From assembly GCF_022758235.1 (NCBI RefSeq), contig NZ_JALEBG010000001.1, positions 2,356,001 through 2,420,000 of the forward strand: a stretch of 64,000 nucleotides of DNA, given 5' to 3'. Positions 1 through 64,000 of this stretch are shown in pieces. How positions within the stretch are numbered: position 1 is the stretch's first letter; each line of letters opens with the position of its first letter. Origin of the DNA: Pontibacter liquoris (GTDB taxonomy: Bacteria; Bacteroidota; Bacteroidia; Cytophagales; Hymenobacteraceae). The translations under genes were made by a program, and so were the position numbers. Under the pieces are notes generated by a model. That model saw only the letters and a list, made by a program, of their open reading frames with translations, had not been told where the DNA came from and did not search any database.

Positions 1-1386
1 GAAAAGTTGTATGGCTTCGACTATAAGGTGAACAAAAAGTCTGTTTCTACAAACGAGATCGACGACATCCTTAAAGATGAAACCAATACAAAGAAGCGCC
101 TCGCTGCCTGGAACGCCAGTAAAGCAGTGGGCCCTACCCTGAAAGAAGGCCTGCTGAATTTGCGCCAGCTGCGCAACAAGACGGTGCAGAGCCTTGGATA
201 CGACGATTACTTTACCTACCAGGCATCGGATTACGGCATGACGCGTGCCGAAATGATGGACTTGATGAAGCAGATCAACGAGGAACTTCGTCCCTTGTAT
301 AGGGAGCTGCATACGTATGCCCGCTATGAGCTGGCGAAGAAGTATGGCGTAAAGCAGGTACCCGACTATTTGCCTGCTCATTGGCTGCCTAACCGCTGGG
401 GGCAGGACTGGAGCCCGATGGTGAATGTAAAAGGCATTGACCTGGATGCAGCCCTGAAACCGAAAGGTGCGGAATGGCAGGTAAAACAGGCCGAGCGCTT
501 TTATATTAGCCTGGGCTTTCCGCAACTGCCGCAAACCTTCTGGGAAAGATCGAGCCTGTACCCTGCCCCTGCCAACGCTGATTACAAAAAGAACAACCAC
601 GCCTCTGCCTGGCACATCGACCTGGACAAAGACGTGCGCTGCCTGATGAGTGTAGAACCGAATGCCGAATGGTACGAGACCACGCACCACGAACTGGGCC
701 ATATTTATTACTATATGACTTATACCAACCCTGATGTACCGGTACTGCTACGAGGCGGTGCTAACCGGGCGTATCATGAAGCGATGGGTAGTTTAATGGG
801 CCTGGCCGCGATGCAAAAGCCTTTCCTGGCTAACCTGGACCTGATCGATAAGAATGTGCAAACCGACGAGGTTCAGTCGCTGTTGAAAGAGGCGCTGAAT
901 TACGTGGTGTTCATCCCATTCTCTTCAGGAGTGATGAGCGAATGGGAAAAAGATTTTTATGCCGATAACCTGCCTGCCGACCAGCTGAACAAGCGCTGGT
1001 GGGAGCTGACCAAAAAGTACCAGGGCATTGTGCCTCCAACCGAGCGCGGCGAAGAATACCTGGATGCTGCCACAAAAACACATATCAACGACGATCCGGC
1101 TCAGTATTATGATTATGCCCTATCATATGTGATCCTGTTCCAGTTGCATGACCATATCGCTAAAGAGATCCTGCACCAGGACCCGCATACTACCAATTAC
1201 TATGGCAACAAGGAAGTGGGCAAGTTCCTGCACGATATCATGTACCCGGGCGCTTCGGCCGACTGGCGCCAGATGCTGAAAGACAAGACCGGCGAAGAGC
1301 TGAGTGCCCGCGCCATGGTCGCTTACTTCCAGCCGCTGATGGACTACCTCAAACAACAAAACAAAGGCCGCAAGTATACATTATAG
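1..1386 (+). CDS. M2 family peptidyl-dipeptidase (ACE-like), 5' end cut by the window
   Basis: This is the C-terminal part (about 461 codons) of a zinc metallopeptidase of the angiotensin-converting-enzyme family, which removes dipeptides from peptide C-termini. The zinc motif HELGH lies at bases 688-702, and a downstream HEAMG segment (about 775-790) supplies the third, glutamate ligand, as in family M2. The frame is open to base 1, and full-length M2 enzymes have about 600 residues, so the N-terminus and probably a signal peptide lie outside the window. The TTG at base 7 is not a credible start. Bacterial homologues are usually exported; that cannot be checked here. The family call is firm; the substrate is unknown. 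Confidence 0.9.
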   Translation, partial: EKLYGFDYKVNKKSVSTNEIDDILKDETNTKKRLAAWNASKAVGPTLKEGLLNLRQLRNKTVQSLGYDDYFTYQASDYGMTRAEMMDLMKQINEELRPLYRELHTYARYELAKKYGVKQVPDYLPAHWLPNRWGQDWSPMVNVKGIDLDAALKPKGAEWQVKQAERFYISLGFPQLPQTFWERSSLYPAPANADYKKNNHASAWHIDLDKDVRCLMSVEPNAEWYETTHHELGHIYYYMTYTNPDVPVLLRGGANRAYHEAMGSLMGLAAMQKPFLANLDLIDKNVQTDEVQSLLKEALNYVVFIPFSSGVMSEWEKDFYADNLPADQLNKRWWELTKKYQGIVPPTERGEEYLDAATKTHINDDPAQYYDYALSYVILFQLHDHIAKEILHQDPHTTNYYGNKEVGKFLHDIMYPGASADWRQMLKDKTGEELSARAMVAYFQPLMDYLKQQNKGRKYTL

Positions 1387-1407
1387 TCTTCTCTTTTTAT
1401 ACTCCAG

Positions 1408-1442
1408 AAAGCAGCAAGGGCCAATGCCTCTGCTGCTTTTTT
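1408..1442 (+). terminator. Intrinsic terminator after the M2 peptidase
   Basis: The 9-bp arms AAAGCAGCA (1408-1416) and TGCTGCTTT (1431-1439) enclose a 14-nt loop and are followed by a T run, 22 bases after the stop codon. Confidence 0.8.
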
Positions 1443-1547
1443 GTTTGATGCCAATGCACCGGAAAGGCACTGACAGAAAACAACTTAAATATAGTATAGC
1501 AAAGTATAAGTATAAACTGATTATCTTTCCCAGTAAATCCCCTTCTC

Positions 1548-3101
1548 ATGGCAGTAACAGGCACTTACCAGGCTTCAGGAGCTACCCGGTTGGCTATAGC
1601 GGGCTTGGCTTTATTTAATGTAGTGCTGCACCTACTGTTTTATAACAACCTGGAATACCACCGCGACGAGCTGCTTTATTTTTCGTTAGGGCAGCATCCG
1701 GCTTTCGGTTATGCCAGTGTTCCGCCGCTTATCGGATGGGTGGCCGCCGGGCTGCAATTCCTGTTCGGCTACTCCCTGTTTGCAGTAAAGATACTGCCAG
1801 CTATACTTAGTGGGGTGATGGTTATACTTTGCAGTGCTCTAACGCGGGAGCTTGGCGGCCGATCGTATGCGCAGCTATTAGCCGCCATTGTCCTTATATT
1901 TACGCCGCTTTCCCTTCGTACTTATTTTCTCTACCAGCCTGTTTTCCTGGATGTGCTGTTCTGGACCTGGCTTCTTTACCTGCTCGTCCGCTACCTCAAC
2001 ACCAACCACGACAAATACCTGTTATACTTTGGGGTGGTGCTGGGATTTGCCTTGCTGAATAAATACCTGGTGGGCCTGCTTGTAGTGGGCTTGCTGCAGC
2101 TGTTGGCGCTCACGAAAAAGCGCGAGGTTTTTACCAGAAAAGCTTTCTACATAGGTATGGCAGCGGCCCTATTGATCTTCCTGCCCAACCTGTTATGGCA
2201 GCTCGCAATGGGCTTACCGGTTTTCCACCACATGCAGGAGCTCAACGATACCCAGCTGGTGCATGTTGATCACGGAGCCTTTCTGGCAGATCAGCTGCTC
2301 ATCCCGTTTGCCGCTTCGTTGCTGACGGTGCCCGGCCTGCTTTTCTTGCTGCTTCACCCCCGCATGCAGCGGTACAGGTTGCTGGGCTTTCTGGCCCTGC
2401 TCGTAGTGGCTGCCTTGTTGCTGCTGCGTGGCAAAAGCTATTATACTATGGGCATCTTCCCGATGCTGATTGCAGCGGGGGCTGTTTTCTACGAAAGCGT
2501 ACTGCAGCGGAGTGCTTTCCGCGCTGCTATTCCGCTGCTGGTTATTTTGCTGATGCTGCCATTCCTACCCATGGGTCTGCCTATATTCAAATCCGCGGGG
2601 CTGATTCGTTACTTCAACCTGCTTGAAACAAAGTATAACATTGATCTGGGAAGGCGTTTTGAAGATGGCACCATCCACTCGCTGCCCCAGGATTATGCCG
2701 ATATGCTCGGCTGGGAAGAACTGACGGCGCTCACCAACAAAGCCTACCAGCAGGTGCCGGATAAGCAACACTGCCTTATTTATTGCGAGAATTACGGACA
2801 GGCGGGCGCCATTTATGTCATCGGTAAAAAGTACGGCTTACCGCAGCCGGTGAGCTTCAACGAGAGCTTCCGGTACTGGAGCCCGCGCAAATTCAGGCAA
2901 AACATCACCCACTTCATCTACATTAACGATGAAATGGGTGACGATGTGGTTCAGGCCTTTGGCAAGATCGAAGTGATCGGTAAAGTATCAAACCCCGATG
3001 CGCGCGAGTATGGCACCACCGTTTACATGTGCAGCAAGCCAACACAGGACTTTAACATCCTGTGGCAGGCAGCCTGGAAACGGGTGGAAAGCAGCAACTA
3101 G
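1548..3101 (+). CDS. Glycosyltransferase family 39 (ArnT/PMT-like) membrane protein
   Basis: A 517-residue polytopic membrane protein with a cytoplasmic N-terminus, about ten hydrophobic segments in residues 15-340 and a soluble C-terminal domain. Just after the first membrane segment it carries YHRDELLYF, the acidic first-loop signature of the GT-C/GT39 fold. This family moves sugars or similar groups from polyprenyl-phosphate donors onto envelope acceptors. The start is the first ATG after the upstream terminator; no Shine-Dalgarno sequence is present. The donor and acceptor cannot be deduced. It has its own transcription unit, facing the pirin gene, with only 7 bases between the two stop codons. 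Confidence 0.8.
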   Translation: MAVTGTYQASGATRLAIAGLALFNVVLHLLFYNNLEYHRDELLYFSLGQHPAFGYASVPPLIGWVAAGLQFLFGYSLFAVKILPAILSGVMVILCSALTRELGGRSYAQLLAAIVLIFTPLSLRTYFLYQPVFLDVLFWTWLLYLLVRYLNTNHDKYLLYFGVVLGFALLNKYLVGLLVVGLLQLLALTKKREVFTRKAFYIGMAAALLIFLPNLLWQLAMGLPVFHHMQELNDTQLVHVDHGAFLADQLLIPFAASLLTVPGLLFLLLHPRMQRYRLLGFLALLVVAALLLLRGKSYYTMGIFPMLIAAGAVFYESVLQRSAFRAAIPLLVILLMLPFLPMGLPIFKSAGLIRYFNLLETKYNIDLGRRFEDGTIHSLPQDYADMLGWEELTALTNKAYQQVPDKQHCLIYCENYGQAGAIYVIGKKYGLPQPVSFNESFRYWSPRKFRQNITHFIYINDEMGDDVVQAFGKIEVIGKVSNPDAREYGTTVYMCSKPTQDFNILWQAAWKRVESSN

Positions 3102-3108
3102 CGGGTGC

Positions 3109-3828
3109 TTAATAATTTGCTTCGGTAGCGGGCACGTCGATCAGCATAAACGAAGTATCGGAATTGGCATGCAGCGTCACGATATCCTGGTCTTCCAGAC
3201 GGATCTGGTCGTGCTTTTCCAGCTCCACGTTGTTTACCAGCAGGTCTCCCTCCGTTACATAAATAAGTGTTTTGCGGATCTTAAAGGTTTGGAAGATGAA
3301 TTCGTGCCCTTCTTTAAAATTGCCATAATACACGGTTGAGTTGGAGTTCATAAAAACGACATCTTCCAGCACTTTCTGGCCTGTTGCCAGCGGGATGAGC
3401 TTGTTCTTGCTATCCAGGAAGTCAACATCCATTTGCTCATATGAAGGCGCAAGCCCCCGTTTATTGGGCAGGAACCAGAGCTGGTAGAGGTGCGTGGCTC
3501 CTTCGCCGGCATTACTTTCGGCATGGGTAATACCGGTACCGGCCGTCATGCGTTGCACCTGCCCGGCTTTGATCGTGGTTTCGTTTCCCAGGCTATCAGT
3601 GTGTTTAATGGCGCCATCAAGCACCACCGTAATGATCTCCATCTCGGCATGCGGGTGCTCCGAAAAGATTCCCTTTGGCCCGATATGATCATCGTTAAAC
3701 ACGCGCAATGGCCCGAACTGTACGTTGCTGGGATCATAATAATCGGCAAAAGAAAAAAGGTAGTTGGACGTAAGCCAGTCTCCTACCTTCGCTTCGTGGC
3801 GTTCAGTAGCTGTAATTATTTTTATCAT
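3109..3828 (-). CDS. Pirin family protein (YhhW-like bicupin)
   Basis: A 239-residue bicupin. The N-terminal cupin keeps all four metal ligands expected of pirins: His58 and His60 in HPHAE, and His102 and Glu104 in THAE. Bacterial pirins bind a non-haem metal, and some (E. coli YhhW) cleave quercetin. The length and the short C-terminal cupin match the YhhW group. The gene is convergent with the GT39 gene. The S24-type regulator lies upstream on the same strand, but a terminator separates them, so they are probably not cotranscribed. The biochemical role is unknown beyond the fold. Confidence 0.88.
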   Translation of the reverse strand: MIKIITATERHEAKVGDWLTSNYLFSFADYYDPSNVQFGPLRVFNDDHIGPKGIFSEHPHAEMEIITVVLDGAIKHTDSLGNETTIKAGQVQRMTAGTGITHAESNAGEGATHLYQLWFLPNKRGLAPSYEQMDVDFLDSKNKLIPLATGQKVLEDVVFMNSNSTVYYGNFKEGHEFIFQTFKIRKTLIYVTEGDLLVNNVELEKHDQIRLEDQDIVTLHANSDTSFMLIDVPATEANY

Positions 3829-3937
3829 TGCACAGTGTTTAAGGTTAAGGTATCCGTTTACTCGTTCAAGTTAGCTTTACGCATGCAGTTCAATTCTTGT
3901 TAGAAAAGGCGCTTTGTGCCGAGAGGCTGCCCGGAAA

Positions 3938-3970
3938 ATAAAAAAGCCTACCCCGTTTCCGGAGCAGGCT
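3938..3970 (-). terminator. Intrinsic terminator of the XRE/S24 regulator gene
   Basis: On the minus strand, AGCCTGCTCC pairs with GGGGTAGGCT (one mismatch) and is followed by six T. It starts 22 bases past the regulator stop codon. Confidence 0.8.
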
Positions 3971-3991
3971 AATTGTATCTGGTATGATTGC

Positions 3992-4771
3992 TTATTCGGC
4001 TTTCTTGAGCTTGAGCATTTCCTTCTGCAGGTCCAGTACGATAGAAGAAAGCTTGTCGAGCGACAGATCAGCTATCGGGAATGTGGAACTGATATAGGAC
4101 CTGGCCTCCCAGATCTCAACTACATCCTCTATGTGCAGCTCGTAAGGCGAGTATAAGGGATTATCGGAGTGCAGCCGTAGCATGGCCGTATCCTTTATCT
4201 TGTTGTAGATGCGCTTAAATACCACGCCCTCTTTCTGGCTGACAATGATGCAGGGGGTACCGTCTTTGATGGTGCTCCAGTCCTCTACAAAGCGCCCCAC
4301 GATCACGGTGCCGGAAGCAATCGGCAGCATGGAGTCACCGGAGATCTCGAAAGCCCGGAACGTACCGCTATTGCCCAGCATCGGTAACCGGAAACGGGGC
4401 AACTCCTCAATGTATTCCGGGTCTGCATACCCGTTCAGGTAACCGGCACTGGCCTTTAACGGTACCAGTTCTATATTTTCGCGCTGGTCCTCATCCACCG
4501 TAATGGTAAGCACCCGCAGATTTCCGCCGGTTGCCTGCGCTTTTCCTGCTGCCGGTTTTGTGGCGGCTGAAAGATCCTGTGTGATCAGGCTATCGAGCGA
4601 GATATCGAAGAGGTGTGCAATATTAACCAGGGTACTTAACTTAGGTTCTGCACGGCCCTCTTCGTACGCCCCGATCAGAGAACGTTTAATGTCCAGCTTT
4701 TCAGCCAATTGCGCCTGTGTATAGCCAACAGTTTTACGCAAATGCCTGATATTTGAAGTTACATTTTGCAC
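3992..4771 (-). CDS. XRE-family regulator with a C-terminal S24 (LexA-like) self-cleavage domain
   Basis: A 259-residue repressor-like protein. Residues 1-62 form an XRE/Cro helix-turn-helix, and residues 100-225 form an S24 peptidase domain. The catalytic pair is visible: Ser147 in GDSML and Lys186 in VVFKR. A likely Ala109-Gly110 scissile bond lies in KASAGYL. This is the architecture of SOS-responsive cI/LexA-type regulators that cleave themselves when bound to RecA-DNA. The C-terminus ends in a Lys/Leu-rich helix. The start is GTG at 4769-4771, with no upstream ATG in frame. Two inverted repeats directly upstream suggest autoregulation. No prophage genes lie nearby, so it is probably a host stress regulator; the regulon is unknown. 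Confidence 0.88.
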   Translation of the reverse strand: MQNVTSNIRHLRKTVGYTQAQLAEKLDIKRSLIGAYEEGRAEPKLSTLVNIAHLFDISLDSLITQDLSAATKPAAGKAQATGGNLRVLTITVDEDQRENIELVPLKASAGYLNGYADPEYIEELPRFRLPMLGNSGTFRAFEISGDSMLPIASGTVIVGRFVEDWSTIKDGTPCIIVSQKEGVVFKRIYNKIKDTAMLRLHSDNPLYSPYELHIEDVVEIWEARSYISSTFPIADLSLDKLSSIVLDLQKEMLKLKKAE

Positions 4772-5284
4772 CTTTTTGCCAATTAAGTTAGTGTATAAAC
4801 TCCTTTACGTGTCAGATGGGAGTTTACCTACGTAAATTTACTAATTTTTTAAACTAAAACTAATTTTATTAGCACAAAAGTTCACTTAATCTTCATAAAG
4901 CTTCGCTTCTAAGAAACAACTTTTTGCAAGCCTATACTAAGTTGTTTATAAAATCCTATTTATTCTTTTATTCCTTTATAACCTATCCTTGCATTATACT
5001 TCTGTTTACAATTACATTTATGAAATTTTTAAAGCCGGAAAAAATAACTAGCATTTAACAGTTGCTTTCAGAATTCCGCCTACAAGTAAATAACACAGGC
5101 AAACACCTGTTTATGAAAGGTAAAGCAAATACAAATCCTTCGTTCCTGATCTATGTATAATTGCACTTTATATTTCGGCCTGCTTCTTAAACTTTAAAAC
5201 AATACCCTTACACTATATTAATAAAGTACATAACGCCTACTTGCCTGATCAACTCCAACTTTTAGCCCTATTACCATTTAGCCT
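4772..5284. other. AT-rich divergent intergenic region (513 bp)
   Basis: This region separates the minus-strand S24 regulator from the plus-strand subtilase. The first 70 bases hold the candidate operators. The remainder is markedly AT-rich, with an ACTAATTTT direct repeat (about 4840-4870) and one TTATACTT word (4994-5001). No perfect TAnnTTTG element was found on the plus strand before the subtilase; TATATTTC near 5169 is the closest. No open reading frame or RNA gene is recognisable. Confidence 0.5.
4796..4841. promoter_or_regulatory. Candidate operator cluster upstream of the XRE/S24 gene
   Basis: Twenty-five to seventy bases upstream of the regulator start lie three overlapping symmetric elements. 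TAAACTCC (4796-4803) and GGAGTTTA (4819-4826) form a perfect 8-bp inverted repeat. TTTAC-CTAC-GTAAA spans 4823-4836. The perfect 10-bp palindrome GTAAATTTAC spans 4832-4841. The position fits autorepression. The assignment to this regulator is inferred from proximity only. Confidence 0.45.
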
Positions 5285-6655
5285 ATGCTTCCTTTTGCTT
5301 TACACAAAACTTTCTGTGCCGCAGCTTTCGCAGCAGGAGCCTTGCTTCTTTATGGCTGCCAACCGGAAGAGGAGTTGCTGGCAAGTCAGTTCGCTACGCC
5401 CGCTGCCCAACAAAACAGCGCAAACGGACAGGCCATTGCAGGCCAGTACCTGGTGGTGCTTACAAGCCAATCTACCGGTACAGCAACCATGGCTACGGGC
5501 AGAGAAGCAGGGCGCTTAAAACAGGACCGTCAGGAGTTGTTACAAGAGGCTAAGATCAGCAGCAAAGACCTGAAGCAAACGTTTGAGGGGGCGGTGAATG
5601 GCTTTACAGCGACACTGACCCCGGAGCAAATAAAGATGCTGCGCAACAGCTCCAAAGTTGCCTACATCGAACAGGACCGGATTATCTCGCTTGTGAACAC
5701 CTTCCGGAAAGACTTCCCGCTGAACAAAGGCAAAGGCACGCCAGGTAATACGGCGCCTTCACCAACGCCTACGCCGGCACCCGCTCCTGCTCCGGAACCT
5801 GCACCCACCCCGCCGCTGCCGCAAACGCCGCCTGTTCCCGTGCCGGCACCTACGCCGGCCGCTCTCCCTTACCTTCCTATCACGCTCATGGCGGGCGAAA
5901 CTGTGCCCTGGAATATTGCCCGCGTGGGCTATGGCGACGGCACAGGCAAAACGGTGTGGATCGTAGACTCCGGCATTGATACCGACAATCCGGACCTGAA
6001 CATCGACCTGGAAAGAAGTATGTCGTTTGTGTATGGCGTGCCCTCTGTGGAAGACGGCTACGGCCATGGTACCATTGTGGCCGGCATTGTGGCTGCCAGA
6101 AATAATGGCGCCGGGGTGCTGGGCGTTGCGGCCAATGCCACGGTAGTGGCCCTGCGCGTATTTGATGATGCCGGACAAGGAACCGTGTCCCGGGCAGTGG
6201 CAGCCATCAACTACGTCATTGCGGCGGCCCAACCCGGCGATGTGGTGAACATGAGCCTGGGCGGTGGCATCTCGTCCACCCTCGACAATGCGGTGCTCAC
6301 CGCTGCGGGCAAAGGCATCCTTTTTGCCATTGCTGCCGGCAACAGCGGGGTAGACTGCGCCGGGGCCTCACCTGCGCGGGTAAATGCAGCAGGCGTGTAT
6401 ACGGTTTCAGCCATGGATGCTTACGCGCGCCTGTGGTCCGGATCTGACTATGGCTTATCGGTTGATTTTGCTGCGCCGGGTGTAAATATCATCTCTACAA
6501 ACAAAGCAGGCGGTTTATCCTCCGGATCTTCCGGCACCTCTTACGCTTCGCCACATGTGGCCGGCATTCTGCTGCTCCGCGGCGCAGTAGCCTCGCAGGG
6601 AACCATCACCGGCGACAAAGATGCCTCACCCGACCCGATTGCTTCGCTCAACTAA
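5285..6655 (+). CDS. S8 subtilisin-like serine protease, predicted lipoprotein
   Basis: A 456-residue exported protease. Residues 1-25 are a lipoprotein signal peptide ending in the lipobox LLYGC (Cys25). Residues 50-135 form an inhibitor-I9 propeptide. Residues 158-194 form a Pro/Ala-rich linker. The peptidase S8 domain runs from about 205 to 440. Catalytic Asp228 (IVDSG), His261 (GHGT), Asn353 (AAGNSG) and Ser419 (GTSYASPH) are all present, so it should be active once the propeptide is cut. It stops soon after the catalytic core and has no type IX sorting domain, consistent with lipid anchoring. The ATG at 5285 gives a complete signal peptide. The substrate is unknown. Confidence 0.92.
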   Translation: MLPFALHKTFCAAAFAAGALLLYGCQPEEELLASQFATPAAQQNSANGQAIAGQYLVVLTSQSTGTATMATGREAGRLKQDRQELLQEAKISSKDLKQTFEGAVNGFTATLTPEQIKMLRNSSKVAYIEQDRIISLVNTFRKDFPLNKGKGTPGNTAPSPTPTPAPAPAPEPAPTPPLPQTPPVPVPAPTPAALPYLPITLMAGETVPWNIARVGYGDGTGKTVWIVDSGIDTDNPDLNIDLERSMSFVYGVPSVEDGYGHGTIVAGIVAARNNGAGVLGVAANATVVALRVFDDAGQGTVSRAVAAINYVIAAAQPGDVVNMSLGGGISSTLDNAVLTAAGKGILFAIAAGNSGVDCAGASPARVNAAGVYTVSAMDAYARLWSGSDYGLSVDFAAPGVNIISTNKAGGLSSGSSGTSYASPHVAGILLLRGAVASQGTITGDKDASPDPIASLN

Positions 6656-6671
6656 TAATAATTCGTAATAA

Positions 6672-6721
6672 GTATAAACAAAGCAGGCTGCCCGATAAGG
6701 AGCAGCCTGCTTTGTTTATAC
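6672..6721. terminator. Bidirectional terminator with a perfect 20-bp stem
   Basis: The arms at 6672-6691 and 6702-6721 are exact reverse complements with a 10-nt loop. It lies between the convergent subtilase and recQ genes. The outer stem consists of GTATAAAC and GTTTATAC, the word that is over-represented throughout the window. Confidence 0.85.
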
Positions 6722-6750
6722 TGTACTGTTTGTTGCGCCGACAAGGAAAG

Positions 6751-8889
6751 CTACCACGACATTTCCTTTTTATACATTGATACCGCCAGGCGTATTTTAT
6801 AATACTCATACTTACCTTCCAGGTGCTCGAACAAATCCTTAAGTTTTGCCTCGGTGCCATACTTGTCCAGCATCTTGCCAATGGCCTTATATTCTGCCTT
6901 GTTTACGTAGTGTTCGATCGGAATATCATAGCCCTGCTCATATAAAGTGGCCAGGTGCGAGTAAATCGTCACCGGGTTCAGGTTACGCTCCTTGGCAATG
7001 TGGTCGGGCGTATGACCTTTCTGAAACAATTCGAATGTGACCAGATGCGTAGCTCCTTTCAGCTTGTTGCCTTTTGCCTGCTCCTCGGTTACAAAGTCGA
7101 TAATCTCGTTGATAAATGCATCGCCATAGTGGCCATACTTGAGCTGGCCCACCCCCGAAATAGCCAGCATCGAGATTTTATTCGTAGGTCGCTCAGCCGA
7201 CATTTCCAGCAGGGTGCTATCAGTAAACACCACGTAGGGCGGCACGTTCGCCTCATCGGCTATGCGTTTTCGCAGGGCACGTAAACGGTCAAACAAGGCA
7301 TCTTTGATCAGCTCCTTTTTCGGTCGTGGTTTAAAGCGTTCCTCGGCTTCTTGCTGTTTTACCTCTTCAAATTTTACGAGCTGCACCTGCCGGTTCTCAA
7401 AAAGCACCTGTCGGCTCTGCTCGGTCAGCTTTAATGTATAATTCTGATCATAGGCTAGTTCTATGAGCCCGGCATTCAGCATCTGGTGCAGGTAACGGTT
7501 CCAGTCCAGCGGGCCAATGTCGCGCCCGGCCCCATAGGTTTTGATCTTATCGAAACCACCCTGCAGCACGAGACTGTTGCGCGAACCGCGGAGCACATCA
7601 ACCAGCAGCCCCATTGTCACCTGCTCCTGTGTGCGGGCAATGGCCGACAAAGCTTTCTGCACGATCAGAGTGCCGTCGAAGGTGGTAGGCGGGTTGCGGC
7701 AGATGTCGCAATTACCGCAGTCTTTCGTCATTGCTTCGCCAAAATACTGGAGCAGGATGCGCCGGCGGCAGGCGGAAGCTTCGGCAAACTGCTGCATGCG
7801 CTCCAGTTTTACCAGCTGCAGTTCTGTCTGGTTTTTATTCCCTTCCCCTTCCGAGAGCATGTTGCGCATGTTCATCACATCGGCAAAGGAATAAAACAGC
7901 AACGCATCCGAATTGGCCCCATCCCGGCCGGCGCGGCCAATTTCCTGGTAATAGCTTTCGATGTTCTTGGGCAGGTTATAATGGATCACCCACCGCACAT
8001 TCGATTTATCGATGCCCATACCGAAAGCTACGGTCGCACAAACGATCTGCACGTCGTCGCGCAGGAACTGCTCCTGGGCTTTGGAGCGCAGCTGCGGGTT
8101 CATGCCGGCATGGTAAAAGGTAACTTTGTAGCCGCTGGCTTTCAGCTTCTGCGCCAGCGATTCGGTGGCTTTCCGGCTCAGGCAATAGATAATGCCCGGC
8201 TGGCCGTGGTGGCGCGCCAGAAATTCCTCGATGTGCTTGAACCGGTTCTGGCCGGGCTTAACAGTCAGGTTAATATTAGGCCGGTCGAAAGAAGATTTGA
8301 AAACCTTTGGGTTAGCCAGGTGCAGCTGCCCCTGGATGTCTTTTTGCGTCAGCTTGTCGGCGGTAGCGGTTAACGCCACGACCGGCACCTGCGGAAATTG
8401 GTGCTTTAGAGCCTTGAGTTGGGTATATTCCGGCCGGAAATCATGCCCCCAGGCCGAGATACAGTGCGCCTCGTCCACAGCAAACAGCGATACTTGCAGG
8501 CGTTTGAGAAAAGAGAGAAAACCCGATGACAAAAGTTTTTCCGGCGACACGTACAGCAGCTTCAGCTCGCCTTCCAGGCACTTGTTCTCGATCGCATACT
8601 GTTCGTCGGCCGTTAAGGAGCTGTTCATGTAAGCAGCTGTAATACCGTTGGCATGCAGCGCCTCCACCTGGTCTTTCATTAGCGCGATCAACGGGGAGAT
8701 CACCACGCAGATGCCCGGCAGCACCACCGCCGGTACCTGGTAACAAATGGACTTTCCGCCCCCGGTTGGCATCAGCACCACTACATCCTTCCGCTGCAGA
8801 ATGCTTTCGATGATCTGCTCCTGCATGGGCCTAAACTGGTCATAGCCGAAGTATAGTTTAAGTGCCTCGCGTGCTGCTCGTATATCCAT
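6751..8889 (-). CDS. recQ: ATP-dependent DNA helicase RecQ
   Basis: A 712-residue 3'-5' superfamily-2 helicase for recombinational repair and fork restart. Walker A is TGGGKS (Lys46), and the Walker B/DEAH box is at 139-142. The helicase C-lobe includes QEIGRAGRDG (about 315-324). Zinc-site cysteines are Cys374, Cys391, Cys394 and Cys397, followed by an RQC winged helix. An HRDC domain lies around residues 540-600, and a C-terminal helix-turn-helix lies around 625-680, as in long Bacteroidota RecQ proteins. The start ATG lies 57 bases downstream of a perfect TATCTTTG promoter element on the minus strand. It is a single-gene unit that ends at a strong shared terminator. Confidence 0.95.
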   Translation of the reverse strand: MDIRAAREALKLYFGYDQFRPMQEQIIESILQRKDVVVLMPTGGGKSICYQVPAVVLPGICVVISPLIALMKDQVEALHANGITAAYMNSSLTADEQYAIENKCLEGELKLLYVSPEKLLSSGFLSFLKRLQVSLFAVDEAHCISAWGHDFRPEYTQLKALKHQFPQVPVVALTATADKLTQKDIQGQLHLANPKVFKSSFDRPNINLTVKPGQNRFKHIEEFLARHHGQPGIIYCLSRKATESLAQKLKASGYKVTFYHAGMNPQLRSKAQEQFLRDDVQIVCATVAFGMGIDKSNVRWVIHYNLPKNIESYYQEIGRAGRDGANSDALLFYSFADVMNMRNMLSEGEGNKNQTELQLVKLERMQQFAEASACRRRILLQYFGEAMTKDCGNCDICRNPPTTFDGTLIVQKALSAIARTQEQVTMGLLVDVLRGSRNSLVLQGGFDKIKTYGAGRDIGPLDWNRYLHQMLNAGLIELAYDQNYTLKLTEQSRQVLFENRQVQLVKFEEVKQQEAEERFKPRPKKELIKDALFDRLRALRKRIADEANVPPYVVFTDSTLLEMSAERPTNKISMLAISGVGQLKYGHYGDAFINEIIDFVTEEQAKGNKLKGATHLVTFELFQKGHTPDHIAKERNLNPVTIYSHLATLYEQGYDIPIEHYVNKAEYKAIGKMLDKYGTEAKLKDLFEHLEGKYEYYKIRLAVSMYKKEMSW

Positions 8890-8945
8890 GGGTCTCTCTT
8901 TCGCTTTGCAGATGACAGGCCGGCGGTCTGCTCCTCATCATACTA

Positions 8946-8953
8946 CAAAGATA
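8946..8953 (-). promoter_or_regulatory. Bacteroidota -7 promoter element for recQ
   Basis: On the minus strand this reads TATCTTTG, a perfect TAnnTTTG. It predicts transcription starting near 8939 and a leader of about 50 nt. No clear -33 TTTG is present at the expected distance. Confidence 0.55.
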
Positions 8954-9070
8954 GCTATTAAAATTAGCAATGGCAGGTTTGAGGTCCGCTTTCCGTGGCC
9001 AACAAATAACTCTGACAAATGGCTCCCGTAGTTTAATTACATACTAACAATTATTTAAAGTTCTTAAACT

Positions 9071-9418
9071 ATGAAATCAGAGCAAACGAATAACCTCGAA
9101 CACCTACTTGTAAAATGCATGACCGCCTGCGAAACCTGCGCCACACTTTGCCTGCAGGAAGATGACGTGAAAATGATGGTTCCCTGCATCCGGCTGGACC
9201 GTGATTGTGCCGATATCTGTGTGCTGACGGCACAGTTTGTTGCCCGGGATTCGGCCCATGCCGTGCATGTGATGAAAGAGTGTATTGAGATATGCCGCAA
9301 GTGCGCTGCTGAGTGCCGAAAGCATGACATGGATCATTGCCAGAAATGCGCCGATGCCTGCGAAGAATGCGCCGATGCCTGCCAGCAATGGATTGGCAGC
9401 AGAAAAGCCACCGCATAG
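9071..9418 (+). CDS. Cys-rich four-helix-bundle copper-binding protein (DUF326/Csp-like)
   Basis: A 115-residue protein with 16 cysteines arranged along amphipathic helices as CxxxC and CxxC pairs (the first are Cys16, Cys20, Cys23 and Cys27). This pattern matches the DUF326 four-helix bundle and the copper-storage proteins (Csp), which bind many Cu(I) ions on cysteines lining the bundle core. There is no signal peptide or Tat motif, so it should be cytosolic, like Csp3-type proteins. It forms a lone unit, divergent from recQ, with a good terminator after it. No copper ATPase or copper regulator is adjacent. The copper role comes from the family and has not been shown for this protein. Confidence 0.8.
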   Translation: MKSEQTNNLEHLLVKCMTACETCATLCLQEDDVKMMVPCIRLDRDCADICVLTAQFVARDSAHAVHVMKECIEICRKCAAECRKHDMDHCQKCADACEECADACQQWIGSRKATA

Positions 9419-9437
9419 TATAAATCACATTAAATAT

Positions 9438-9474
9438 AAAAGCCCCGGCGCTGCTGTTCAGCGCTGGGGCTTTT
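9438..9474. terminator. Terminator between the Cys-rich protein and the holin-4 gene
   Basis: The 16-bp arms 9438-9453 and 9459-9474 pair with a single G-T and a 5-nt loop. Flanking A and T runs suit both convergent genes. Confidence 0.85.
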
Positions 9475-9497
9475 GCTTGTCGCTGCTTTAGCAGCGA

Positions 9498-9830
9498 TTA
9501 AAAAATAGCATCCAGAATGGCTGTCACAATAGAGAGCACCAAACTGAAGATCAAAGCCCACAGGAAGCCATCCACCGAAAAGCCCGGCACCAGGTAATCA
9601 GCCAGTAATATGATGAGCGCATTGATCACCAGCAGGAACAGGCCCAGCGTAAGTATGGTAACCGGTATGGTCAAAAACACAAGTATAGGGCGCACAATCG
9701 CATTTAATATGGCCAGCACCAGGGCCAGGATAATGGCAGTAACAAAGTTGTCGATGCTGACGCCCGGAAGCACGTAGGCAGAAAGCATAGCCGCTGCGCC
9801 CACGATCAATAATCTGATAATAAATCCCAT
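9498..9830 (-). CDS. Phage_holin_4_2 family small membrane protein (YvlD-like)
   Basis: A 110-residue integral membrane protein with four hydrophobic helices joined by short polar turns. The repeated motif LPGVSIDNF/VPGFSVDGF between helix pairs is typical of the Pfam Phage_holin_4_2 family (B. subtilis YvlD). Despite the family name, such genes are ordinary chromosomal genes in many bacteria. There is no phage context here, and no endolysin is nearby. The function is not established; envelope-stress links are known for some relatives. The start ATG is unambiguous. Confidence 0.75.
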   Translation of the reverse strand: MGFIIRLLIVGAAAMLSAYVLPGVSIDNFVTAIILALVLAILNAIVRPILVFLTIPVTILTLGLFLLVINALIILLADYLVPGFSVDGFLWALIFSLVLSIVTAILDAIF

Positions 9831-9962
9831 AGTTTATAGCTTAAAGAGTATATAGTATAAAGTATTCCGATACATACGCACCATCTCCAAAGAAAGATAA
9901 GTTTGCTTTTCCCGCTGCCTATCCGAAGCCCGCAGATACCTGTTACAAATATTATAAAAATC

Positions 9963-9996
9963 GAAAGCCCGCAGTTTATTCTTGCTGCGGGCTTTC
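9963..9996 (-). terminator. Terminator of the polyamine operon
   Basis: GAAAGCCCGCAG (9963-9974) pairs perfectly with 9985-9996. On the minus strand it is followed by GATTTTT. It lies 48 bases past the agmatinase stop codon. Confidence 0.8.
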
Positions 9997-10043
9997 TGAC
10001 TACCAGGTATAAGAGGCGGGCAACACCTCCGCTCCGGGGTGTT

Positions 10044-11114
10044 TTATAGCTGGGCCTCCAGGCGCTTCTGCGATACGGCTGCCCAGTTGCAAAGCTTGTA
10101 GAGCAGGCGGGCGCCTACGTTTCCGTTCCACTCGCTGTCGCCGGGGGCAACTTCGCACAGGTCAAATCCTATGATCTCGCGGCCGGATTTTACCAGCTGC
10201 TTGATCAGGTAAACAGCCTGTTCAAACTCGAGTCCGCCAGGCACGGGCGTACCGGTTGCCGGGCAAAGCTTCGGGTCCAGTCCGTCAATATCAAAGCTGA
10301 TGTATACTTTCGGAGGCAGCTGGGCAATGATCTTTTTACACTCTTTTTTCCAGCTGTCGCCAGCATACATGTTTTCCTTCAGCGTAGCGTCATAGAAGAT
10401 CGTCACGCGCCCGTTGGACTGCTCGGCCAGTTCAGCTTCGGCCTGACATAGGTCGCGAATGCCCACCTGCACCAGTTTTTTTACCTGCGGCAGCTTCAGG
10501 GCATTATACATGATGGAAGCATGCGAATACGTAAAGCCTTCGTAAGCTTCGCGCAGATCCGCGTGCGCATCAACCTGCAGTATGCCGAACTCCTCATTTT
10601 TTTCGGCCAGGGCGTGCAGCAGGCCCAAGGGGGTGCTATGATCACCGCCTAATACGCCAACCAGCTTATTCTGCTCCAGGTAACCTAAAGCTTTCTGCTT
10701 CAGCCACTGCAGCATCTCCTCCCCTTTTTGGGTGATCTGCTGAGGAGTTTGCTCAAAGGCTGCTCTCCCGGTTTCGGGGCTGCCGTCTTCCAGCCAGTTG
10801 ATGTACTGCTCGGCCTGCTGGCGGAGCTCCTCGCTGGTCGCCTGCCACTCGCCGGAGATCTCTTCCATGGCAATCCCCAGCTTCCAGGCATCCCGGATGG
10901 AAGGTTCAAACAGGTCGATCTGCGGAGAGGCCTCTTTGATGGCCTGCGGCCCCTGTGCTGTGCCGGCGCTATAAGAAACCGTTACTTCCCAGGGTGTCGG
11001 AATGAGGACCACTTCGGCCTCCTCAATAGTAAAAGGAAGGCCAAACAGGCCGCCGTTCACATCGCCCACGCCATTGGGATCAAAACTGGCTATTTTTTGT
11101 TCTTTGCTGTTCAT
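10044..11114 (-). CDS. speB: Agmatinase / arginase-family ureohydrolase
   Basis: A 356-residue ureohydrolase with the binuclear manganese motifs GGDHS, DAHAD and SFDIDGLDP in order. The neighbouring SpeD-SpeE fusion makes agmatinase (agmatine to putrescine plus urea) the best call, because putrescine is the substrate of SpeE. Formimidoylglutamase or arginase activity cannot be excluded from motifs. I chose the ATG at 11112-11114 because it starts just after the upstream stop codon (11137). A start at 11153 would overlap that gene and add 13 basic residues. An insertion of about 60 residues after the N-terminal strands (Gln/Glu-rich) is typical of the Bacteroidota subgroup. Confidence 0.82.
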   Translation of the reverse strand: MNSKEQKIASFDPNGVGDVNGGLFGLPFTIEEAEVVLIPTPWEVTVSYSAGTAQGPQAIKEASPQIDLFEPSIRDAWKLGIAMEEISGEWQATSEELRQQAEQYINWLEDGSPETGRAAFEQTPQQITQKGEEMLQWLKQKALGYLEQNKLVGVLGGDHSTPLGLLHALAEKNEEFGILQVDAHADLREAYEGFTYSHASIMYNALKLPQVKKLVQVGIRDLCQAEAELAEQSNGRVTIFYDATLKENMYAGDSWKKECKKIIAQLPPKVYISFDIDGLDPKLCPATGTPVPGGLEFEQAVYLIKQLVKSGREIIGFDLCEVAPGDSEWNGNVGARLLYKLCNWAAVSQKRLEAQL

Positions 11115-11136
11115 ATCTGTTTTGCGCCGGAGCGGT

Positions 11137-12438
11137 TTATAGGTTAACTTCAATAGATGGTTTAAGCAGCTCCTTCACAAAGTTCGGAAGGGCAAATGCG
11201 GCCGTATGGATCGCTTCGTTATAGTATTTGAGGCCCTGCTGCTGCGAGAACCGGGCGGCCGCTTCGCGGTCGAAGTGCAACGGATGCGAGGCGCCTTTGG
11301 AGGAATACGAAAAGCTCCAGGTCCCGGTCGGGTACGTCGGGATAGCAGCCAGGTAGCAATGTACCTTGTCCTGCCCGAATATCTGCTTGTAGGTGTCGTA
11401 TATCTCCGTGAATACACCACTGTTAAAGCGTGGCGATTCCGATTGCGTGATCATCAGCCCGTCCGGGGTAAGGCAGCGGTATACCTGGCGATAGAACTCG
11501 GCTGTAAACAAGCCTTCGCCCGGGCCAACCGGGTCGGCAGAATCCACAATGATCAGGTCGTAACGGCCATCGGCGCACGCGTTGATATACTTAATACCGT
11601 CTTCCACCAGCAGGTTAAGGCGCGGGTTATCAAACGAAACGGCTGTTTCGGGCAAGTGCAGCTTGCATGCCTCTATTACCAGTTCATCAATTTCCACCAG
11701 CGTTACTTCCTCCAGTTGCTCATGGCGCAGCAGCTCGCGCACCGTGCCGCCATCGCCGCCGCCAATAACCAGGGCGCGTCGGGCCTGCGGATGGCTGAAC
11801 ATGGGCACATGCGTGATCATCTCGTGGTAGACATACTCATCTTTCTGGGTGCACATCACCATGCCATCAAGCGTAAGCATGTTTCCGTAGGCCAGGGTTT
11901 CGTATACTTCCACACGCTGGTAAGGCGAATCTTTTTTGTAGAGCTGGTTGCCTGAGTGCTTCAGCGACAAGGCAATATTCTCGTCCCGCTCGGTAAACCA
12001 TACATCGCGCGTAATGGTGCCGGCCGGCGCTCCCGGTGCCGCGGCTTCGGTCCGCAGGCTTTCCAGGTTAAACTCTTTGCGCGTGAGCAGGTCTAGTTGC
12101 CCGCGGCGGCACTCCATCGACGAGCCATGCCCCGCTTCAAAGGCCTCTTTCAGAAATTTGTAAGACACCCACGGATCTACGGAGTCGCCGCAGGTAAACA
12201 GATCGACGGCGGCATAGCCATACTCAGGCCAGGTATGTATAGCCAGGTGGCTTTCCTGGATCACGACAACGCCCGAAACTCCGTAGGGGGAAAAATGGTG
12301 AAAGGTGCTGTTAATAACGGTAGCTCCGGCCGTTTCGGCGGCAGCTACCATGCTGTTCTCAATATGAACAACGTCGTTCATGAGCTCAGGAGAGCAATCG
12401 TAAAATTCAACTAAAATGTGTCTGCCTAACGCGTTCAT
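11137..12438 (-). CDS. Fused S-adenosylmethionine decarboxylase - spermidine synthase (SpeD-SpeE)
   Basis: A 433-residue bifunctional protein. Residues 1-118 are a class 1b AdoMet decarboxylase. Ser63 in ESHLAIH is the expected site of self-cleavage to the pyruvoyl cofactor, and His68 and Cys83 are the usual processing and catalytic residues. After a linker rich in Ala, Pro and Gly (about 128-143), residues 145-433 form a spermidine synthase with the AdoMet-site loop GGGDGG (226-231) and the catalytic segment DSADPVGPG. The fusion should make decarboxylated AdoMet and use it at once to convert putrescine to spermidine. The downstream agmatinase would supply putrescine. Arginine decarboxylase is not in the window. 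Confidence 0.92.
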
Positions 12439-12503
12439 CCAGTGCTTTGGGGTAAGTTATAAAATTACTGAGAAGGCAAAACAACGAAAACTATGGCTAT
12501 AAT

Positions 12504-12511
12504 CAAAAGTA
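12504..12511 (-). promoter_or_regulatory. Bacteroidota -7 element for the SpeD-SpeE/agmatinase operon
   Basis: TACTTTTG on the minus strand is a perfect TAnnTTTG. It lies 65 bases upstream of the start codon and immediately after the hairpin that ends the preceding gene. Confidence 0.5.
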
Positions 12512-12512
12512 T

Positions 12513-12538
12513 GGCCGGCACTTCGCTGTGCGCCGGCC
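12513..12538 (-). terminator. GC-rich hairpin downstream of the PutAbiC-like gene
   Basis: GGCCGGC (12513-12519) pairs with GCCGGCC (12532-12538). On the minus strand it is followed by ATACTTTTGATT, a weak T tract. Confidence 0.5.
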
Positions 12539-12577
12539 TGCCGGAAATGTTTCTGACGCGGCCAAGCCGGCAAGCTT

Positions 12578-13387
12578 TTACGGCAGCTCTGTGGCAATGA
12601 TCGCTTCCACTTTATACTCCTCCGCCATATCTCCGAACACATCAAACGTATTGTGGAAGCTCTCAAATTCTTTGAGCAACTTATACTGGGCCACGTGGTA
12701 GAGCAGGAAAAGCTCCGACTGGGTAAAGCTTGCCTTGGTAATAAAGCTGTAGTATTCTCCCTCGTCCTGCGCTTCGGAGCGGTAGCGCTGGATCAACTTG
12801 AAGAGTACGCTCAGGTTTTTGAGGTAGGGATTGAGGCTGGACTGGTAAAACTGAAAATGGTAAATAAAATACTCCTGGAAAACCCGTGAGAGGTGCTCGG
12901 GTGTTTTTTCGGCAGGCGCCATCGTGCGCACATGCTGCACAAAAGAGGACATGACCTTCTCCTGAAAAAAGACAAAGAAATTAGTGCCTGACCAGGCGCT
13001 GTTGTTGATGTCGTAGGCGGTGAGCGAGCTGATGATCTCGTCGTGCTTGCTGATGAAGCTGATAAAGAGGGTCGAAAAGTTCTGCTGCTGGTAGATGCGC
13101 TGCGTTTTATGCAACTCGATGCGCTGCAACTCGAATTCGTTTTTCTGGTAAGTCAGCGTAGCAAAGAAGAGGAACACACCGGCCAGGGCCCAAAGCGAGC
13201 CCACAATGCCGCCGATAAACTCGCCATACTCGCCAAACACATTTCCTTTGCGCTGTTCCGGCTCCAGGTATAGCTCGTGCAGGAGGTTGAATTTGATGGT
13301 GCCCCAAACAAGGACGATGGTGCCGGCAATGATGAGCAGGTAGCCGGTAAGCTCATAAGCACTAAGCTTTAATTTTGGTGCGGACAT
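12578..13387 (-). CDS. PutAbiC-like membrane protein (possible abortive-infection protein)
   Basis: A 269-residue protein with two N-terminal membrane helices (about residues 14-33 and 58-80), followed by a charged coiled-coil segment rich in Glu, Gln and Lys and a mostly helical soluble domain. The layout resembles the putative phage abortive infection family (PutAbiC, PF16872): GEFIGG before helix 2, an E/Q-rich coil after it, the FSTLFISFISKHDEI segment, and a late SELFLLYHVAQYKLL segment. That name was given by similarity, and most members are uncharacterised. It sits between the che operon and the polyamine operon, 51 bases after cheC on the same strand, so cotranscription with cheC is possible. 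Confidence 0.6.
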   Translation of the reverse strand: MSAPKLKLSAYELTGYLLIIAGTIVLVWGTIKFNLLHELYLEPEQRKGNVFGEYGEFIGGIVGSLWALAGVFLFFATLTYQKNEFELQRIELHKTQRIYQQQNFSTLFISFISKHDEIISSLTAYDINNSAWSGTNFFVFFQEKVMSSFVQHVRTMAPAEKTPEHLSRVFQEYFIYHFQFYQSSLNPYLKNLSVLFKLIQRYRSEAQDEGEYYSFITKASFTQSELFLLYHVAQYKLLKEFESFHNTFDVFGDMAEEYKVEAIIATELP

Positions 13388-13438
13388 GCGCAGAAGTATA
13401 GCCGTATAAATTGTCAGCCATACTTACTGCATTTGGCC

Positions 13439-14113
13439 TTACTCGGTTTCCAGCATCGGGTTATTTTCGGTGCCGAACGAGCGGATGATATCGAGAATTT
13501 TAAGCAGCGTAGACGTATCGAAAAAGAGCAGCAGCGGTAATTCCACACTCTTGAAATTATGCGTGAACTGGGTAATGACTGTGAACACCAGCGGCTGGAA
13601 AAGCGGGTGTTGCACCAGAATATCCTTTAATGAGTCGGCAATGTGGCTTTTTGGCAGCCGGGGAGGTGAGCCGTAGATATCGGCTTTCAGGATGTTGGCC
13701 AGCTGCGTGACCAGCGCCCCGGTTATGATGTTACTGATCTCGAGCAGCAGCGATTCCTGCATCACCGAGAGCTCTCCTTTCTGCACGTCGATCATACTCA
13801 GGCATACTTCCGAAAGGCGTACGATATGATCGTCGGAAAAAAGCATGAGGGTGGCGCCGTTAAAATCGCCTTTGATGTCGGAGAGAATGATCGTATGGGT
13901 ATCCTCATAGCGGGATACCAGCTGCAACAGGTCCTTTACCTCTATCAGCTGAATATCCGGAACTTTGAGCAGCACTTTATCCCGGGCCACCACTGCAAAG
14001 GAATCTGCTGCACGAGCAAGCCCGATATTGAGTATTTCTTTGATGATATCGCGCTCTAACTCTGAAATCTGAGGTTCCACCATACTTAGTAAATTCTTAG
14101 TTCCCTTAACCAT
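13439..14113 (-). CDS. cheC: CheC-family chemotaxis phosphatase
   Basis: About 224 residues with the duplicated CheC/CheX/FliY fold. Both phosphatase signatures (E-x2-N followed by Pro) are visible: EILNIG with a later VP in the N-terminal half, and EISNII with a later PP in the second half. Two intact sites suggest an active CheY-P phosphatase. It is the last che gene of the operon. The ATG at 14111-14113 overlaps nothing and lies 11 bases after the cheA stop; a second ATG at 14081-14083 is also possible. A start at 14179 inside cheA is unlikely. No CheD gene, the usual partner of CheC, is present. Confidence 0.82.
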   Translation of the reverse strand: MVKGTKNLLSMVEPQISELERDIIKEILNIGLARAADSFAVVARDKVLLKVPDIQLIEVKDLLQLVSRYEDTHTIILSDIKGDFNGATLMLFSDDHIVRLSEVCLSMIDVQKGELSVMQESLLLEISNIITGALVTQLANILKADIYGSPPRLPKSHIADSLKDILVQHPLFQPLVFTVITQFTHNFKSVELPLLLFFDTSTLLKILDIIRSFGTENNPMLETE

Positions 14114-14124
14114 CGACGCACTCT

Positions 14125-15759
14125 TTACCTTCTGTTTATAAAAAATCGCGTGATTGCCGGTACATCCAGTACCAGGCAAACCTTTCCGGTGCCAAGCAAT
14201 GTAACGCCTCCATAGAGGTCAATGTTTTCAAGTGGTTTGCTCAGGGGCTTCACCACTATATCTTGCTGGCGGTATAATTTATCTACAATCAGCCCTAACT
14301 TCCGGTTGTTGTACGCCACCACAATGATGTTCTGTACATTTCCTTTCAGCCGGGATTTGTCACCAAGTTTCATATTGGCCTCATCGGCATTTAAAAGCTC
14401 GTGCAGGTAAACTACCGTCACGGTCTCTCCTTTGATATCGGCTACCAGCATATCGCCCACTTCGTGCAGCTCATCGATGTCCATGGCCACCACCTGGTCG
14501 GTATGGATCAGTGGAATGCCGAAGAAGATACTGTCCACTTCAAAGAGCAGGGCGCCTTTTACCGCAATAGAAGTCGGCAGGCGCATGGTAAAGGTTGTTC
14601 CCTTGTTTCTTTTGGAGTCCACCTGCAGGCGGCCGCCAATCGAATCGATCGCATTCTTCACCACATCTAGCCCTACGCCCCTGCCCGAGAATTCGGTTAC
14701 TTCGCGGGCCATGGAGAAGCCGGGCTCAAACAAGAACGAGAGCACCTCCGACTCCGACAAGTTGCTGGCAACATCCGCTGACACCAGGTGCCGCTCTACC
14801 GCTGCGCGTTTTACCTGTTTCAGGTCAATGCCTTTGCCATCGTCTGTCAGCGTAATCACCACATTCTCGCGGTCGCTGCGGGCGGTAAGCGTCAGGTTAC
14901 CCGTTCCGGGCTTGTTGTTTTTTTCCCGCTCGGCCGGTGCTTCAATCCCATGGGTAATGGCATTGCGCACCAGGTGCAGCAACGAGTCGGTAATGATCTG
15001 TAGAATGTTCCGGTCGATCTGGATGTCCTGACCTGTCAGCTCCAGGTTTACCTTCTTTTTCTCAGCTACAGCAATATCGCGCACCACACGCGGAAATTTG
15101 TTAAAGAGCGTGCCTATACTTACCAGGCGGGCATCCATCACGCTATACTGCAGCTCGTCGGTAATGCGGTAAAGGTGCGAACTAACGGTCTTTAACTCAT
15201 CATTTTCTGTTTCGCGACTAATCGAAAGGATGCGGTCGCGGTCGATCATCAGCTCGCCCACCAGGTTCATCAGGTGATCTAGCTTCTTGATCTGAATGTA
15301 GATCAGGTCAGAGAGCGACAGGTTCTTGGAAGTATGATACTTCTGTACCTTGGCCAGTTCAATGGTGCTGTCTGATAGACTGTCTACAATAATATCCAGG
15401 TTGCGCAACAGCACCGGATCGGGTTCTCTGGCGGACTCATTGTCGATGTTGGTGATCAGCTCACCCAGCATGTCAATGCCGTCAAAAAGTACCGTTACCA
15501 CCTCGTCGCTAAAGCTGAGCTCCTTGTTGCGGATCAGGCTAAAGGCCGTTTCGAGCTTGTGCGACACATCCGAGATCTGCAGGTAGCCGATGGCTTTTGC
15601 ATTCGCCTTCAGGTTATGCAGCAAACGGAAGATCTCCGCCAGGGTCTGATCGTCCTGTGGCTGTTTCTCCAGTACGCTGATATGCCTGTTCAGCGCATCG
15701 TAATATTCGAGCGCTTCAGCGATAAATATCTCTTTGTATTCCTGTTCTCTCGATTTCAT
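14125..15759 (-). CDS. cheA: Chemotaxis histidine kinase CheA without a P2 domain
   Basis: A 544-residue CheA. P1/Hpt domain: residues 1-110 with phosphorylated His48 in LLHNLKANA. P3 dimerisation helices: about 150-220. P4 ATPase: about 225-400, with HLVRNAITHG, DDGKGID and GRGVGLDVV. P5 CheW-like domain: about 400-544. CheA proteins with a CheY/CheB-docking P2 domain are usually 630-700 residues long; here P1 and P3 are separated by only a short linker. The start overlaps the cheB stop (ATGA), showing translational coupling. It phosphorylates CheY and possibly CheB in response to the array built on the upstream receptor. Confidence 0.93.
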   Translation of the reverse strand: MKSREQEYKEIFIAEALEYYDALNRHISVLEKQPQDDQTLAEIFRLLHNLKANAKAIGYLQISDVSHKLETAFSLIRNKELSFSDEVVTVLFDGIDMLGELITNIDNESAREPDPVLLRNLDIIVDSLSDSTIELAKVQKYHTSKNLSLSDLIYIQIKKLDHLMNLVGELMIDRDRILSISRETENDELKTVSSHLYRITDELQYSVMDARLVSIGTLFNKFPRVVRDIAVAEKKKVNLELTGQDIQIDRNILQIITDSLLHLVRNAITHGIEAPAEREKNNKPGTGNLTLTARSDRENVVITLTDDGKGIDLKQVKRAAVERHLVSADVASNLSESEVLSFLFEPGFSMAREVTEFSGRGVGLDVVKNAIDSIGGRLQVDSKRNKGTTFTMRLPTSIAVKGALLFEVDSIFFGIPLIHTDQVVAMDIDELHEVGDMLVADIKGETVTVVYLHELLNADEANMKLGDKSRLKGNVQNIIVVAYNNRKLGLIVDKLYRQQDIVVKPLSKPLENIDLYGGVTLLGTGKVCLVLDVPAITRFFINRR

Positions 15760-16877
15760 ACGGCGGTGCCAGTGGCACTAACTACGTCCTGCCGGGCTGA
15801 TAACCGGTTTAAGTAATGCGGAATATCAGCTAAAGGCAGTACCTGATTGGTAAATCCACTGTCGATGGCGGATTTAGCCATCCCGAAAATCAGGGATGTT
15901 TCTTCGTCCTGGGCGATCACGAGCCCGCCCCTGCTCTGGATGTGGCCTGCGCCTTTGGTGCCATCTTTTCCCATGCCGGTAAGGATGACGCCAATTACCT
16001 GTTTTACCTCGCTTTCAGCAACCGACTGCATCAGCAGGTCTATACTTGGCTGATCGAAAGAGTCCGAAGGCTCCGTGGAAAAACCAACTTTTAGATTGGC
16101 CTTATTGCCCATTACAGGGACTACCACTATGTCTTTGCCTCCTGGCGCCACGATGATCTTGCCTTGTTTGAGCAGGAGTCCTTCGCGGCCTTCCTCCACT
16201 TTCAGCTTCGTGAGCTCCCGTAAACGGGCAGCAAACGATTCGGTAAAGCTCTTCGGCAAATGCACCACTATCACCACGGCCGCCTGTAGCATGGGCGATA
16301 ACTGCTTTACAATCGTTTCAAGAGCCTGCGTGCCCCCGGTAGAGGCTCCGATCACAATGACCGTTTCCGGTGCGCCCTTCAGGCGCTTTGCAGGAATCAA
16401 GGGTAAAAAGGACAATTCCTGCTGCAATTGCGCCAGGCGCTCTTTCGAGTCCCAATGCGGCGTATGCCGCACTGCCCGTACTTTTGAAATAACTTCCGAA
16501 GCAATGCCGCGGTAGTTAGTATAGTATGCGGGACCCGGTTTCAGCACGATGGCATATACGCCCAGTTCTGTAGCCTGTTTTACCAGCTCCAGCGACAGCT
16601 TTTCTTTTGCTATCAGCAGGATCACCGGTGTGGGCTTTTCACTAAAAATGCGCTTCAGCACCAAAAAATCCCGGTTGTCGGGCAGCATGTTATCCAGTAC
16701 CACCACATCCGGCTGCTGGCTGTGTAAGGCAGCCAGCAACTCATCGGCCCCTGCTGCCTGGCCCTTCACACCCATATCCTGCTCGGCGCTGATGATATCG
16801 TCGAGCACCAGCCGGTGGTAACCGGATGAAACAGCAATAATTACTTTGATCTTCTCCTGCACGCTTCTTCTCTCCAA
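15756..16877 (-). CDS. cheB: CheB receptor methylesterase with a degenerate receiver domain
   Basis: About 373 residues: an N-terminal receiver (residues 10-125), a linker, and a C-terminal CheB methylesterase/deamidase (about 172-360). The catalytic triad is present: Ser179 in GASTGG, His206 in VVHLP and the Asp in GKDGT. The receiver keeps the phospho-acceptor position (Asp62) and the KP lysine (Lys113). It lacks the acidic pair after strand 1, where the sequence reads IIAVSS instead of the usual VDDS, and it has Ala at the conserved Thr/Ser position. The start is uncertain: TTG at 16875-16877 or GTG at 16860-16862; no ATG is available. It should remove methyl groups from the poly-HAMP receptor. 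Confidence 0.88.
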   Translation of the reverse strand: MERRSVQEKIKVIIAVSSGYHRLVLDDIISAEQDMGVKGQAAGADELLAALHSQQPDVVVLDNMLPDNRDFLVLKRIFSEKPTPVILLIAKEKLSLELVKQATELGVYAIVLKPGPAYYTNYRGIASEVISKVRAVRHTPHWDSKERLAQLQQELSFLPLIPAKRLKGAPETVIVIGASTGGTQALETIVKQLSPMLQAAVVIVVHLPKSFTESFAARLRELTKLKVEEGREGLLLKQGKIIVAPGGKDIVVVPVMGNKANLKVGFSTEPSDSFDQPSIDLLMQSVAESEVKQVIGVILTGMGKDGTKGAGHIQSRGGLVIAQDEETSLIFGMAKSAIDSGFTNQVLPLADIPHYLNRLSARQDVVSATGTAV

Positions 16878-16913
16878 AAGGGGTAAAAATTACTGCCTGA
16901 GACGGAAATTTAT

Positions 16914-17288
16914 TTAAGCCTGCGGTGTTTCAGCAAGTACTTTGCTCACTACCTCCAGCACTTTCTCTTCCGAAAAAGGTTTTACAATGTAAGAGAGGGC
17001 GCCATATTCCATCGCTTCGTTCACGATCACCTCCTGGCCTACTGCGCTTACAATGATCACTTTCATGTCCGGCTGGTCTGCCTTTATGCCTTTCAGCACA
17101 TCCAGGCCGGTATTATCGGGCAAGATCACATCCAGCGTGATCAGGTCCGGCTGAGTCGACTTGGCCAGTTCAAGGGCTGTCTGCCCGTTCGGGGCCTCCC
17201 CAACTACTTCGTAGCCGGCATCCGTCAACATGTTCTTCAACATGGTGCGCATGTAGAAGGAGTCATCAACGATCAAGATTCTTTTCAT
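16914..17288 (-). CDS. cheY: Single-domain response regulator CheY
   Basis: A 124-residue stand-alone receiver with every conserved residue: Asp8 and Asp9 (metal), Asp53 (phospho-acceptor), Ser81 and Lys103. It ends directly after helix 5 and has no output domain, as in CheY. No flagellar genes are present, and relatives of this group do not swim, so the output is probably gliding, type IV pili or a non-motility function. It lies between cheW and cheB in the operon, with gaps of 32 and 36 bases. Confidence 0.92.
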   Translation of the reverse strand: MKRILIVDDSFYMRTMLKNMLTDAGYEVVGEAPNGQTALELAKSTQPDLITLDVILPDNTGLDVLKGIKADQPDMKVIIVSAVGQEVIVNEAMEYGALSYIVKPFSEEKVLEVVSKVLAETPQA

Positions 17289-17320
17289 ACTATAAGGTAT
17301 AATTTCTGTTGGTTAGCTGC

Positions 17321-17896
17321 CTAAGCAGTAAGCTGTAGCACTTCGTCATTGGTCAGGATCCGGAGCATGTCCAGTACAATGATCAGCCGGTTATCTACCT
17401 TCGCAATGCCTTCGATGTAGTTTTCGTGTATGCCGATGTCCTGCAGAAACGAAGGTGCTTTATCTATTTTAGACATCGGCAGGTTCAACGACTGCGGCAC
17501 TTCCCGCACCATCACCCCGATCTTGTAATCCCTGGCCTCAATGACGAGGGTATAAGATAAATTAGGATTTACGTCTTCCGGCATTGGCGCCGGGCGGATA
17601 CCAAAACGGTCCTCCAGGCTCATGATGGCAATAATATCACCCCGGATATTGGCTACTCCTTTTACAAAATCAGGTGTGCGCGGCATACGGGTAATGCCGG
17701 GGGTTACGGTTACTTCCCGCACCTGCTCGATCTTAATGCCATACTCCTCGGCGCCCAATTTAAATACGATCAGGTGCACCATCACTTCCATGGCAGGCTG
17801 CCTCTCTGAGGCTGCATCGCCTGGATTATCGGCAGGAGTGGCATTCGCAGCAGTATCTACTGCTGCGTCCTCCTCTTTATTTCCGTGCTTTACCAT
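17321..17896 (-). CDS. cheW: Chemotaxis coupling protein CheW
   Basis: A 191-residue CheW with an extra N-terminal tail of about 40 residues rich in Asp, Ala and Asn, followed by the usual two-barrel fold (VFKLGAEEYGI, then VKGVANIRGDIIAIM, and ending near DMLRIL). It links the receptor to the P5 domain of CheA. Its ATG shares one base with the stop of the receptor gene (TAATG), so the two are tightly coupled in translation. The acidic tail is unusual for CheW, but no known motif is visible in it. Confidence 0.92.
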   Translation of the reverse strand: MVKHGNKEEDAAVDTAANATPADNPGDAASERQPAMEVMVHLIVFKLGAEEYGIKIEQVREVTVTPGITRMPRTPDFVKGVANIRGDIIAIMSLEDRFGIRPAPMPEDVNPNLSYTLVIEARDYKIGVMVREVPQSLNLPMSKIDKAPSFLQDIGIHENYIEGIAKVDNRLIIVLDMLRILTNDEVLQLTA

Positions 17897-20800
17897 TATT
17901 TATTCTTTCCTTCTCCCGCTGCCCGGGTGCCTTTATCCCGTGAACCTGTCGCCATTCTGCTGTTACCGGTCGAGGTCTTCAGCATTTTCTGTGTCGTAGG
18001 AATAGAGGTTAGGCGGCGGTTCTTACCGTTGTTAAAGATCAGGTTTCCATCAATCAGCTTGAAGGCCGAGATACTGATCTGCAGATCGGCTGCAATATCG
18101 TTCAGGTTCTGAGAAGACGAGGTGAGTTCCTGCATCGAAGCGGAGAGCTGCTTGGCTGTGCTGGCCACCTGCTGCGTACCAGATGCGGTCTGCTCAGCAA
18201 TGGCTACCACTTCTTCCACATACTTCACCACATCCCCGATAGAGGTTTTCTGTACTTCGGTTGCCGTTAAGATGTCCTGCGCTGTTCGGAGCGTTTCACC
18301 GCTGGAGGCGGCAATGTTCTTAAAGGCGCCGGATGCTTCAAACGTTGCATTCTTTCCTTTTAACACGCGGCCTTCCATGGTCGAGATCGCCGTTGCGGCA
18401 GAGGCCGTATCTTTTTTCACGTCTTCTACCAGCGTTGCAATCTCATTAGCTGACTTGCGTGAGCCTTCTGCCAGCTTCCTGATCTCTTCGGCTACCACAG
18501 CAAAGCCTCGACCGGCTTCCCCGGCACGGGCTGCTTCGATGGCCGCATTCAGGGCAAGCAGGTTGGTCTGAGAAGCAATATCGGTGATCACACCCAGAGA
18601 TTTGGAAATTTCCTGGGAACGTATACTTAATACCTCAATGGTTTTGGCTGTCAGGGCAGCAGAACTGGAGATCTCTTCCATGTTCTTCACCACCTCGGCT
18701 ACCGTTTTGAGACCCAGCTGCGAGGTTTCCTCACCAACTTTAGCAGACTTGTTCACTACTTCTGCCCGGTTGGCCGTTTCCTTCGTTGCGTTCATGATCT
18801 CTTCGATCAGCTTAAAGGCCTGGTCTGTTTTAAGGGCCTGGTTTTGGGCCCCTTCTGCCATTTGCTGCATGGCCAGGGCTACATCTAGGGTCACTTTGTT
18901 CATCTCCAGCCCTTTGCCAGCCATTTCTTCGGAAGAGCCTCCTACTACCAGCGAGGAATCGTTGATCTCCCCAAGCAGTGCATTCAGGTTTTCTACCGCA
19001 AGGTTCAGGGCATTAGCCATATCGAGGATATCACCTACCGATTTGATCTCCACCTGCTGAGTCAGATCACCTTCGGATATGGCGCGCACCACACGGGATA
19101 CTTCCAGTACCGGCGTCACGATGGACTCCAGCAGGTCGTTCAGTGTATCCACCAGTTCTTTCCAGCTACCGCCAACTCCTTGCAGGGTTGCACGCTCGGT
19201 CAGTTTGCCTTCCACACCCGCTACTCTTGCCACGCGGCTAACCTCACCCGCCAGGCGGTTCAGGTCCACCACCATGGTGTTGATTGTATCGGCCAGTTCG
19301 GCTACTTCTCCTCTGGCTTCCAGCGTCAGTTTCTGCGTCAGGTCACCTTTGGATACAGCTGTTACTACTTTTACGATGCCCCGCACCTGCGTTGTCAGGT
19401 TGCTGGCCATCGTATTTACGTTGTCGGTCAGTTCTTTCCACACACCGCCCACGTTTGGCACGTTGGCCTGGCCGCCCAGTTTACCTTCCGTACCCACTTC
19501 CAAGGCTACCCGCGAAACCTCACCGGCAAAGATATTCAGCGAGTCCACCATGCGGTTGATGTTTTCCTTCAACTCGCCCAGCTCTCCTTTCACATCCACC
19601 GATACTTTCTGCGTTAAGTCGCCTTTGGATACGGCGGTGGCTACCTTGGCAATATCTCTTACCTGTAAGGTAAGGTTAGAGGCCATGGTGTTCACGTTGT
19701 CAGTCAGTTCCTTCCAGGTACCGCGTACTTTCGGCACATTGGCCTGGCCACCCAATTTACCTTCGGTTCCTACCTCACGCGCCACACGGGTTACTTCATC
19801 AGCAAATACGTTAAGTGAGTCCACCATCTGGTTCAGGTTCTCCTTCAGGTCCAGTATCTCACCACGTGCTTCTACTGATACTTTTTGCGTCAGGTCACCT
19901 TTCGCCACAGCGGTAGCAACCTTGGCAATATCGCGCACCTGCGAGGTCAAGTTGCTGGCCATGTAGTTCACGTTCTCCGTCAGGTTCTTCCAGGTACCAC
20001 CCACGTTCGGCACATTTGCCTGGCCGCCCAGTTTACCTTCAGTTCCTACTTCACGCGCCACACGCGTTACTTCATCACCAAATATATTCAGGGAGTCCAC
20101 CATGAAGTTGAGGTTCTCCTTGAGTTCAGCAAGTTCACCACGGGCTTCCACCGCAATTTTCTGAGTCAGATCGCCCTTCGCCACACCAATGGCTACCTTG
20201 GCTATACCCCGCACCTGTATGGTTAGGTTAGAGGCCATGGTATTTACGTTATCGGTCAGATCCTTCCATACACCGGCCACGTTTGGCACGTTAGCCTGGC
20301 CACCCAGCTTTCCTTCTGTACCCACTTCGAGGGCCACACGCGTTACCTCACCGGCAAAGATATTCAGCGAGTCCACCATGCGGTTGATGTTTTCCTTCAA
20401 CTCGCCCAGTTCTCCTTTCACATCTACCGATACTTTCTGGGCCAGATCACCTTTCGCCACCGCGGTTGCTACGTTGGCAATGTCGCGCACCTGCGAGGTC
20501 AGGTTGCTGGCCATCGTGTTCACGTTGTCGGTCAGGTCCTTCCATACACCGGCCACGTTTGGCACATTGGCCTGGCCACCCAGTTTACCTTCTGTACCTA
20601 CTTCACGGGCTACACGGGTCACCTCATCACCAAAGATGTTGAGCGAGTCCACCATCTGGTTCAGGTTTTCCTTCAGGTCGGCTAACTCGCCTTTCACATT
20701 CACTGTAATCTTCTGGCTCAAGTCACCTTTCGCTACGGCTGTTGCTACATTGGCAATATCCCGTACCTGTAAGGTCAGGTTAGAGGCCATGTAGTTTACG

Positions 20801-22458
20801 TTATCCGTCAGCTCTTTCCAGATGCCGGCTACGTTCGGCACGTTGGCTTGGCCACCCAGAATTCCTTCGGTGCCTACCTCACGTGCTACACGCGTTACTT
20901 CCGCGCCAAACACGTTCAGTCTGTCCACCATCTCATTGAGAATATCTTTCAGCTCACCCAGTTCGCCTTTCACGTCCACTGACACCTTCTGGGTCAGGTC
21001 GCCTTTTGCCACCGCAGTTGCTACGTTGGCAATGTCGCGCACCTGCGAGGTCAGGTTGCTGGCCATCAGGTTCACGTTATCGGTGAGTTCTTTCCAGGTG
21101 CCTTCTACTTTCGGTACTGTTGCCTGGCCGCCCAGTTTACCCTCTGTTCCTACTTCACGGGCAACGCGCGTTACCTCACCGGCAAAAATGTTGAGCGAGT
21201 CCACCATCTCATTGATGATGTCTTTGAGCTCGGCCATTTCGCCCTTTACATTTACCGTGATCTTCTGGCTCAGGTCGCCTTTTGCAACCGCGGTAGACAC
21301 GTTGGCAATATCCCGCACCTGCGAGGTCAGGTTGCTGGCCATGTAGTTCACGTTATCAGTCAGGTCTTTCCATACCCCACCTACGTTTGGTACATTGGCC
21401 TGGCCGCCCAGTTTACCTTCTGTACCTACTTCACGGGCCACACGGGTTACTTCGTCAGCAAAGATGTTGAGCGAGTCCACCATCTGGTTCATATTGTCCT
21501 TCAGCTGGGCAAACTCACCGCGTACATCTACCGATATCTTCTGCGCCAAATCGCCCTTGGCCACCGCAGTAGCCACATTGGAGATGTCACGCATCTGCAA
21601 GGTCAGGTTATTGGCCATGGTGTTCACGTTGTCGGTCAGGTCTTTCCACACACCGGCCACGTTCGGCACCGATGCCTGGCCACCCAGCTTTCCTTCCGTT
21701 CCCACTTCCAGGGCCACACGCGTTACCTCACCGGCAAACAGGTTCAGGTTATCGATGGTACGGTTAATGGTTTCGGCCATTATTTTAAAGTCACCCGATA
21801 CCGGGATCTGGAATGTTTCGTCCAGGTTACCGCCCGAGATATTCTTTAGTACTTTACCCACCTCCAGTACCGGCACCGCAATCGAATCTACCAGGCCATT
21901 GATGTTGTTGATCATGTCCTTCCAGAAGCCCGATGCATTTTCGGCAGAAGCCCTGGCCTTCAGGTTTCCTTCTACCCCAGCTACTTTCGAAATACGCGAC
22001 ACCTCGCCACCTACCCCACCAATCATCTCCACCATGGAGTTGTAGGCTTCGGCGATCTCGGCAAAAATGTCGTTGTTCTGTTTTGTCAGACGAACAGAGA
22101 TATCCCCTTTCTTAAAGGCATCGAGGGCATAAAGCACTTTATTCAGTTGCTCGCTGATGTATTCAGGGCTTTGGGGCAGTTTCTGTTTGCTGACAGGCGC
22201 CGGCGCTTCGGCAATGGCAGCAGCGCCTCTGGCCGAAGAGGCATTCGCCGCTTTGTTGGCCGCTACTTTCGAATTGCCTTGTATGCTCCCGTTGCCGTTG
22301 GTGGCTGCCGGGGCACCGGCAGGCGCTTCGGATAAGGTAGTGGTAGCAACGGGGCCTGTTTCTTGTTTTGCCTTTGGGACAGAAATCTTGTTTGTGTTGG
22401 CTTCTACGTCACTGATGAGCTTGTCTTTGCTCAACTTCAAATTTTTACCTAAGGCCAT
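17896..22458 (-). CDS. Soluble poly-HAMP methyl-accepting chemoreceptor
   Basis: A 1520-residue receptor with no membrane segment and no signal peptide. Residues 1-100 are low-complexity (Ala, Pro, Asn and Lys, starting [14 protein letters not shown]). Residues 105 to about 1150 are a chain of HAMP units: nine near-identical 92-residue copies, each marked by EVGTEG(K/I)LGGQA, flanked by more divergent copies marked by VAGVEG. The rest is an MCP signalling domain with the intact kinase-binding tip ([19 protein letters not shown]), followed by a basic, Gly-rich tail. HAMP repeats of this sequence type are known from fungal group III (Nik1/Os-1) kinases and some bacterial proteins. Relatives act in osmosensing, but the stimulus here is unknown. 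ParA upstream and cheW downstream suggest a cytoplasmic array. Confidence 0.93.
19330..21810 (-). repeat. Nine tandem 276-bp coding repeats (HAMP units) inside the receptor gene
   Basis: The block encoding GQANVPNV recurs every 276 bases (for example, GCCTGG at 19466, 19742 and 20018). Nine copies share most amino acids but differ at many synonymous sites. This points to old duplications kept by selection, not to a recent expansion. Confidence 0.9.
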
Positions 22459-22609
22459 ATGTGTGTAATTGAGTTGGGTCTTTTAAACCTGCATTATAAG
22501 CAGAAGCACGCGCCGGTATCAGGTCCTTGCGCACAGTCAGGCATGAAAGTTTATGCAATTTAATCAATTTAATTGAATGCTTAAAATAGCGTTGCTGCGG
22601 ATTTGGATA

Positions 22610-23356
22610 TCAGGCCCCCGCAAACTCCTCAGCCAGTGCCCGGTAGTCTTTTGCGCCATGGGAGGAGGGTTCATAATCCAGCACGCTTTTGCCAAATGAG
22701 GGGGCTTCGGCAAGCTTCACATTTAGGCGTATCTGGCTTTTAAATATGCGTTCCTTCACATTTTCGTGTAGGTATTCGAGCACTTCCTGGCTCAGTTTAC
22801 GACGTATATCAAACATGACCACTACGATGCCTTTAATTTTAAGTTTCGGGTTAAAAGCTTTTTTAACTTTTTGCACCGTATTCATGATCTGGTCCAGCCC
22901 CTGCAGGGTCAAAACTTCCATCTGCAGCGGAATGAGCACTTCCTGTGCAGCTGTAAGCGCATTCAGCGTTAAGACCGACAGGGAAGGTGGACAGTCGATG
23001 AGCACATAATCGTAGGACTTTGCCTGCGTTAGCATCTTTTTAAGAAACAATTCCCGTTCGGGTTGCTGCACCAGCGAGATCTCGATATCCACCAGGTCGT
23101 TCGACCCCGGCGCGATCCAGATGCCATCCTTCTCCACTACGATGTCCTCCAGTGACTTATTTCCCAGAAAAACATCGGCCAGGGTATCCTGCGGCCGCGA
23201 AACGGCCAGCGAATACGACAGGTTACTTTGCGGGTCCAGGTCTAGCAGCAGTACTTTGTGGCCTAATTTGCTCAGGGCGCTGCCCAGGTTAATGGTTGTA
23301 GTTGTTTTTCCAGTGCCGCCTTTCTGGTTGATGACAGCGACGATGGTTGTTCTCAT
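22610..23356 (-). CDS. ParA/Soj-family ATPase at the head of the che operon
   Basis: A 248-residue deviant-Walker ATPase with KGGTGKTTT at residues 12-20, DLDPQ at the A' position and VLIDCPPS at Walker B. The ATG at 23354-23356 puts the Walker motif at the usual distance; a GTG-like start nine codons upstream is unlikely. No parB gene or parS-like site is visible, and the next gene on the strand is the soluble chemoreceptor, 151 bases away. ParA homologues next to cytoplasmic chemoreceptors (PpfA in Rhodobacter, ParC in Vibrio) position chemosensory arrays. That role is the most likely here, by context. Chromosome or plasmid segregation is the alternative. Confidence 0.85.
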   Translation of the reverse strand: MRTTIVAVINQKGGTGKTTTTINLGSALSKLGHKVLLLDLDPQSNLSYSLAVSRPQDTLADVFLGNKSLEDIVVEKDGIWIAPGSNDLVDIEISLVQQPERELFLKKMLTQAKSYDYVLIDCPPSLSVLTLNALTAAQEVLIPLQMEVLTLQGLDQIMNTVQKVKKAFNPKLKIKGIVVVMFDIRRKLSQEVLEYLHENVKERIFKSQIRLNVKLAEAPSFGKSVLDYEPSSHGAKDYRALAEEFAGA

Positions 23357-23495
23357 ATAGTATAATTCTTGACGCGAATGCAAGTATAAAACATGCGTGC
23401 CACTAAACTACAAAAATTCTGCACACAGCGCCTCCTTTCCCGAAAGACTTTCTGCTACCATGCGCTGCAGCACGTTTCCGGGAGAGCAGCCCTCT

Positions 23496-23534
23496 AAGTA
23501 TAAACAAGTATAAAATAAGTATAAATAAGTATGA
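23496..23534 (+). repeat. Four AAGTATAA copies spaced one helical turn apart
   Basis: AAGTATAA begins at 23496, 23506 and 23517, and AAGTATGA at 23527. The spacings of 10, 11 and 10 bp put all four on one face of the helix. The array lies about 140-180 bases upstream of parA and downstream of sixA. Confidence 0.85.
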
Positions 23535-23581
23535 ACAGGATGTTTCTTGCCGTGGCAGCAGTACTTATACCTGCTCCTGGG

Positions 23582-24076
23582 TCAGGAAACTGCCTGCAGG
23601 TTCGAAGCGTGCAGCAGGCCCGTAGTGGCGTATACTTCCTGCCAGTTAGCAAGTTCCAGGGTGATGGCCACCACATTGGCCGGGTTTAGATACCCCACAT
23701 GTTGCCCGCTCAGGTCGCGGGCCAGGCGCGTAATTCCCGGGTTATGCGCTACGAGCAAGACGGTTTTTACCTGGTTGGGCAAGGCTGCCAGTGCGTGCAG
23801 CAGTTCTACTTCCCGGGCATTATACAGGCTGGGCTCATAGTTGATCTTTTCCTCATCAAAGTATAAGCGTGCGGCCAGAATACGGGCTGTATCGTGGGCG
23901 CGGCGGGCGGGGCTTGCCAGCAGGGCATCTACTTTCACGAATTTATCGCGGAGCCACTTGCCAGCCTGCAGGGCCTGCTGACTGCCGTGAGGCGTCAGCT
24001 CACGCTCAAAATCGGGCTGTAGCGGATAAGGGTCATACGTTTCTGCATGACGGCAGAGGAGTACAGTTCGTTGCAT
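23582..24076 (-). CDS. sixA: SixA-like histidine phosphatase
   Basis: A 164-residue member of the histidine phosphatase (phosphoglycerate mutase) superfamily. The catalytic RHA motif (LLCRHAET, His11) is near the N-terminus, and the second catalytic His is in VAHNPG. The short length and the absence of an insertion cap place it with SixA, which dephosphorylates phospho-histidine on Hpt domains or PTS proteins. It is tempting to link it to the CheA Hpt domain, encoded on the same strand downstream, but a gap of about 225 bases separates it from parA, so that link is inference. It is divergent from topA. Confidence 0.82.
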   Translation of the reverse strand: MQRTVLLCRHAETYDPYPLQPDFERELTPHGSQQALQAGKWLRDKFVKVDALLASPARRAHDTARILAARLYFDEEKINYEPSLYNAREVELLHALAALPNQVKTVLLVAHNPGITRLARDLSGQHVGYLNPANVVAITLELANWQEVYATTGLLHASNLQAVS

Positions 24077-24151
24077 ATTAAGTGTAAAGTATCCGTATAG
24101 CGTATTTATTAGTGAACTACTGGTTCATTTATCCGTGTTAAACCTATGTTA

Positions 24152-24159
24152 TACGTTTG
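24152..24159 (+). promoter_or_regulatory. Bacteroidota -7 element for topA
   Basis: TACGTTTG is a perfect TAnnTTTG, 72 bases before the topA ATG. No clear -33 TTTG accompanies it. Confidence 0.4.
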
Positions 24160-24231
24160 TGGTTGTAATTGTTAGAAAAATTATTGGAACTTTGGGCAAA
24201 TTTCGACCGCACCTGCCTGTAAAAATAAAGG

Positions 24232-26655
24232 ATGATAAAAAACTTAGTTATAGTAGAGTCGCCTGCCAAGGCCAAGACAATCGAGGGTTACTTAGGAAAA
24301 GACTTTGTAGTGAAATCGAGCTTTGGCCATGTACGCGATTTACCGAAAGACAACAATGCCATTGACGTAGCCCACGGCTTTAAGCCCACCTACGTGATAT
24401 CCAGCGATAAAAAGGAAGTGGTGGCGCAGCTGCGCAAGCTGGCCAAAGAAGCCGAAACCGTGTGGCTTGCATCGGACGATGACCGAGAAGGCGAAGCCAT
24501 TTCGTGGCACCTGACCGAGGCCCTGAACCTGAATGACAAACAAACGCGCCGGATCGTTTTCCGGGAGATCACCAAGAATGCGATCCTGAACGCCATCAGC
24601 ACGCCGCGCGGTATCGACATGGATCTGGTAAATGCCCAGCAGGCCCGCCGTATCCTGGACCGGCTAGTTGGTTTTGAGCTATCGCCTGTGCTCTGGAAAA
24701 AAATAAAGACCGGCCTTTCGGCTGGCCGTGTGCAGTCAGTAGCCGTGCGCCTGGTAGTGGAGCGCGAGCGCGAGATTGAGCGCCACAAAGCCGAAGCTTC
24801 CTTCCGCATCACCGCTAAATTTGATGTGCAGGGCCGCACGCTGGAAGCCGAGCTGCCCACCAAGTATAAAACCGAAGATCAGGCGCAAGCTTTCCTGCAA
24901 CGTTGCATCGGGGCGGATTATACCATTGAGAACCTGGAGCAGAAGCCGCTCAAGCGCACCCCTGCCCCTCCGTTCACCACCTCCACGCTGCAGCAGGAAG
25001 CCAGCCGCAAGCTATACTTCTCGGTGGCCCAGACCATGACTATCGCCCAGCGGTTGTATGAAGCCGGTAAGATCTCCTACATGCGTACGGACTCGCTGAA
25101 CCTGTCGGAAGAAGCGATACAGGGCGCCAGCCGTGAGATACAGGCTTCTTTTGGCGAGCGTTTTGTGAAAACCCGCCGCTTTAAAACCAAAAACGCATCG
25201 GCACAGGAAGCCCACGAAGCCATCCGTCCCACGGATTTCTCGCAGATGGTAGCCAGCTCCGACCGCAACGAGCAGCGCCTGTATGAACTGATCTGGAAGC
25301 GTGCCATTGCCTCTCAGATGGCGGATGCTGAAATTGAGAAAACAACCGTAACGATCGGCATCTCCACCCAGCCGGAGCAAAAACTGATCGCTACCGGGGA
25401 GGTCATCAAATTTGAAGGCTTTCTGAAAGTATACATCGAATCGAAGGATGAGGAAGATGGCGAAGGCGAAGACCAGGATGTAAAAGGCATGTTGCCGCCG
25501 CTGACCATTGGCCAGCAGATTGCGCTGCGGCAAATGCTGGCTACCCAGCGCTACTCCCGCCCTGCTGCCCGCTACACGGAAGCCAGCCTGGTGAAAAAGC
25601 TGGAAGAAATGGGTATCGGTCGCCCGTCTACCTACGCTCCTACCATTTCTACTATCCAGAAACGCGGCTATGTGGAGAAGGATAACCGCGAAGGCAAAGA
25701 GCGCCCGTTCCAGGTACTGACCCTGCAAAATGATGCTATCACCTCGCAGACCAAAACCGAACTGACGGGGGCTGAAAAAGCCAAACTCTTCCCGACCGAT
25801 ACGGCTATGGTGGTAAATGACTTTTTGGTGGAGCATTTCCCCAACGTGATCGATTACTCGTTCACAGCGCGCGTGGAAGCAGAGTTTGATGAGATCGCCC
25901 AAGGTCAGAAAGGCTGGGAAACGATGCTGGACCAGTTTTACGAAGCTTTTCATGAGCGCATTGCCTCCAGCGAAAGCATTAACAGGGCCGATGTATCGGG
26001 TGCCCGCGAGCTAGGCCAGGACCCCACCACCGGCAAAACCATTCTGGCAAAGCTGGGGCGTTTTGGGCCTTATGTACAGTTGGGCGAAGAAAATGAAGAG
26101 ACCGGTGAAAAGCCGCTTTACGCCAGCCTGCGCAAAGGCCAGTTCATCGAAAGCCTGACCCTGGAGGATGCCCTAGATCTGTTTAAGCTGCCTCGCATTG
26201 TGGGCATGTACGAAGACAAAGAAATGAAGGCGGCTATCGGGCGTTTCGGTCCCTATATCAGCCATAACAGCAAGTTTTATTCTTTGCCGAAAATACTGGA
26301 CCCGATGACGGTAACGGCCGAAGAAGCGGTGGCGCTGATCGAGACGAAGCGCAAGGCGGATGCGGAAAAGCTCATCAAAGACTTCCCGGAAAATGCCGAC
26401 GTGCAGGTTCTCAATGGCCGCTACGGACCCTACATTGTAGTGGGCAAAAAGAACGTGAAAATACCAAAGGACAAAGAGCCCGCGGAATTGACGCTGCAGG
26501 AGTGCCTGGATCTGGCGGAAGCTACACCGGAGAAAAAAGGCCGGGGTGGTTTCAAGAAAAAAGCAGAACCTGCCGCTAAGAAACCGGCGGCTAAGGCAAA
26601 GGCCAAACCGGCAGCCAAGAAGGCTCCGGCTAAAAAGAAACCGGCCGGCAAGTAA
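24232..26655 (+). CDS. topA: DNA topoisomerase I (type IA)
   Basis: An 807-residue enzyme that relaxes negative supercoils. The TOPRIM domain covers residues 1-150, with IVESPAKAKTIE at the start and the acidic centre ASDDDREGE. The catalytic tyrosine is in YMRTDS, near residue 283. Instead of zinc fingers, the C-terminus has repeated topoisomerase C-terminal units (GRFGPYVQLG, GRFGPYISH, GRYGPYIVV) and ends in a Lys/Ala-rich tail that should bind DNA nonspecifically. This layout is common in Bacteroidota. The ATG at 24232 begins the protein four residues before the first TOPRIM strand. It forms a single-gene unit with a strong terminator. Confidence 0.96.
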   Translation: MIKNLVIVESPAKAKTIEGYLGKDFVVKSSFGHVRDLPKDNNAIDVAHGFKPTYVISSDKKEVVAQLRKLAKEAETVWLASDDDREGEAISWHLTEALNLNDKQTRRIVFREITKNAILNAISTPRGIDMDLVNAQQARRILDRLVGFELSPVLWKKIKTGLSAGRVQSVAVRLVVEREREIERHKAEASFRITAKFDVQGRTLEAELPTKYKTEDQAQAFLQRCIGADYTIENLEQKPLKRTPAPPFTTSTLQQEASRKLYFSVAQTMTIAQRLYEAGKISYMRTDSLNLSEEAIQGASREIQASFGERFVKTRRFKTKNASAQEAHEAIRPTDFSQMVASSDRNEQRLYELIWKRAIASQMADAEIEKTTVTIGISTQPEQKLIATGEVIKFEGFLKVYIESKDEEDGEGEDQDVKGMLPPLTIGQQIALRQMLATQRYSRPAARYTEASLVKKLEEMGIGRPSTYAPTISTIQKRGYVEKDNREGKERPFQVLTLQNDAITSQTKTELTGAEKAKLFPTDTAMVVNDFLVEHFPNVIDYSFTARVEAEFDEIAQGQKGWETMLDQFYEAFHERIASSESINRADVSGARELGQDPTTGKTILAKLGRFGPYVQLGEENEETGEKPLYASLRKGQFIESLTLEDALDLFKLPRIVGMYEDKEMKAAIGRFGPYISHNSKFYSLPKILDPMTVTAEEAVALIETKRKADAEKLIKDFPENADVQVLNGRYGPYIVVGKKNVKIPKDKEPAELTLQECLDLAEATPEKKGRGGFKKKAEPAAKKPAAKAKAKPAAKKAPAKKKPAGK

Positions 26656-26675
26656 GCGGCTTATACTTTAACCAT

Positions 26676-26710
26676 GAAAAAGCCTTCTGTTTATAGCAGA
26701 AGGCTTTTTC
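26676..26710 (+). terminator. Terminator of topA
   Basis: The 14-bp arms 26676-26689 and 26697-26710 pair perfectly with a 7-nt loop and end in a T run, about 20 bases past the stop. Confidence 0.88.
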
Positions 26711-26861
26711 TTTTGCTGCCAACCAAGCTTTCTTACTTTACTTTCTGCTGCCTACTAGCCGATCTGCCAGAACGGTATATGCAGCAAAGATGCGTTGCAT
26801 AGTGAAAACCTTGCAGCAACCTGGCAGGTACACCTTTATAGTAAAAAGATTTGCTACGAAA

Positions 26862-27557
26862 ATGAAAAAGCGACTTGTCGTGCTTACGGGTGCTGGTATT
26901 AGCGCCGAAAGCGGAATTGCTACCTTCCGGGATGCCAACGGGTTGTGGGAAGGCGTGGATGTGATGGAAGTGGCCTCGCCGCAGGGCTGGCGCAAAAATC
27001 CGGAGCGGGTACTGGCGTTCTATAACCAGCGGCGCAAAAACGCGCACGAGGTGCAACCCAATGCCGGGCACCTGGCCCTGGCAGAACTGGAAACCGATTT
27101 CGATGTACGCATTATCACCCAGAACGTGGACGACCTGCACGAGCGCGCCGGCTCCAGCCATGTACTGCACCTGCATGGCAAACTGTTCGAAAGCCGCAGC
27201 ACCCTAGACCCTACGCTGGTATACCCGGTGGAAGGCTGGGAACTGAAACTCGGCGATAAATGCGCCCGGGGGTCACAGTTGCGGCCCAACATCGTATGGT
27301 TCGGCGAGCCCGTACCGATGATGGAAAAGGCGATGGAAGAAGCGCTGATAGCCGACATCTTTCTGGTAGTGGGCACCTCGCTGGTTGTGTACCCGGCGGC
27401 AGGGCTGGTCGATTTTATTCCGGATGAAACGCCTCTGTTTGTGGTGGACCCTAAATTACCGGAACTGCCCAGGCGCCCGAACCTGCATCTGTATGAAGAG
27501 AATGCCAGCACAGGTATGCGCAAAGTAGCCGAGGTGCTTCGCCAAAAATACTGGTAG
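26862..27557 (+). CDS. cobB: NAD-dependent sirtuin deacylase (CobB-like, class III)
   Basis: A 231-residue sirtuin with the Rossmann start GAGISAESGI, the catalytic His in HLHGK and the NAD-site segments TQNVDDLHERAG and GTSLVVYP. Tyr54 and Arg57 form the YxxR motif of SIRT5-type sirtuins, which prefer succinyl- and malonyl-lysine. The zinc-ribbon region has lost most of its cysteines: the first CxxC position reads ESRS, and only one Cys remains near DKCARG. The ATG at 26862 matches the family N-terminus; an in-frame start 24 codons upstream would add an unrelated leader. It has no operon partner. Confidence 0.9.
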   Translation: MKKRLVVLTGAGISAESGIATFRDANGLWEGVDVMEVASPQGWRKNPERVLAFYNQRRKNAHEVQPNAGHLALAELETDFDVRIITQNVDDLHERAGSSHVLHLHGKLFESRSTLDPTLVYPVEGWELKLGDKCARGSQLRPNIVWFGEPVPMMEKAMEEALIADIFLVVGTSLVVYPAAGLVDFIPDETPLFVVDPKLPELPRRPNLHLYEENASTGMRKVAEVLRQKYW

Positions 27558-27668
27558 CGCCTGCCTGGCCACCCGGCAATGATCCTGATTCATTAATCGA
27601 TAAAAATAATATTATCTATACTTGATTAAATCCGTAATGTTTTATATTCAACTACTTAGGTATAAAGT

Positions 27669-28130
27669 ATGGATTTTAAAAGCAGAATTTTCAGAACACC
27701 TAATACCTGGAGCTTAACCATTATCCGGTGCTTTTTAGGCATCGTACTCTTTCCGCACGCCGCGCAGAAGCTGCTGGGATGGTTTGGCGGTCCGGGACCT
27801 TCGGGCTTTACAGGCGGATTTGCACAGATGACCGGCTGGCCGGCAGCAATCGCCTGGCTGGTGATCATCATAGAGTTCTTTGGCTCCATATGCCTGATCC
27901 TGGGTTTGCTCACGCGCTTCTGGGCCTTGTGCATCCTGTTCCTTTTTATGGGTATCATCCTGTTTGTGCACCTGCACAACGGCTTTTTTATGAACTGGAG
28001 CGGACAGCAGGCCGGCGAAGGATACGAATATCACCTGCTCGTGATCGGTATGGCCTGGGCATTGGTAGTAGGCGGACCGGGTAATTTAAGTATAGACCGC
28101 ACCCTGCCGGAGAAAGAGCGGGCCTTCTAA
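27669..28130 (+). CDS. DoxX family membrane protein
   Basis: A 153-residue protein with four predicted membrane helices. It has the DoxX-family opening RCFLGIVLFPHAAQKLLGWFGG with the downstream FTGGFAQMTG segment. DoxX proteins are small quinone-linked or membrane redox-associated proteins of mostly unknown function, and some act in thiol stress (MRX-type complexes). A short motif with two His residues lies near the third helix (FVHLHNGFFMNW). It is a single gene with a shared downstream terminator. The family assignment is confident; the function is not. Confidence 0.82.
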   Translation: MDFKSRIFRTPNTWSLTIIRCFLGIVLFPHAAQKLLGWFGGPGPSGFTGGFAQMTGWPAAIAWLVIIIEFFGSICLILGLLTRFWALCILFLFMGIILFVHLHNGFFMNWSGQQAGEGYEYHLLVIGMAWALVVGGPGNLSIDRTLPEKERAF

Positions 28131-28137
28131 AATGAAA

Positions 28138-28168
28138 AAGCGGGATCGCTGTGGCAGCTATCCCGCTT
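28138..28168. terminator. Bidirectional terminator between the doxX and encapsulated-ferritin genes
   Basis: AAGCGGGAT (28138-28146) pairs with ATCCCGCTT (28160-28168). It lies between two convergent genes. Confidence 0.75.
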
Positions 28169-28214
28169 ATTACAAGTATGTTTTACAAGGTTATTGGAGG
28201 GTTACAGGCAGCAA

Positions 28215-28520
28215 TTAATCTTCTGCCTCTTCGCCTTTTTCTACAATATCTCCTTCCGAGAAGAGGATAATCTTCATCATCTCGCGCCATTTTGGTTTCT
28301 GGCGCAGCAAAAATTCCAGATCCATGCCAAAGTGCTTGAACTCTTCGTTCTGGGCATTTTTCATAATGGCTTTGGCCTGCTCGTTTTTCTCCACCGAGAT
28401 GCGTTGCTCGTACCAGCTAATGGCCTCCGCCTCCTCAATTACGGAGGTGATCATGCGGGCAAATGTGCGTGTTTCTTCTGATAGTTCATGAGCAGGCTCA
28501 TGGTATTGTTCTGTCGGCAT
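28215..28520 (-). CDS. Encapsulated-ferritin-like protein (EncFtn family) without a targeting peptide
   Basis: A 101-residue two-helix ferritin-like protein. It matches the EncFtn layout closely: Glu32 in EEAEAISWYEQR, then Glu60 and His63 in NEEFKH, then the late segments KWREMMKIILFSEGDI. In EncFtn, these residues (Glu32, Glu62 and His65 in Rhodospirillum) form the ferroxidase site at a dimer interface, and the protein works inside an encapsulin shell. Two expected things are missing. The C-terminus ends in EEAED with no encapsulin-targeting peptide of the LGIGxL kind, and no encapsulin gene is in the window. It may oxidise iron without a shell or use a shell encoded elsewhere. Confidence 0.82.
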   Translation of the reverse strand: MPTEQYHEPAHELSEETRTFARMITSVIEEAEAISWYEQRISVEKNEQAKAIMKNAQNEEFKHFGMDLEFLLRQKPKWREMMKIILFSEGDIVEKGEEAED

Positions 28521-28588
28521 GCTAAAAAGGTTAAGATTAAAGTATACTTACCTGACTAACGCCCCTCTGCCGCCAAGGTTAGTATTAA

Positions 28589-28687
28589 TTTTGAATAACT
28601 GAATTCTGAATGACTGAATTCAATATGTAGATTTTGTGCCAACGCCTAATTAACAGCTTCATACCCTTCCCTATCAGTTATTCAAAA
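28589..28687. repeat. 14-bp inverted repeat flanking AT-rich spacer
   Basis: TTTTGAATAACTGA (28589-28602) and its exact reverse complement (28674-28687) enclose 71 bases that include two GACTGAATTC-like repeats. It lies between the ferritin and menC genes. No gene is present. Confidence 0.7.
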
Positions 28688-28694
28688 TTCAAAA

Positions 28695-29744
28695 TTACTC
28701 CTTGTACCAAAGCAGGCCCTGCTCAATTTGCAAACTTGAAGGGATGTTGTTATGATAAAGTTGCCCGGTGCCCAGCCCCTGCGGCATTTTGATGGTGTAG
28801 TTAGCCGTGAACTGGCTGATCGCATTTAAGCCGATATTCGACTCCAAAGCCGAAGTGATCCACCAGCCGATCCCCTGCGCTTCGGCAAGCCTGATCCAGT
28901 TGCTGCTGGCTTCCAGGCCACCTAGTAAGGTAGGCTTCAGGATGATGTACTGCGGTTTTAGCTGTTGCAGGAGCGATGCACGGGCATCCGTGTGCTGTAC
29001 CCCGATCAGTTCTTCGTCCAGTGCTATGGGGATGGGCGTATGGGCGCAAAGTTCGGCCATTAGCTCGTGCTGCCCCTGCCGGATAGGTTGCTCAATGGAA
29101 TGCAGGTCGTAGCGGGCAAGCCGTTCCAGCTTTTTAAAAGCTTCCTGCGGCGCGAAGGCCCCGTTAGCATCCACGCGGATGGTAAGCTCCCGGGCACTGG
29201 CCGTTTCGCGGATCTGTTGCAAAAGCGCCAGCTCGGTTGCAAAATCGAGGCTCCCGATTTTAAGCTTCAGGCAGGTATATCCTTCCGATAGCTTCTTTTT
29301 TATCTGCTCCTGCATAAACTGCTTGTCTCCCATCCAGATCAGCCCGTTGATGGGAATGCCCGCTTCTCCGCGGCTGAAAGCATTGTCATAGAGCACTCTT
29401 CTGCCACCGTGCTGCAGGTCGAGCAAAGCGGTTTCTAAGGCAAACTGCAGCGCGGGCCACTCTTGCAGTTGCAGTTCACCGGGCAACGGCTGTCCGGCCT
29501 GCAGATTTATACTACCTTCATTTACCTGTTGCACCACCTCCTGCAGCTTCTGCTCCAGGTCCGGCCGGTCGTCTATACTCAGTCCGGCGAGTGGCGCGCA
29601 CTCGCCTACGCCGATTATTCCGGGCTCGTCCAGCTCCCACAGGTGCAGGAAGTATACTTTGTGTTCAGACAGGGCACCGCGGGAGGTACGCGCATCAAAT
29701 TTAAATTTTAATGTATGGGGTTTACAAGAAAGCGTCAGGCTCAT
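28695..29744 (-). CDS. menC: o-Succinylbenzoate synthase (enolase superfamily)
   Basis: A 349-residue member of the muconate-lactonising/OSBS branch of the enolase superfamily. The catalytic KxK is in LKLKIG. The metal ligands follow in RVDANGAF, SIEQP and LDEEL, and the second catalytic Lys is in ILKPTLLGG. The loop PINGLIWMG is typical of OSBS from Bacteroidota. It would make o-succinylbenzoate in menaquinone synthesis. Dipeptide epimerases share the motifs, and no other men gene is in the window, so the assignment rests on sequence resemblance. Confidence 0.78.
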   Translation of the reverse strand: MSLTLSCKPHTLKFKFDARTSRGALSEHKVYFLHLWELDEPGIIGVGECAPLAGLSIDDRPDLEQKLQEVVQQVNEGSINLQAGQPLPGELQLQEWPALQFALETALLDLQHGGRRVLYDNAFSRGEAGIPINGLIWMGDKQFMQEQIKKKLSEGYTCLKLKIGSLDFATELALLQQIRETASARELTIRVDANGAFAPQEAFKKLERLARYDLHSIEQPIRQGQHELMAELCAHTPIPIALDEELIGVQHTDARASLLQQLKPQYIILKPTLLGGLEASSNWIRLAEAQGIGWWITSALESNIGLNAISQFTANYTIKMPQGLGTGQLYHNNIPSSLQIEQGLLWYKE

Positions 29745-29985
29745 GGTATTTCCGGGCTATTTGATAGGTGGCAATATAAACCATAATCAGCAAAAAAGAC
29801 GTAGATAGCTTGCACGCGGCGCTTGCTTTCCTCTACCCTACACCTGTTTATGGCCAGGATACAAGTGCGGCAGGCCAGGCGGGTACCCGTGGCAGCACCC
29901 TGCTATTTTATGATATCCATAACCTGCCGCTACTTCGTTTGTTAAGTATACACCTTGCGCGGGATACATCTTAAACACATTGCCT

Positions 29986-31263
29986 ATGAACACCCTGACC
30001 CTTACCCCTGTTGAACTAGCTTTGCAACGGTTCGCCGCCGTACGTACCCAGACCGAGCGCATTTGCCAGCCCCTGGAGCCGGAAGATACCGTTGTGCAAC
30101 CCATCGTGGATGTGAGTCCGCCCAAGTGGCATATGGCGCATACCAGCTGGTTTTTTGAGGAGTTTGTGCTGCAGCCCTATTTACCGGGGTATCAGGTATT
30201 TCACCCCAAGTACCGCTTCCTGTTTAACTCATATTATAATAGTGTGGGGAACCGCGTGCAGCGCCATGAGCGGGGCACCCTCACCCGCCCACCCCTCCGC
30301 GACATCTATGCGTACCGGCAGCATGTAAACGAACAGGTTACCCGCCTGCTGCAGCAGATAACCCCGGAAAAAGCGACAGAAATGTTGCCGATCCTGGAAC
30401 TGGGATTGCAACACGAGCAGCAGCACCAGGAGCTGCTGCTGACCGACATCAAGTATATTCTGAGCACCAACCCGCTGCTGCCCGTTTATAAACCAGCTAC
30501 TACAACAACCGCCGGAAGCAGTGCTGCTGCACCAGCAGCCACTTTTCTGGAAGTGCCCAGCGGCAGGTATACCATCGGCTTTCAGGGAGATGGCTTTAGT
30601 TTTGATAATGAACTGGGCGTGCACGAGGTGCTGATAGAGGATTTCCAGGTGATGAACCGGCTGGTGACAAATGGCGAGTACCTGGCTTTTATGCAGGATG
30701 GCGGTTACACGGATTTCCGCTATTGGTTGGACGAAGGGCTTGCCATGGTACGGACGCAGCACTTGGAGGCGCCACTGTATTGGGTAAAGCAGGACGACGA
30801 ATGGCACCGTTTTACGCTGCACGGGTTGGAAAAAGTAAATCCCCACGCCCCGGTTTGCCACCTGAGCTTTTACGAGGCTGATGCCTTTGCCAACTGGTCG
30901 GGCAAGCGCCTGCTCACCGAATTTGAATGGGAAGCGGCCGCGCAGGTATACCCGCCGGCAAAAGGCAATTTTGTGGAAGGTGAGCTGCTGGAGCCAGCAC
31001 CTGCCGATCCGGCGCAGCAGGGGCTGCAGCAACTCTACGGCGATGTATGGGAATGGACCTACAGCGCCTACCATCCCTACCCGGGCTTTGTGAAAGCACC
31101 TGGTGCCATCGGCGAGTATAATGGCAAATTTATGATCAACCAGATGGTGCTCCGCGGCGGTTCCTGCGCTACCCCGCTAAGCCACATCCGCACCACTTAC
31201 CGCAATTTCTTTCATCCGGATAAACGCTGGCAGTATTCGGGTATCCGCCTCGCACTTAAATAA
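29986..31263 (+). CDS. egtB: Ergothioneine biosynthesis sulfoxide synthase EgtB
   Basis: A 425-residue iron enzyme. The N-terminal DinB-like domain carries the His ligands: His49/His52 in PKWHMAHTSW and the HxxxH of HEQQHQE. The C-terminal half is a formylglycine-generating-enzyme-type lectin fold (VMNRLVTNGEYLAF, ending GGSCAT and YSGIRLA). It joins trimethyl-histidine (hercynine) to a sulfur donor using oxygen. A TTG-led extension of two codons is possible, but the ATG at 29986 is better. The stop is 3 bases before egtD, so the two form an operon. Whether the donor is cysteine or gamma-Glu-Cys is not clear from the sequence. Confidence 0.93.
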   Translation: MNTLTLTPVELALQRFAAVRTQTERICQPLEPEDTVVQPIVDVSPPKWHMAHTSWFFEEFVLQPYLPGYQVFHPKYRFLFNSYYNSVGNRVQRHERGTLTRPPLRDIYAYRQHVNEQVTRLLQQITPEKATEMLPILELGLQHEQQHQELLLTDIKYILSTNPLLPVYKPATTTTAGSSAAAPAATFLEVPSGRYTIGFQGDGFSFDNELGVHEVLIEDFQVMNRLVTNGEYLAFMQDGGYTDFRYWLDEGLAMVRTQHLEAPLYWVKQDDEWHRFTLHGLEKVNPHAPVCHLSFYEADAFANWSGKRLLTEFEWEAAAQVYPPAKGNFVEGELLEPAPADPAQQGLQQLYGDVWEWTYSAYHPYPGFVKAPGAIGEYNGKFMINQMVLRGGSCATPLSHIRTTYRNFFHPDKRWQYSGIRLALK

Positions 31264-31266
31264 TCT

Positions 31267-32271
31267 ATGAAAACAAATACTACTTCTCCGATGATCGATC
31301 TGAGCCTGAAAAAAGATGGCACCACCGATACGGCCGCATTTGCCAGGGATGTGGCGCAAGGTCTGAGCCAGCAGCCCCGATCGCTCTCTTCCCGTTATTT
31401 TTACGATGCCGAAGGCAGCAGGCTTTTTCAGCAGATCATGCAGCTGCCGGAATACTACCTTACCCGTTGCGAGTACGAAGTGATGGAAGACAACAAAGAA
31501 GCCATGTGCCGGGAGTTTGCCGGCGGCGGCTTTTTCCACCTCATCGACCTGGGAGCAGGAGATGCGCTCAAAACTAAAATTCTGCTGCAGCAGCTGGCCC
31601 GGCAGCAAAGCGCCTTTGAGTACGTGCCGGTCGATATTTCGGGCGATGCCATGGCGCAGCTCAGCCAAAGCCTGCAGTCCCAGTTGCCCGCCGTGCAGGT
31701 AGAAGCCGTGGTTGGCGAGTATTTTAAAGCGCTGGAATGGTTGCAGGCAAATAAAGCCGCTCGGAAAGTGGTCTTGTTCCTGGGCTCTAACATTGGCAAT
31801 TTTAAAACGTCCGAAAGTCAGGATTTCCTGCGCCGCATCCGCAGTTATCTGCGGCCAGGCGATAAGCTGCTGGTTGGCGTAGATTTGCGGAAGGACCCGC
31901 ACCAGATTCTGCGGGCATACGACGATGCATCCGGCGTAACAGCTGCCTTTAACCTGAACCTGCTGCGCCGCATTAACCGCGAGCTGGGAGGGAATTTTGA
32001 CCTGGCGCAATTTCAGCATTATGCCATGTATAACCCCGGTGACGGCGTGATGCGCAGCTTCCTGATCAGCAAAACAGACCAGCAGGTGTTCATCCGCGAT
32101 ACGGGTAGCACCTACCACTTTTCGGCCTGGGAAGCCATTCATACTGAAAATTCGCACAAGTATACTTTGCCCCATATAAAGGAGCTCGGGCAGGCTTGCG
32201 GCTTTAACCCGGAAACGGTTTTCCTGGATAAAAAGAGCCAGTTTGCTGATGTGTTGTTCGCTGTCACGTAG
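31267..32271 (+). CDS. egtD: L-histidine N-alpha-methyltransferase EgtD
   Basis: A 334-residue AdoMet-dependent methyltransferase that trimethylates histidine to hercynine. The histidine-binding N-terminal segment SSRYFYDAEGSRLF is present, then the AdoMet loop LIDLGAGDALKT and the motif FLGSNIGNF. Length and motifs match EgtD throughout. It forms a two-gene unit with egtB. The final C-S lyase (EgtE) is not adjacent, as is common outside actinobacteria. The gene ends at the edge of the repeat-rich intergenic island. Confidence 0.93.
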   Translation: MKTNTTSPMIDLSLKKDGTTDTAAFARDVAQGLSQQPRSLSSRYFYDAEGSRLFQQIMQLPEYYLTRCEYEVMEDNKEAMCREFAGGGFFHLIDLGAGDALKTKILLQQLARQQSAFEYVPVDISGDAMAQLSQSLQSQLPAVQVEAVVGEYFKALEWLQANKAARKVVLFLGSNIGNFKTSESQDFLRRIRSYLRPGDKLLVGVDLRKDPHQILRAYDDASGVTAAFNLNLLRRINRELGGNFDLAQFQHYAMYNPGDGVMRSFLISKTDQQVFIRDTGSTYHFSAWEAIHTENSHKYTLPHIKELGQACGFNPETVFLDKKSQFADVLFAVT

Positions 32272-32432
32272 TTGAACACGGTTATGGTGAGATATCGGCA
32301 GCCCTGTAAGGATATTAGCCGTAAACATTTAAAGATTCTTTAAATGCATTTCAGCCATGGGTTTTCGTTGTACTGCCACAAAGACCACAGCAAGCTACAA
32401 TGGAGTAAACAGAAACTTTTAGATGCTCTCAG

Positions 32433-32519
32433 ATGAAATATGTGACGTTACTTCTTACCGCCAGTTTGTTACTGCTCTCCTTTCCGGCAAAAGGTAAAAA
32501 GGAAAAATTTAGCTCGTAA
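32433..32519 (+). pseudogene. 28-codon remnant encoding an apparent signal peptide
   Basis: An ATG at 32433 begins a short frame starting MKYVTLLLTASLLLLSFPAKG and ending KKEKFSS with a TAA. The pattern (basic start, hydrophobic core, then a small-residue region) is that of a bacterial signal peptide cut off just after the cleavage zone. It could be the stump of a secreted-protein gene eroded by the neighbouring repeats, or a small exported peptide, or chance. No downstream continuation was found. Confidence 0.3.
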
Positions 32520-33110
32520 TTGGCTACAGCATTTCAGACGGAATGCTTGTTCTTCCGTTTGAATTTGTATTAGCTATGTAGCACCGGGTCCAACCACCCT
32601 TGCCCCTCAGAGCTACGCTGGCTAGGTTCGAACTCGTGTTCTCGCTAGTCTAAGGAAGGGAGCTTGGCTATTGCTAGTTTAGAAGTATAAGAGGTGTAGA
32701 TTCTATGCAGTTGCTAAACGAGAAACTCCCTTCCATACTGTCATCTCGACGCTAGGAGAGATCTGTTTAAACTATGCTGCTTCGGATTTGTAATCCGGAA
32801 CGTTGTCTGCTGCGGATTTGCAATCCGCTTGTGTGCTTCGAGCTAAGGCTTTTCTCAGGCGGATTACAAATTCGCGGTTACTTTACTTTCGGATTAAAAA
32901 TCCAAAAGAGCCGTTGCTGTTTGCCGAGTATAAACATCCCCATACCCCCTTCAAAGGGGGGCCTTAGGCTGATGGTTAGCAGCAGAATGCTTGCGTAGGA
33001 AAGGCTTAACCTCCCTTCCACCAAGATCCTTTCAGGATGACAAAAAGAAAGAGGCATGAAGAGAAAGTTTATACTTATACTTAGGCTCTGCTTACCTAGC
33101 AGCTGCCATC

Positions 33111-33140
33111 GCGCGGACATGTCGCAACCTGTCCCTACAA
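33111..33140. repeat. REP-like palindrome, copy 1
   Basis: GCGCGGACATGTCGCAACCT is followed by GTCCCTACAA. It is a slightly decayed copy of the perfect palindrome near 46170. Confidence 0.75.
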
Positions 33141-33641
33141 GGGGTATCAAAGCAAAAGCAGCCGCTATCGAACAGATTCCAGTCCTTGGGTTGAGCGCCT
33201 TGGTGTGTTGCGGTGCCACGATAGTGGCAGCCCACAGCGCGAGCGAGGAGCAGCTTCACGCCACAGCGCGATGCCAAAGGACGAGCCCCCGCGCCTGAGC
33301 GCTCCAAAGCAAGAAATGAAACGAGGCAAGTATAAAACTGAGGAAAACAGCTAGCTAACTAGTATAGCAGAAACCTAAATGATGAAGAAACCTTGCTAGA
33401 AATTATAGCTTGAATATCTTACTTGAGGAATATAGTTAGCTACCATCTATAGCCGGAAGCAAACCTGCGAAAGAACAGCTAACAAGTATAACTTTTAAGT
33501 CCTTTATAAGATTTTGGTTGAATAAAGTAGACACCTACATATAACCCAGCCACCCCTAAAAACCAAAATCTCTCCTCCTACAAACCAGGCAAACTCAAAA
33601 GAAAGAATTTAAACCAATCCACAGCTTAGCTTTAATTTCTA

Positions 33642-33649
33642 TACCTTTG
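33642..33649 (+). promoter_or_regulatory. Bacteroidota -7 element for the MATE gene
   Basis: TACCTTTG is a perfect TAnnTTTG and ends 13 bases before the first ATG of the gene. Transcription would start near 33656, so either the leader is about 7 nt long or the second ATG at 33675 is used. Confidence 0.6.
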
Positions 33650-33662
33650 CGGGCCAGTTCTG

Positions 33663-35024
33663 ATGCCTGCTTTTATGAATACCCTGAGTTACAAACAACA
33701 CTTTTCCCGAAACTTCCTGCTTGCTTACCCGGTGGTCCTGAGCCAGTTGGGGCACATCATGGTGAGTGTCTTTGATAGTCTGATGGTCGGGCAGATCGGC
33801 ACCATTCCCCTGGCGGCAGCCTCGCTGGGCAATAGTATCTTCATGATGACAATGGTCTTCGGAATGGGCATCTCCTATAGTATAACGCCCCTTATTGCCG
33901 CAGCTGATGGCCGTAAGAACTATACCCGCATTTCGCTGCTGCTGCTCAACGGGTTGGTTTCGAATGTACTGCTGGGCATTTTCCTGTTTATTATCGGCTA
34001 CATTTTCTCGCCATATATTACCTACCTGAACCAGCCGCAGGAAGTAGTGACAATGGCTATTCCATACATCAATATCCTGTTTTTCTCGATGGTGCCGCTG
34101 ATGATATTCCAGGCATTCCGGCAGTTTGCCGAAGGACTGTCTTTTACCAAACAGGCCATGTATATTTCGATCGTAGCCAACAGCCTTAACATTGTCCTCA
34201 ATTATATCTTTATCTGGGGCAAGCTGGGGCTCCCGGCCATGGGCCTGCTAGGGGCTGGTTGGGCTACCTTTATCTCCCGCGTTGTGATGGCCTTGATGAT
34301 GGGCGCTTTTGTGCTCTATAACAAGCGGTTTGCCATCTTTAGGAGGTTCATGCGCCTGCGCCATCTTTCCTTCATCCACATGTACCGCATCTACCGTCTG
34401 GGCCTGCCCATTTCGGGCCAGATGCTGTTTGAAATGGGGGCTTTCGGGTTCTCCGCGATCATGATCGGGTGGCTGGGTGCCAAGCAGCTGGCCGCGCACC
34501 AGATCGCCATCAATGTGGCCTCTGTTACCTACATGATGGCCAGTGGCATTGCCGCAGCGGCCACCATACGCGTGGGGAACCAGAAAGGCCTTGGCAATTA
34601 CCACGACATGCGCATGGCGGGTTATACCAGCTTTACCATGGGCACTTTGTTTATGATTGGCAGCGGCCTGCTGATGGTAGCCGGCAACAGAATCATCCCG
34701 ATGCTTTATATCGATGATCCGGAAGTGATCCATATGGCGGCGGGCTTGCTGGTGATTGCGGCGCTGTTCCAGATCTCTGACGGCGTGCAGGTTGTGGGCC
34801 TGGGAGCCTTGCGGGGTTTAGAGGATGTGCGTATTCCGAGTCTGATCTCGCTACTGGCTTATTGGGTGGTGGGCCTGCCTGTAGGGTATCTGCTCTGTTT
34901 CAAAGCCGGCTTCGGGGTAAGTGGCATCTGGACCGGCCTACTGGTTGGCTTGTCAGTAGCGGCCGTTCTTTTGTTCCTGCGCTTCAAAACCTTAAGCAAC
35001 AAGTATAGAAGACTGGCTTACTAA
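33663..35024 (+). CDS. MATE family multidrug/metabolite efflux transporter
   Basis: A 453-residue membrane protein with twelve predicted helices in two pseudo-symmetric halves. It shows the MATE opening LAYPVVLSQLGHIMVSVFDSLMVGQIG and, at the start of half two, GLPISGQMLFEMGAFGFSAIMIGWLG. MATE pumps export cationic drugs or metabolites, driven by sodium or protons; the sequence does not reveal the coupling ion. The call uses the ATG at 33663. The promoter position favours the ATG at 33675 (four residues shorter) if a longer leader is needed. It is a single gene, convergent with the Rieske oxidoreductase. Confidence 0.92.
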   Translation: MPAFMNTLSYKQHFSRNFLLAYPVVLSQLGHIMVSVFDSLMVGQIGTIPLAAASLGNSIFMMTMVFGMGISYSITPLIAAADGRKNYTRISLLLLNGLVSNVLLGIFLFIIGYIFSPYITYLNQPQEVVTMAIPYINILFFSMVPLMIFQAFRQFAEGLSFTKQAMYISIVANSLNIVLNYIFIWGKLGLPAMGLLGAGWATFISRVVMALMMGAFVLYNKRFAIFRRFMRLRHLSFIHMYRIYRLGLPISGQMLFEMGAFGFSAIMIGWLGAKQLAAHQIAINVASVTYMMASGIAAAATIRVGNQKGLGNYHDMRMAGYTSFTMGTLFMIGSGLLMVAGNRIIPMLYIDDPEVIHMAAGLLVIAALFQISDGVQVVGLGALRGLEDVRIPSLISLLAYWVVGLPVGYLLCFKAGFGVSGIWTGLLVGLSVAAVLLFLRFKTLSNKYRRLAY

Positions 35025-35094
35025 TAGACCGAATAAACGGGGAGTTATTGCCCATGCTGGCACATGCCCTTATAAACGTGGTAGCCAATAAATT

Positions 35095-35131
35095 CCAGGG
35101 CCCTTGCTACAAAGTGTAGTAAGGGCCCTGG
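35095..35131. terminator. Hairpin between the convergent MATE and Rieske oxidoreductase genes
   Basis: The 16-bp arms 35095-35110 and 35116-35131 pair with one mismatch and a 5-nt loop. It is very GC-rich, but a T tract is weak on both sides. Confidence 0.6.
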
Positions 35132-35159
35132 AGCTGCACTTCAAGTATAAATCAGCTTT

Positions 35160-36698
35160 TTAGATAGGGCCAAGTTCTTTGATGGCCGGGCCGGTGATCA
35201 CTTTGCCATACGGGTTAAAACGGGAACCGTGGCAGGGGCAATCCCAGGAGCTTTCGACACTGTTCCAGCTTACCACGCAGCCCATGTGCGTACAAACAGC
35301 CGAGCACTGGTGCCGGTTGCCGTCGGGGTCGCAGTATACGGCTATCTTTTTCATACCATCGCGCATAATACGCCCTGTGCCAGGCATAACCTGCATCATA
35401 TCATCCACCTCGCCGGGTGTAACATAATCTTTCATTTGCGCGGCCACGTTCAGGTTGGTCTTCAGGTACTCCCCCGCTGATTTAAGCTTCAGCCGGGCCG
35501 GATCATAAATAGTTGCCCAGGCGTTTGGCCGGCCCAGGATCAGGTCGGTTAGCAACATGCCGGCAATCGTAGCGTGCGTCATGCCATGCCCTGAATCGCC
35601 GGTAGCGATATACACATTGTCGCTGTCGCCGGGGTTGCGGCCGATGTAGGCCAGGCTGTCCACCGGCTCCATCACCTGCCCGGACCAGCGGTAGAGCACA
35701 TCCTGCGCCATTGGGAATTTAAGGCGCGTCCAGCGCTCCAGGTCCAGGAAATGGTTTAGGTAATGTTCTTCCTGGCCCGTTTTATGGTCAGCGCCCCCCA
35801 CAATGAGCAAATCATCCTTTGGGGTCTCTCCTTCGTGCACATCGCTTCGCATCAGGCGGATGTAATGGTAAGGGTCGTCCATGTCCCAATACAGGGCATC
35901 GGGCACAGCACCCGCCGGCACCGACACACCGATCACGTAGGTTCTGTAAGGCGCCTGCTTGGTATGGATGGTTACCCGGTCGTTTACGGGTGTATTGGTT
36001 GCTACCACCAGGTGGTTGGCCGAAACGGCATGCCCGCTGGCGGTAACCACCGTCACAACCGGGCCGGTCTGAAAATCCACAGCCGGAGAAGCGGTGTAGA
36101 TCTCGCCGCCCTCGTCCAAAAAGGCCTGTGCCAAGCCGGCCAGGTATTTGGTTGGGTGGAACCGCCCCTGGTTGGGGAAATGTAGCGTAGGCAGGGCAGT
36201 CAGTGTTTCGACAGGGCATCCTTTGCGGAGCACCACATCGTGCCAGCCAATGGCCTGTACCGCTTCGAGTTCTTTTATAAGGTCCTCTTCCTGCTCTCTG
36301 TTATTGGCAAACAGATAGCCATCTACCCGGCTGAAATCACAATCTATTTTCTCGTGTTTGGCAATTTCCTCAATTTTATCAATCGCAGCGCCATGGCTTT
36401 GGCAGGCCAAGCGGGCTCCGTCCTTTCCAAACAGGCTGATCAGGTGTGAATACCGATCATCGAGGGCGTTGGACAGGTGGGCGGTGGTGCGGCTGGTTTC
36501 GCCGGAGCCAATGCCTTTGGCTTCGAGTACAATTACTTTCTTACCTTCTTTTGCCAGCATATACGCTGTCGAGATGCCTGCCAGCCCGGCTCCTACCACA
36601 CACACATCACAGGTACGGTTTTCAAGCAGGGGACTTGTCTTGGGCATGGCAACTTCCTTGTCCCAGACAGGAAGGCTCGCGCCGGATTCATTTTTCAT
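35160..36698 (-). CDS. FAD-dependent oxidoreductase with a C-terminal Rieske [2Fe-2S] domain
   Basis: A 512-residue two-domain protein. Residues 30-400 form a DAO-type FAD domain with the dinucleotide motif VVGAGLAGIS and the later segment IATGDSGHGMTHA. The last 100 residues form a Rieske domain with the ligands CTHMGC and CPCHGS. This fusion is widespread in bacteria but has no established substrate; it may feed electrons from a small amine or amino acid to an acceptor through the iron-sulfur cluster. I chose the ATG at 36696-36698, which leads directly to the FAD motif. An in-frame start 65 codons upstream gives a basic, low-quality leader that overlaps a hairpin. There is no signal peptide. 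Confidence 0.87.
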   Translation of the reverse strand: MKNESGASLPVWDKEVAMPKTSPLLENRTCDVCVVGAGLAGISTAYMLAKEGKKVIVLEAKGIGSGETSRTTAHLSNALDDRYSHLISLFGKDGARLACQSHGAAIDKIEEIAKHEKIDCDFSRVDGYLFANNREQEEDLIKELEAVQAIGWHDVVLRKGCPVETLTALPTLHFPNQGRFHPTKYLAGLAQAFLDEGGEIYTASPAVDFQTGPVVTVVTASGHAVSANHLVVATNTPVNDRVTIHTKQAPYRTYVIGVSVPAGAVPDALYWDMDDPYHYIRLMRSDVHEGETPKDDLLIVGGADHKTGQEEHYLNHFLDLERWTRLKFPMAQDVLYRWSGQVMEPVDSLAYIGRNPGDSDNVYIATGDSGHGMTHATIAGMLLTDLILGRPNAWATIYDPARLKLKSAGEYLKTNLNVAAQMKDYVTPGEVDDMMQVMPGTGRIMRDGMKKIAVYCDPDGNRHQCSAVCTHMGCVVSWNSVESSWDCPCHGSRFNPYGKVITGPAIKELGPI

Positions 36699-36886
36699 AG
36701 TTACGTTTTTAGCACTTGTCGCAGATATTGGCGCCTGCTGCAGGCAGAAGGGCCACCTGCATAGGATTACGGCGCACTGGGGCTTAGGTTCTGTGGCACG
36801 TTTGGAGCGAGGCAGTATAAACCGAGCGTGCGGCTGAAAACGAAAATGAAGTAGCAGGAGGAGCCTCTTCCTGGGGCATGGGCCTT

Positions 36887-36929
36887 GCAGCAAGTATAAC
36901 CACCGGAGATGGAGGTTTATACTTGCTGC
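36887..36929. other. Hairpin built from AAGTATAA words
   Basis: GCAGCAAGTATAA (36887-36899) and TTATACTTGCTGC (36917-36929) are exact reverse complements, followed by a third TTATACTT at 36939. It lies downstream of the 2-hydroxyacid dehydrogenase and upstream of the Rieske protein and could end transcription from either side of the gap. Confidence 0.6.
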
Positions 36930-36957
36930 GGGTGATCTTTATACTTGATACTATTTA

Positions 36958-37920
36958 CTATAAGGTAAGGAGCTGCTGAATTTTATGCACCAGCACTTCG
37001 TTGATCTTCACGTAGGATTCGTGCGTCCAGCCGGCAATGTGCGGCGTCAGGATCACGTTATCGGCGGCAGCCAGGTAGGCGAAGGTGGTCTGCTGCTGCT
37101 CTGTTAGGGTGGCCAGCTTTTCGTTTTCCAGCACATCGAGCGCTGCGCCTTTGACCCGGCCATTTTCCAGGTGTTTTACCAGCGCTGCCTGGTCCACCAC
37201 ATCGCCCCTCGAAGTGTTTAAAAACCAGATGGGCTTGCTGAAGCTGCCAAAGAAATCGTGCCCGGCAAAGCCGAGGTTCTCAAAGATATACGGTATGTGC
37301 AGGCTCACCACATCGGCCTCTGCCTGCAGTTGTTCCAGCGAAACCGAAATAGCTGGTGCGCTGATCTTTTCCGGGGCAAAACGATCGTAGGCAAGTATGC
37401 GACAGTTAAACCCCTGCAGCACGCGCGCAAAGCTTTGCCCCATGTTTCCGTAGCCGATGATGCCCACGGTTTGCCCGCCAAGCTCCTCGCCCCTGTTCTC
37501 CTCCCGTAGCCATACTTTGTTTCGTACCTGCTTGTCGGCACGAACGAAGTTCCGCATCAGGCCCAGCAATGTTCCCAGGGCAAACTCCCCTACCGCCTGG
37601 CTGTTTCCTTCGTTCGCGGCAAGCAGCGCAATGCCGCGCGCCTGCAGCGCTGCCACATCAATATTATCGACGCCTGCACCAGCCCGGGCCACAAACTTTA
37701 ATGATTCCGCCAGTTCCAGCGTCTGGGCCGTGATCCGCATTTTGCTGCGCACGATCAGCCCCTGGACACCCTGCAAGGCCTGGCATACTTCCTGTGGCTT
37801 TATTTCTGGCCGGTAATCGGCTCTTATGCCTATACTTTCCAGCATCGGAAAAAGGCTGGGGTGCATCTCATCGATGATCAGGACTTTAGTTGGAGTGCTG
37901 AATTCTGAGTTCTGAGTCAC
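36958..37920 (-). CDS. D-2-hydroxyacid dehydrogenase (phosphoglycerate dehydrogenase-like)
   Basis: A 320-residue NAD-dependent enzyme. It has the Rossmann loop GIIGYGNMG, the catalytic Arg in NTSRGD, the acidic residue in DVLENE and the catalytic His in TPHIAGWT. It lacks the ACT/regulatory C-terminus of long SerA proteins. It resembles the short Bacteroidota phosphoglycerate dehydrogenases, which make 3-phosphohydroxypyruvate for serine, but other D-2-hydroxyacids are possible. No serC or serB is adjacent. The start is GTG at 37918-37920. The first eight codons lie in an AACTCAGAATTC-type simple sequence. The next in-frame Met is residue 19 and would remove the first strand. Confidence 0.82.
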   Translation of the reverse strand: MTQNSEFSTPTKVLIIDEMHPSLFPMLESIGIRADYRPEIKPQEVCQALQGVQGLIVRSKMRITAQTLELAESLKFVARAGAGVDNIDVAALQARGIALLAANEGNSQAVGEFALGTLLGLMRNFVRADKQVRNKVWLREENRGEELGGQTVGIIGYGNMGQSFARVLQGFNCRILAYDRFAPEKISAPAISVSLEQLQAEADVVSLHIPYIFENLGFAGHDFFGSFSKPIWFLNTSRGDVVDQAALVKHLENGRVKGAALDVLENEKLATLTEQQQTTFAYLAAADNVILTPHIAGWTHESYVKINEVLVHKIQQLLTL

Positions 37921-37925
37921 GCTTT

Positions 37926-37991
37926 CGGAGTTAGAAAGTTAGAAAAGTAGAAAGTTAAAAAGTTGCTTAAAGAAAGGTAATTCGTAATTCG
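37926..37991. repeat. AGTTAGAAA-type simple repeat and GTAATTCGTAATTCG
   Basis: Between mgtE and the dehydrogenase, degenerate units of AGTTAGAAA/AAGTAGAAAGTTA (37929-37963) are followed by a tandem AATTCGT. This is intergenic low-complexity DNA with no gene. Confidence 0.6.
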
Positions 37992-39344
37992 TTAAAGATT
38001 ATACAGCATGTGCGCTACGCTGAAGTAGATGGCCAGCCCCAGCAGGTCGTTGGCCGTGGTAATGAACGGGCCCGCGGCTACGGCTGGATTGATACCGAAG
38101 CGGTCGAGCACCAGGGGCGTAAGCGTGCCCATGAGGGAGGCCAGCATCACAACCGAAAACAACGCCGCCGAAACTACAATGGACAAGGTAAGCTCGTGAC
38201 GAAACAGGTACGTCAGCGTAAATACCAGCCCCGAGATGATCACGGCATTGAGCAGCGCCACCAGCAGCACTTTTAATAGGCGTTGGGCAAAGTTGTCGAA
38301 TATCACCGTGTTAGACGAAAGGGTCTGGATGATAATGGAAGAGGACTGGATGCCTACATTGCCGCCGGTGGCCGTAATAAGCGGCACAAACAGCGCTACA
38401 GCGGGTAATAGAGCAATATCGTCCTCAAAAAGGCCCATGAATTGGGCCGCCAGCAGCCCGCCAATCATTCCGATGATCAGCCACGGAAGGCGCGAGCGGG
38501 AAATGCGGAACACACTATCGTCTTCCTCCACGTTCTCGGTGATACCCGTCATCAGCTGGCGGCTGAGTTCGGCCTGCTCCTGCATTACGTCTATCACGTC
38601 GTCGATGGTGATGCGGCCCAGCAGGCGCTTTTGGATGTTCACGACCGGGATGGCCTCCAGGGCATACTTCTGCATCACGGTTACCACCTCACCTTCATCA
38701 CGGAATGACTCGATTGAGATCACATCCGGGTTGTAAATGTCTTTTACCAGGGTGTCGTCTTTTGCCAGCAGCAGCGTCTTCACGCTCACACGGCCCACCA
38801 GCACATCGCGGTTATCCACCACGTACACAGTATAAATTTTCTGTACCTCTTCGGCCTGCCGCCGGATCTCTTCAATGCACTGGCGCACCCGCCAGTTCAG
38901 GTTCACTTTTACCAGTTCTTTGGCCATCAGGCCGCCGGCGCAATCTTCCTCGTAGTGCAGCAGGTCCAGGATGGCGGCGGCTTTTTCCTCGTTATCCAAC
39001 AGGGCAAGTACCTCCTCGCGCGTCTTCACCGACTGCTCATTGAGAATATCCACGGCATCGTCGGAGTTCATCAGGTTCACATAGCGGGCAATCTCCTGGC
39101 TGGTAAAGGTTTGCAGAAAGCCGGTGCGAATGTCGTAATCCAGGTCCGACAGGATCTGGGCGCCTACTTCGGGCGGCAGTAGGTCCATCACATACTTCGA
39201 TTCCTGCTCATCCAGCTCGTAAAGCACGGTGGTAATATCGGCCGGGTAGAGCTCGGCCATGGTCCCAAGTATAAACGGCGCATCGTGGCGCGCAATGGCT
39301 TCCTCTACCTGGTCAACATACTCCCGTGTAATTTCTGCCCGCAT
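37992..39344 (-). CDS. mgtE: Magnesium transporter MgtE
   Basis: A 450-residue channel. The N-terminal MgtE_N helical domain (residues 20-120) and a pair of CBS domains (about 130-255) form the cytosolic magnesium sensor. They are followed by five membrane helices (about 285-450) with the pore segment PLITATGGNVGIQSSS. The family imports Mg2+ and closes when cytosolic Mg2+ is high. The start ATG is one base after the rsmA stop codon, so the two are cotranscribed. No M-box or other riboswitch is visible. Confidence 0.94.
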   Translation of the reverse strand: MRAEITREYVDQVEEAIARHDAPFILGTMAELYPADITTVLYELDEQESKYVMDLLPPEVGAQILSDLDYDIRTGFLQTFTSQEIARYVNLMNSDDAVDILNEQSVKTREEVLALLDNEEKAAAILDLLHYEEDCAGGLMAKELVKVNLNWRVRQCIEEIRRQAEEVQKIYTVYVVDNRDVLVGRVSVKTLLLAKDDTLVKDIYNPDVISIESFRDEGEVVTVMQKYALEAIPVVNIQKRLLGRITIDDVIDVMQEQAELSRQLMTGITENVEEDDSVFRISRSRLPWLIIGMIGGLLAAQFMGLFEDDIALLPAVALFVPLITATGGNVGIQSSSIIIQTLSSNTVIFDNFAQRLLKVLLVALLNAVIISGLVFTLTYLFRHELTLSIVVSAALFSVVMLASLMGTLTPLVLDRFGINPAVAAGPFITTANDLLGLAIYFSVAHMLYNL

Positions 39345-39345
39345 G

Positions 39346-40131
39346 CTACGCTGCTAAATGCTGTTCTACCAGTTGCGTTAACCCCACAAAATCCTGCACC
39401 GAAAGCTGCTCGGCCCTTTTATCAAAAATGGGCTGCGCCTGCACCTCCGGCGGCAGGTTAAACTGCTTCAGGCAGTTGCGCAGCGTTTTGCGGCGCGTAC
39501 CGAAACTGAGCTTCACCACCTCAAAAAAGCGCTTTTCGTTGCAGGGCAGCTCATTTACCTCGTTGCGCACCAGGCTGATCACGGCCGACTTTACTTTGGG
39601 CTTGGGATGAAACACGTGTTCGCTCACCGTAAATTTGTAATCAATGGTATAGAACGCCTGCAGCAGCACGCTCAGAATGCCGTAGGTTTTGGAGCCCGGA
39701 GGCGCTGCGATGCGCTCGGCCACTTCTTTCTGGATCATACAAACCACCTCAGGCACCAGGTCGCGCTGGGTCAGCACTTTAAAAAAGATCTGGCTCGAGA
39801 TGTTGTAAGGGAAGTTGCCGATGATGGCAAAAGGCCCCGGAAACAGCTTAGCCATGTCTGCTTTCAGGAAATCGGCAGAAATGATCCGGTCATTAAGCTG
39901 CGGAAAATGTTCTTTCAGGTAAGCGATGGACTCGCGGTCGATGTCCAGCACAGTTGTGCGGTATTCAGGATGCTGCAGGAGGTACTGCGTGAGCACGCCC
40001 ATTCCCGGGCCAATCTCCAGCACATCGGTCACGCCCCGGGGCAGGGTGAGTTGCTCCACTATCTTAATCGCGATGTTCTGATCGACCAGGAAGTGCTGGC
40101 CTAAATGCTTCTTCGGACTTACTTTACTCAC
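39346..40131 (-). CDS. rsmA: 16S rRNA dimethyladenosine transferase RsmA (KsgA)
   Basis: A 261-residue AdoMet-dependent methyltransferase that dimethylates the two adjacent adenines in the 3' hairpin of 16S rRNA. The motifs are KKHLGQHFL, VLEIGPGMGVLT, the catalytic NFPYNISS and VCMIQKEVAERI. I start at GTG 40129-40131 (SKVSPKKHLGQ), which gives the usual family length. A GTG at 40227 would add 32 Asn- and Gly-rich residues and overlap the pepA promoter region. A perfect -7 element lies further upstream. It is cotranscribed with mgtE. Confidence 0.92.
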   Translation of the reverse strand: MSKVSPKKHLGQHFLVDQNIAIKIVEQLTLPRGVTDVLEIGPGMGVLTQYLLQHPEYRTTVLDIDRESIAYLKEHFPQLNDRIISADFLKADMAKLFPGPFAIIGNFPYNISSQIFFKVLTQRDLVPEVVCMIQKEVAERIAAPPGSKTYGILSVLLQAFYTIDYKFTVSEHVFHPKPKVKSAVISLVRNEVNELPCNEKRFFEVVKLSFGTRRKTLRNCLKQFNLPPEVQAQPIFDKRAEQLSVQDFVGLTQLVEQHLAA

Positions 40132-40282
40132 AGCTTGTTGGTTATGATCGGAGCCGGCAGGTATACTTTTCGGCTCAAACCCGTTATACTTATTGTTTCT
40201 GTTTCCGTTACCTGCCGGGGCAGGCACGGATTTTCTTATTCCGTTTTATACTTACTATATTGCAGCCCTAATATTGCAGCAC

Positions 40283-40290
40283 CAAAGATA
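40283..40290 (-). promoter_or_regulatory. Bacteroidota -7 element for rsmA-mgtE
   Basis: TATCTTTG on the minus strand is a perfect TAnnTTTG. Transcription would start near 40276. It sits just 11 bases upstream of the divergent aminopeptidase ATG. Confidence 0.5.
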
Positions 40291-40300
40291 CGAACGACAG

Positions 40301-41734
40301 ATGCCAACACAACTTAATTACAATACAAGCCTTACGAAAGATACGGATCTTGCCCTGCTGGTAGCAGCCGGACAGGTGGCACAGCTCCCGGAACTCAGAC
40401 CCGAAGAGAAGGCTTTTGTGCAGCAGCAGGTGCAGCAGGAATCAAAGCTTATAACCCTGAACCGCTATACCCACCGCCTGTATGTGCTAGCGGTAGCGGA
40501 GGCTAAAACAGAAGGCTCCCGCCGCGAAGCCCTGCGCCAGGCTGGCTATACCCTGCTAAAGCAGCTGCGCACCGACAACGTAGCAGCCCTGGCTATCCAG
40601 GATAAAACCGGCACCGACGCCAGCTTATACCTGGCCGAAGGCCTATACCTGAGCAACTACCAGTACCTAAAACATAAAACAAAGAACACCAAACCAAGTC
40701 CGCTCCAAAGCATTACCATTGCCGATGCCCACGTGCATGCGCAGGATGTAACCGAACTGGCAAACCTGCTGGAAGCCGTGTGCAAGGTGCGCGACCTGGT
40801 AAACGAGCCCCACAGCCATCAGACCGCCGTGCAGCTAAGCGAGGAATTAACGGCATTCGGAGAAGCCGCCGGTTTTAAAACCGAGGTGCTGGACGAACTG
40901 AAGATACAATCCCTGAAAATGGGCGGCCTGCTGGCCGTCAACCAGGGTTCCGAAGAACCGGCCACCTTTACCATTATGGAGTGGAAGCCGGAGAATGCTA
41001 AAAACACTAAGCCATACGTGCTGGTGGGCAAAGGTGTGGTATACGATACCGGCGGCCTAAGCCTGAAGCCAACACCCCAATCCATGGATTACATGAAATC
41101 GGATATGGCCGGCGCTGCTGCGGTAGCGGGCGTGCTGTATGCCGTGGCAAAGAACAAACTGCCGCTGCATGTGATCGGGCTTGTGCCTGCTACCGACAAC
41201 CGCCCTGGTGGCAATGCGGTAGCCCCAGGCGATGTGATCACGATGCACAATGGCATGACGGTGGAAGTGTTGAATACTGATGCCGAAGGCCGCCTCATCC
41301 TGGCCGATGCGTTGAGCTTTGCCCACAAGTATAACCCGGAACTGGTATTTGACCTCGCCACGCTGACAGGAGCCGCTATGCGGGCCGTGGGCAAAGAAGG
41401 CATGGTAGCCATGGGCACCGCTGGTGACCAAGTGATGGCCGAACTGAAAAAGGGGGGTGATGCCGTGCACGAACGCCTGGTGGAGTTTCCGCTTTGGGAG
41501 GAGTATAAAAAGCACATGGAATCGGATGTGGCCGACCTGAAGAATATTGGCGGTGCCGATGCGGGCGCTATCACAGCGGGCATTTTCCTGCAGCATTTCA
41601 CCAGCTACCCGTGGGTACATTTTGATATTGCAGGCACAGCCTACCTGCATAGCGAAGATGCGTACCGGGGCAAGCTGGCAACAGGTTCCGGCGTGCGTTT
41701 ACTTTATAACTTCCTTCGCACAAAGGCTAACTAA
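40301..41734 (+). CDS. pepA: M17 leucyl aminopeptidase
   Basis: A 477-residue two-domain aminopeptidase. The catalytic C-terminal domain has the metal and active-site motifs VYDTGGLSLKP, MKSDMAGAAAV and NTDAEGRL. The N-terminal domain is variable, as in other members. It releases N-terminal residues in the cytosol. I chose the ATG at 40301; an upstream TTG-led stretch of 36 codons overlaps the rsmA promoter and has a hydrophobic, non-homologous look. The stop is 5 bases before pdxA, so the two are cotranscribed. Confidence 0.92.
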   Translation: MPTQLNYNTSLTKDTDLALLVAAGQVAQLPELRPEEKAFVQQQVQQESKLITLNRYTHRLYVLAVAEAKTEGSRREALRQAGYTLLKQLRTDNVAALAIQDKTGTDASLYLAEGLYLSNYQYLKHKTKNTKPSPLQSITIADAHVHAQDVTELANLLEAVCKVRDLVNEPHSHQTAVQLSEELTAFGEAAGFKTEVLDELKIQSLKMGGLLAVNQGSEEPATFTIMEWKPENAKNTKPYVLVGKGVVYDTGGLSLKPTPQSMDYMKSDMAGAAAVAGVLYAVAKNKLPLHVIGLVPATDNRPGGNAVAPGDVITMHNGMTVEVLNTDAEGRLILADALSFAHKYNPELVFDLATLTGAAMRAVGKEGMVAMGTAGDQVMAELKKGGDAVHERLVEFPLWEEYKKHMESDVADLKNIGGADAGAITAGIFLQHFTSYPWVHFDIAGTAYLHSEDAYRGKLATGSGVRLLYNFLRTKAN

Positions 41735-41739
41735 ACAAC

Positions 41740-42762
41740 ATGGATACTAAACCTAAAATACGCCTGGGCATCAGTATTGGCGACACCAACGGCATTGGAC
41801 CGGAAGTGGTGATCAAAACCCTGTCGGACCAGCGCATCCTTAATTTCTGTACACCCGTCATCTACGGGTCTGCCGCCATCCTGAACAAGGTGCGCAAAGA
41901 CCTGGAGGCCGAGCATTTCCATTACCAGCAGCTGGATACCGCCGCTAACCTGACACTTAAAAAGGTAAACCTGGTTAGCTGCATCGCAGAAGACCTGGAA
42001 ATTACGCCTGGCACACCGACCGCTGCCTCCGGCAAAGCGTCGCTGGACTCTTTGCTGGCCGCCTCGCGCGATCTGAAAGCCGGTTTATTGGACGGACTGG
42101 TAACCGCCCCCATCAACAAGGATAACATACAGGCAGAAGATTTCCGTTTTCCGGGCCATACCGAGTTTCTTACCTCCTATTTTGATGCGGCCGACAGCCT
42201 GATGCTGCTGGTCAGCGGCGATTTGCGGGTTGCCACCGTAACGGGCCATATTCCGGTAAAAGAGGTAGCAGCCAAACTGACTGAGGCCTTGCTGATCCGT
42301 AAGATCACGATTCTGCTCGAATCGCTGCGCAAGGATTTTGGCATATTGAAACCCCGTATTGCGGTGCTGGGCCTAAACCCGCATGCCGGCGAAAAAGGCC
42401 TGTTAGGTAATGAAGAAGTGGAGATCATCCGGCCAGCGGTAATGCACCTGAAAGAGCGCGGGCACCTGGTATTTGGTCCTTATCCGGCCGATGGCTTTTT
42501 TGGCATGCGTCAGTATACGCAGGTAGATGCCGTGCTGTCGATGTACCACGACCAGGGGCTCATCCCCTTTAAAACACTGGCCATGGAAACCGGCGTAAAC
42601 TTTACAGCCGGTTTGTCGGTGGTGCGCACCTCCCCTGACCATGGCACAGCCTACGACATTGCCGGCAAGCAGCTGGCAGATGAAACCTCGTTCCGGGAAG
42701 CCCTGTTTCTGGCCTGTGATGTGATAAAAAAGCGGCAGGCAGCGCAAATAGCACTGGTTTAA
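41740..42762 (+). CDS. pdxA: 4-Hydroxythreonine-4-phosphate dehydrogenase PdxA
   Basis: A 340-residue enzyme of pyridoxal 5'-phosphate synthesis by the DXP-dependent route. The motifs are GISIGDTNGIGPEV, TAPINKDNI, the metal-binding GHTEF and GLNPHAGE, and MYHDQGLIP. The length is normal. Other pdx genes (pdxJ, pdxB) are not in the window. It follows pepA closely and precedes a promoter for the yceD group. Confidence 0.95.
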   Translation: MDTKPKIRLGISIGDTNGIGPEVVIKTLSDQRILNFCTPVIYGSAAILNKVRKDLEAEHFHYQQLDTAANLTLKKVNLVSCIAEDLEITPGTPTAASGKASLDSLLAASRDLKAGLLDGLVTAPINKDNIQAEDFRFPGHTEFLTSYFDAADSLMLLVSGDLRVATVTGHIPVKEVAAKLTEALLIRKITILLESLRKDFGILKPRIAVLGLNPHAGEKGLLGNEEVEIIRPAVMHLKERGHLVFGPYPADGFFGMRQYTQVDAVLSMYHDQGLIPFKTLAMETGVNFTAGLSVVRTSPDHGTAYDIAGKQLADETSFREALFLACDVIKKRQAAQIALV

Positions 42763-42797
42763 ATAGGCGAAGTATTTTATTTGTCAGAAATATATTC

Positions 42798-42805
42798 TAA
42801 TTTTG
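42798..42805 (+). promoter_or_regulatory. Bacteroidota -7 element for the yceD-rpmF-plsX group
   Basis: TAATTTTG is a perfect TAnnTTTG, 20 bases before the yceD ATG. A TTTG lies 14 nt upstream of it, nearer than the usual -33 spacing. Confidence 0.55.
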
Positions 42806-42825
42806 CATCTTGCAATAAAAAGTCG

Positions 42826-43386
42826 ATGGAGAAGAAGCTAAGAGAGTATGAAATCGGCATTGCCAAGCTCAGCGACAAGACGCACACGTATGCGTTTGAA
42901 CTGAACGATGCCTTTTTTGAGCTTTTCGGAAGTGAGCTTATACTTGGCGGCAACTTATTGGCAAATGTGACCCTGGATAAGACAGAGACGCTGCTTACCT
43001 TTCATTTTGACATTAAAGGGCACGTGCGCCTGACCTGCGACAGAAGCCTGGAAGAGTTTGACCAGCCGTTGGAAGTGCAGCAGACGTTCCGGATCAAGTA
43101 TGGCCCGGAAAATGCTGAACTGGACGATGACCTGTGGCAGATTACCAGCGGCACGCAATCCATTAACATTGCCCAGCACTTGTACGATTATATCGCCCTG
43201 TCGCTGCCAATGAAAAAGTTGCACCCCCGTTTTGTGCAGGAAATGGCCGAAGAGGAGGAAGATGACAATGATATCCTGATTTATTCCTCCGGCACGCACA
43301 GCCAGGCGGGGGATGAAGACAGCGAGGACGGAGATGATGACGACGGGACAGATCCCCGGTGGGACGCGCTCCGCAACCTGAATTAA
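42826..43386 (+). CDS. yceD: YceD/DUF177 family protein (23S rRNA accumulation factor)
   Basis: A 186-residue protein with the DUF177 layout: a beta-rich N-terminal half, then the conserved VRLTCDRSLEEFDQPL segment with its Cys, and a strongly acidic C-terminal tail (Asp/Glu-rich after residue 140). YceD is needed for normal 23S rRNA levels in E. coli and plants. Its gene is nearly always next to rpmF, as here. The ATG at 42826 is preferred because the promoter's predicted start lies only about 14 nt upstream; a TTG at 42781 lies upstream of the promoter. Confidence 0.85.
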   Translation: MEKKLREYEIGIAKLSDKTHTYAFELNDAFFELFGSELILGGNLLANVTLDKTETLLTFHFDIKGHVRLTCDRSLEEFDQPLEVQQTFRIKYGPENAELDDDLWQITSGTQSINIAQHLYDYIALSLPMKKLHPRFVQEMAEEEEDDNDILIYSSGTHSQAGDEDSEDGDDDDGTDPRWDALRNLN

Positions 43387-43438
43387 GAATTTTTAGAAGT
43401 ATAAAAGTATAAACAGCAAGTAAATTATTTAACTAAAA

Positions 43439-43636
43439 ATGGCACATCCTAAACGTAAGATCTCGAAGACCAGAAGAGATAAGAGAAGAACTCACCAGAA
43501 ACTTTCTGAGAAAGCCATTGCGATCTGCCCTACTACAGACACGCCTCACCTGTACCACCACGCTTATGTGGTTGAAGGCGATTTGTACCACAAGGGCAAG
43601 CTGGCAATAAAAAATTATACAACTAACGCGCAGTAA
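43439..43636 (+). CDS. rpmF: 50S ribosomal protein L32
   Basis: A 65-residue L32 with the basic start [17 protein letters not shown] and the core [12 protein letters not shown]. Only one of the four zinc cysteines of C+ forms remains, so this is the zinc-independent type. It is located between yceD and plsX, the classical order. Two AAGTATAA words lie just upstream. Confidence 0.95.
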
Positions 43637-43688
43637 GCACTCGCCTGCCTCCTGTATTAGTTCTGTATAATTTAACTTACTCCTGTAA

Positions 43689-44630
43689 ATGAGGATCGCC
43701 TTAGACGCAATGGGCGGCGATTTTGCACCTGAGGCCATCATCAAGGGTGCAATTCTGGCCGCACAGCAGCTTACCCAGGAAGATGAAATCCTGCTCATCG
43801 GCAAGGAAGACATCATCAAGCCGCTGCTCGATGAATACGGATATACTGGATCTGGCATTAGGACTTACCATGCCAGCCAGGTAATTGAAATGGGTGAGCA
43901 CCCGACAAAGGCGCTCACGCAAAAAACCGACTCCAGCATTGCTGTTGGGTATGGCTTACTCAAAGCGCAGCAAGTAGATGCTTTCTGCAGCGCCGGTAAC
44001 ACCGGGGCCATGTTAGTAGGAGCCATGTTCAGCGTAAAAGCAATAGAAGGCATACTCAGGCCTTCTATTGGTGGTTTAGTTCCAAAGCTTAAAGGCGGTT
44101 ACGGGATCATGCTGGATGTAGGCGCAAACGCCGAGTGCAAGCCTGAGGTGCTCGAACAGTTTGCCGAGCTTGGCTCTATTTACGCCAAGTATGTACTGGA
44201 GATCGAGAACCCCAAAGTAGGACTGATGAACCTGGGAGAGGAAGAGGGCAAGGGCACTGTGAACACACAGGCAGCTCACCAACGCCTCAAAGCCAACACC
44301 ACGATCAACTTTATCGGTAATATCGAAGGGCGCGACCTGTTCAACGACAAAGCCGATGTGATTGTATGCGATGGTTATACCGGAAACATCATCCTGAAAA
44401 TGGCCGAGTCGCTGTATGATATCTTAAGCGAGAAAAACATCCACGATCCTTTCTTCGACAAGTTTAATTACGAAACCGAAGGAGGCAGCCCTATCCTAGG
44501 AATCAACGGGAATGCCATTATCGGGCATGGGGTTTCTTCTCCGCTGGCTATCTGCAATATGGTGATGCAGGCGCAAAAAATGGTCACCTCCCGAATCTCT
44601 GAAAGGTTCAGAAAGTACTATAGTGTTTAA
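43689..44630 (+). CDS. plsX: Phosphate acyltransferase PlsX
   Basis: A 313-residue soluble enzyme that makes acyl-phosphate from acyl-ACP for phospholipid synthesis. It starts with the family signature [13 protein letters not shown] and contains SAGNTGAML and [11 protein letters not shown]. The order rpmF-plsX-fabH is conserved in many bacteria. An intrinsic terminator between plsX and fabH suggests that fabH is at least partly controlled on its own. Confidence 0.95.
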
Positions 44631-44657
44631 GTAGTGGCCGCTGGCCGGAAAAATATT

Positions 44658-44721
44658 ACTTGGCATACTCTGTTCCAGTTTTCTTTTTATAGAAACTGGC
44701 AGGCTATGCCAAGTTTTTTTT
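44658..44721 (+). terminator. Terminator between plsX and fabH
   Basis: The outer arms ACTTGGCATA (44658-44667) and TATGCCAAGT (44705-44714) enclose a second stem of CCAGTTTT/GAAACTGG and are followed by seven T. Confidence 0.85.
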
Positions 44722-44766
44722 GTTAAATTGCCTTCCTTAAATCATACACCCAAAGATACTTTTAAT

Positions 44767-45765
44767 ATGAGTAAGATTACTGCCGCCATAACTGGTGTGA
44801 GTGGCTACGTTCCGGAATATGTACTGACCAACAAGGAACTAGAGACGATGGTTGAAACCAACGATGAATGGATTACCTCTCGTACCGGTATCAAGGAAAG
44901 GCGAATTTTAAAAGGGGAAGGCCTGGGCACCTCCCACATCGCTGTTCCGGCAGTAAAGGAACTCCTGAAAAAAACTAACACCAGCCCCGAAGAAGTGGAG
45001 CTGCTGATCTGCGCCACCACTACCCCGGACATGGTTTTCCCGGCTACGGCTAATCTGATTACCGCCGAAGTAGGCGCTGTAAATGCCTTCGGCTACGACC
45101 TGCAGGCAGCCTGCTCCGGCTTCCTGTATGCCCTTGCCACCGGCGCCAAGTTCATCGAATCAGGTCAGTATAAAAAAGTGATTGTAGTGGGCGCTGATAA
45201 AATGTCGGCCATTATTGATTATACCGACCGTGCTACCTGCATTATTTTTGGAGATGGCGGCGGGGCCGTGATGCTGGAGCCAAATACCGAAGGCTATGGT
45301 ATTCAGGACCAGGTGCTGAAGTCAGATGGTAGCGGCGCCCCTTTCCTGCACATGAAAGCCGGCGGCAGCCGCAAACCAGCCACCATCGAGACCGTTCAGG
45401 CCCGCGAGCACTTTGCTTTTCAGGAAGGCCAGCAGGTGTTTAAATTTGCCGTGAAAGGCATGGCCGATGTATCGGCGGAAGTAATGGAGCGCAACAAGCT
45501 TACCGCCGACGATGTGGCCTGGCTTGTACCGCATCAGGCTAACAAGCGCATCATCGAAGCGACAGCCAACCGCATGGGCGTAAGTAACGACAAGGTGATG
45601 CTCAACATCCACAAGTATGGCAACACCACCAGCGGCACCATTCCGTTGTGCCTGTGGGAGTATGAGAGCCAGCTAAAGAAAGGCGACAACCTGATCCTCG
45701 CTGCTTTCGGCGGCGGGTTTACCTGGGGCGCCATCTACCTGAAATGGGCCTACGATCCGAAGTAA
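44767..45765 (+). CDS. fabH: 3-Oxoacyl-ACP synthase III (KAS III)
   Basis: A 332-residue initiating condensing enzyme of fatty acid synthesis. The catalytic triad is visible: Cys116 in QAACSGF, His in VPHQAN and Asn in YGNTTSGT. It joins acetyl-CoA (or branched starters, common in this phylum) to malonyl-ACP. The ATG at 44767 matches the family N-terminus; 13 codons of upstream frame are not counted. A terminator precedes it and another follows. Confidence 0.95.
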
Positions 45766-45786
45766 TCTCTCTGAAGTATAAAGTAT

Positions 45787-45813
45787 AAAAGCGGCCCTCG
45801 TGCCGCTTTTTTT
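45787..45813 (+). terminator. Terminator of fabH
   Basis: AAAAGCGGC (45787-45795) pairs with GCCGCTTTT (45802-45810), with more T after it. It directly follows two tandem AAGTATAA words. Confidence 0.85.
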
Positions 45814-46165
45814 ATATCCTGTAATTCATACTTACAGAGATTTTCACTAACCATGCCACCTACCTCCTTCCTCTCTGGCGCAAGCGTCCGCTTTTGCCCT
45901 GCTTGCTCTGTGGCTTTGCTATACTTGCTTATACTAGGTAAATGGCACATGCGGACGCCTGCGCCAAGGGAGTATTCTGTTTTTGGTTTCCTGATAATGC
46001 TATTTCGGATTGCTTACTTCGAAAGTATACCTGAAGAGGATTTCCTAATCCGCGTTAGCAACAATGCAGGCACTGGACACCCGGCATCAGTTTTGGATCA
46101 GGAAAGATAAAGAGCAGCTTACAGAAAACAGTTTGGGTGGCGGTGAGTTGCATCGGCAAACCCTG

Positions 46166-46196
46166 GCGCGGACAGGTCGCGACCTGTCCTCTACAA
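46166..46196. repeat. REP-like palindrome, copy 2 (perfect)
   Basis: GGACAGGTCGCGACCTGTCC (46170-46189) is a perfect 20-bp palindrome, with GCGC before and TCTACAA after. The same flanks occur in copy 1 at 33111. Confidence 0.85.
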
Positions 46197-46208
46197 AAAG
46201 CAAACAAA

Positions 46209-46234
46209 AAAGGCTTAGCGAACGCTAAGCCTTT
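46209..46234 (-). terminator. Terminator of the thrS-infC-rpmI-rplT operon
   Basis: AAAGGCTTAGCG (46209-46220) pairs with CGCTAAGCCTTT (46223-46234). A T-rich run follows on the minus strand. Confidence 0.85.
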
Positions 46235-46257
46235 CTTATACTATATAGACAAGTAAA

Positions 46258-46602
46258 TTACTTTACTTTATCAACGATGCTCTTGAAAGCCTCTGGGTGG
46301 TTCATCGCCAGGTCAGCAAGTACTTTGCGGTTCAGGTCGATGTTTGCCTTCTTCAGGGCGCCCATTAAGGCGGAGTAAGACAGACCGTGCTCACGGGCAC
46401 CGGCGTTGATACGCTGGATCCACAGGGAACGGAAATCTCTCTTCTTAACTTTTCTATCACGATACGCATAAACGAGACCTTTTTCAATTGCGTTCTTCGC
46501 AACGGTCCATACGTTTTTGCGACGGCCAAAGTAACCTTTGGCCATTTTCATCATTTTCTTTCTTCTGTGTCGTGCTGCAACGACATTTACCGATCTTGGC
46601 AT
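46258..46602 (-). CDS. rplT: 50S ribosomal protein L20
   Basis: A 114-residue L20 with the basic N-terminal extension ([16 protein letters not shown]) and the globular end [14 protein letters not shown]. In other bacteria it represses its own operon by binding mRNA; no matching structure was worked out here. It is the last gene of the classical thrS-infC-rpmI-rplT order. Confidence 0.96.
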
Positions 46603-46692
46603 TTCTTTAAAGTTTTAGCGGCTGGTGATGCTAATGATCTTTAAACCAGACACTGGGTTCGTACTAATAAATTAACCTCTAATTTGTGCGTA

Positions 46693-46887
46693 TTAGATTT
46701 GAAGCATCAGCTTCACTCTGTTCGTGTCAGCAGAGCTAACAAGGCCAGTGTGCGTCAGGCTACGCTTCTGTTTTGTTGTCTTCTTGGTCAGGATGTGGCT
46801 TTTGTAAGCGTGCTTACGCTTAATTTTGCCAGTACCTGTCAAAGAAAAACGCTTCTTTGCACCAGATTTGGTTTTTACTTTAGGCAT
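46693..46887 (-). CDS. rpmI: 50S ribosomal protein L35
   Basis: A 64-residue, highly basic protein starting [14 protein letters not shown] with the family motif [11 protein letters not shown]. It lies between infC (22-base gap) and rplT (90-base gap), as expected. Confidence 0.95.
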
Positions 46888-46909
46888 GGTATATAATTGA
46901 TTTAAATAA

Positions 46910-47473
46910 TTACTTTTTTGCCGGCGCTGCCGCTTTTGGCGTCAGGATCAGGAACATGCGCTTACCTTCCAGTTTGGGCAGTTGCTCTACCTTTGCTACA
47001 TCTTCCAGGGCCTGGGCAAACTTAAGCAACAGGATCTCGCCCCGCTCCTTAAACACAATGCTGCGGCCTACAAAATGCACGTAGGATTTCACCTTAAAAC
47101 CGCTTTCCAGAAAGCCTTTGGCATGCTTCAGCTTAAACTCAAAATCGTGATCATCCGTGTTCGGACCGAAACGAATCTCCTTGATCACTACCTTCTGAGC
47201 TTTCGCCTTCATCTCGCGCGTTTTCTTCTTCTGCTCGTACTTAAATTTCGAGTAGTCGATGATGCGACATACGGGCGGGTTAGCTGTTGGAGAAATCTCA
47301 ACTAAGTCAAGATTCTGCTCATTGGCCATTTGCTGGGCTGCTCTGTATCCGAACACTCCCTGCTCTACATTGTCACCCACAAGCCTTACTTCTCGGGCCG
47401 TGATCTTATCATTGACTTTGTATGGCTCCTCCACCTTTCCGCGGGGGATGTAGCGCCTATTTTGCGTAGCTAT
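46910..47473 (-). CDS. infC: Translation initiation factor IF-3, apparent AUA start codon
   Basis: A 187-residue IF-3. From the start the reading is [23 protein letters not shown], which matches the usual IF-3 N-terminus (MATQRR-type). The codon before ATQ is ATA (47471-47473), and GGAGG lies seven bases upstream (47481-47485). The family N-terminus and the ribosome-binding site therefore both point to AUA. The first in-frame GTG (47434) would cut 13 conserved residues and has no such site. IF-3 rejects non-canonical starts, so infC genes often use AUU or similar codons for autoregulation. The C-terminal domain is complete. Confidence 0.85.
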
Positions 47474-47485
47474 AGTAGTACCTCC
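47474..47485 (-). promoter_or_regulatory. Strong Shine-Dalgarno site deciding the infC start
   Basis: GGAGG plus a 7-nt spacer before ATA on the minus strand. Good Shine-Dalgarno sites are almost absent elsewhere in this window. Confidence 0.75.
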
Positions 47486-47554
47486 TTAAATTAATGTTAT
47501 TACAATTAGGCTGCGAATATCGCAATTAATCTATTCAGAAAAAAATATCTTCTG

Positions 47555-49492
47555 CTAATTGTTCAGCATTGCCGCTATTTTCTCCTTGAACATACTGATA
47601 AATTCCGCTACCGGCATGGTGCCCAGGTCTCCTTCGCCGTGGCGGCGCACCGAAACAGAATTTGTCTCCTGCTCCTTCTCGCCTACGATCAGCATATAAG
47701 ACACTTTGCGCACTTCCGCGTCACGGATTTTACGGCCAATCTTCTCATCGCGGTTGTCCACTGAGCCGCGGATGTCCTCCAGCTGCAGCAAATCATTCAC
47801 CTGCTGGGCAAATTCCTGGTACTTCTCTGAAATAGGAAGTATAGCAAACTGCTCCGGGCTAAGCCACAGCGGGAAGTTGCCGCCGCAATGCTCGATGAGC
47901 ACGGCTACGAAACGCTCCAGCGACCCAAATGGTGCACGGTGGATCATCACCGGGCGATGCTTGGCATTATCTGCGCCGATATATTCCAACTGGAAACGTT
48001 CGGGCAGGTTATAATCTACCTGTATCGTGCCCAGCTGCCACTTACGGCCGATGGCATCCCGCACCATGAAGTCGAGCTTGGGACCATAAAACGCAGCTTC
48101 GCCCAATTCGGTTACAGTGCGCAGGCCTTTCTCATCGGCAGCCTCAATAATGGCGCTTTCAGCTTTCTCCCAGGCTTCATCCGAGCCAATATACTTGGCT
48201 TTGTTCTGCGGGTCGCGCAACGAGATCTGAGCCGTATAATCTTCAAAACCAAGCGCTTTAAACACATACAGTACCAAGTCGATCACCTTGGTGAACTCCT
48301 CCTTTACCTGGTCAGGACGGCAGAAGATGTGGGCATCGTCCTGCGTAAAGCCCCGCACGCGGGTTAGGCCATGCAGCTCACCACTTTGCTCATACCTGTA
48401 AACAGTACCGAATTCCGCCAGACGCACCGGCAGCTCTTTGTAAGAGCGTGGGCGCACTTTGTAGATCTCGCAGTGGTGAGGGCAGTTCATCGGCTTAAGA
48501 AAGAACTCCTCCCCTTCATTCGGCGTTTTGATCGGCTGGAAAGAATCGGCGCCATACTTTTCATAATGCCCGGACGTAACATAAAGTTCCTTGCTGGCAA
48601 TGTGCGGCGTAACCACCGGCTGGTAGCCGGCGCGCATCTGGGCCTTGCGCATGAACTGCTCCAGGCGCTCGCGCAGCAGCGTGCCTTTGGGCAACCACAG
48701 CGGCAGACCCATGCCTACTTTCTCGGAGAAGGCGAACAGTTCAAGTTCTTTGCCCAGCTTACGGTGATCGCGTTTCTTGGCTTCTTCCAGCCGCTCCAGG
48801 TACTCGGTCAGCTCCTTTTGCTTGGGGAAGGTAACACCATAGATGCGTGTGAGCTGCTTTCTGGTTTCGTCTCCTCGCCAGTACGCTCCCGCCACGTTCA
48901 TCAGTTTAGCCGCTTTGATAAAGCCCGTATTTGGGATATGCGGCCCGCGGCACAGGTCTGTAAAGTTGCCCTGCTCATAAAAAGAGATCGTGCCATCGGC
49001 CAAGTCCTTGATCAGGTCCAGCTTATACTCGTCGCCTTTTTGGGTAAAGAAATCGGTGGCTTCGGCTTTCGAAACTTCGCGGCGGCGGAACTCGCTTTTA
49101 TTACGGGCCAGTTCCAGCATCTTCTGTTCTACTTTCGCAAAGTCATCCTGCGAGAACTGCCGGTCTCCCAGGTCCACATCGTAATAAAAACCGTTCTCTA
49201 CGGGAGGGCCGATGCCGAACTTTACGCCCGGATACAATTCTTCCAAGGCCTCGGCCAGCAAGTGCGCCGACGAGTGCCAGAAGGCATTTTTCCCCAGGTC
49301 ATCGTTCCAGGTGAGCAGCTGCACCGTCGCATCTTCGTTTATCGGGCGCGAAAGATCCACGACCGTGTCGTTTACTTTGGCAGCAAGCACATTGCGCGCC
49401 AATCCTTCGCTGATACTTTGTGCAATCTCAAGACTTGTCACGCCTTTTTCATACTGGCGTTCAGAGCCGTCGGGCAGTGTGATATTGATCAT
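47555..49492 (-). CDS. thrS: Threonyl-tRNA synthetase
   Basis: A 645-residue class II synthetase: TGS domain (residues 1-62), editing/SAD domain (with [11 protein letters not shown], about 70-230), catalytic core with zinc ligands ([11 protein letters not shown] and the late HRAPFGS), and an anticodon-binding domain ending near [10 protein letters not shown]. The length and order are normal. It heads the thrS-infC-rpmI-rplT group. The TPR lipoprotein on the same strand ends downstream of nothing else: its stop codon lies 17 bases upstream of the thrS start, so thrS is read after it. Confidence 0.96.
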
Positions 49493-49509
49493 GTATTGGT
49501 CCTTTGTCT

Positions 49510-50595
49510 TTATTCTTCAATTGTTACCGGGGTCACTACGGTACTGTCCGTTGTGATGCCCCGCTGTAATTTATACTTGATCCGGGCAATAGCCTGGTAA
49601 GCGTACGTATACCTGGGATCTACCTGCACCAGGCGCTGGTAAGTGGCCAAGGCCTGAAAAGGCTGCCCGGCTCGCTCATAACTCGCACCAAGGGCCGCCA
49701 GGTACCGCGGCTGATCTTTATACTTCTTCCCGGCTTTCAGCAAATGGGCCAGAGCGCCTTCACCGTCTCCTTTCGCATACTGCCGCAAGCCAATAAAATA
49801 ATGGGCCTCCTGCAGCGTGTCGTTCAACGCCACGGCGTGGGCAAAGTATAACTGGGCACTGTCGGGCTTCTGCGCCACCTGGTATAGCACTCCCTGGTAA
49901 TACAGCAACAAGGCATCGTCTGGTGCCAGTCGTGCTGCACTTTGCAGGTAGGGCTTTGCCCCTTCAAAATCTTTACGGGCCACCAGAATACCTGTTAACT
50001 CGCGCTGTGCTTCCATGAACTGGGGCATTTGCTTTAAAGCCAGTTTATAGTTGTGCACGGCACTGCTTGTATCGCCGGTAGCTTCCTGTATCCTGCCCCG
50101 GTAATAGTAGGCAAACTCATTGCCAGGTGCAAGCTCCTGCGCCTTACCGATATAATAAGTTGCCTGCTCATACTTGCGTTGCTGCAGGTATAGTTCCCCC
50201 AGCAACACATAGAGCGAAGCACTCTGGTATGCATTGCGCTCGGCCTGCAGCGCCAATGGCAGGGCTTCGTCCCGCCGGCCCATTGCCCGCAGTACCTGGG
50301 CTTTTACAAAGAGTGTTAATGGCTCGCTTTTCGTCAGCCGGATCGCCTCATCAGCGTCCTGCAGGGCTTTGTTCAATTCTCCTTTGCGCAGCAGCACCAC
50401 AGCGCGCCGCGCATACAGGCTGCCATCGCGTCGGGCGTTGGCAATGGCGGCATTGAGGTTCCGGAGCTGCGCTTCAGGATTGTCCTGTATCTTTTGCAGG
50501 TTCACCATCCGCTCCTTTTCTCCTTCCTCCTGCCGGCAGGCAGCCATTGTAATAATGGTGAGCAGCAGTACCAGCAAACGCGTAAAACGCCCCAT
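49510..50595 (-). CDS. TPR-repeat lipoprotein
   Basis: A 361-residue protein that starts [12 protein letters not shown] and reaches a lipobox-like TMAAC, so it is predicted to be lipid-anchored. The rest is tetratricopeptide repeats, roughly eight 34-residue units (for example [20 protein letters not shown] and [20 protein letters not shown]). TPRs are protein-interaction scaffolds. I chose the ATG at 50593-50595 because it gives a clean signal peptide; a start 31 codons upstream would bury it. It lies 17 bases before thrS on the same strand. No specific role can be deduced. Confidence 0.82.
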
Positions 50596-50711
50596 CTTAG
50601 GTCTTAATATCGGTCCGGCCCGAAGGCTGTGTTTTCTAATCAGCGCTAAATTAAGACTTTTTGCCCAAATAGAAACATTCCCCGCCACCTGAAAGCTGCT
50701 GTATAAAAAAC

Positions 50712-50745
50712 AAAAAGCCTGCCACCAGTGGGGAGCAGGCTTTTT
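50712..50745 (-). terminator. Terminator of the second TPR gene
   Basis: AAAAAGCCTGC (50712-50722) pairs with 50735-50745, and the hairpin ends in a T run on the minus strand, 16 bases past the stop. Confidence 0.85.
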
Positions 50746-50760
50746 GACAGTAGCAAAAGG

Positions 50761-51549
50761 CTACTTTTTAGCGTATACCTCCTGCATCATGATTTTACAA
50801 CGCCTGCTCAGTTCCAGTTCATCCTTCGTTTCCAGGTTTACCGTGAGCGCTTGCTGAAGCGTATGAATACAGGCTTCCTTATCTTTCATTTCTTCATAAA
50901 CACAAGCCAGGTCATAATAATAGCGGATATTATCCGGGTTATACCTGATGGCATTGGTCAGGGCATCCGCCGCATCCTGGTTAGTTGGCTTCTCCTCTAT
51001 GCCTCCAAAGAAAACTTTGGCAGCAGCCTGTTCGGCAATATTCAGGTTAGCCACTTTAAAATACCACCGCCCCAAAATATACCATGCTCCCGCATGCTGG
51101 TTGTCACAGGCCAGGGCCTTGTCTATAAACGGTTTTACCTGGTAAATAGTGGCCAGGCGCTGTTTTGGGCCGGCAATCATGGCGGAGCTTCCCAGTGCAA
51201 GTGCCATCACATAATTCGCTTCCGCATCTTCCGGGGCCAGGGCATATGCCCGTAGCGCCAGGTTACGCGCCTGCTCAAAATGGTCTGACTTGCTTGTTTC
51301 GTCGGTATATCGGTCGCCAATGCGGCAGTGCAGGTAACTGGCCTTGCAAAGCGCTTCGTAATTGTCAGCGTCGGTTTTTAACACCTGCTCATACAGGGCC
51401 AGCGCTTCACTGTCTTTGTAGGCTACCAACAACTTACCAGCCCGGTTAAGCATCTGCTCATGCTCAGTGGCAGCGCCATCTGCCATTACGGCAGGCGCAC
51501 TTCCACAGAGCATCAGAGCAAGTATTAAAACGCTACAAAGTCTTTTCAT
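50761..51549 (-). CDS. Exported TPR-like protein
   Basis: A 262-residue protein with a signal peptide (MKRLCSVLILALMLCG, cleavage probably after AVMA). It is followed by TPR-like helical pairs with LACVYEEMKDKEACIHTLQQAL near the C-terminus. The pattern resembles the RMDN-type TPR family of unknown function. The ATG at 51547-51549 is chosen because it starts the signal peptide. It is probably cotranscribed with nothing; a terminator follows, and parC ends 64 bases upstream. Confidence 0.75.
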   Translation of the reverse strand: MKRLCSVLILALMLCGSAPAVMADGAATEHEQMLNRAGKLLVAYKDSEALALYEQVLKTDADNYEALCKASYLHCRIGDRYTDETSKSDHFEQARNLALRAYALAPEDAEANYVMALALGSSAMIAGPKQRLATIYQVKPFIDKALACDNQHAGAWYILGRWYFKVANLNIAEQAAAKVFFGGIEEKPTNQDAADALTNAIRYNPDNIRYYYDLACVYEEMKDKEACIHTLQQALTVNLETKDELELSRRCKIMMQEVYAKK

Positions 51550-51613
51550 CTTCAGTAATCCTTCCGGTAACTTACAGCTTTCAAAAGACTTTTGCAAGTA
51601 TAGCGCTTTGTTC

Positions 51614-54367
51614 TTAGAACAGATTAAGCTGCTTTTTCTCTTTTAAAGCCTTTTTTTCGCTGTCAGGGTGAGTATCACTGTCTACGTCTTCCGAGCCAAG
51701 AAGTTGAGTGCCGCTGGCCCGGGCCGCTTCTTCTGCAAGTTCCTTTAACTCAGCAGGTAAGCCGGCAGTAGCTTTCTTCGGCGCAGCGGCCTTGCGGCTT
51801 CTGCCAGCATCCTGCTCCTGTACCACCACTTCCTGCCGGGGCACCTCCACTTCCAGTATCTTGTGGTAGTTGAGCTTATTCCCCATGGCCTTCCAGCCTT
51901 TCACGTCGATAAACTCGCTCAGCAGCAGCTTCTCTGTTTCCTTTTCGCTTTTACGATCGCGCTTGAACCGGATCTCTGCCAACGGTTCAGGATGGGTCGA
52001 TACGGCTTCCAAACGCGAGTTTTTCGTTTCCGGGATAAAGGTAAACCTCTTCCCTATGGTGGAGGTCTCTATCCTGAAACGCTTCACATAGTAGGTTTTA
52101 TTTTCCCCCTCGTAATAAATAGCCGAAACCACCAGCTCCGGATCATACTTCTGCAGCACCTTAATCTTCTCCACGGTGTAGTGGTTAGCCAGGTCAAAGG
52201 TGGTTTGCTCGTAGCTGCCGTCTTCGTAGATCACCAGAATTGTATCGTCGGTGTTGAACGAGCCCAGGTAACGGCCCCGGCCTTCGGTATTGAGCCTTCC
52301 GATCACCTCGTCGTAGAAGATCTCGCGTCCGCCTAGGGTAGAATCGCCACGGCTTTTCTGCACCACTTTCTTGATGGCATGCTTCGTAATAATGTTGCCG
52401 TTCGAGCCCTTGCCTTTGATCATCAGCTCGGCAAAGTCAAAATCAAACTGCTTGTTGCGGGCAGCGGCCTGCGGCGCCAGCGTTATACTTACCACCTCCG
52501 ACTCGGAGTTGGGGTTAGCGGTCAGGTAATGTACTTTGGAATTCTTCTCGCCCTTGGTCAGATCATACTCCTTGTCGCGGGTAATGGACTTCACAGCAAA
52601 ACGCTTGGCAAACGAAATACCGGACTTGCCATCCACATAGATCATGTTGTAGACCATGTGCTCGTCGTTCTTATTATAAACGCTGGCCATGATAATGTCT
52701 TTGCCCACAAACGTCTTATCGGCCACTTTGGTCACCGTGAACTTACCGTCTTTGCGGAACACAATGATATCGTCCATATCCGAGCAGTCGCACACAAACT
52801 CGTCTTTGCGCAGGCCTGTTCCGATAAAACCATCTTTGGCATTCATGTAGAGCTTCTGGTTGGCAATAGCCACTTTCTGCGCCGTGATCACATCAAAGGT
52901 TTTGATCTGCGTCTTGCGGTCACGGCCCTGGCCATACTTCTTCAGCAAGCCTTCAAAGTAGCCGATCGCATAGCGGATCAGGTTCGCCAGGTTATCATCC
53001 ACTTCGGCCATCTCATCTTCCAGCTTGCGGATATACTCGTCGGCTTTGAAGGAGTCATACTTGGAAATGCGCTTGATGCGGATTTCGGTCAGGCGTACAA
53101 TATCGTCTTCCGACACTTCGCGGCGCAGCAGGTGCTTGTAAGGATCCAGGCCTTTGTCGATGGCCTGCAGCACGGCCTCCCAGGTTTCGCACTCTTCGAT
53201 GTCGCGGTAAATGCGGTTCTCGATAAAGATCTTTTCCAGGGAGGAATGATGCCACTTGTCTTCCAGCTCCGCTTTGCGGATTTCCAGCTCGCGCTTGAGC
53301 AGGTCTACTGTTTTAAACGTAGAGATGCGCAGGAGCTCATCCACATTCAAAAAGTGCGGCTTGTCGTCGATAATCACGCAGGTGTTCGGCGAGATGGATA
53401 CTTCGCAGTCAGTGAAGGCATACAGCGCGTCCATGGTCAGGTCAGGCGATACGCCCGGCGGCAGCTGCACCTGTATCTCCACATCCGCAGCGGTATTATC
53501 CACTACCTTTTTGATCTTAATCTTATTGTTCTCGCTCGCTTTCACGATCGACTCCATCAACCCCGTCGTGGTGATGCCGTAGGGCACGTCGCGGATGATG
53601 AGCATGGTCTTGTCTACCTTCTCGATGGTGGCGCGCACCCGGATCCTGCCGCCACGCATGCCGGCATTGTAGTTGGTCACATCTACCAGTCCGCCATTTG
53701 GGAAGTCCGGTAAAAGCATGGTGCTACGGCCTTTCAGCACATCAATAGAACCTTTCAGCAGCTCTTTGAAGTTGTGCGGCATGATCTTGGTCGACAAGCC
53801 TACGGCAATACCTTCCACGCCCTGCGCCAGCAGCAGCGGGAACTTTACCGGCAAGGTTACCGGCTCATTTTTACGGCCATCGTAGCTCAGCTGCCACAGC
53901 GTGGTCTGTGGGTTGAACACCACATCCAGCGCAAACTTGGAAAGGCGCGCCTCAATATATCGGGGGGCTGCCGCACTGTCGCCGGTGCGCACGTCGCCCC
54001 AGTTACCTTGCGTTTCGATGAGCAAATCTTTCTGACCCAGGTTCACCATCGCATCACCGATCGAAGCATCGCCGTGCGGGTGGTACTGCATAGTTTGCCC
54101 GATCACGTTGGCCACTTTGTTAAAGCGTCCATCGTCCATCTCTTTCATGGCATGCAGAATGCGGCGCTGCACCGGCTTTAAGCCGTCCTCAATAGCAGGA
54201 ACCGCCCGCTCCAGAATCACATATGAAGCATAGTCGAGGAACCAGGTTTCGTAAAGTCCGGAAACAGGCGTAATGTTATGGATGACTTCTTCTTCGCCAT
54301 CCGTGAACGTAACTTCCTGCTCGTCTTCTCTTTCTATTTCTTCGTTGTTGAGCTCGTCGTTATGCAT
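51614..54367 (-). CDS. parC: DNA topoisomerase IV subunit A
   Basis: A 917-residue GyrA/ParC-type breakage-reunion subunit. The catalytic Arg136-Tyr137 is in APRYIEA, preceded by the conserved [10 protein letters not shown]. The C-terminal region (about 500-800) contains the DNA-wrapping repeats but no GyrA box of the QRRGGKG type, so ParC is the better call. A long charged tail, rich in Lys, Ala and Glu, ends the protein. It decatenates daughter chromosomes together with ParE. It overlaps parE by 8 bases, indicating translational coupling. Confidence 0.9.
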
Positions 54368-56222
54368 AAATTTCTTCTACTATGTCTTTTTCGATCTTCA
54401 GATTCTCGATGATAAACTGCTGACGCTCCGGCGTGTTCTTGCCCATGTAGTAAGTCAGCATTTTCTGTATCGTCGTGTCCTTTTGTAGTATAACCGGCTT
54501 TAGTTTGATGTTCTCGCCAATAAACTTGCCAAACTCGTCCGGCGATATCTCGCCCAAGCCTTTAAAGCGGGTAATCTCGGGGCGCTTACCCAGTTTCTGG
54601 ATCGCTTCCTGCTTTTCGGTTTCGTTGTAGCAGTAGATCGTGTCCTTTTTGTTGCGTACTCTGAACAGCGGCGTTTCCAGGATATACACGTGGCCGTTAC
54701 GCACCAGGTCGGGGAAGAACTGCAAAAAGAAAGTGAGCAGCAGCAAGCGGATGTGCATGCCGTCCACGTCGGCATCGGTGGCGATCACCACGCGGTTGTA
54801 GCGCAGCCCATCCAGGCCTTCTTCAATATTGAGGGCGTGCTGCAGCAAGTTGAATTCCTCGTTTTCATACACGACTTTCTTCTTCAGGCCAAAGCAGTTG
54901 AGCGGCTTACCGCGTAAGCTGAACACCGCCTCGGTGCCCACGTTGCGCGATTTAGTGATAGAGCCACTCGCTGAGTCGCCCTCGGTGATGAAAAGTGTGG
55001 AAAGCAGCGATTTCTCGTCTTTGTCCTCGTTAAAGTGCAGGCGGCAATCGCGGAGCTTGCGGTTGTGGAGGTTGGCTTTTTTTGCCCGCTGGTTGGCCAG
55101 CTTTTTCACCCCAGCCATGTCCTTGCGCTCCCGCTCGCTCTGCATCACACGCTTGAGCAGCGCCTCGGCCGTCGCTGGGTTTTTATGCAGGTAGTTATCG
55201 AGGTGTTCTTTTACAAAGTCGTTGATATAGGCACGTACAGCCGGACCATCCGGTCCCATCTCAATAGAACCCAGTTTGGTTTTGGTCTGCGATTCAAACA
55301 CCGGTTCCTGTACGCGTAGCGAGATCGCCCCGATAATAGAACCTCGTATATCGGCCGCATCGAAATCTTTTTTGTAGAAATCGCGCACGGTTTTTACCAC
55401 CGCCTCACGGAAAGCTGCCAGGTGCGTACCACCCATGGTAGTATACTGCCCGTTCACGAAGCTGTAATATTCTTCGCCATAATCGCCGCCATGCGTCAGG
55501 GCCAGCTCAATATCAGGCCCTTTCAGGTGGATGATCGGGTAGCGCATACTTTCCTCATCTGCTTTGTTGCGGAGCAGGTCCAGCAGGCCGTTTTCAGAAA
55601 AGAACTTCTTCCCGTTAAAGTTTATTGTCAGCCCGGCGTTAAGGTACACGTAGTTCCACATCTGGTTTTCCAGATAGTCGGGGTTGAACTTATAGTTCTT
55701 AAAAATGGTATCGTCCGGCGTGAACATGGTCAGGGTACCATTGCGTTGCGTGGTTTCCTGCAGTTCAAAGTCTTCTGTTAGCACACCTCTGTCAAACTCG
55801 GCTGCTTTCACTTTGCCATCACGCACCGACTGAATGCGGAAGTAGCTCGACAAAGCATTCACCGCCTTGGTACCTACCCCGTTCAGACCAACGGATTTCT
55901 GGAAAGCCTTGCTGTCATACTTACCGCCGGTGTTGATCTTGCTCACGCAGTCGATGACCTTGCCTAGCGGAATGCCGCGGCCATAGTCGCGCACCTGCAC
56001 GCGGTGATCGGAAATTTTGATCTCAATGGTTTTACCGAAGCCCATCACATGCTCATCGATCGAGTTATCGATCACCTCCTTCACCAGGATGTAGATGCCG
56101 TCATCGGCCGAGGAGCCATCGCCCAGCTTTCCGATATACATGCCGGGGCGCAGGCGGATATGTTCGCGTGGCTCCAGCGAGCGGATGCTATCTTCGTTAT
56201 AGTTATGTTCTAACTCTGCCAT
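54360..56222 (-). CDS. parE: DNA topoisomerase IV subunit B
   Basis: A 620-residue GHKL ATPase plus TOPRIM subunit. The ATP-site segments are [16 protein letters not shown] and [13 protein letters not shown]. The TOPRIM part starts at [10 protein letters not shown] and includes [13 protein letters not shown]. The length fits ParE, not the longer GyrB. The ATG at 56220-56222 lies about 60 bases after a perfect minus-strand -7 element. Confidence 0.93.
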
Positions 56223-56290
56223 GCTGTAAGCGTAAGTATGTTTTTAGAGTATATCAATCGGAAATATAGAAAAATTAAAAAGACAAGGCG

Positions 56291-56298
56291 CAAAATTA
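56291..56298 (-). promoter_or_regulatory. Bacteroidota -7 element for parE-parC
   Basis: TAATTTTG on the minus strand is a perfect TAnnTTTG. A TTTG (minus strand of 56322-56325) lies 23 nt upstream as a possible -33 box. The leader would be about 60 nt. Confidence 0.6.
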
Positions 56299-56509
56299 AG
56301 CTTCTGCGCGGGGCCCGGCCACAAAGAAAGGAAATTTTTTAACTAATTTTTTTAGCAATCTAGTATTCTAATCGTTTCCTTACTGTCCGTCTGCTCAAGT
56401 ATAACCATCTTTTTCCCTTTCTGGTTCATCCAGCAGCCTTTAATTCCGAACAATATTAAGCTAATTTTATTAGTATAAAAATATATAACTGCAAGTATAT
56501 TCGAAGGAT

Positions 56510-56517
56510 TACTTTTG
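56510..56517 (+). promoter_or_regulatory. Bacteroidota -7 element for the AI-2E family gene
   Basis: TACTTTTG is a perfect TAnnTTTG, with a predicted start near 56524 and a leader of about 45 nt. Confidence 0.55.
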
Positions 56518-56568
56518 CCTATATTCAGGCCCGGCCAGGAGGGTGGGCAACAAAGAACGTCAAATTTT

Positions 56569-57705
56569 ATGGAGATAAAGCTACCTAATTACTTAAAGTA
56601 TACGATCCTGCTGCTGGCTGTTGTGCTGCTCATTTACCTGCTGCAACTCTTCAAATCCATCCTGGCACCCCTGGCTTTCTCGGTTCTTTTTGCCCTGCTG
56701 CTGCTGCCCTTTACCCGCAACCTGGAGCGGCTGCGCATACCGCGGCCACTGGCTATACTGACTAGCATACTGCTGGTGGTAGTGGTACTGGGGCTGGTAA
56801 TCTGGTTCCTTTCCATGCAGCTCATGAGCCTTACCTCCGAGCTCGATAGCATTGGCGGCAATGTGGTGGATCTGATCGATAACGTGCAGAATTTCCTTTA
56901 TCACAAATTTGGCATTTTACCCTCTAACCGCACCGAGCTTATCCAGAACCTGGTGGGCAGCGTGCAGGATATTGCAACCAGCTTTTTAGGGAATACCATT
57001 TCGATCACAACCGGGGCCATTGCCGCCCTGACCATTGTGCCAATCTTTGTCTTCTGCCTTTTATACTACCGCGACCACCTGGAGCAGTTCCTCTTTAAAT
57101 TTACCACCAAAGACCACCGTGGCGGGCTATTGCAAACCATTGTGAACATACAGCGGGTGGTGCAAAGCTACATCTCTGGGCTCATGATCGTGATCGTGGT
57201 CGTGTCGCTGCTTAACTCGGCGGGGCTGCTGCTGCTGGGCGTCAAGTATGCTATCTTTTTTGGCGTATTTGCCTCCATCCTGACCATCATCCCCTACATT
57301 GGCATCATGATCGGGGCAACCGTGCCGGCCTTGTTTACCCTGGCTGCTACCGGCCACATGATCGATGCGCTGCTGGTGATCGGCGTATTTGCTTTTGTGC
57401 AGTTTCTGGAAGGTAATTTTATTACCCCGCTGGTCGTAGGCTCCAAAGTAAGTATAAACCCATTTGCGGCAATCGTGGCCTTGCTGGTGGGCGGCGAAGT
57501 ATGGGGGGCCCCAGGCATGATCATCGCCCTACCGTTTATTGCCATGCTGAAAGTGATCTTTGATGCCTATGAGCCCCTGGCGCCATTAGGGTTTCTGCTG
57601 GCCGACGTGGATGACGTGAAGCCTAAAAAGAAAGGGAAAGTGGAAGGCTGGTTTGCAGAGATCTGGAATGGCCTGGGCCGCGGAAAAAAGAACACTTCGG
57701 AATAA
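56569..57705 (+). CDS. AI-2E (PerM/YdiK) family membrane transporter
   Basis: A 378-residue membrane protein with about seven or eight helices. It shows the family segment ILTIIPYIGIMIGATVPA and the loop EGNFITPLVVGSKVSINPF. The AI-2E family includes a putative autoinducer-2 exporter and Na+/H+ antiporters, so the substrate is open. The C-terminus is a short basic tail (KPKKKGK). The ATG at 56569 is favoured because the predicted transcription start lies downstream of the alternative at 56515. Confidence 0.85.
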   Translation: MEIKLPNYLKYTILLLAVVLLIYLLQLFKSILAPLAFSVLFALLLLPFTRNLERLRIPRPLAILTSILLVVVVLGLVIWFLSMQLMSLTSELDSIGGNVVDLIDNVQNFLYHKFGILPSNRTELIQNLVGSVQDIATSFLGNTISITTGAIAALTIVPIFVFCLLYYRDHLEQFLFKFTTKDHRGGLLQTIVNIQRVVQSYISGLMIVIVVVSLLNSAGLLLLGVKYAIFFGVFASILTIIPYIGIMIGATVPALFTLAATGHMIDALLVIGVFAFVQFLEGNFITPLVVGSKVSINPFAAIVALLVGGEVWGAPGMIIALPFIAMLKVIFDAYEPLAPLGFLLADVDDVKPKKKGKVEGWFAEIWNGLGRGKKNTSE

Positions 57706-57829
57706 ACAGCCTTTGTCAGCAAAAGGACTAAGGAGAAGGGCTTTTTGAAACGGATTACTAAAAATATTGGTTTACAGGTATGCTGCCCTTGCCAGGCACC
57801 AACTGATACAAACATAAAACGAGAGAAGC

Positions 57830-59245
57830 TTGTACGCCATTATTGATATTGAGACCACCGGCGGCCAGCCCGCGCAGGACCGGATCACCGAAATAGCCAT
57901 TTTCATCCACGACGGGCAAAAGGTTGTAGACCAGTACAATACTCTGATAAACCCGCAGCGGCCTATCCCCTACTTTATTTCGCAGCTTACCGGCATTACG
58001 GATGAAATGGTGCAGGATGCACCCAAGTTTTACGAAGTTGCTAAAGAGATCGTGGAGTTTACCGAAGGCAAGGTGTTTGTAGCCCACAACGTGCGCTTTG
58101 ATTATTCTTTTGTCAAGAAGGAGTTTGCCGACCTGGGTTATACGTTCCAGCGCAAAACGCTTTGTACCGTGCGCCTCAGTCGCTCGCTTATCCCGGGGCT
58201 TCCCTCCTACAGCCTGGGCAAACTCTGTAAGAGCATCGCCATACCGCTAAACCAGCGCCACCGCGCCATTGGCGATGCCGAAGCAACCGCCAAATTATTT
58301 GATAAGCTCATCAAAATTAACCGCCCGGTGGTGGATGGCAACATGCACATGGCTGCTGAAGCCTCCGACAAGCTCATCAAAGCCGAGATGAAGACCTCGC
58401 TGCTGCCACCCAACATTAACAAAGAGCAAGTAGATGCCCTGCCGATGGTGCCGGGCGTATACTACTTTCATAACCAGGCGGGCGAGGTGATTTATGTGGG
58501 CAAGAGCATCAACATCCGCAAGCGCATTATCCAGCACTTCAACATCGATTACAAGAGCCGCAAATCCCTGGATTTCAAAAACAGCATTACACATATTTCT
58601 TACGAGCCCATGGGCAACGAACTGGTGGCGCTGCTGTTTGAGTCGGCAGAGATCAAGCGGATGAAACCACAGTATAACCGGCAGCAGCGGCGCAGCGTGT
58701 TCAATACCGGCATCTTCATGTATGAGGATGGCAACGGCTACAAGCGCCTGACTTTTGGCAGCGTGAACCGGGCTGATAATGTGAACATGACGCCGCTCAT
58801 CGCGCTGTCGAACCAGTTTAAAGCGAAGGGCTTTCTTTACCACAAGGTAGCCAAGTATAGCCTATGCCAGAAACTCTGCGATCTGTATAAAACGACCGGG
58901 GCCTGCTTCGATTACCAGGTGCACCAGTGCAACGGCGCCTGCATCGGCAAGGAAAGTCCCGAGGAGTATAACCAGCGCGTGGATGCCGCCATCGACTCCA
59001 TCACCTATGAGCACAACAGCTTTGTGATCGTGGGCAAGGGCCGGGAACCGGGGGAGAAATCCGTGGTGGTAGTGGAGCACGGCGCCTACCTGGGTTTTGG
59101 CTTTGTAGACGACACTTTTTCAGCTCAGGGCCTGGAGGATTTTAAAGGCGCTATTACGCGTTACAACGATAACAAAGACATCCAGCAGCTTATCCGCGGG
59201 CATATGCGTAGCAAGCACAAGGACAAAATCATCATATTTGATTAA
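57830..59245 (+). CDS. DnaQ-type exonuclease fused to a GIY-YIG (UvrC N-like) nuclease domain
   Basis: A 471-residue protein with two nuclease domains. Residues 1-165 form a DEDDh 3'-5' exonuclease with Asp6 and Glu8 (IDIETTG), a second Asp in VRFDYSF, and the HRAIGDAEAT motif. Residues 200-285 form a GIY-YIG domain (GVYYFHN, then VIYVGKSINIRKRI) of the type at the start of UvrC/Cho, followed by a Cys-containing region (CDLYKTTGACFDYQVHQCNGAC) as in UvrC-like proteins. It may act in repair, cutting and then trimming. The start is TTG at 57830: an in-frame stop lies 12 bases upstream and no ATG or GTG intervenes. Confidence 0.9.
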   Translation: MYAIIDIETTGGQPAQDRITEIAIFIHDGQKVVDQYNTLINPQRPIPYFISQLTGITDEMVQDAPKFYEVAKEIVEFTEGKVFVAHNVRFDYSFVKKEFADLGYTFQRKTLCTVRLSRSLIPGLPSYSLGKLCKSIAIPLNQRHRAIGDAEATAKLFDKLIKINRPVVDGNMHMAAEASDKLIKAEMKTSLLPPNINKEQVDALPMVPGVYYFHNQAGEVIYVGKSINIRKRIIQHFNIDYKSRKSLDFKNSITHISYEPMGNELVALLFESAEIKRMKPQYNRQQRRSVFNTGIFMYEDGNGYKRLTFGSVNRADNVNMTPLIALSNQFKAKGFLYHKVAKYSLCQKLCDLYKTTGACFDYQVHQCNGACIGKESPEEYNQRVDAAIDSITYEHNSFVIVGKGREPGEKSVVVVEHGAYLGFGFVDDTFSAQGLEDFKGAITRYNDNKDIQQLIRGHMRSKHKDKIIIFD

Positions 59246-59248
59246 CTT

Positions 59249-59290
59249 ACACCCGGCGGGCTTCCATACCTGCCCTGTGTTTTGCTTTTA
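59249..59290. terminator. Weak hairpin between the nuclease and permease genes
   Basis: ACAC (59249-59252) and GTGT (59277-59280) flank a GGCGGG/CCTGCC stem, followed by TTTTGCTTTT. The stem is imperfect. Confidence 0.35.
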
Positions 59291-59313
59291 TACTTAGGCA
59301 CAATACAAAAGGG

Positions 59314-61686
59314 CTACTCCTCCTTCAGACATTGGGAAGGGTTTACACTGGCAGCTTTTGCCGCCTGCATACCTACCGTAAGCCAGGCTAAGAGCAAAGC
59401 AAGAACGCCCGCACCTATAAAATACCCTGGTTCCAGCGCTATTTTATAGGCAAAGCTATCCAGCCAATTTTTCACGAGCAGGTAACTTATGGGCAGTGCT
59501 ATCAGAATAGAGACCAGCACTAGTTTGGTGAAGTCCGCAGACAATAAGTAGACGATCTGTAACTCTGTTGCGCCCAACACCTTCCGAACCCCGATTTCTT
59601 TCCGCCTTCTTTCAGCTGTAAAGGCTGCCAGTCCAAACAGGCCCAGGCAGGAGATCAGGATGGCCAAACCGGCAAAGTAGCGGGATAAGGCGGAAACATG
59701 CTGTTCTGCGGCATACTGCGCCTGGTAATCTTCATCCAGAAAGGTATAATCGAATGGCAAGCCAGGATTAAAGGTGGCGTACAAGTTCCGGACACGGGCT
59801 ATCGCTTCTTTTTCCTTTCCGGCTTCCATCCGAATCATCACTATACTTGTATTGCGGGGTTGGAGCCTGATAAACAAGGGCTTTACCGTTTCATGGAGCG
59901 ACTGAAAATTAAAATCCTTTACTACCCCCAGTATCTCCAGGTTGGTACCCCAAAGCTTGACTGTTTTGCCGACCGGATCCTGGAGCCCCATCGCTGTAAT
60001 GGCGGCTTCGTTGAAAATAATCTTTGCCGTATCAGTAGCAAAGTCACTCGAAAAGGCCCGTCCCTCCTTCACTTTTATATCCAGCGTTTCCAGCAGGCCA
60101 TAGTTCACCCCCACAATTTCGAATGCCACTACTTCATCCGGCTTTTTTCCTGCCCAACTCAGGCCGCCCGTGGTGTTGTGGCTGCCTATGATGCGCCGGT
60201 CAATACTGGAGGCATTCACAATTCCCGGCACCTTTTTTACTTCTGCTAAAAACGCCTCCCGGCTTTCATTTAGCTTTTCCGCCAGATCAAAGTAAATCAC
60301 ATTGTCTTTTTCATAACCCATGTTTTTGTGCTGCACATACTTTATTTGTTTGTATACCACAAAAACAGCTATGATCATAATAACGGAGGTCGTGAACTGA
60401 AACACCACTAACCCTTTGCGGGCCCATAGTTCGCCCCCGAAGGAATGTAACCTGCCCCGCAGCACAGCTGCCGGTTTAAAGCCGGAGAGGTACAAGGCCG
60501 GGTAACTACCCGCCAGCAGCCCGGTGAGCAGCGCCATACCGATGGCCACAAGTAGGAAAGGAGTATGAAAGGAATGCGTGAGCTGTTTCCCTGTCAGGTT
60601 GCTGAAAGGGGCAAGTAGCAATTCTACCAGCATCAGGGCAATAAGCAGCGAGGCAAAGGCTGTGAGCATAGACTCGCCCAGGTAGTGGAAGACCAAGGAT
60701 TTTCGGCTGGCACCCATCGCTTTTTTTATGCCTACCTCTTTGATCCTGCGAGAGGCTTTAGCCGTGGAAAGATTCATAAAATTAATGCAGGCAATAACAA
60801 GAATGAAAACCGCGATAATCGAAAAGAGCCGGACGTATGTTATGCGGCCTCCTGCCTGCACACCGTTTTCATACTGGCCATACAGGTAGCCATCGGCATA
60901 AGGTCTAAGGAATACCTGGCGATTAGCCCCGCCGTTTTTTTGCTTTATATACCCGGCAATTTTTTGGTTGAATTGCGCCAGGTTCGTGCCTTCTTTCAAA
61001 ACCACATAGGTGTTGGTTCCATCATTTCCCCAATCCAAAACGGATGGCGAAATGCCCTTCCATGCATCAAAGGACAGTATAAAATCGAATTGCTCCGAGG
61101 AACCAGCTGGCGTGCCTTTAAATACGCCAGAAATGACGACCTGCTTTTTTAAACCTGGCAGTTCCCAGGCTACCACCCTGCCTACCACATTTTGGGTAGT
61201 ATGAAATAGTTTCAGGGCCAGTGCTTCCGATATCATCATGGCATTCTTAGCAGAAAGCACCTGGTCTTTGTCTCCCTGTACAAGGCCGTAGGAGAAAACA
61301 CCAAAAAAATCTTTACTAGCAAACTGTCCCACCGCCTTAACTTTCTGATCCCCGGCAGCAGAAAGGATGAACTTTGGAAACCAGGAATGGTGCATAACGG
61401 CAGTTGCCAATTCCACTTCAGGCATTTCTTGCGGCAGCGTTTCTGCCACCAGCCCAGCCGTCATGCCGGTCGTAACAATGTTCTCTGCGTGCTGCTGGTT
61501 TTCCATTACCTGAAAAAGCCGGCTATTCTTTTCATGAAAAGAATCGGTATGCACCTCGTCATTCACCCACAGAAAAATAAGCAAGACACAGGCTAAGCTG
61601 GTAGAAAGCCCGATCATGTTGATGAAGAACGTACTTTTGAACCGTTTGAAATTCCGGTAGATGAGCAGAAGGCTGTGACGGATCAT
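59314..61686 (-). CDS. ABC transporter permease of the MacB/FtsX type
   Basis: A 790-residue protein with two FtsX-type halves. Each has a large extracytoplasmic domain followed by membrane helices: N-terminal MacB_PCD after helix 1 (about residues 20-40), then a three-helix core with ASRRIKEVGIKKAMGAS; the second half repeats this with RRKEIGVRKVLGATE. No ATPase gene is adjacent. Large permeases of this kind are numerous in Bacteroidota and often stand alone. The ATG at 61684-61686 begins MIRHSLLL, a normal permease start. A sigma-54-like promoter precedes it. Confidence 0.88.
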   Translation of the reverse strand: MIRHSLLLIYRNFKRFKSTFFINMIGLSTSLACVLLIFLWVNDEVHTDSFHEKNSRLFQVMENQQHAENIVTTGMTAGLVAETLPQEMPEVELATAVMHHSWFPKFILSAAGDQKVKAVGQFASKDFFGVFSYGLVQGDKDQVLSAKNAMMISEALALKLFHTTQNVVGRVVAWELPGLKKQVVISGVFKGTPAGSSEQFDFILSFDAWKGISPSVLDWGNDGTNTYVVLKEGTNLAQFNQKIAGYIKQKNGGANRQVFLRPYADGYLYGQYENGVQAGGRITYVRLFSIIAVFILVIACINFMNLSTAKASRRIKEVGIKKAMGASRKSLVFHYLGESMLTAFASLLIALMLVELLLAPFSNLTGKQLTHSFHTPFLLVAIGMALLTGLLAGSYPALYLSGFKPAAVLRGRLHSFGGELWARKGLVVFQFTTSVIMIIAVFVVYKQIKYVQHKNMGYEKDNVIYFDLAEKLNESREAFLAEVKKVPGIVNASSIDRRIIGSHNTTGGLSWAGKKPDEVVAFEIVGVNYGLLETLDIKVKEGRAFSSDFATDTAKIIFNEAAITAMGLQDPVGKTVKLWGTNLEILGVVKDFNFQSLHETVKPLFIRLQPRNTSIVMIRMEAGKEKEAIARVRNLYATFNPGLPFDYTFLDEDYQAQYAAEQHVSALSRYFAGLAILISCLGLFGLAAFTAERRRKEIGVRKVLGATELQIVYLLSADFTKLVLVSILIALPISYLLVKNWLDSFAYKIALEPGYFIGAGVLALLLAWLTVGMQAAKAASVNPSQCLKEE

Positions 61687-61773
61687 AGTTTTATCTGGGA
61701 GCAAGCGAAGCTGGTAATTACAAGATAAACAAGTATTTCCAATAAGTATACCACTTTCTAATATTGCCTTTTC

Positions 61774-61789
61774 AGCAACTGAATGCCCA
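61774..61789 (-). promoter_or_regulatory. Candidate sigma-54 promoter for the FtsX-type permease
   Basis: TGGGCATTCAGTTGCT on the minus strand has GG and GC separated by exactly 10 nt (-24/-12 layout) and a TTGCT end. The -24 half matches the consensus only at TGG. It lies 88 bases from the start codon. Confidence 0.4.
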
Positions 61790-61803
61790 TAGCAGCCCCC
61801 TGC

Positions 61804-61843
61804 TGTTCGGAATCAGACACCTGAACGTTCGGAAACAGACACC
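61804..61843. promoter_or_regulatory. Two dyad elements 22 bp apart upstream of the sigma-54-like site
   Basis: TGTTCGGAATCAGACA and CGTTCGGAAACAGACA (beginning near 61804 and 61826) each fit a partly symmetric TGTYYG-N4-CRRACA pattern. The 22-bp phase equals two helical turns, as expected for an activator binding as paired dimers. Confidence 0.45.
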
Positions 61844-62005
61844 CAAACGCATGAAGTGCCGGCCTATACCTGCAAACACCCCACTGGTGCTTTTATTTTG
61901 ATGAAGTATACCTATCGTCAGTTAACAGGAAGAGGCGGTCCCGCTGCTCCCCGCCTCCTGCACACAGAATTATATAAGGTCGCGCTGATATTTCCGTATT
62001 AGCAA

Positions 62006-62024
62006 AGTAAATTGTAAATTTACT
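62006..62024. promoter_or_regulatory. Palindrome upstream of fbaA
   Basis: AGTAAATT and AATTTACT are exact reverse complements separated by GTA. They contain GTAAATTTACT, the same 11-mer found in the operator cluster of the XRE/S24 gene (4832-4842). It lies about 85 bases from the fbaA start. Confidence 0.5.
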
Positions 62025-62106
62025 TTCGACATCTTTTTTGTTGTACTGAGAGCCTGTACAGAAGCTGCTACCAGTGCAGGAATAACGAACCTAAAACAAT
62101 AACACA

Positions 62107-63183
62107 GTGAGCGAAACTAAAACTAAGTTCAGAGCCGGCGTACTATACGGAGATGAAGTAACAGAATTGTTTAAGTATGCCAATGAAAATAACTTTGCCC
62201 TTCCGGCAGTAAACGTCATCGGCACCAACTCTATCAACGCCGTGCTGGAAACAGCCCGCGATGTTAATTCACCCGTGATCATTCAGTTTTCGCACAGCGG
62301 TGCCCAGTTCGTAGCGGGCAAAGGCCTGGCGAACGATCAGCAGAAAGCAGCCATTGCCGGTGCTATTTCCGGTGCCCACCACGTGCACCTGATGGCCGAA
62401 GCCTACGGCGTGCCAGTCGTATTACATACCGACCATGCCGCTAAAAAACTGTTGCCGTGGATAGATGGCCTGCTGGATGCCGGTGAGAAATTTTTTGCCG
62501 AGCACGGCAAGCCTTTGTTCAGCTCGCACATGCTGGACCTCTCCGAAGAGCACATCCAGGAAAACGTGGAAACCTGCGCTTCTTACCTGAAGCGCATGGA
62601 TCGCATGGGCATGACCGTAGAAATTGAGCTGGGTGTGACCGGTGGCGAGGAAGATGGCGTAGACAACTCTGATGTGGACAGCAACCGCCTTTACACGCAA
62701 CCAGAAGAAGTAGCTTTTGCCTACGAAGAACTCAAGAAGATCAGCCACCGCTTTACCATCGCGGCAGCTTTTGGCAATGTGCACGGCGTGTATAAACCAG
62801 GCAACGTGGAGCTGCGTCCGGAAATCCTGAAAAACTCGCAGGAATTTATTCAGCAGAAGTATGGCACCGGCCCTAACCCGGTAAACTTTGTATTCCATGG
62901 TGGTTCCGGCTCAGAGAAGGCCAAGATCAAGGAAGCGATCGAATACGGCGCCATCAAAATGAACATTGATACTGACATGCAATGGGCGTTCTGGGAAGGC
63001 ATCAAAAACTACTATGAAGCCAACAAAGCTTATTTGCAGGCACAGCTGGGCAACCCAACCGGCGATGATGCCCCGAATAAGAAATACTACGATCCACGGG
63101 TATGGCTGCGCAAAGGCGAGGAGACGTTTATTGAGCGCCTGAAAGAAGCTTTCACCGACCTGAACGCGAACAACCGTAACTAG
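62107..63183 (+). CDS. fbaA: Class II fructose-bisphosphate aldolase
   Basis: A 358-residue zinc-dependent aldolase of glycolysis and gluconeogenesis. The zinc His ligands are in HTDHAAK and FHGGSGS. The conserved GVTGGEEDGVDN and NIDTDMQWAFW segments identify the E. coli-type subgroup. The start is GTG at 62107 (SETKTKFRAG), and the length is normal for the group. It is single, ends at a strong terminator and faces a PfkB-family sugar kinase. Confidence 0.95.
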   Translation: MSETKTKFRAGVLYGDEVTELFKYANENNFALPAVNVIGTNSINAVLETARDVNSPVIIQFSHSGAQFVAGKGLANDQQKAAIAGAISGAHHVHLMAEAYGVPVVLHTDHAAKKLLPWIDGLLDAGEKFFAEHGKPLFSSHMLDLSEEHIQENVETCASYLKRMDRMGMTVEIELGVTGGEEDGVDNSDVDSNRLYTQPEEVAFAYEELKKISHRFTIAAAFGNVHGVYKPGNVELRPEILKNSQEFIQQKYGTGPNPVNFVFHGGSGSEKAKIKEAIEYGAIKMNIDTDMQWAFWEGIKNYYEANKAYLQAQLGNPTGDDAPNKKYYDPRVWLRKGEETFIERLKEAFTDLNANNRN

Positions 63184-63202
63184 AATAAAGATTTAACTTA
63201 TG

Positions 63203-63239
63203 AGAAAAGGCGAGGTATAACCTTCGCCTTTTCTTTTTT
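63203..63239 (+). terminator. Terminator of fbaA
   Basis: AGAAAAGGCGA (63203-63213) pairs with TCGCCTTTTCT (63224-63234), with an inner GG/CC, followed by TTTTT. Confidence 0.85.
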
Positions 63240-63247
63240 ATACTTTC

Positions 63248-64000
63248 TTACTTGCGGGCTTGCAGCCACTGGAAGATGTTCTCAGTGTCGTCTTTGCGGC
63301 ACAGCTCCGAACCGGACGTCATGGTAGCCGCCGTACCGGCCGCCACGCCGTAGCGTACCACATCGTCCATCGAGCATCCTTTGATCAAACTCAGCACCAT
63401 GCCGGCTACCATACTATCGCCGGCTCCAACGGCACTTTTCTGGGGCACTGTGGGCGGAACGACATACGTGATACCGCCTTCTTTTGTAGCCATCATGGCA
63501 CCACGTGGCCCCAGCGACACAACCAGCACCTGGCATTTGCCTTTTTCAAGCACCTCTCGGGCTATCTTCTCCTGCTCCATAGCCGATATTTCTTCTTTCC
63601 CGGCCAGGGCGGCCAGCTCTCCCAGGTTGGGTTTGAGTAGGTATACGCCTGCGCCGGCTGCTTTCAGCATCGCCTCGCCCGAGGTATCGACCACCAACCG
63701 GAAGCCGCGGCGCCTGGCGATCAGCGCCAGCTGCAGATAAAAATCATCGGGCACGCCCGGCGGTAGGCTGCCACTGGCTACTACATACTTCGGCAGTTCC
63801 GCGGCAGGCATCTGCTCCAGTTTGTCCAAGCATTGCCGCCATTCATCCTCTGATGTTTCGGGCCCCGGCATGCCAAAGCGGTATTGGTTACCGGTGCTGT
63901 CTTCTTTCACCATCAGGTTTTCGCGCGTCCAGTTTTTGGTTTGCACGGCCCAGAAATCAACCCCTTCCTCCTTTAACAGGTCGCACAGCACCTTGCCGGC
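63248..64000 (-). CDS. PfkB-family sugar kinase (1-phosphofructokinase-like), N-terminus cut by the window
   Basis: About 250 residues of a ribokinase/PfkB-fold kinase. The conserved ATP-binding and catalytic end is visible in SAVGAGDSMVAGM, with a LKPNLGELAALAG segment typical of the LacC/FruK/PfkB branch and SGSLPPGVP earlier. These enzymes phosphorylate fructose 1- or 6-phosphate or tagatose 6-phosphate. The frame runs to the last base, and about 60 N-terminal residues are missing. The aldolase in the facing unit would use its product. Confidence 0.87.
   Translation of the reverse strand, partial: AGKVLCDLLKEEGVDFWAVQTKNWTRENLMVKEDSTGNQYRFGMPGPETSEDEWRQCLDKLEQMPAAELPKYVVASGSLPPGVPDDFYLQLALIARRRGFRLVVDTSGEAMLKAAGAGVYLLKPNLGELAALAGKEEISAMEQEKIAREVLEKGKCQVLVVSLGPRGAMMATKEGGITYVVPPTVPQKSAVGAGDSMVAGMVLSLIKGCSMDDVVRYGVAAGTAATMTSGSELCRKDDTENIFQWLQARK

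Follow-up and report, generated by a model that had tools for sequence, protein, structure and literature searches.

A putative N-terminal ParA-docking tag on a soluble poly-HAMP chemoreceptor of Pontibacter liquoris

What does a ParA-type ATPase do in a chemosensory gene block built around a giant soluble receptor? The question is raised by a 64,000-nucleotide stretch of the Pontibacter liquoris genome (contig NZ_JALEBG010000001.1, positions 2,356,001 to 2,420,000), referred to here as the window. The favoured answer, read from sequence comparison and given a probability of about 0.75, is that the block would encode a soluble array positioned and partitioned by its own ParA, with receptor residues 1-15 serving as the ParA-docking peptide.

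The seven minus-strand genes of the original prediction (parA, receptor, cheW, cheY, cheB, cheA and cheC) are all found at 13439-23356 as open reading frames with Pfam matches. The features are as follows:

22610..23356, minus strand: parA, Walker-type ATPase of 248 aa from the conserved ATG, with deviant Walker A KGGTGKTT
17896..22458, minus strand: soluble chemoreceptor of 1520 aa, poly-HAMP plus MCP signalling domain (ORF, Pfam)
22414..22458, minus strand: N-terminal tag, receptor residues 1-15, proposed ParA-docking peptide (conservation, co-occurrence)
22165..22413, minus strand: variable low-complexity linker, receptor residues 16-98 (genus identity)
18982..22161, minus strand: HAMP chain, 11 repeats of 92 residues (Pfam, repeat spacing)
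18202..18750, minus strand: MCP signalling domain, receptor residues 1237-1419 (Pfam)
17321..17896, minus strand: cheW (Pfam)
16914..17288, minus strand: cheY (Pfam)
15756..16877, minus strand: cheB, receiver plus methylesterase (Pfam)
14125..15759, minus strand: cheA without P2 domain (Pfam)
13439..14179, minus strand: cheC with two phosphatase sites (Pfam, motif matches)

The overlaps between genes that had been claimed are real: the receptor stop and the cheW start share 1 base, and cheB and cheA share 4. A gap of 151 bases separates parA from the receptor in the window, so their presence on one transcript is not certain. CheA carries Hpt, dimerisation, ATPase and CheW domains, with 56 residues between the first two, and Pfam gives no P2 match, as had been expected. 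The two sites ascribed to CheC correspond to two exact matches to [DES]xxxExxNx22P, presumably the CheC phosphatase site motif. The block holds no parB (ORFs, Pfam) and no extra ParP-like CheW protein, its CheW domains lying solely in cheW and cheA (Pfam); neither Rfam nor a tRNA scan gave a match anywhere in the window. CheR is encoded outside the block. Two features of a ParA-positioned cytoplasmic cluster are present: the che operon, a shared transcript being assumed, includes a parA homologue but no parB, and a soluble receptor is encoded next to it.

The receptor matches HAMP_2 (1.4e-107) and MCPsignal (8.5e-40) and is the sole MCPsignal match in a profile search of the genome. It has no membrane segment, as predicted, its top 19-residue Kyte-Doolittle mean being 1.35. 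Two details of its architecture required correction. The HAMP chain, counted earlier as nine units, consists of 11 repeats with an exact period of 92 residues (11 HAMP_2 and 10 HAMP stretches in Pfam). The N-terminus, described earlier as low in complexity, begins with a near-invariant peptide: among 47 receptors of the genus, residues 1-15 are 96% identical, and the low-complexity stretch comes after them, with a mean pairwise identity of 30% over residues 20-98, followed by a first HAMP that is 97% identical. An AlphaFold model of residues 1-400 reached a pLDDT of 36 and contained nothing usable.

The block's ParA matches AAA_31 (8.6e-54). Its start is placed at the ATG at 23356, where its relatives also begin; the TTG chosen by the ORF caller would make it 9 residues longer. 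Among solved structures, its closest chains belong to 8ray, a ParA family protein, and 1wcv, a segregation protein; its alignment with Soj-type chains spans the full length and shows no C-terminal extension. The chromosomal Soj is a separate ParA, encoded elsewhere in the genome and adjoining ParB; the genome's ParB pairs with this Soj, which answers the concern that a parB elsewhere might belong to the block's ParA. The linkage expected in relatives is also found, with ParA in 50/50 Pontibacter genomes and on the cheA contig in 47, and parA stays next to che genes in the genus as well as at many loci across the order. Because it is conserved across the genus, the block is not a chance arrangement.

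A phylum-wide search for the tag produced 7 matches, spread over 6 of 395 genomes (backward control, 3). Six of the seven were rejected as lying inside or antisense to other ORFs, the window's match alone being a gene start beside parA, and the ParA model did not separate Soj from the block's lineage at this scale. Since the phylum draw contained few genomes of the host's order, the search was moved to that order. There, related starts share a consensus of about MALGxNhKKDKLIP, and the pattern occurs in 80 places against 15 in the backward control. The ParA lineage is patchy, being present in 54 of 390 genomes at a search cut of 1e-84. A genuine tag occurs in 51/54 genomes with this lineage and in 2/336 without it, a difference whose Fisher p-values overstate significance because the genomes counted are related. 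Tag places that were not inspected individually were accepted on their coordinates, which put them within 400 bases of ParA. Tagged receptor and ParA adjoin in 48 of the 51 genomes and lie apart, on different contigs of draft genomes, in three (G077, G510, G562).

Pattern matches occurred in 25 of the 336 ParA-negative genomes, all 25 inspected, and 23 were rejected, 22 of them inside or antisense to other ORFs; the match MAIGENIRKIRELKG in G545, which starts a 123-aa protein resembling an HTH regulator by eye, was judged to be chance. The two that were kept are a PAS protein cut by a contig end (G585) and a tag adjoining a divergent ParA that the search cut had missed (G494, 7.8e-78). No tag was found in three ParA-positive genomes of the order (G487, G512, G520), the first two having antisense matches only and being counted as without tag. 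In Fulvivirga marina, a ParA of this lineage adjoins an untagged receptor with a weak N-terminal globin match below the Pfam cut-off (L225).

A supported branch (96/94) splits a ParA tree of 102 rows so that the 55 tag-associated ParAs all share one side; the other side holds 43 ParAs, none of them tag-associated. In a receptor tree of 39 chosen rows, the state in which both are missing requires four changes, three of them forced by supported branches, and the tag is absent from 8/8 examined receptors of ParA-less genomes in at least three branches. Because tag and ParA lineage are present or absent together in relatives, unlinked pairs included, the tag is read as a ParA-docking peptide, or address tag.

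The tag is not restricted to receptors with HAMP chains. Beside the same ParA lineage, it also starts PAS receptors, CheW proteins, STAS-like proteins and PAS-only proteins. Tagged CheW proteins occur at four loci, one of which encodes two; the STAS-like proteins precede cheY, and one PAS-only protein comes from a genome without a clear CheA. For the L173-type protein the STAS match in Pfam is weak and below the cut-off; the STAS-like reading was kept because a fold search on its model (mean pLDDT 68) gave SpoIIAA-like matches, the best at E 8e-6. Near the Elusimicrobiota outliers of the ParA lineage lie small proteins with a similar N-terminus (in the immediately following gene at L198, some 1 kb downstream at L172), which look ribbon-helix-helix-like by eye and have no Pfam match. 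A broader proposal, held with slightly less than even confidence, is that this Bacteroidota ParA lineage, with its Elusimicrobiota outliers, reads a portable N-terminal code of the form MALGxNhKKDKLIP. Evolution would shift this code among receptors, CheW, STAS-like proteins and PAS proteins outside chemosensory clusters, ParA positioning any signalling protein that bears it, and ParA-less family relatives would have lost it and gained a basic nucleoid-binding motif.

In the proposed mechanism, a dedicated ParA ATPase would position and partition the soluble chemosensory array, most likely on the nucleoid, by analogy with PpfA/TlpT. The array would show the tag in many copies through the variable linker. 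The tag would bind ATP-bound ParA dimers, most likely nucleoid-attached, and is probably ATPase-activating, so that binding would trigger ATP hydrolysis and ParA release; a ParA gradient mechanism could then move, space or split the array, as is supposed for TlpT/PpfA. As their families suggest, the HAMP chain and MCP hairpin would signal via CheW and CheA to CheY, CheC would dephosphorylate CheY, and CheB, together with CheR from elsewhere, would adapt the receptor. A T9SS/gliding motor is a candidate output, since GldL is encoded in the genome.

Other placements of the array have to be weighed. It is unlikely that ParA places it at the membrane or a pole, in the manner of MinD or ParC, instead of on the nucleoid. 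ParC is reported to put arrays at the poles in Vibrio and Halothiobacillus (PMC10241942), and T9SS motors, a possible output, sit in the envelope; the receptor, however, is soluble, and the full-length alignment of ParA with Soj-type chains leaves no C-terminal extension.

The original prediction allowed the receptor N-terminus either to stimulate ParA or to bind DNA. The first option gains from the way the peptide tracks ParA across the order. The second, in which the N-terminus would bind DNA itself as in FrzCD and ParA would be incidental, is improbable. The tag does contain lysines, and in FrzCD a positively charged tail (residues 1-30) with two HAMP domains is described as holding arrays on the nucleoid (PMC12077210). 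However, across 32 tagged starts residues 1-15 have a mean net charge of only +2 (range 0 to +5, with 0 in L330), acidic residues are frequent at positions 5 and 10, the tag is missing from the eight examined receptors of ParA-less genomes, and it also occurs on non-receptor proteins beside parA. The ParA-less relatives G052, G053, G057 and G058 carry R[KR][KR]GxxRG ahead of the first HAMP (4/4, against 0/53 ParA-positive family receptors), a basic motif that would suit direct DNA binding in those proteins. It is very improbable that the ParA serves DNA partition as a mere neighbour of the che genes, for although its nearest solved chains make it Soj-like and two Elusimicrobiota relatives lie near the small proteins noted above, the block has no parB, the ParB elsewhere has another partner, che adjacency persists in genus and order, and the tag accompanies ParA on chemosensory proteins.

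Positioning by ParA through the proposed docking peptide remains the preferred reading, and its novelty is narrower than first stated. The combination had been called undescribed, but in 2010, 77 of 206 species were reported to have a che operon with a ppfA homologue and no parB (PMC2829493); che operons containing ParA are widespread and have been published before. The new part seems to be the peptide as a portable tag, merely hinted at in the original prediction. No description of the tag peptide or of the Pontibacter ParA-che block was found in searches of open-licence papers, where peptide motifs are not text-searchable. If the tag is a conserved, swappable address, the cargos of one ParA lineage could be read from genomes, and a ready peptide would be available for structural and ATPase work on ParA triggering. 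Spatial control of chemosensory arrays would also extend to bacteria with gliding-type motors, where chemosensory output is poorly known.

Among known systems, PpfA/TlpT of Rhodobacter sphaeroides likewise combines a soluble receptor with a parA homologue encoded next to it in a che operon. The Pontibacter receptor is a poly-HAMP protein of 1520 aa, whereas TlpT is given as 567 aa; the Walker A reads KGGTGKT, against KGGVGKT as listed for PpfA (PMC9178275); the conserved tag also occurs on CheW, STAS-like and PAS proteins; and the Pontibacter genome has a gliding-motor gene. In ParC/ParP of Vibrio, too, a che operon encodes a ParA-like ATPase (PMC9178275), and there the ParP adaptor is reported to enter the array (PMC5706961). 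In Pontibacter the receptor itself bears the tag and, going by Pfam domains, the block lacks a ParP-like extra CheW; at Reichenbachiella-type loci, the tagged CheW proteins may act like a ParP-type adaptor. FrzCD of Myxococcus xanthus, a gliding bacterium, is also a soluble receptor whose HAMP domains separate an N-terminal tail from the signalling domain (PMC12077210), but it binds DNA directly, whereas the Pontibacter receptor has a mildly basic tag and a putative ParA partner. ParA-type ATPases place many cargos, and their partners are described as much less conserved than the ATPases (PMC7993993). The partner proteins of ParA/MinD ATPases work through short charged peptides at their N-termini (PMC7993993, PMC10241942, PMC3964821), and ParB, MinE, PomX and McdB are modular in this way, each having a short, charged activating peptide at its N-terminus (PMC7993993). 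By eye, the Pontibacter genome's own ParB starts with a comparable basic-LGxxL stretch. In contrast to the known activators, some of the tags are weakly charged, unlike their basic peptides, and one peptide family occurs on at least four cargo types and follows one ParA lineage.

The chemosensory block of Pontibacter liquoris is built around a single soluble receptor.

13439-23356, minus strand: chemosensory block (parA, 1520-aa receptor, cheW, cheY, cheB, cheA, cheC)
17896-22458, minus strand: receptor (15 conserved residues, variable linker, HAMP chain, MCP signalling domain)

A scan of the receptor sequence found no membrane segment, and its HAMP chain consists of 11 repeats spaced exactly 92 residues apart. 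In a genome-wide domain search, this protein is the sole MCPsignal match and contains all 11 HAMP_2 matches, while the CheR matches outside the block fall in a 281-aa and a 1384-aa ORF. The second close ParA of the genome is Soj, directly adjoining ParB. GldL of the gliding/T9SS motor is also encoded, and this motor might conceivably be the CheY-controlled output. By motif count, HAMP repeat number varies across the family from about 8 to 15 units, and exact receptor length therefore seems unimportant. The receptor reads as two ORFs at loci L092 and L095, perhaps through assembly error within the repeats. A putAbiC-like gene (12578-13387, Pfam 1.6e-5) adjoins cheC here and in many Pontibacter loci, and a relative lies near the unlinked parA of genome G077 (L089).

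The block is conserved, typically in the family order topA / sixA-parA-receptor-cheW-cheY-(cheB)-cheA-cheC. CheA relatives occur in 93 of the 99 genus, family and order genomes searched, a count in which the weak matches are ordinary histidine kinases; strong matches are found in 50/50 genus genomes and 11/11 other family genomes. Block-type ParA is present in all 50 genus genomes, sharing a contig with CheA in 47 (separate contigs in G005, G019 and G041), and in 7 of the 11 non-genus family genomes. The other four of these 11 (G052, G053, G057, G058) lack it and retain receptor, cheW, cheY, cheA and cheC in unchanged order. Since cheB was not found between cheY and cheA in 14 of 59 family loci (the window, L039-L059, L092-L128), methylesterase adaptation seems dispensable in this type of system.

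The receptor N-terminus follows the presence of ParA. The consensus MALGKN[LM]K[LM][SN]K[DE]KLI, hereafter called the tag together with similar starts in other groups, begins 53/53 ParA-positive family receptors with a readable start (47 from the genus, 6 others), which were selected by HAMP motif and not by the tag. Within the genus, mean identity is 96% over residues 1-15, 30% over the linker and 97% over the first HAMP unit. The tag is absent from all four ParA-less family receptors (L056-L059), which begin MAPGKTTKN..., MASAKTNKT..., MASGKNSKP... and MASPKTPQT... and whose signalling domains are 87-90% identical to that of the window receptor. Nor does it occur on the receptors of L061, L063, L064 and L068, which come from four ParA-less genomes in other families. 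A basic motif, R[KR][KR]GxxRG, precedes the first HAMP unit in all four ParA-less family receptors and in 0/53 ParA-positive ones; it may stand in for ParA via direct DNA binding.

Of 390 genomes of the order, 54 carry block-type ParA (E <= 1e-84). The DNA pattern of the tag hits 80 places in 78 genomes, against 15 for the reversed pattern used to gauge chance. After inspection, a genuine tag remains in 51/54 ParA-positive versus 2/336 ParA-negative genomes, a contrast whose significance in a Fisher test is inflated by kinship; by genus, the figures are 15/16 versus 2/113. Of the 51 tagged ParA-positive genomes, 48 have the tag right beside ParA; in G077, G510 and G562 it lies on a different contig. 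This pattern search and inspection found no tag in the ParA-positive genomes G487, G512 and G520. In Fulvivirga marina (L225), parA adjoins a tagless receptor whose start gives a weak globin match, and the tag of locus L330 has a net charge of 0.

The tag also appears on other proteins beside ParA. Among the best 80 of 571 loci kept from a ParA alignment scan of titled genome records, the tagged protein following parA is a poly-HAMP or PAS receptor in Pontibacter, Rufibacter, Adhaeribacter, Flammeovirga, Ohtaekwangia and others, and a CheW-domain protein in Reichenbachiella, Marinoscillum (which has two), Ekhidna and one Cytophagaceae genome. In seven uncultured genomes, some with doubtful record labels (L173, L175, L177, L189, L202, L176, L185), a tagged protein precedes cheY; that of L173 has a predicted SpoIIAA/STAS-like fold, and those of L176 and of L185, which has no Pfam match, show 24% identity when aligned to the L173 protein. 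At these loci, parA and the tagged protein precede a second che cluster type comprising cheY, a cheA of about 690-700 aa, cheW and often MCPs, some of which probably have a membrane segment, as judged by eye. A ParA-only search yielded L090 (genome G084), where parA adjoins a 215-aa protein that starts MALGENIKRERMIP, matches PAS weakly and does not match MCP; the best CheA match in this genome reaches no more than histidine-kinase level (6.3e-7). Similar proteins follow parA in G499, G524 and G550. Across these loci, the tag goes with ParA rather than with the receptor. In 32 collected tagged starts, positions 8-14 are most often K-[KR]-[DE]-[KR]-L-I-P; the search motif itself partly dictates G4, N6 and the residues allowed at positions 2, 3, 5 and 7, so that these provide no conservation test.

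A ParA tree of 102 rows (all 80 scanned loci plus 22 others), in which several long branches drew a program warning, places named Pontibacter species nearest to the window ParA. A supported branch (96/94) separates 52 tag-near ParAs, 3 with a tagged receptor elsewhere in the genome and 4 tagless ones from the remaining 43, which include four Soj and none with the tag. Among the 80 scanned loci, a label means that the motif lies no more than 1.5 kb downstream; the others were labelled by hand. The label of L172 comes from a downstream gene at a distance of about 1 kb (MPIGKNVNLQDR) rather than from the one directly following parA. On a receptor tree of 39 rows hand-picked to span lineages, the state lacking both ParA and tag takes four changes, of which three are forced by supported branches. 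ParA-less family genera nest within ParA-positive ones and so probably lost both.

Further small proteins accompany ParAs. Near Elusimicrobiota relatives of block-type ParA, proteins of about 110 aa (L172:2873-3205, L198:6527-6862) have tag-like starts, MPIGKNVNLQDR and MAMGKNVNLKDR, and by eye a ribbon-helix-helix-like body with no Pfam match. A second ParA in family f43 (L137, L138, L141, L144) is followed by a protein of 88-119 aa, starting like MSKKKSLGHNPLAY in 3/4 cases, and the two are a predicted further ParA-partner pair with a basic-LG N-terminus. Pedobacter ParAs (L207, L209, L212, L214, L222, L244) are followed by a protein of about 85 aa, mostly MAKKNLGDIEDNNKNLGGVSALFNSP, with a weak ribbon-helix-helix match in L207.

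Soluble arrays positioned by ParA homologues are already known. ParA is common in che operons (77/206 species; PMC2829493, in part), and FrzCD is a known nucleoid receptor bearing HAMP (PMC12077210, in part). Searches of open-licence papers turned up no description of the tag or its reuse on different proteins. The ParB start of the window genome, a basic stretch then GLGRGLNSLL, resembles the tag by eye. Partners of ParA/MinD ATPases carry a short charged N-terminal activating peptide followed by a cargo part (PMC7993993, PMC10241942, both in part), and the TlpT N-terminus is thought to activate PpfA likewise (PMC3964821, in part). The block receptor, with its peptide, variable linker and cargo, fits this layout, and the tag is therefore read as a putative peptide that would dock and activate the block ParA, which would in turn position the chemosensory array, most likely on the nucleoid.
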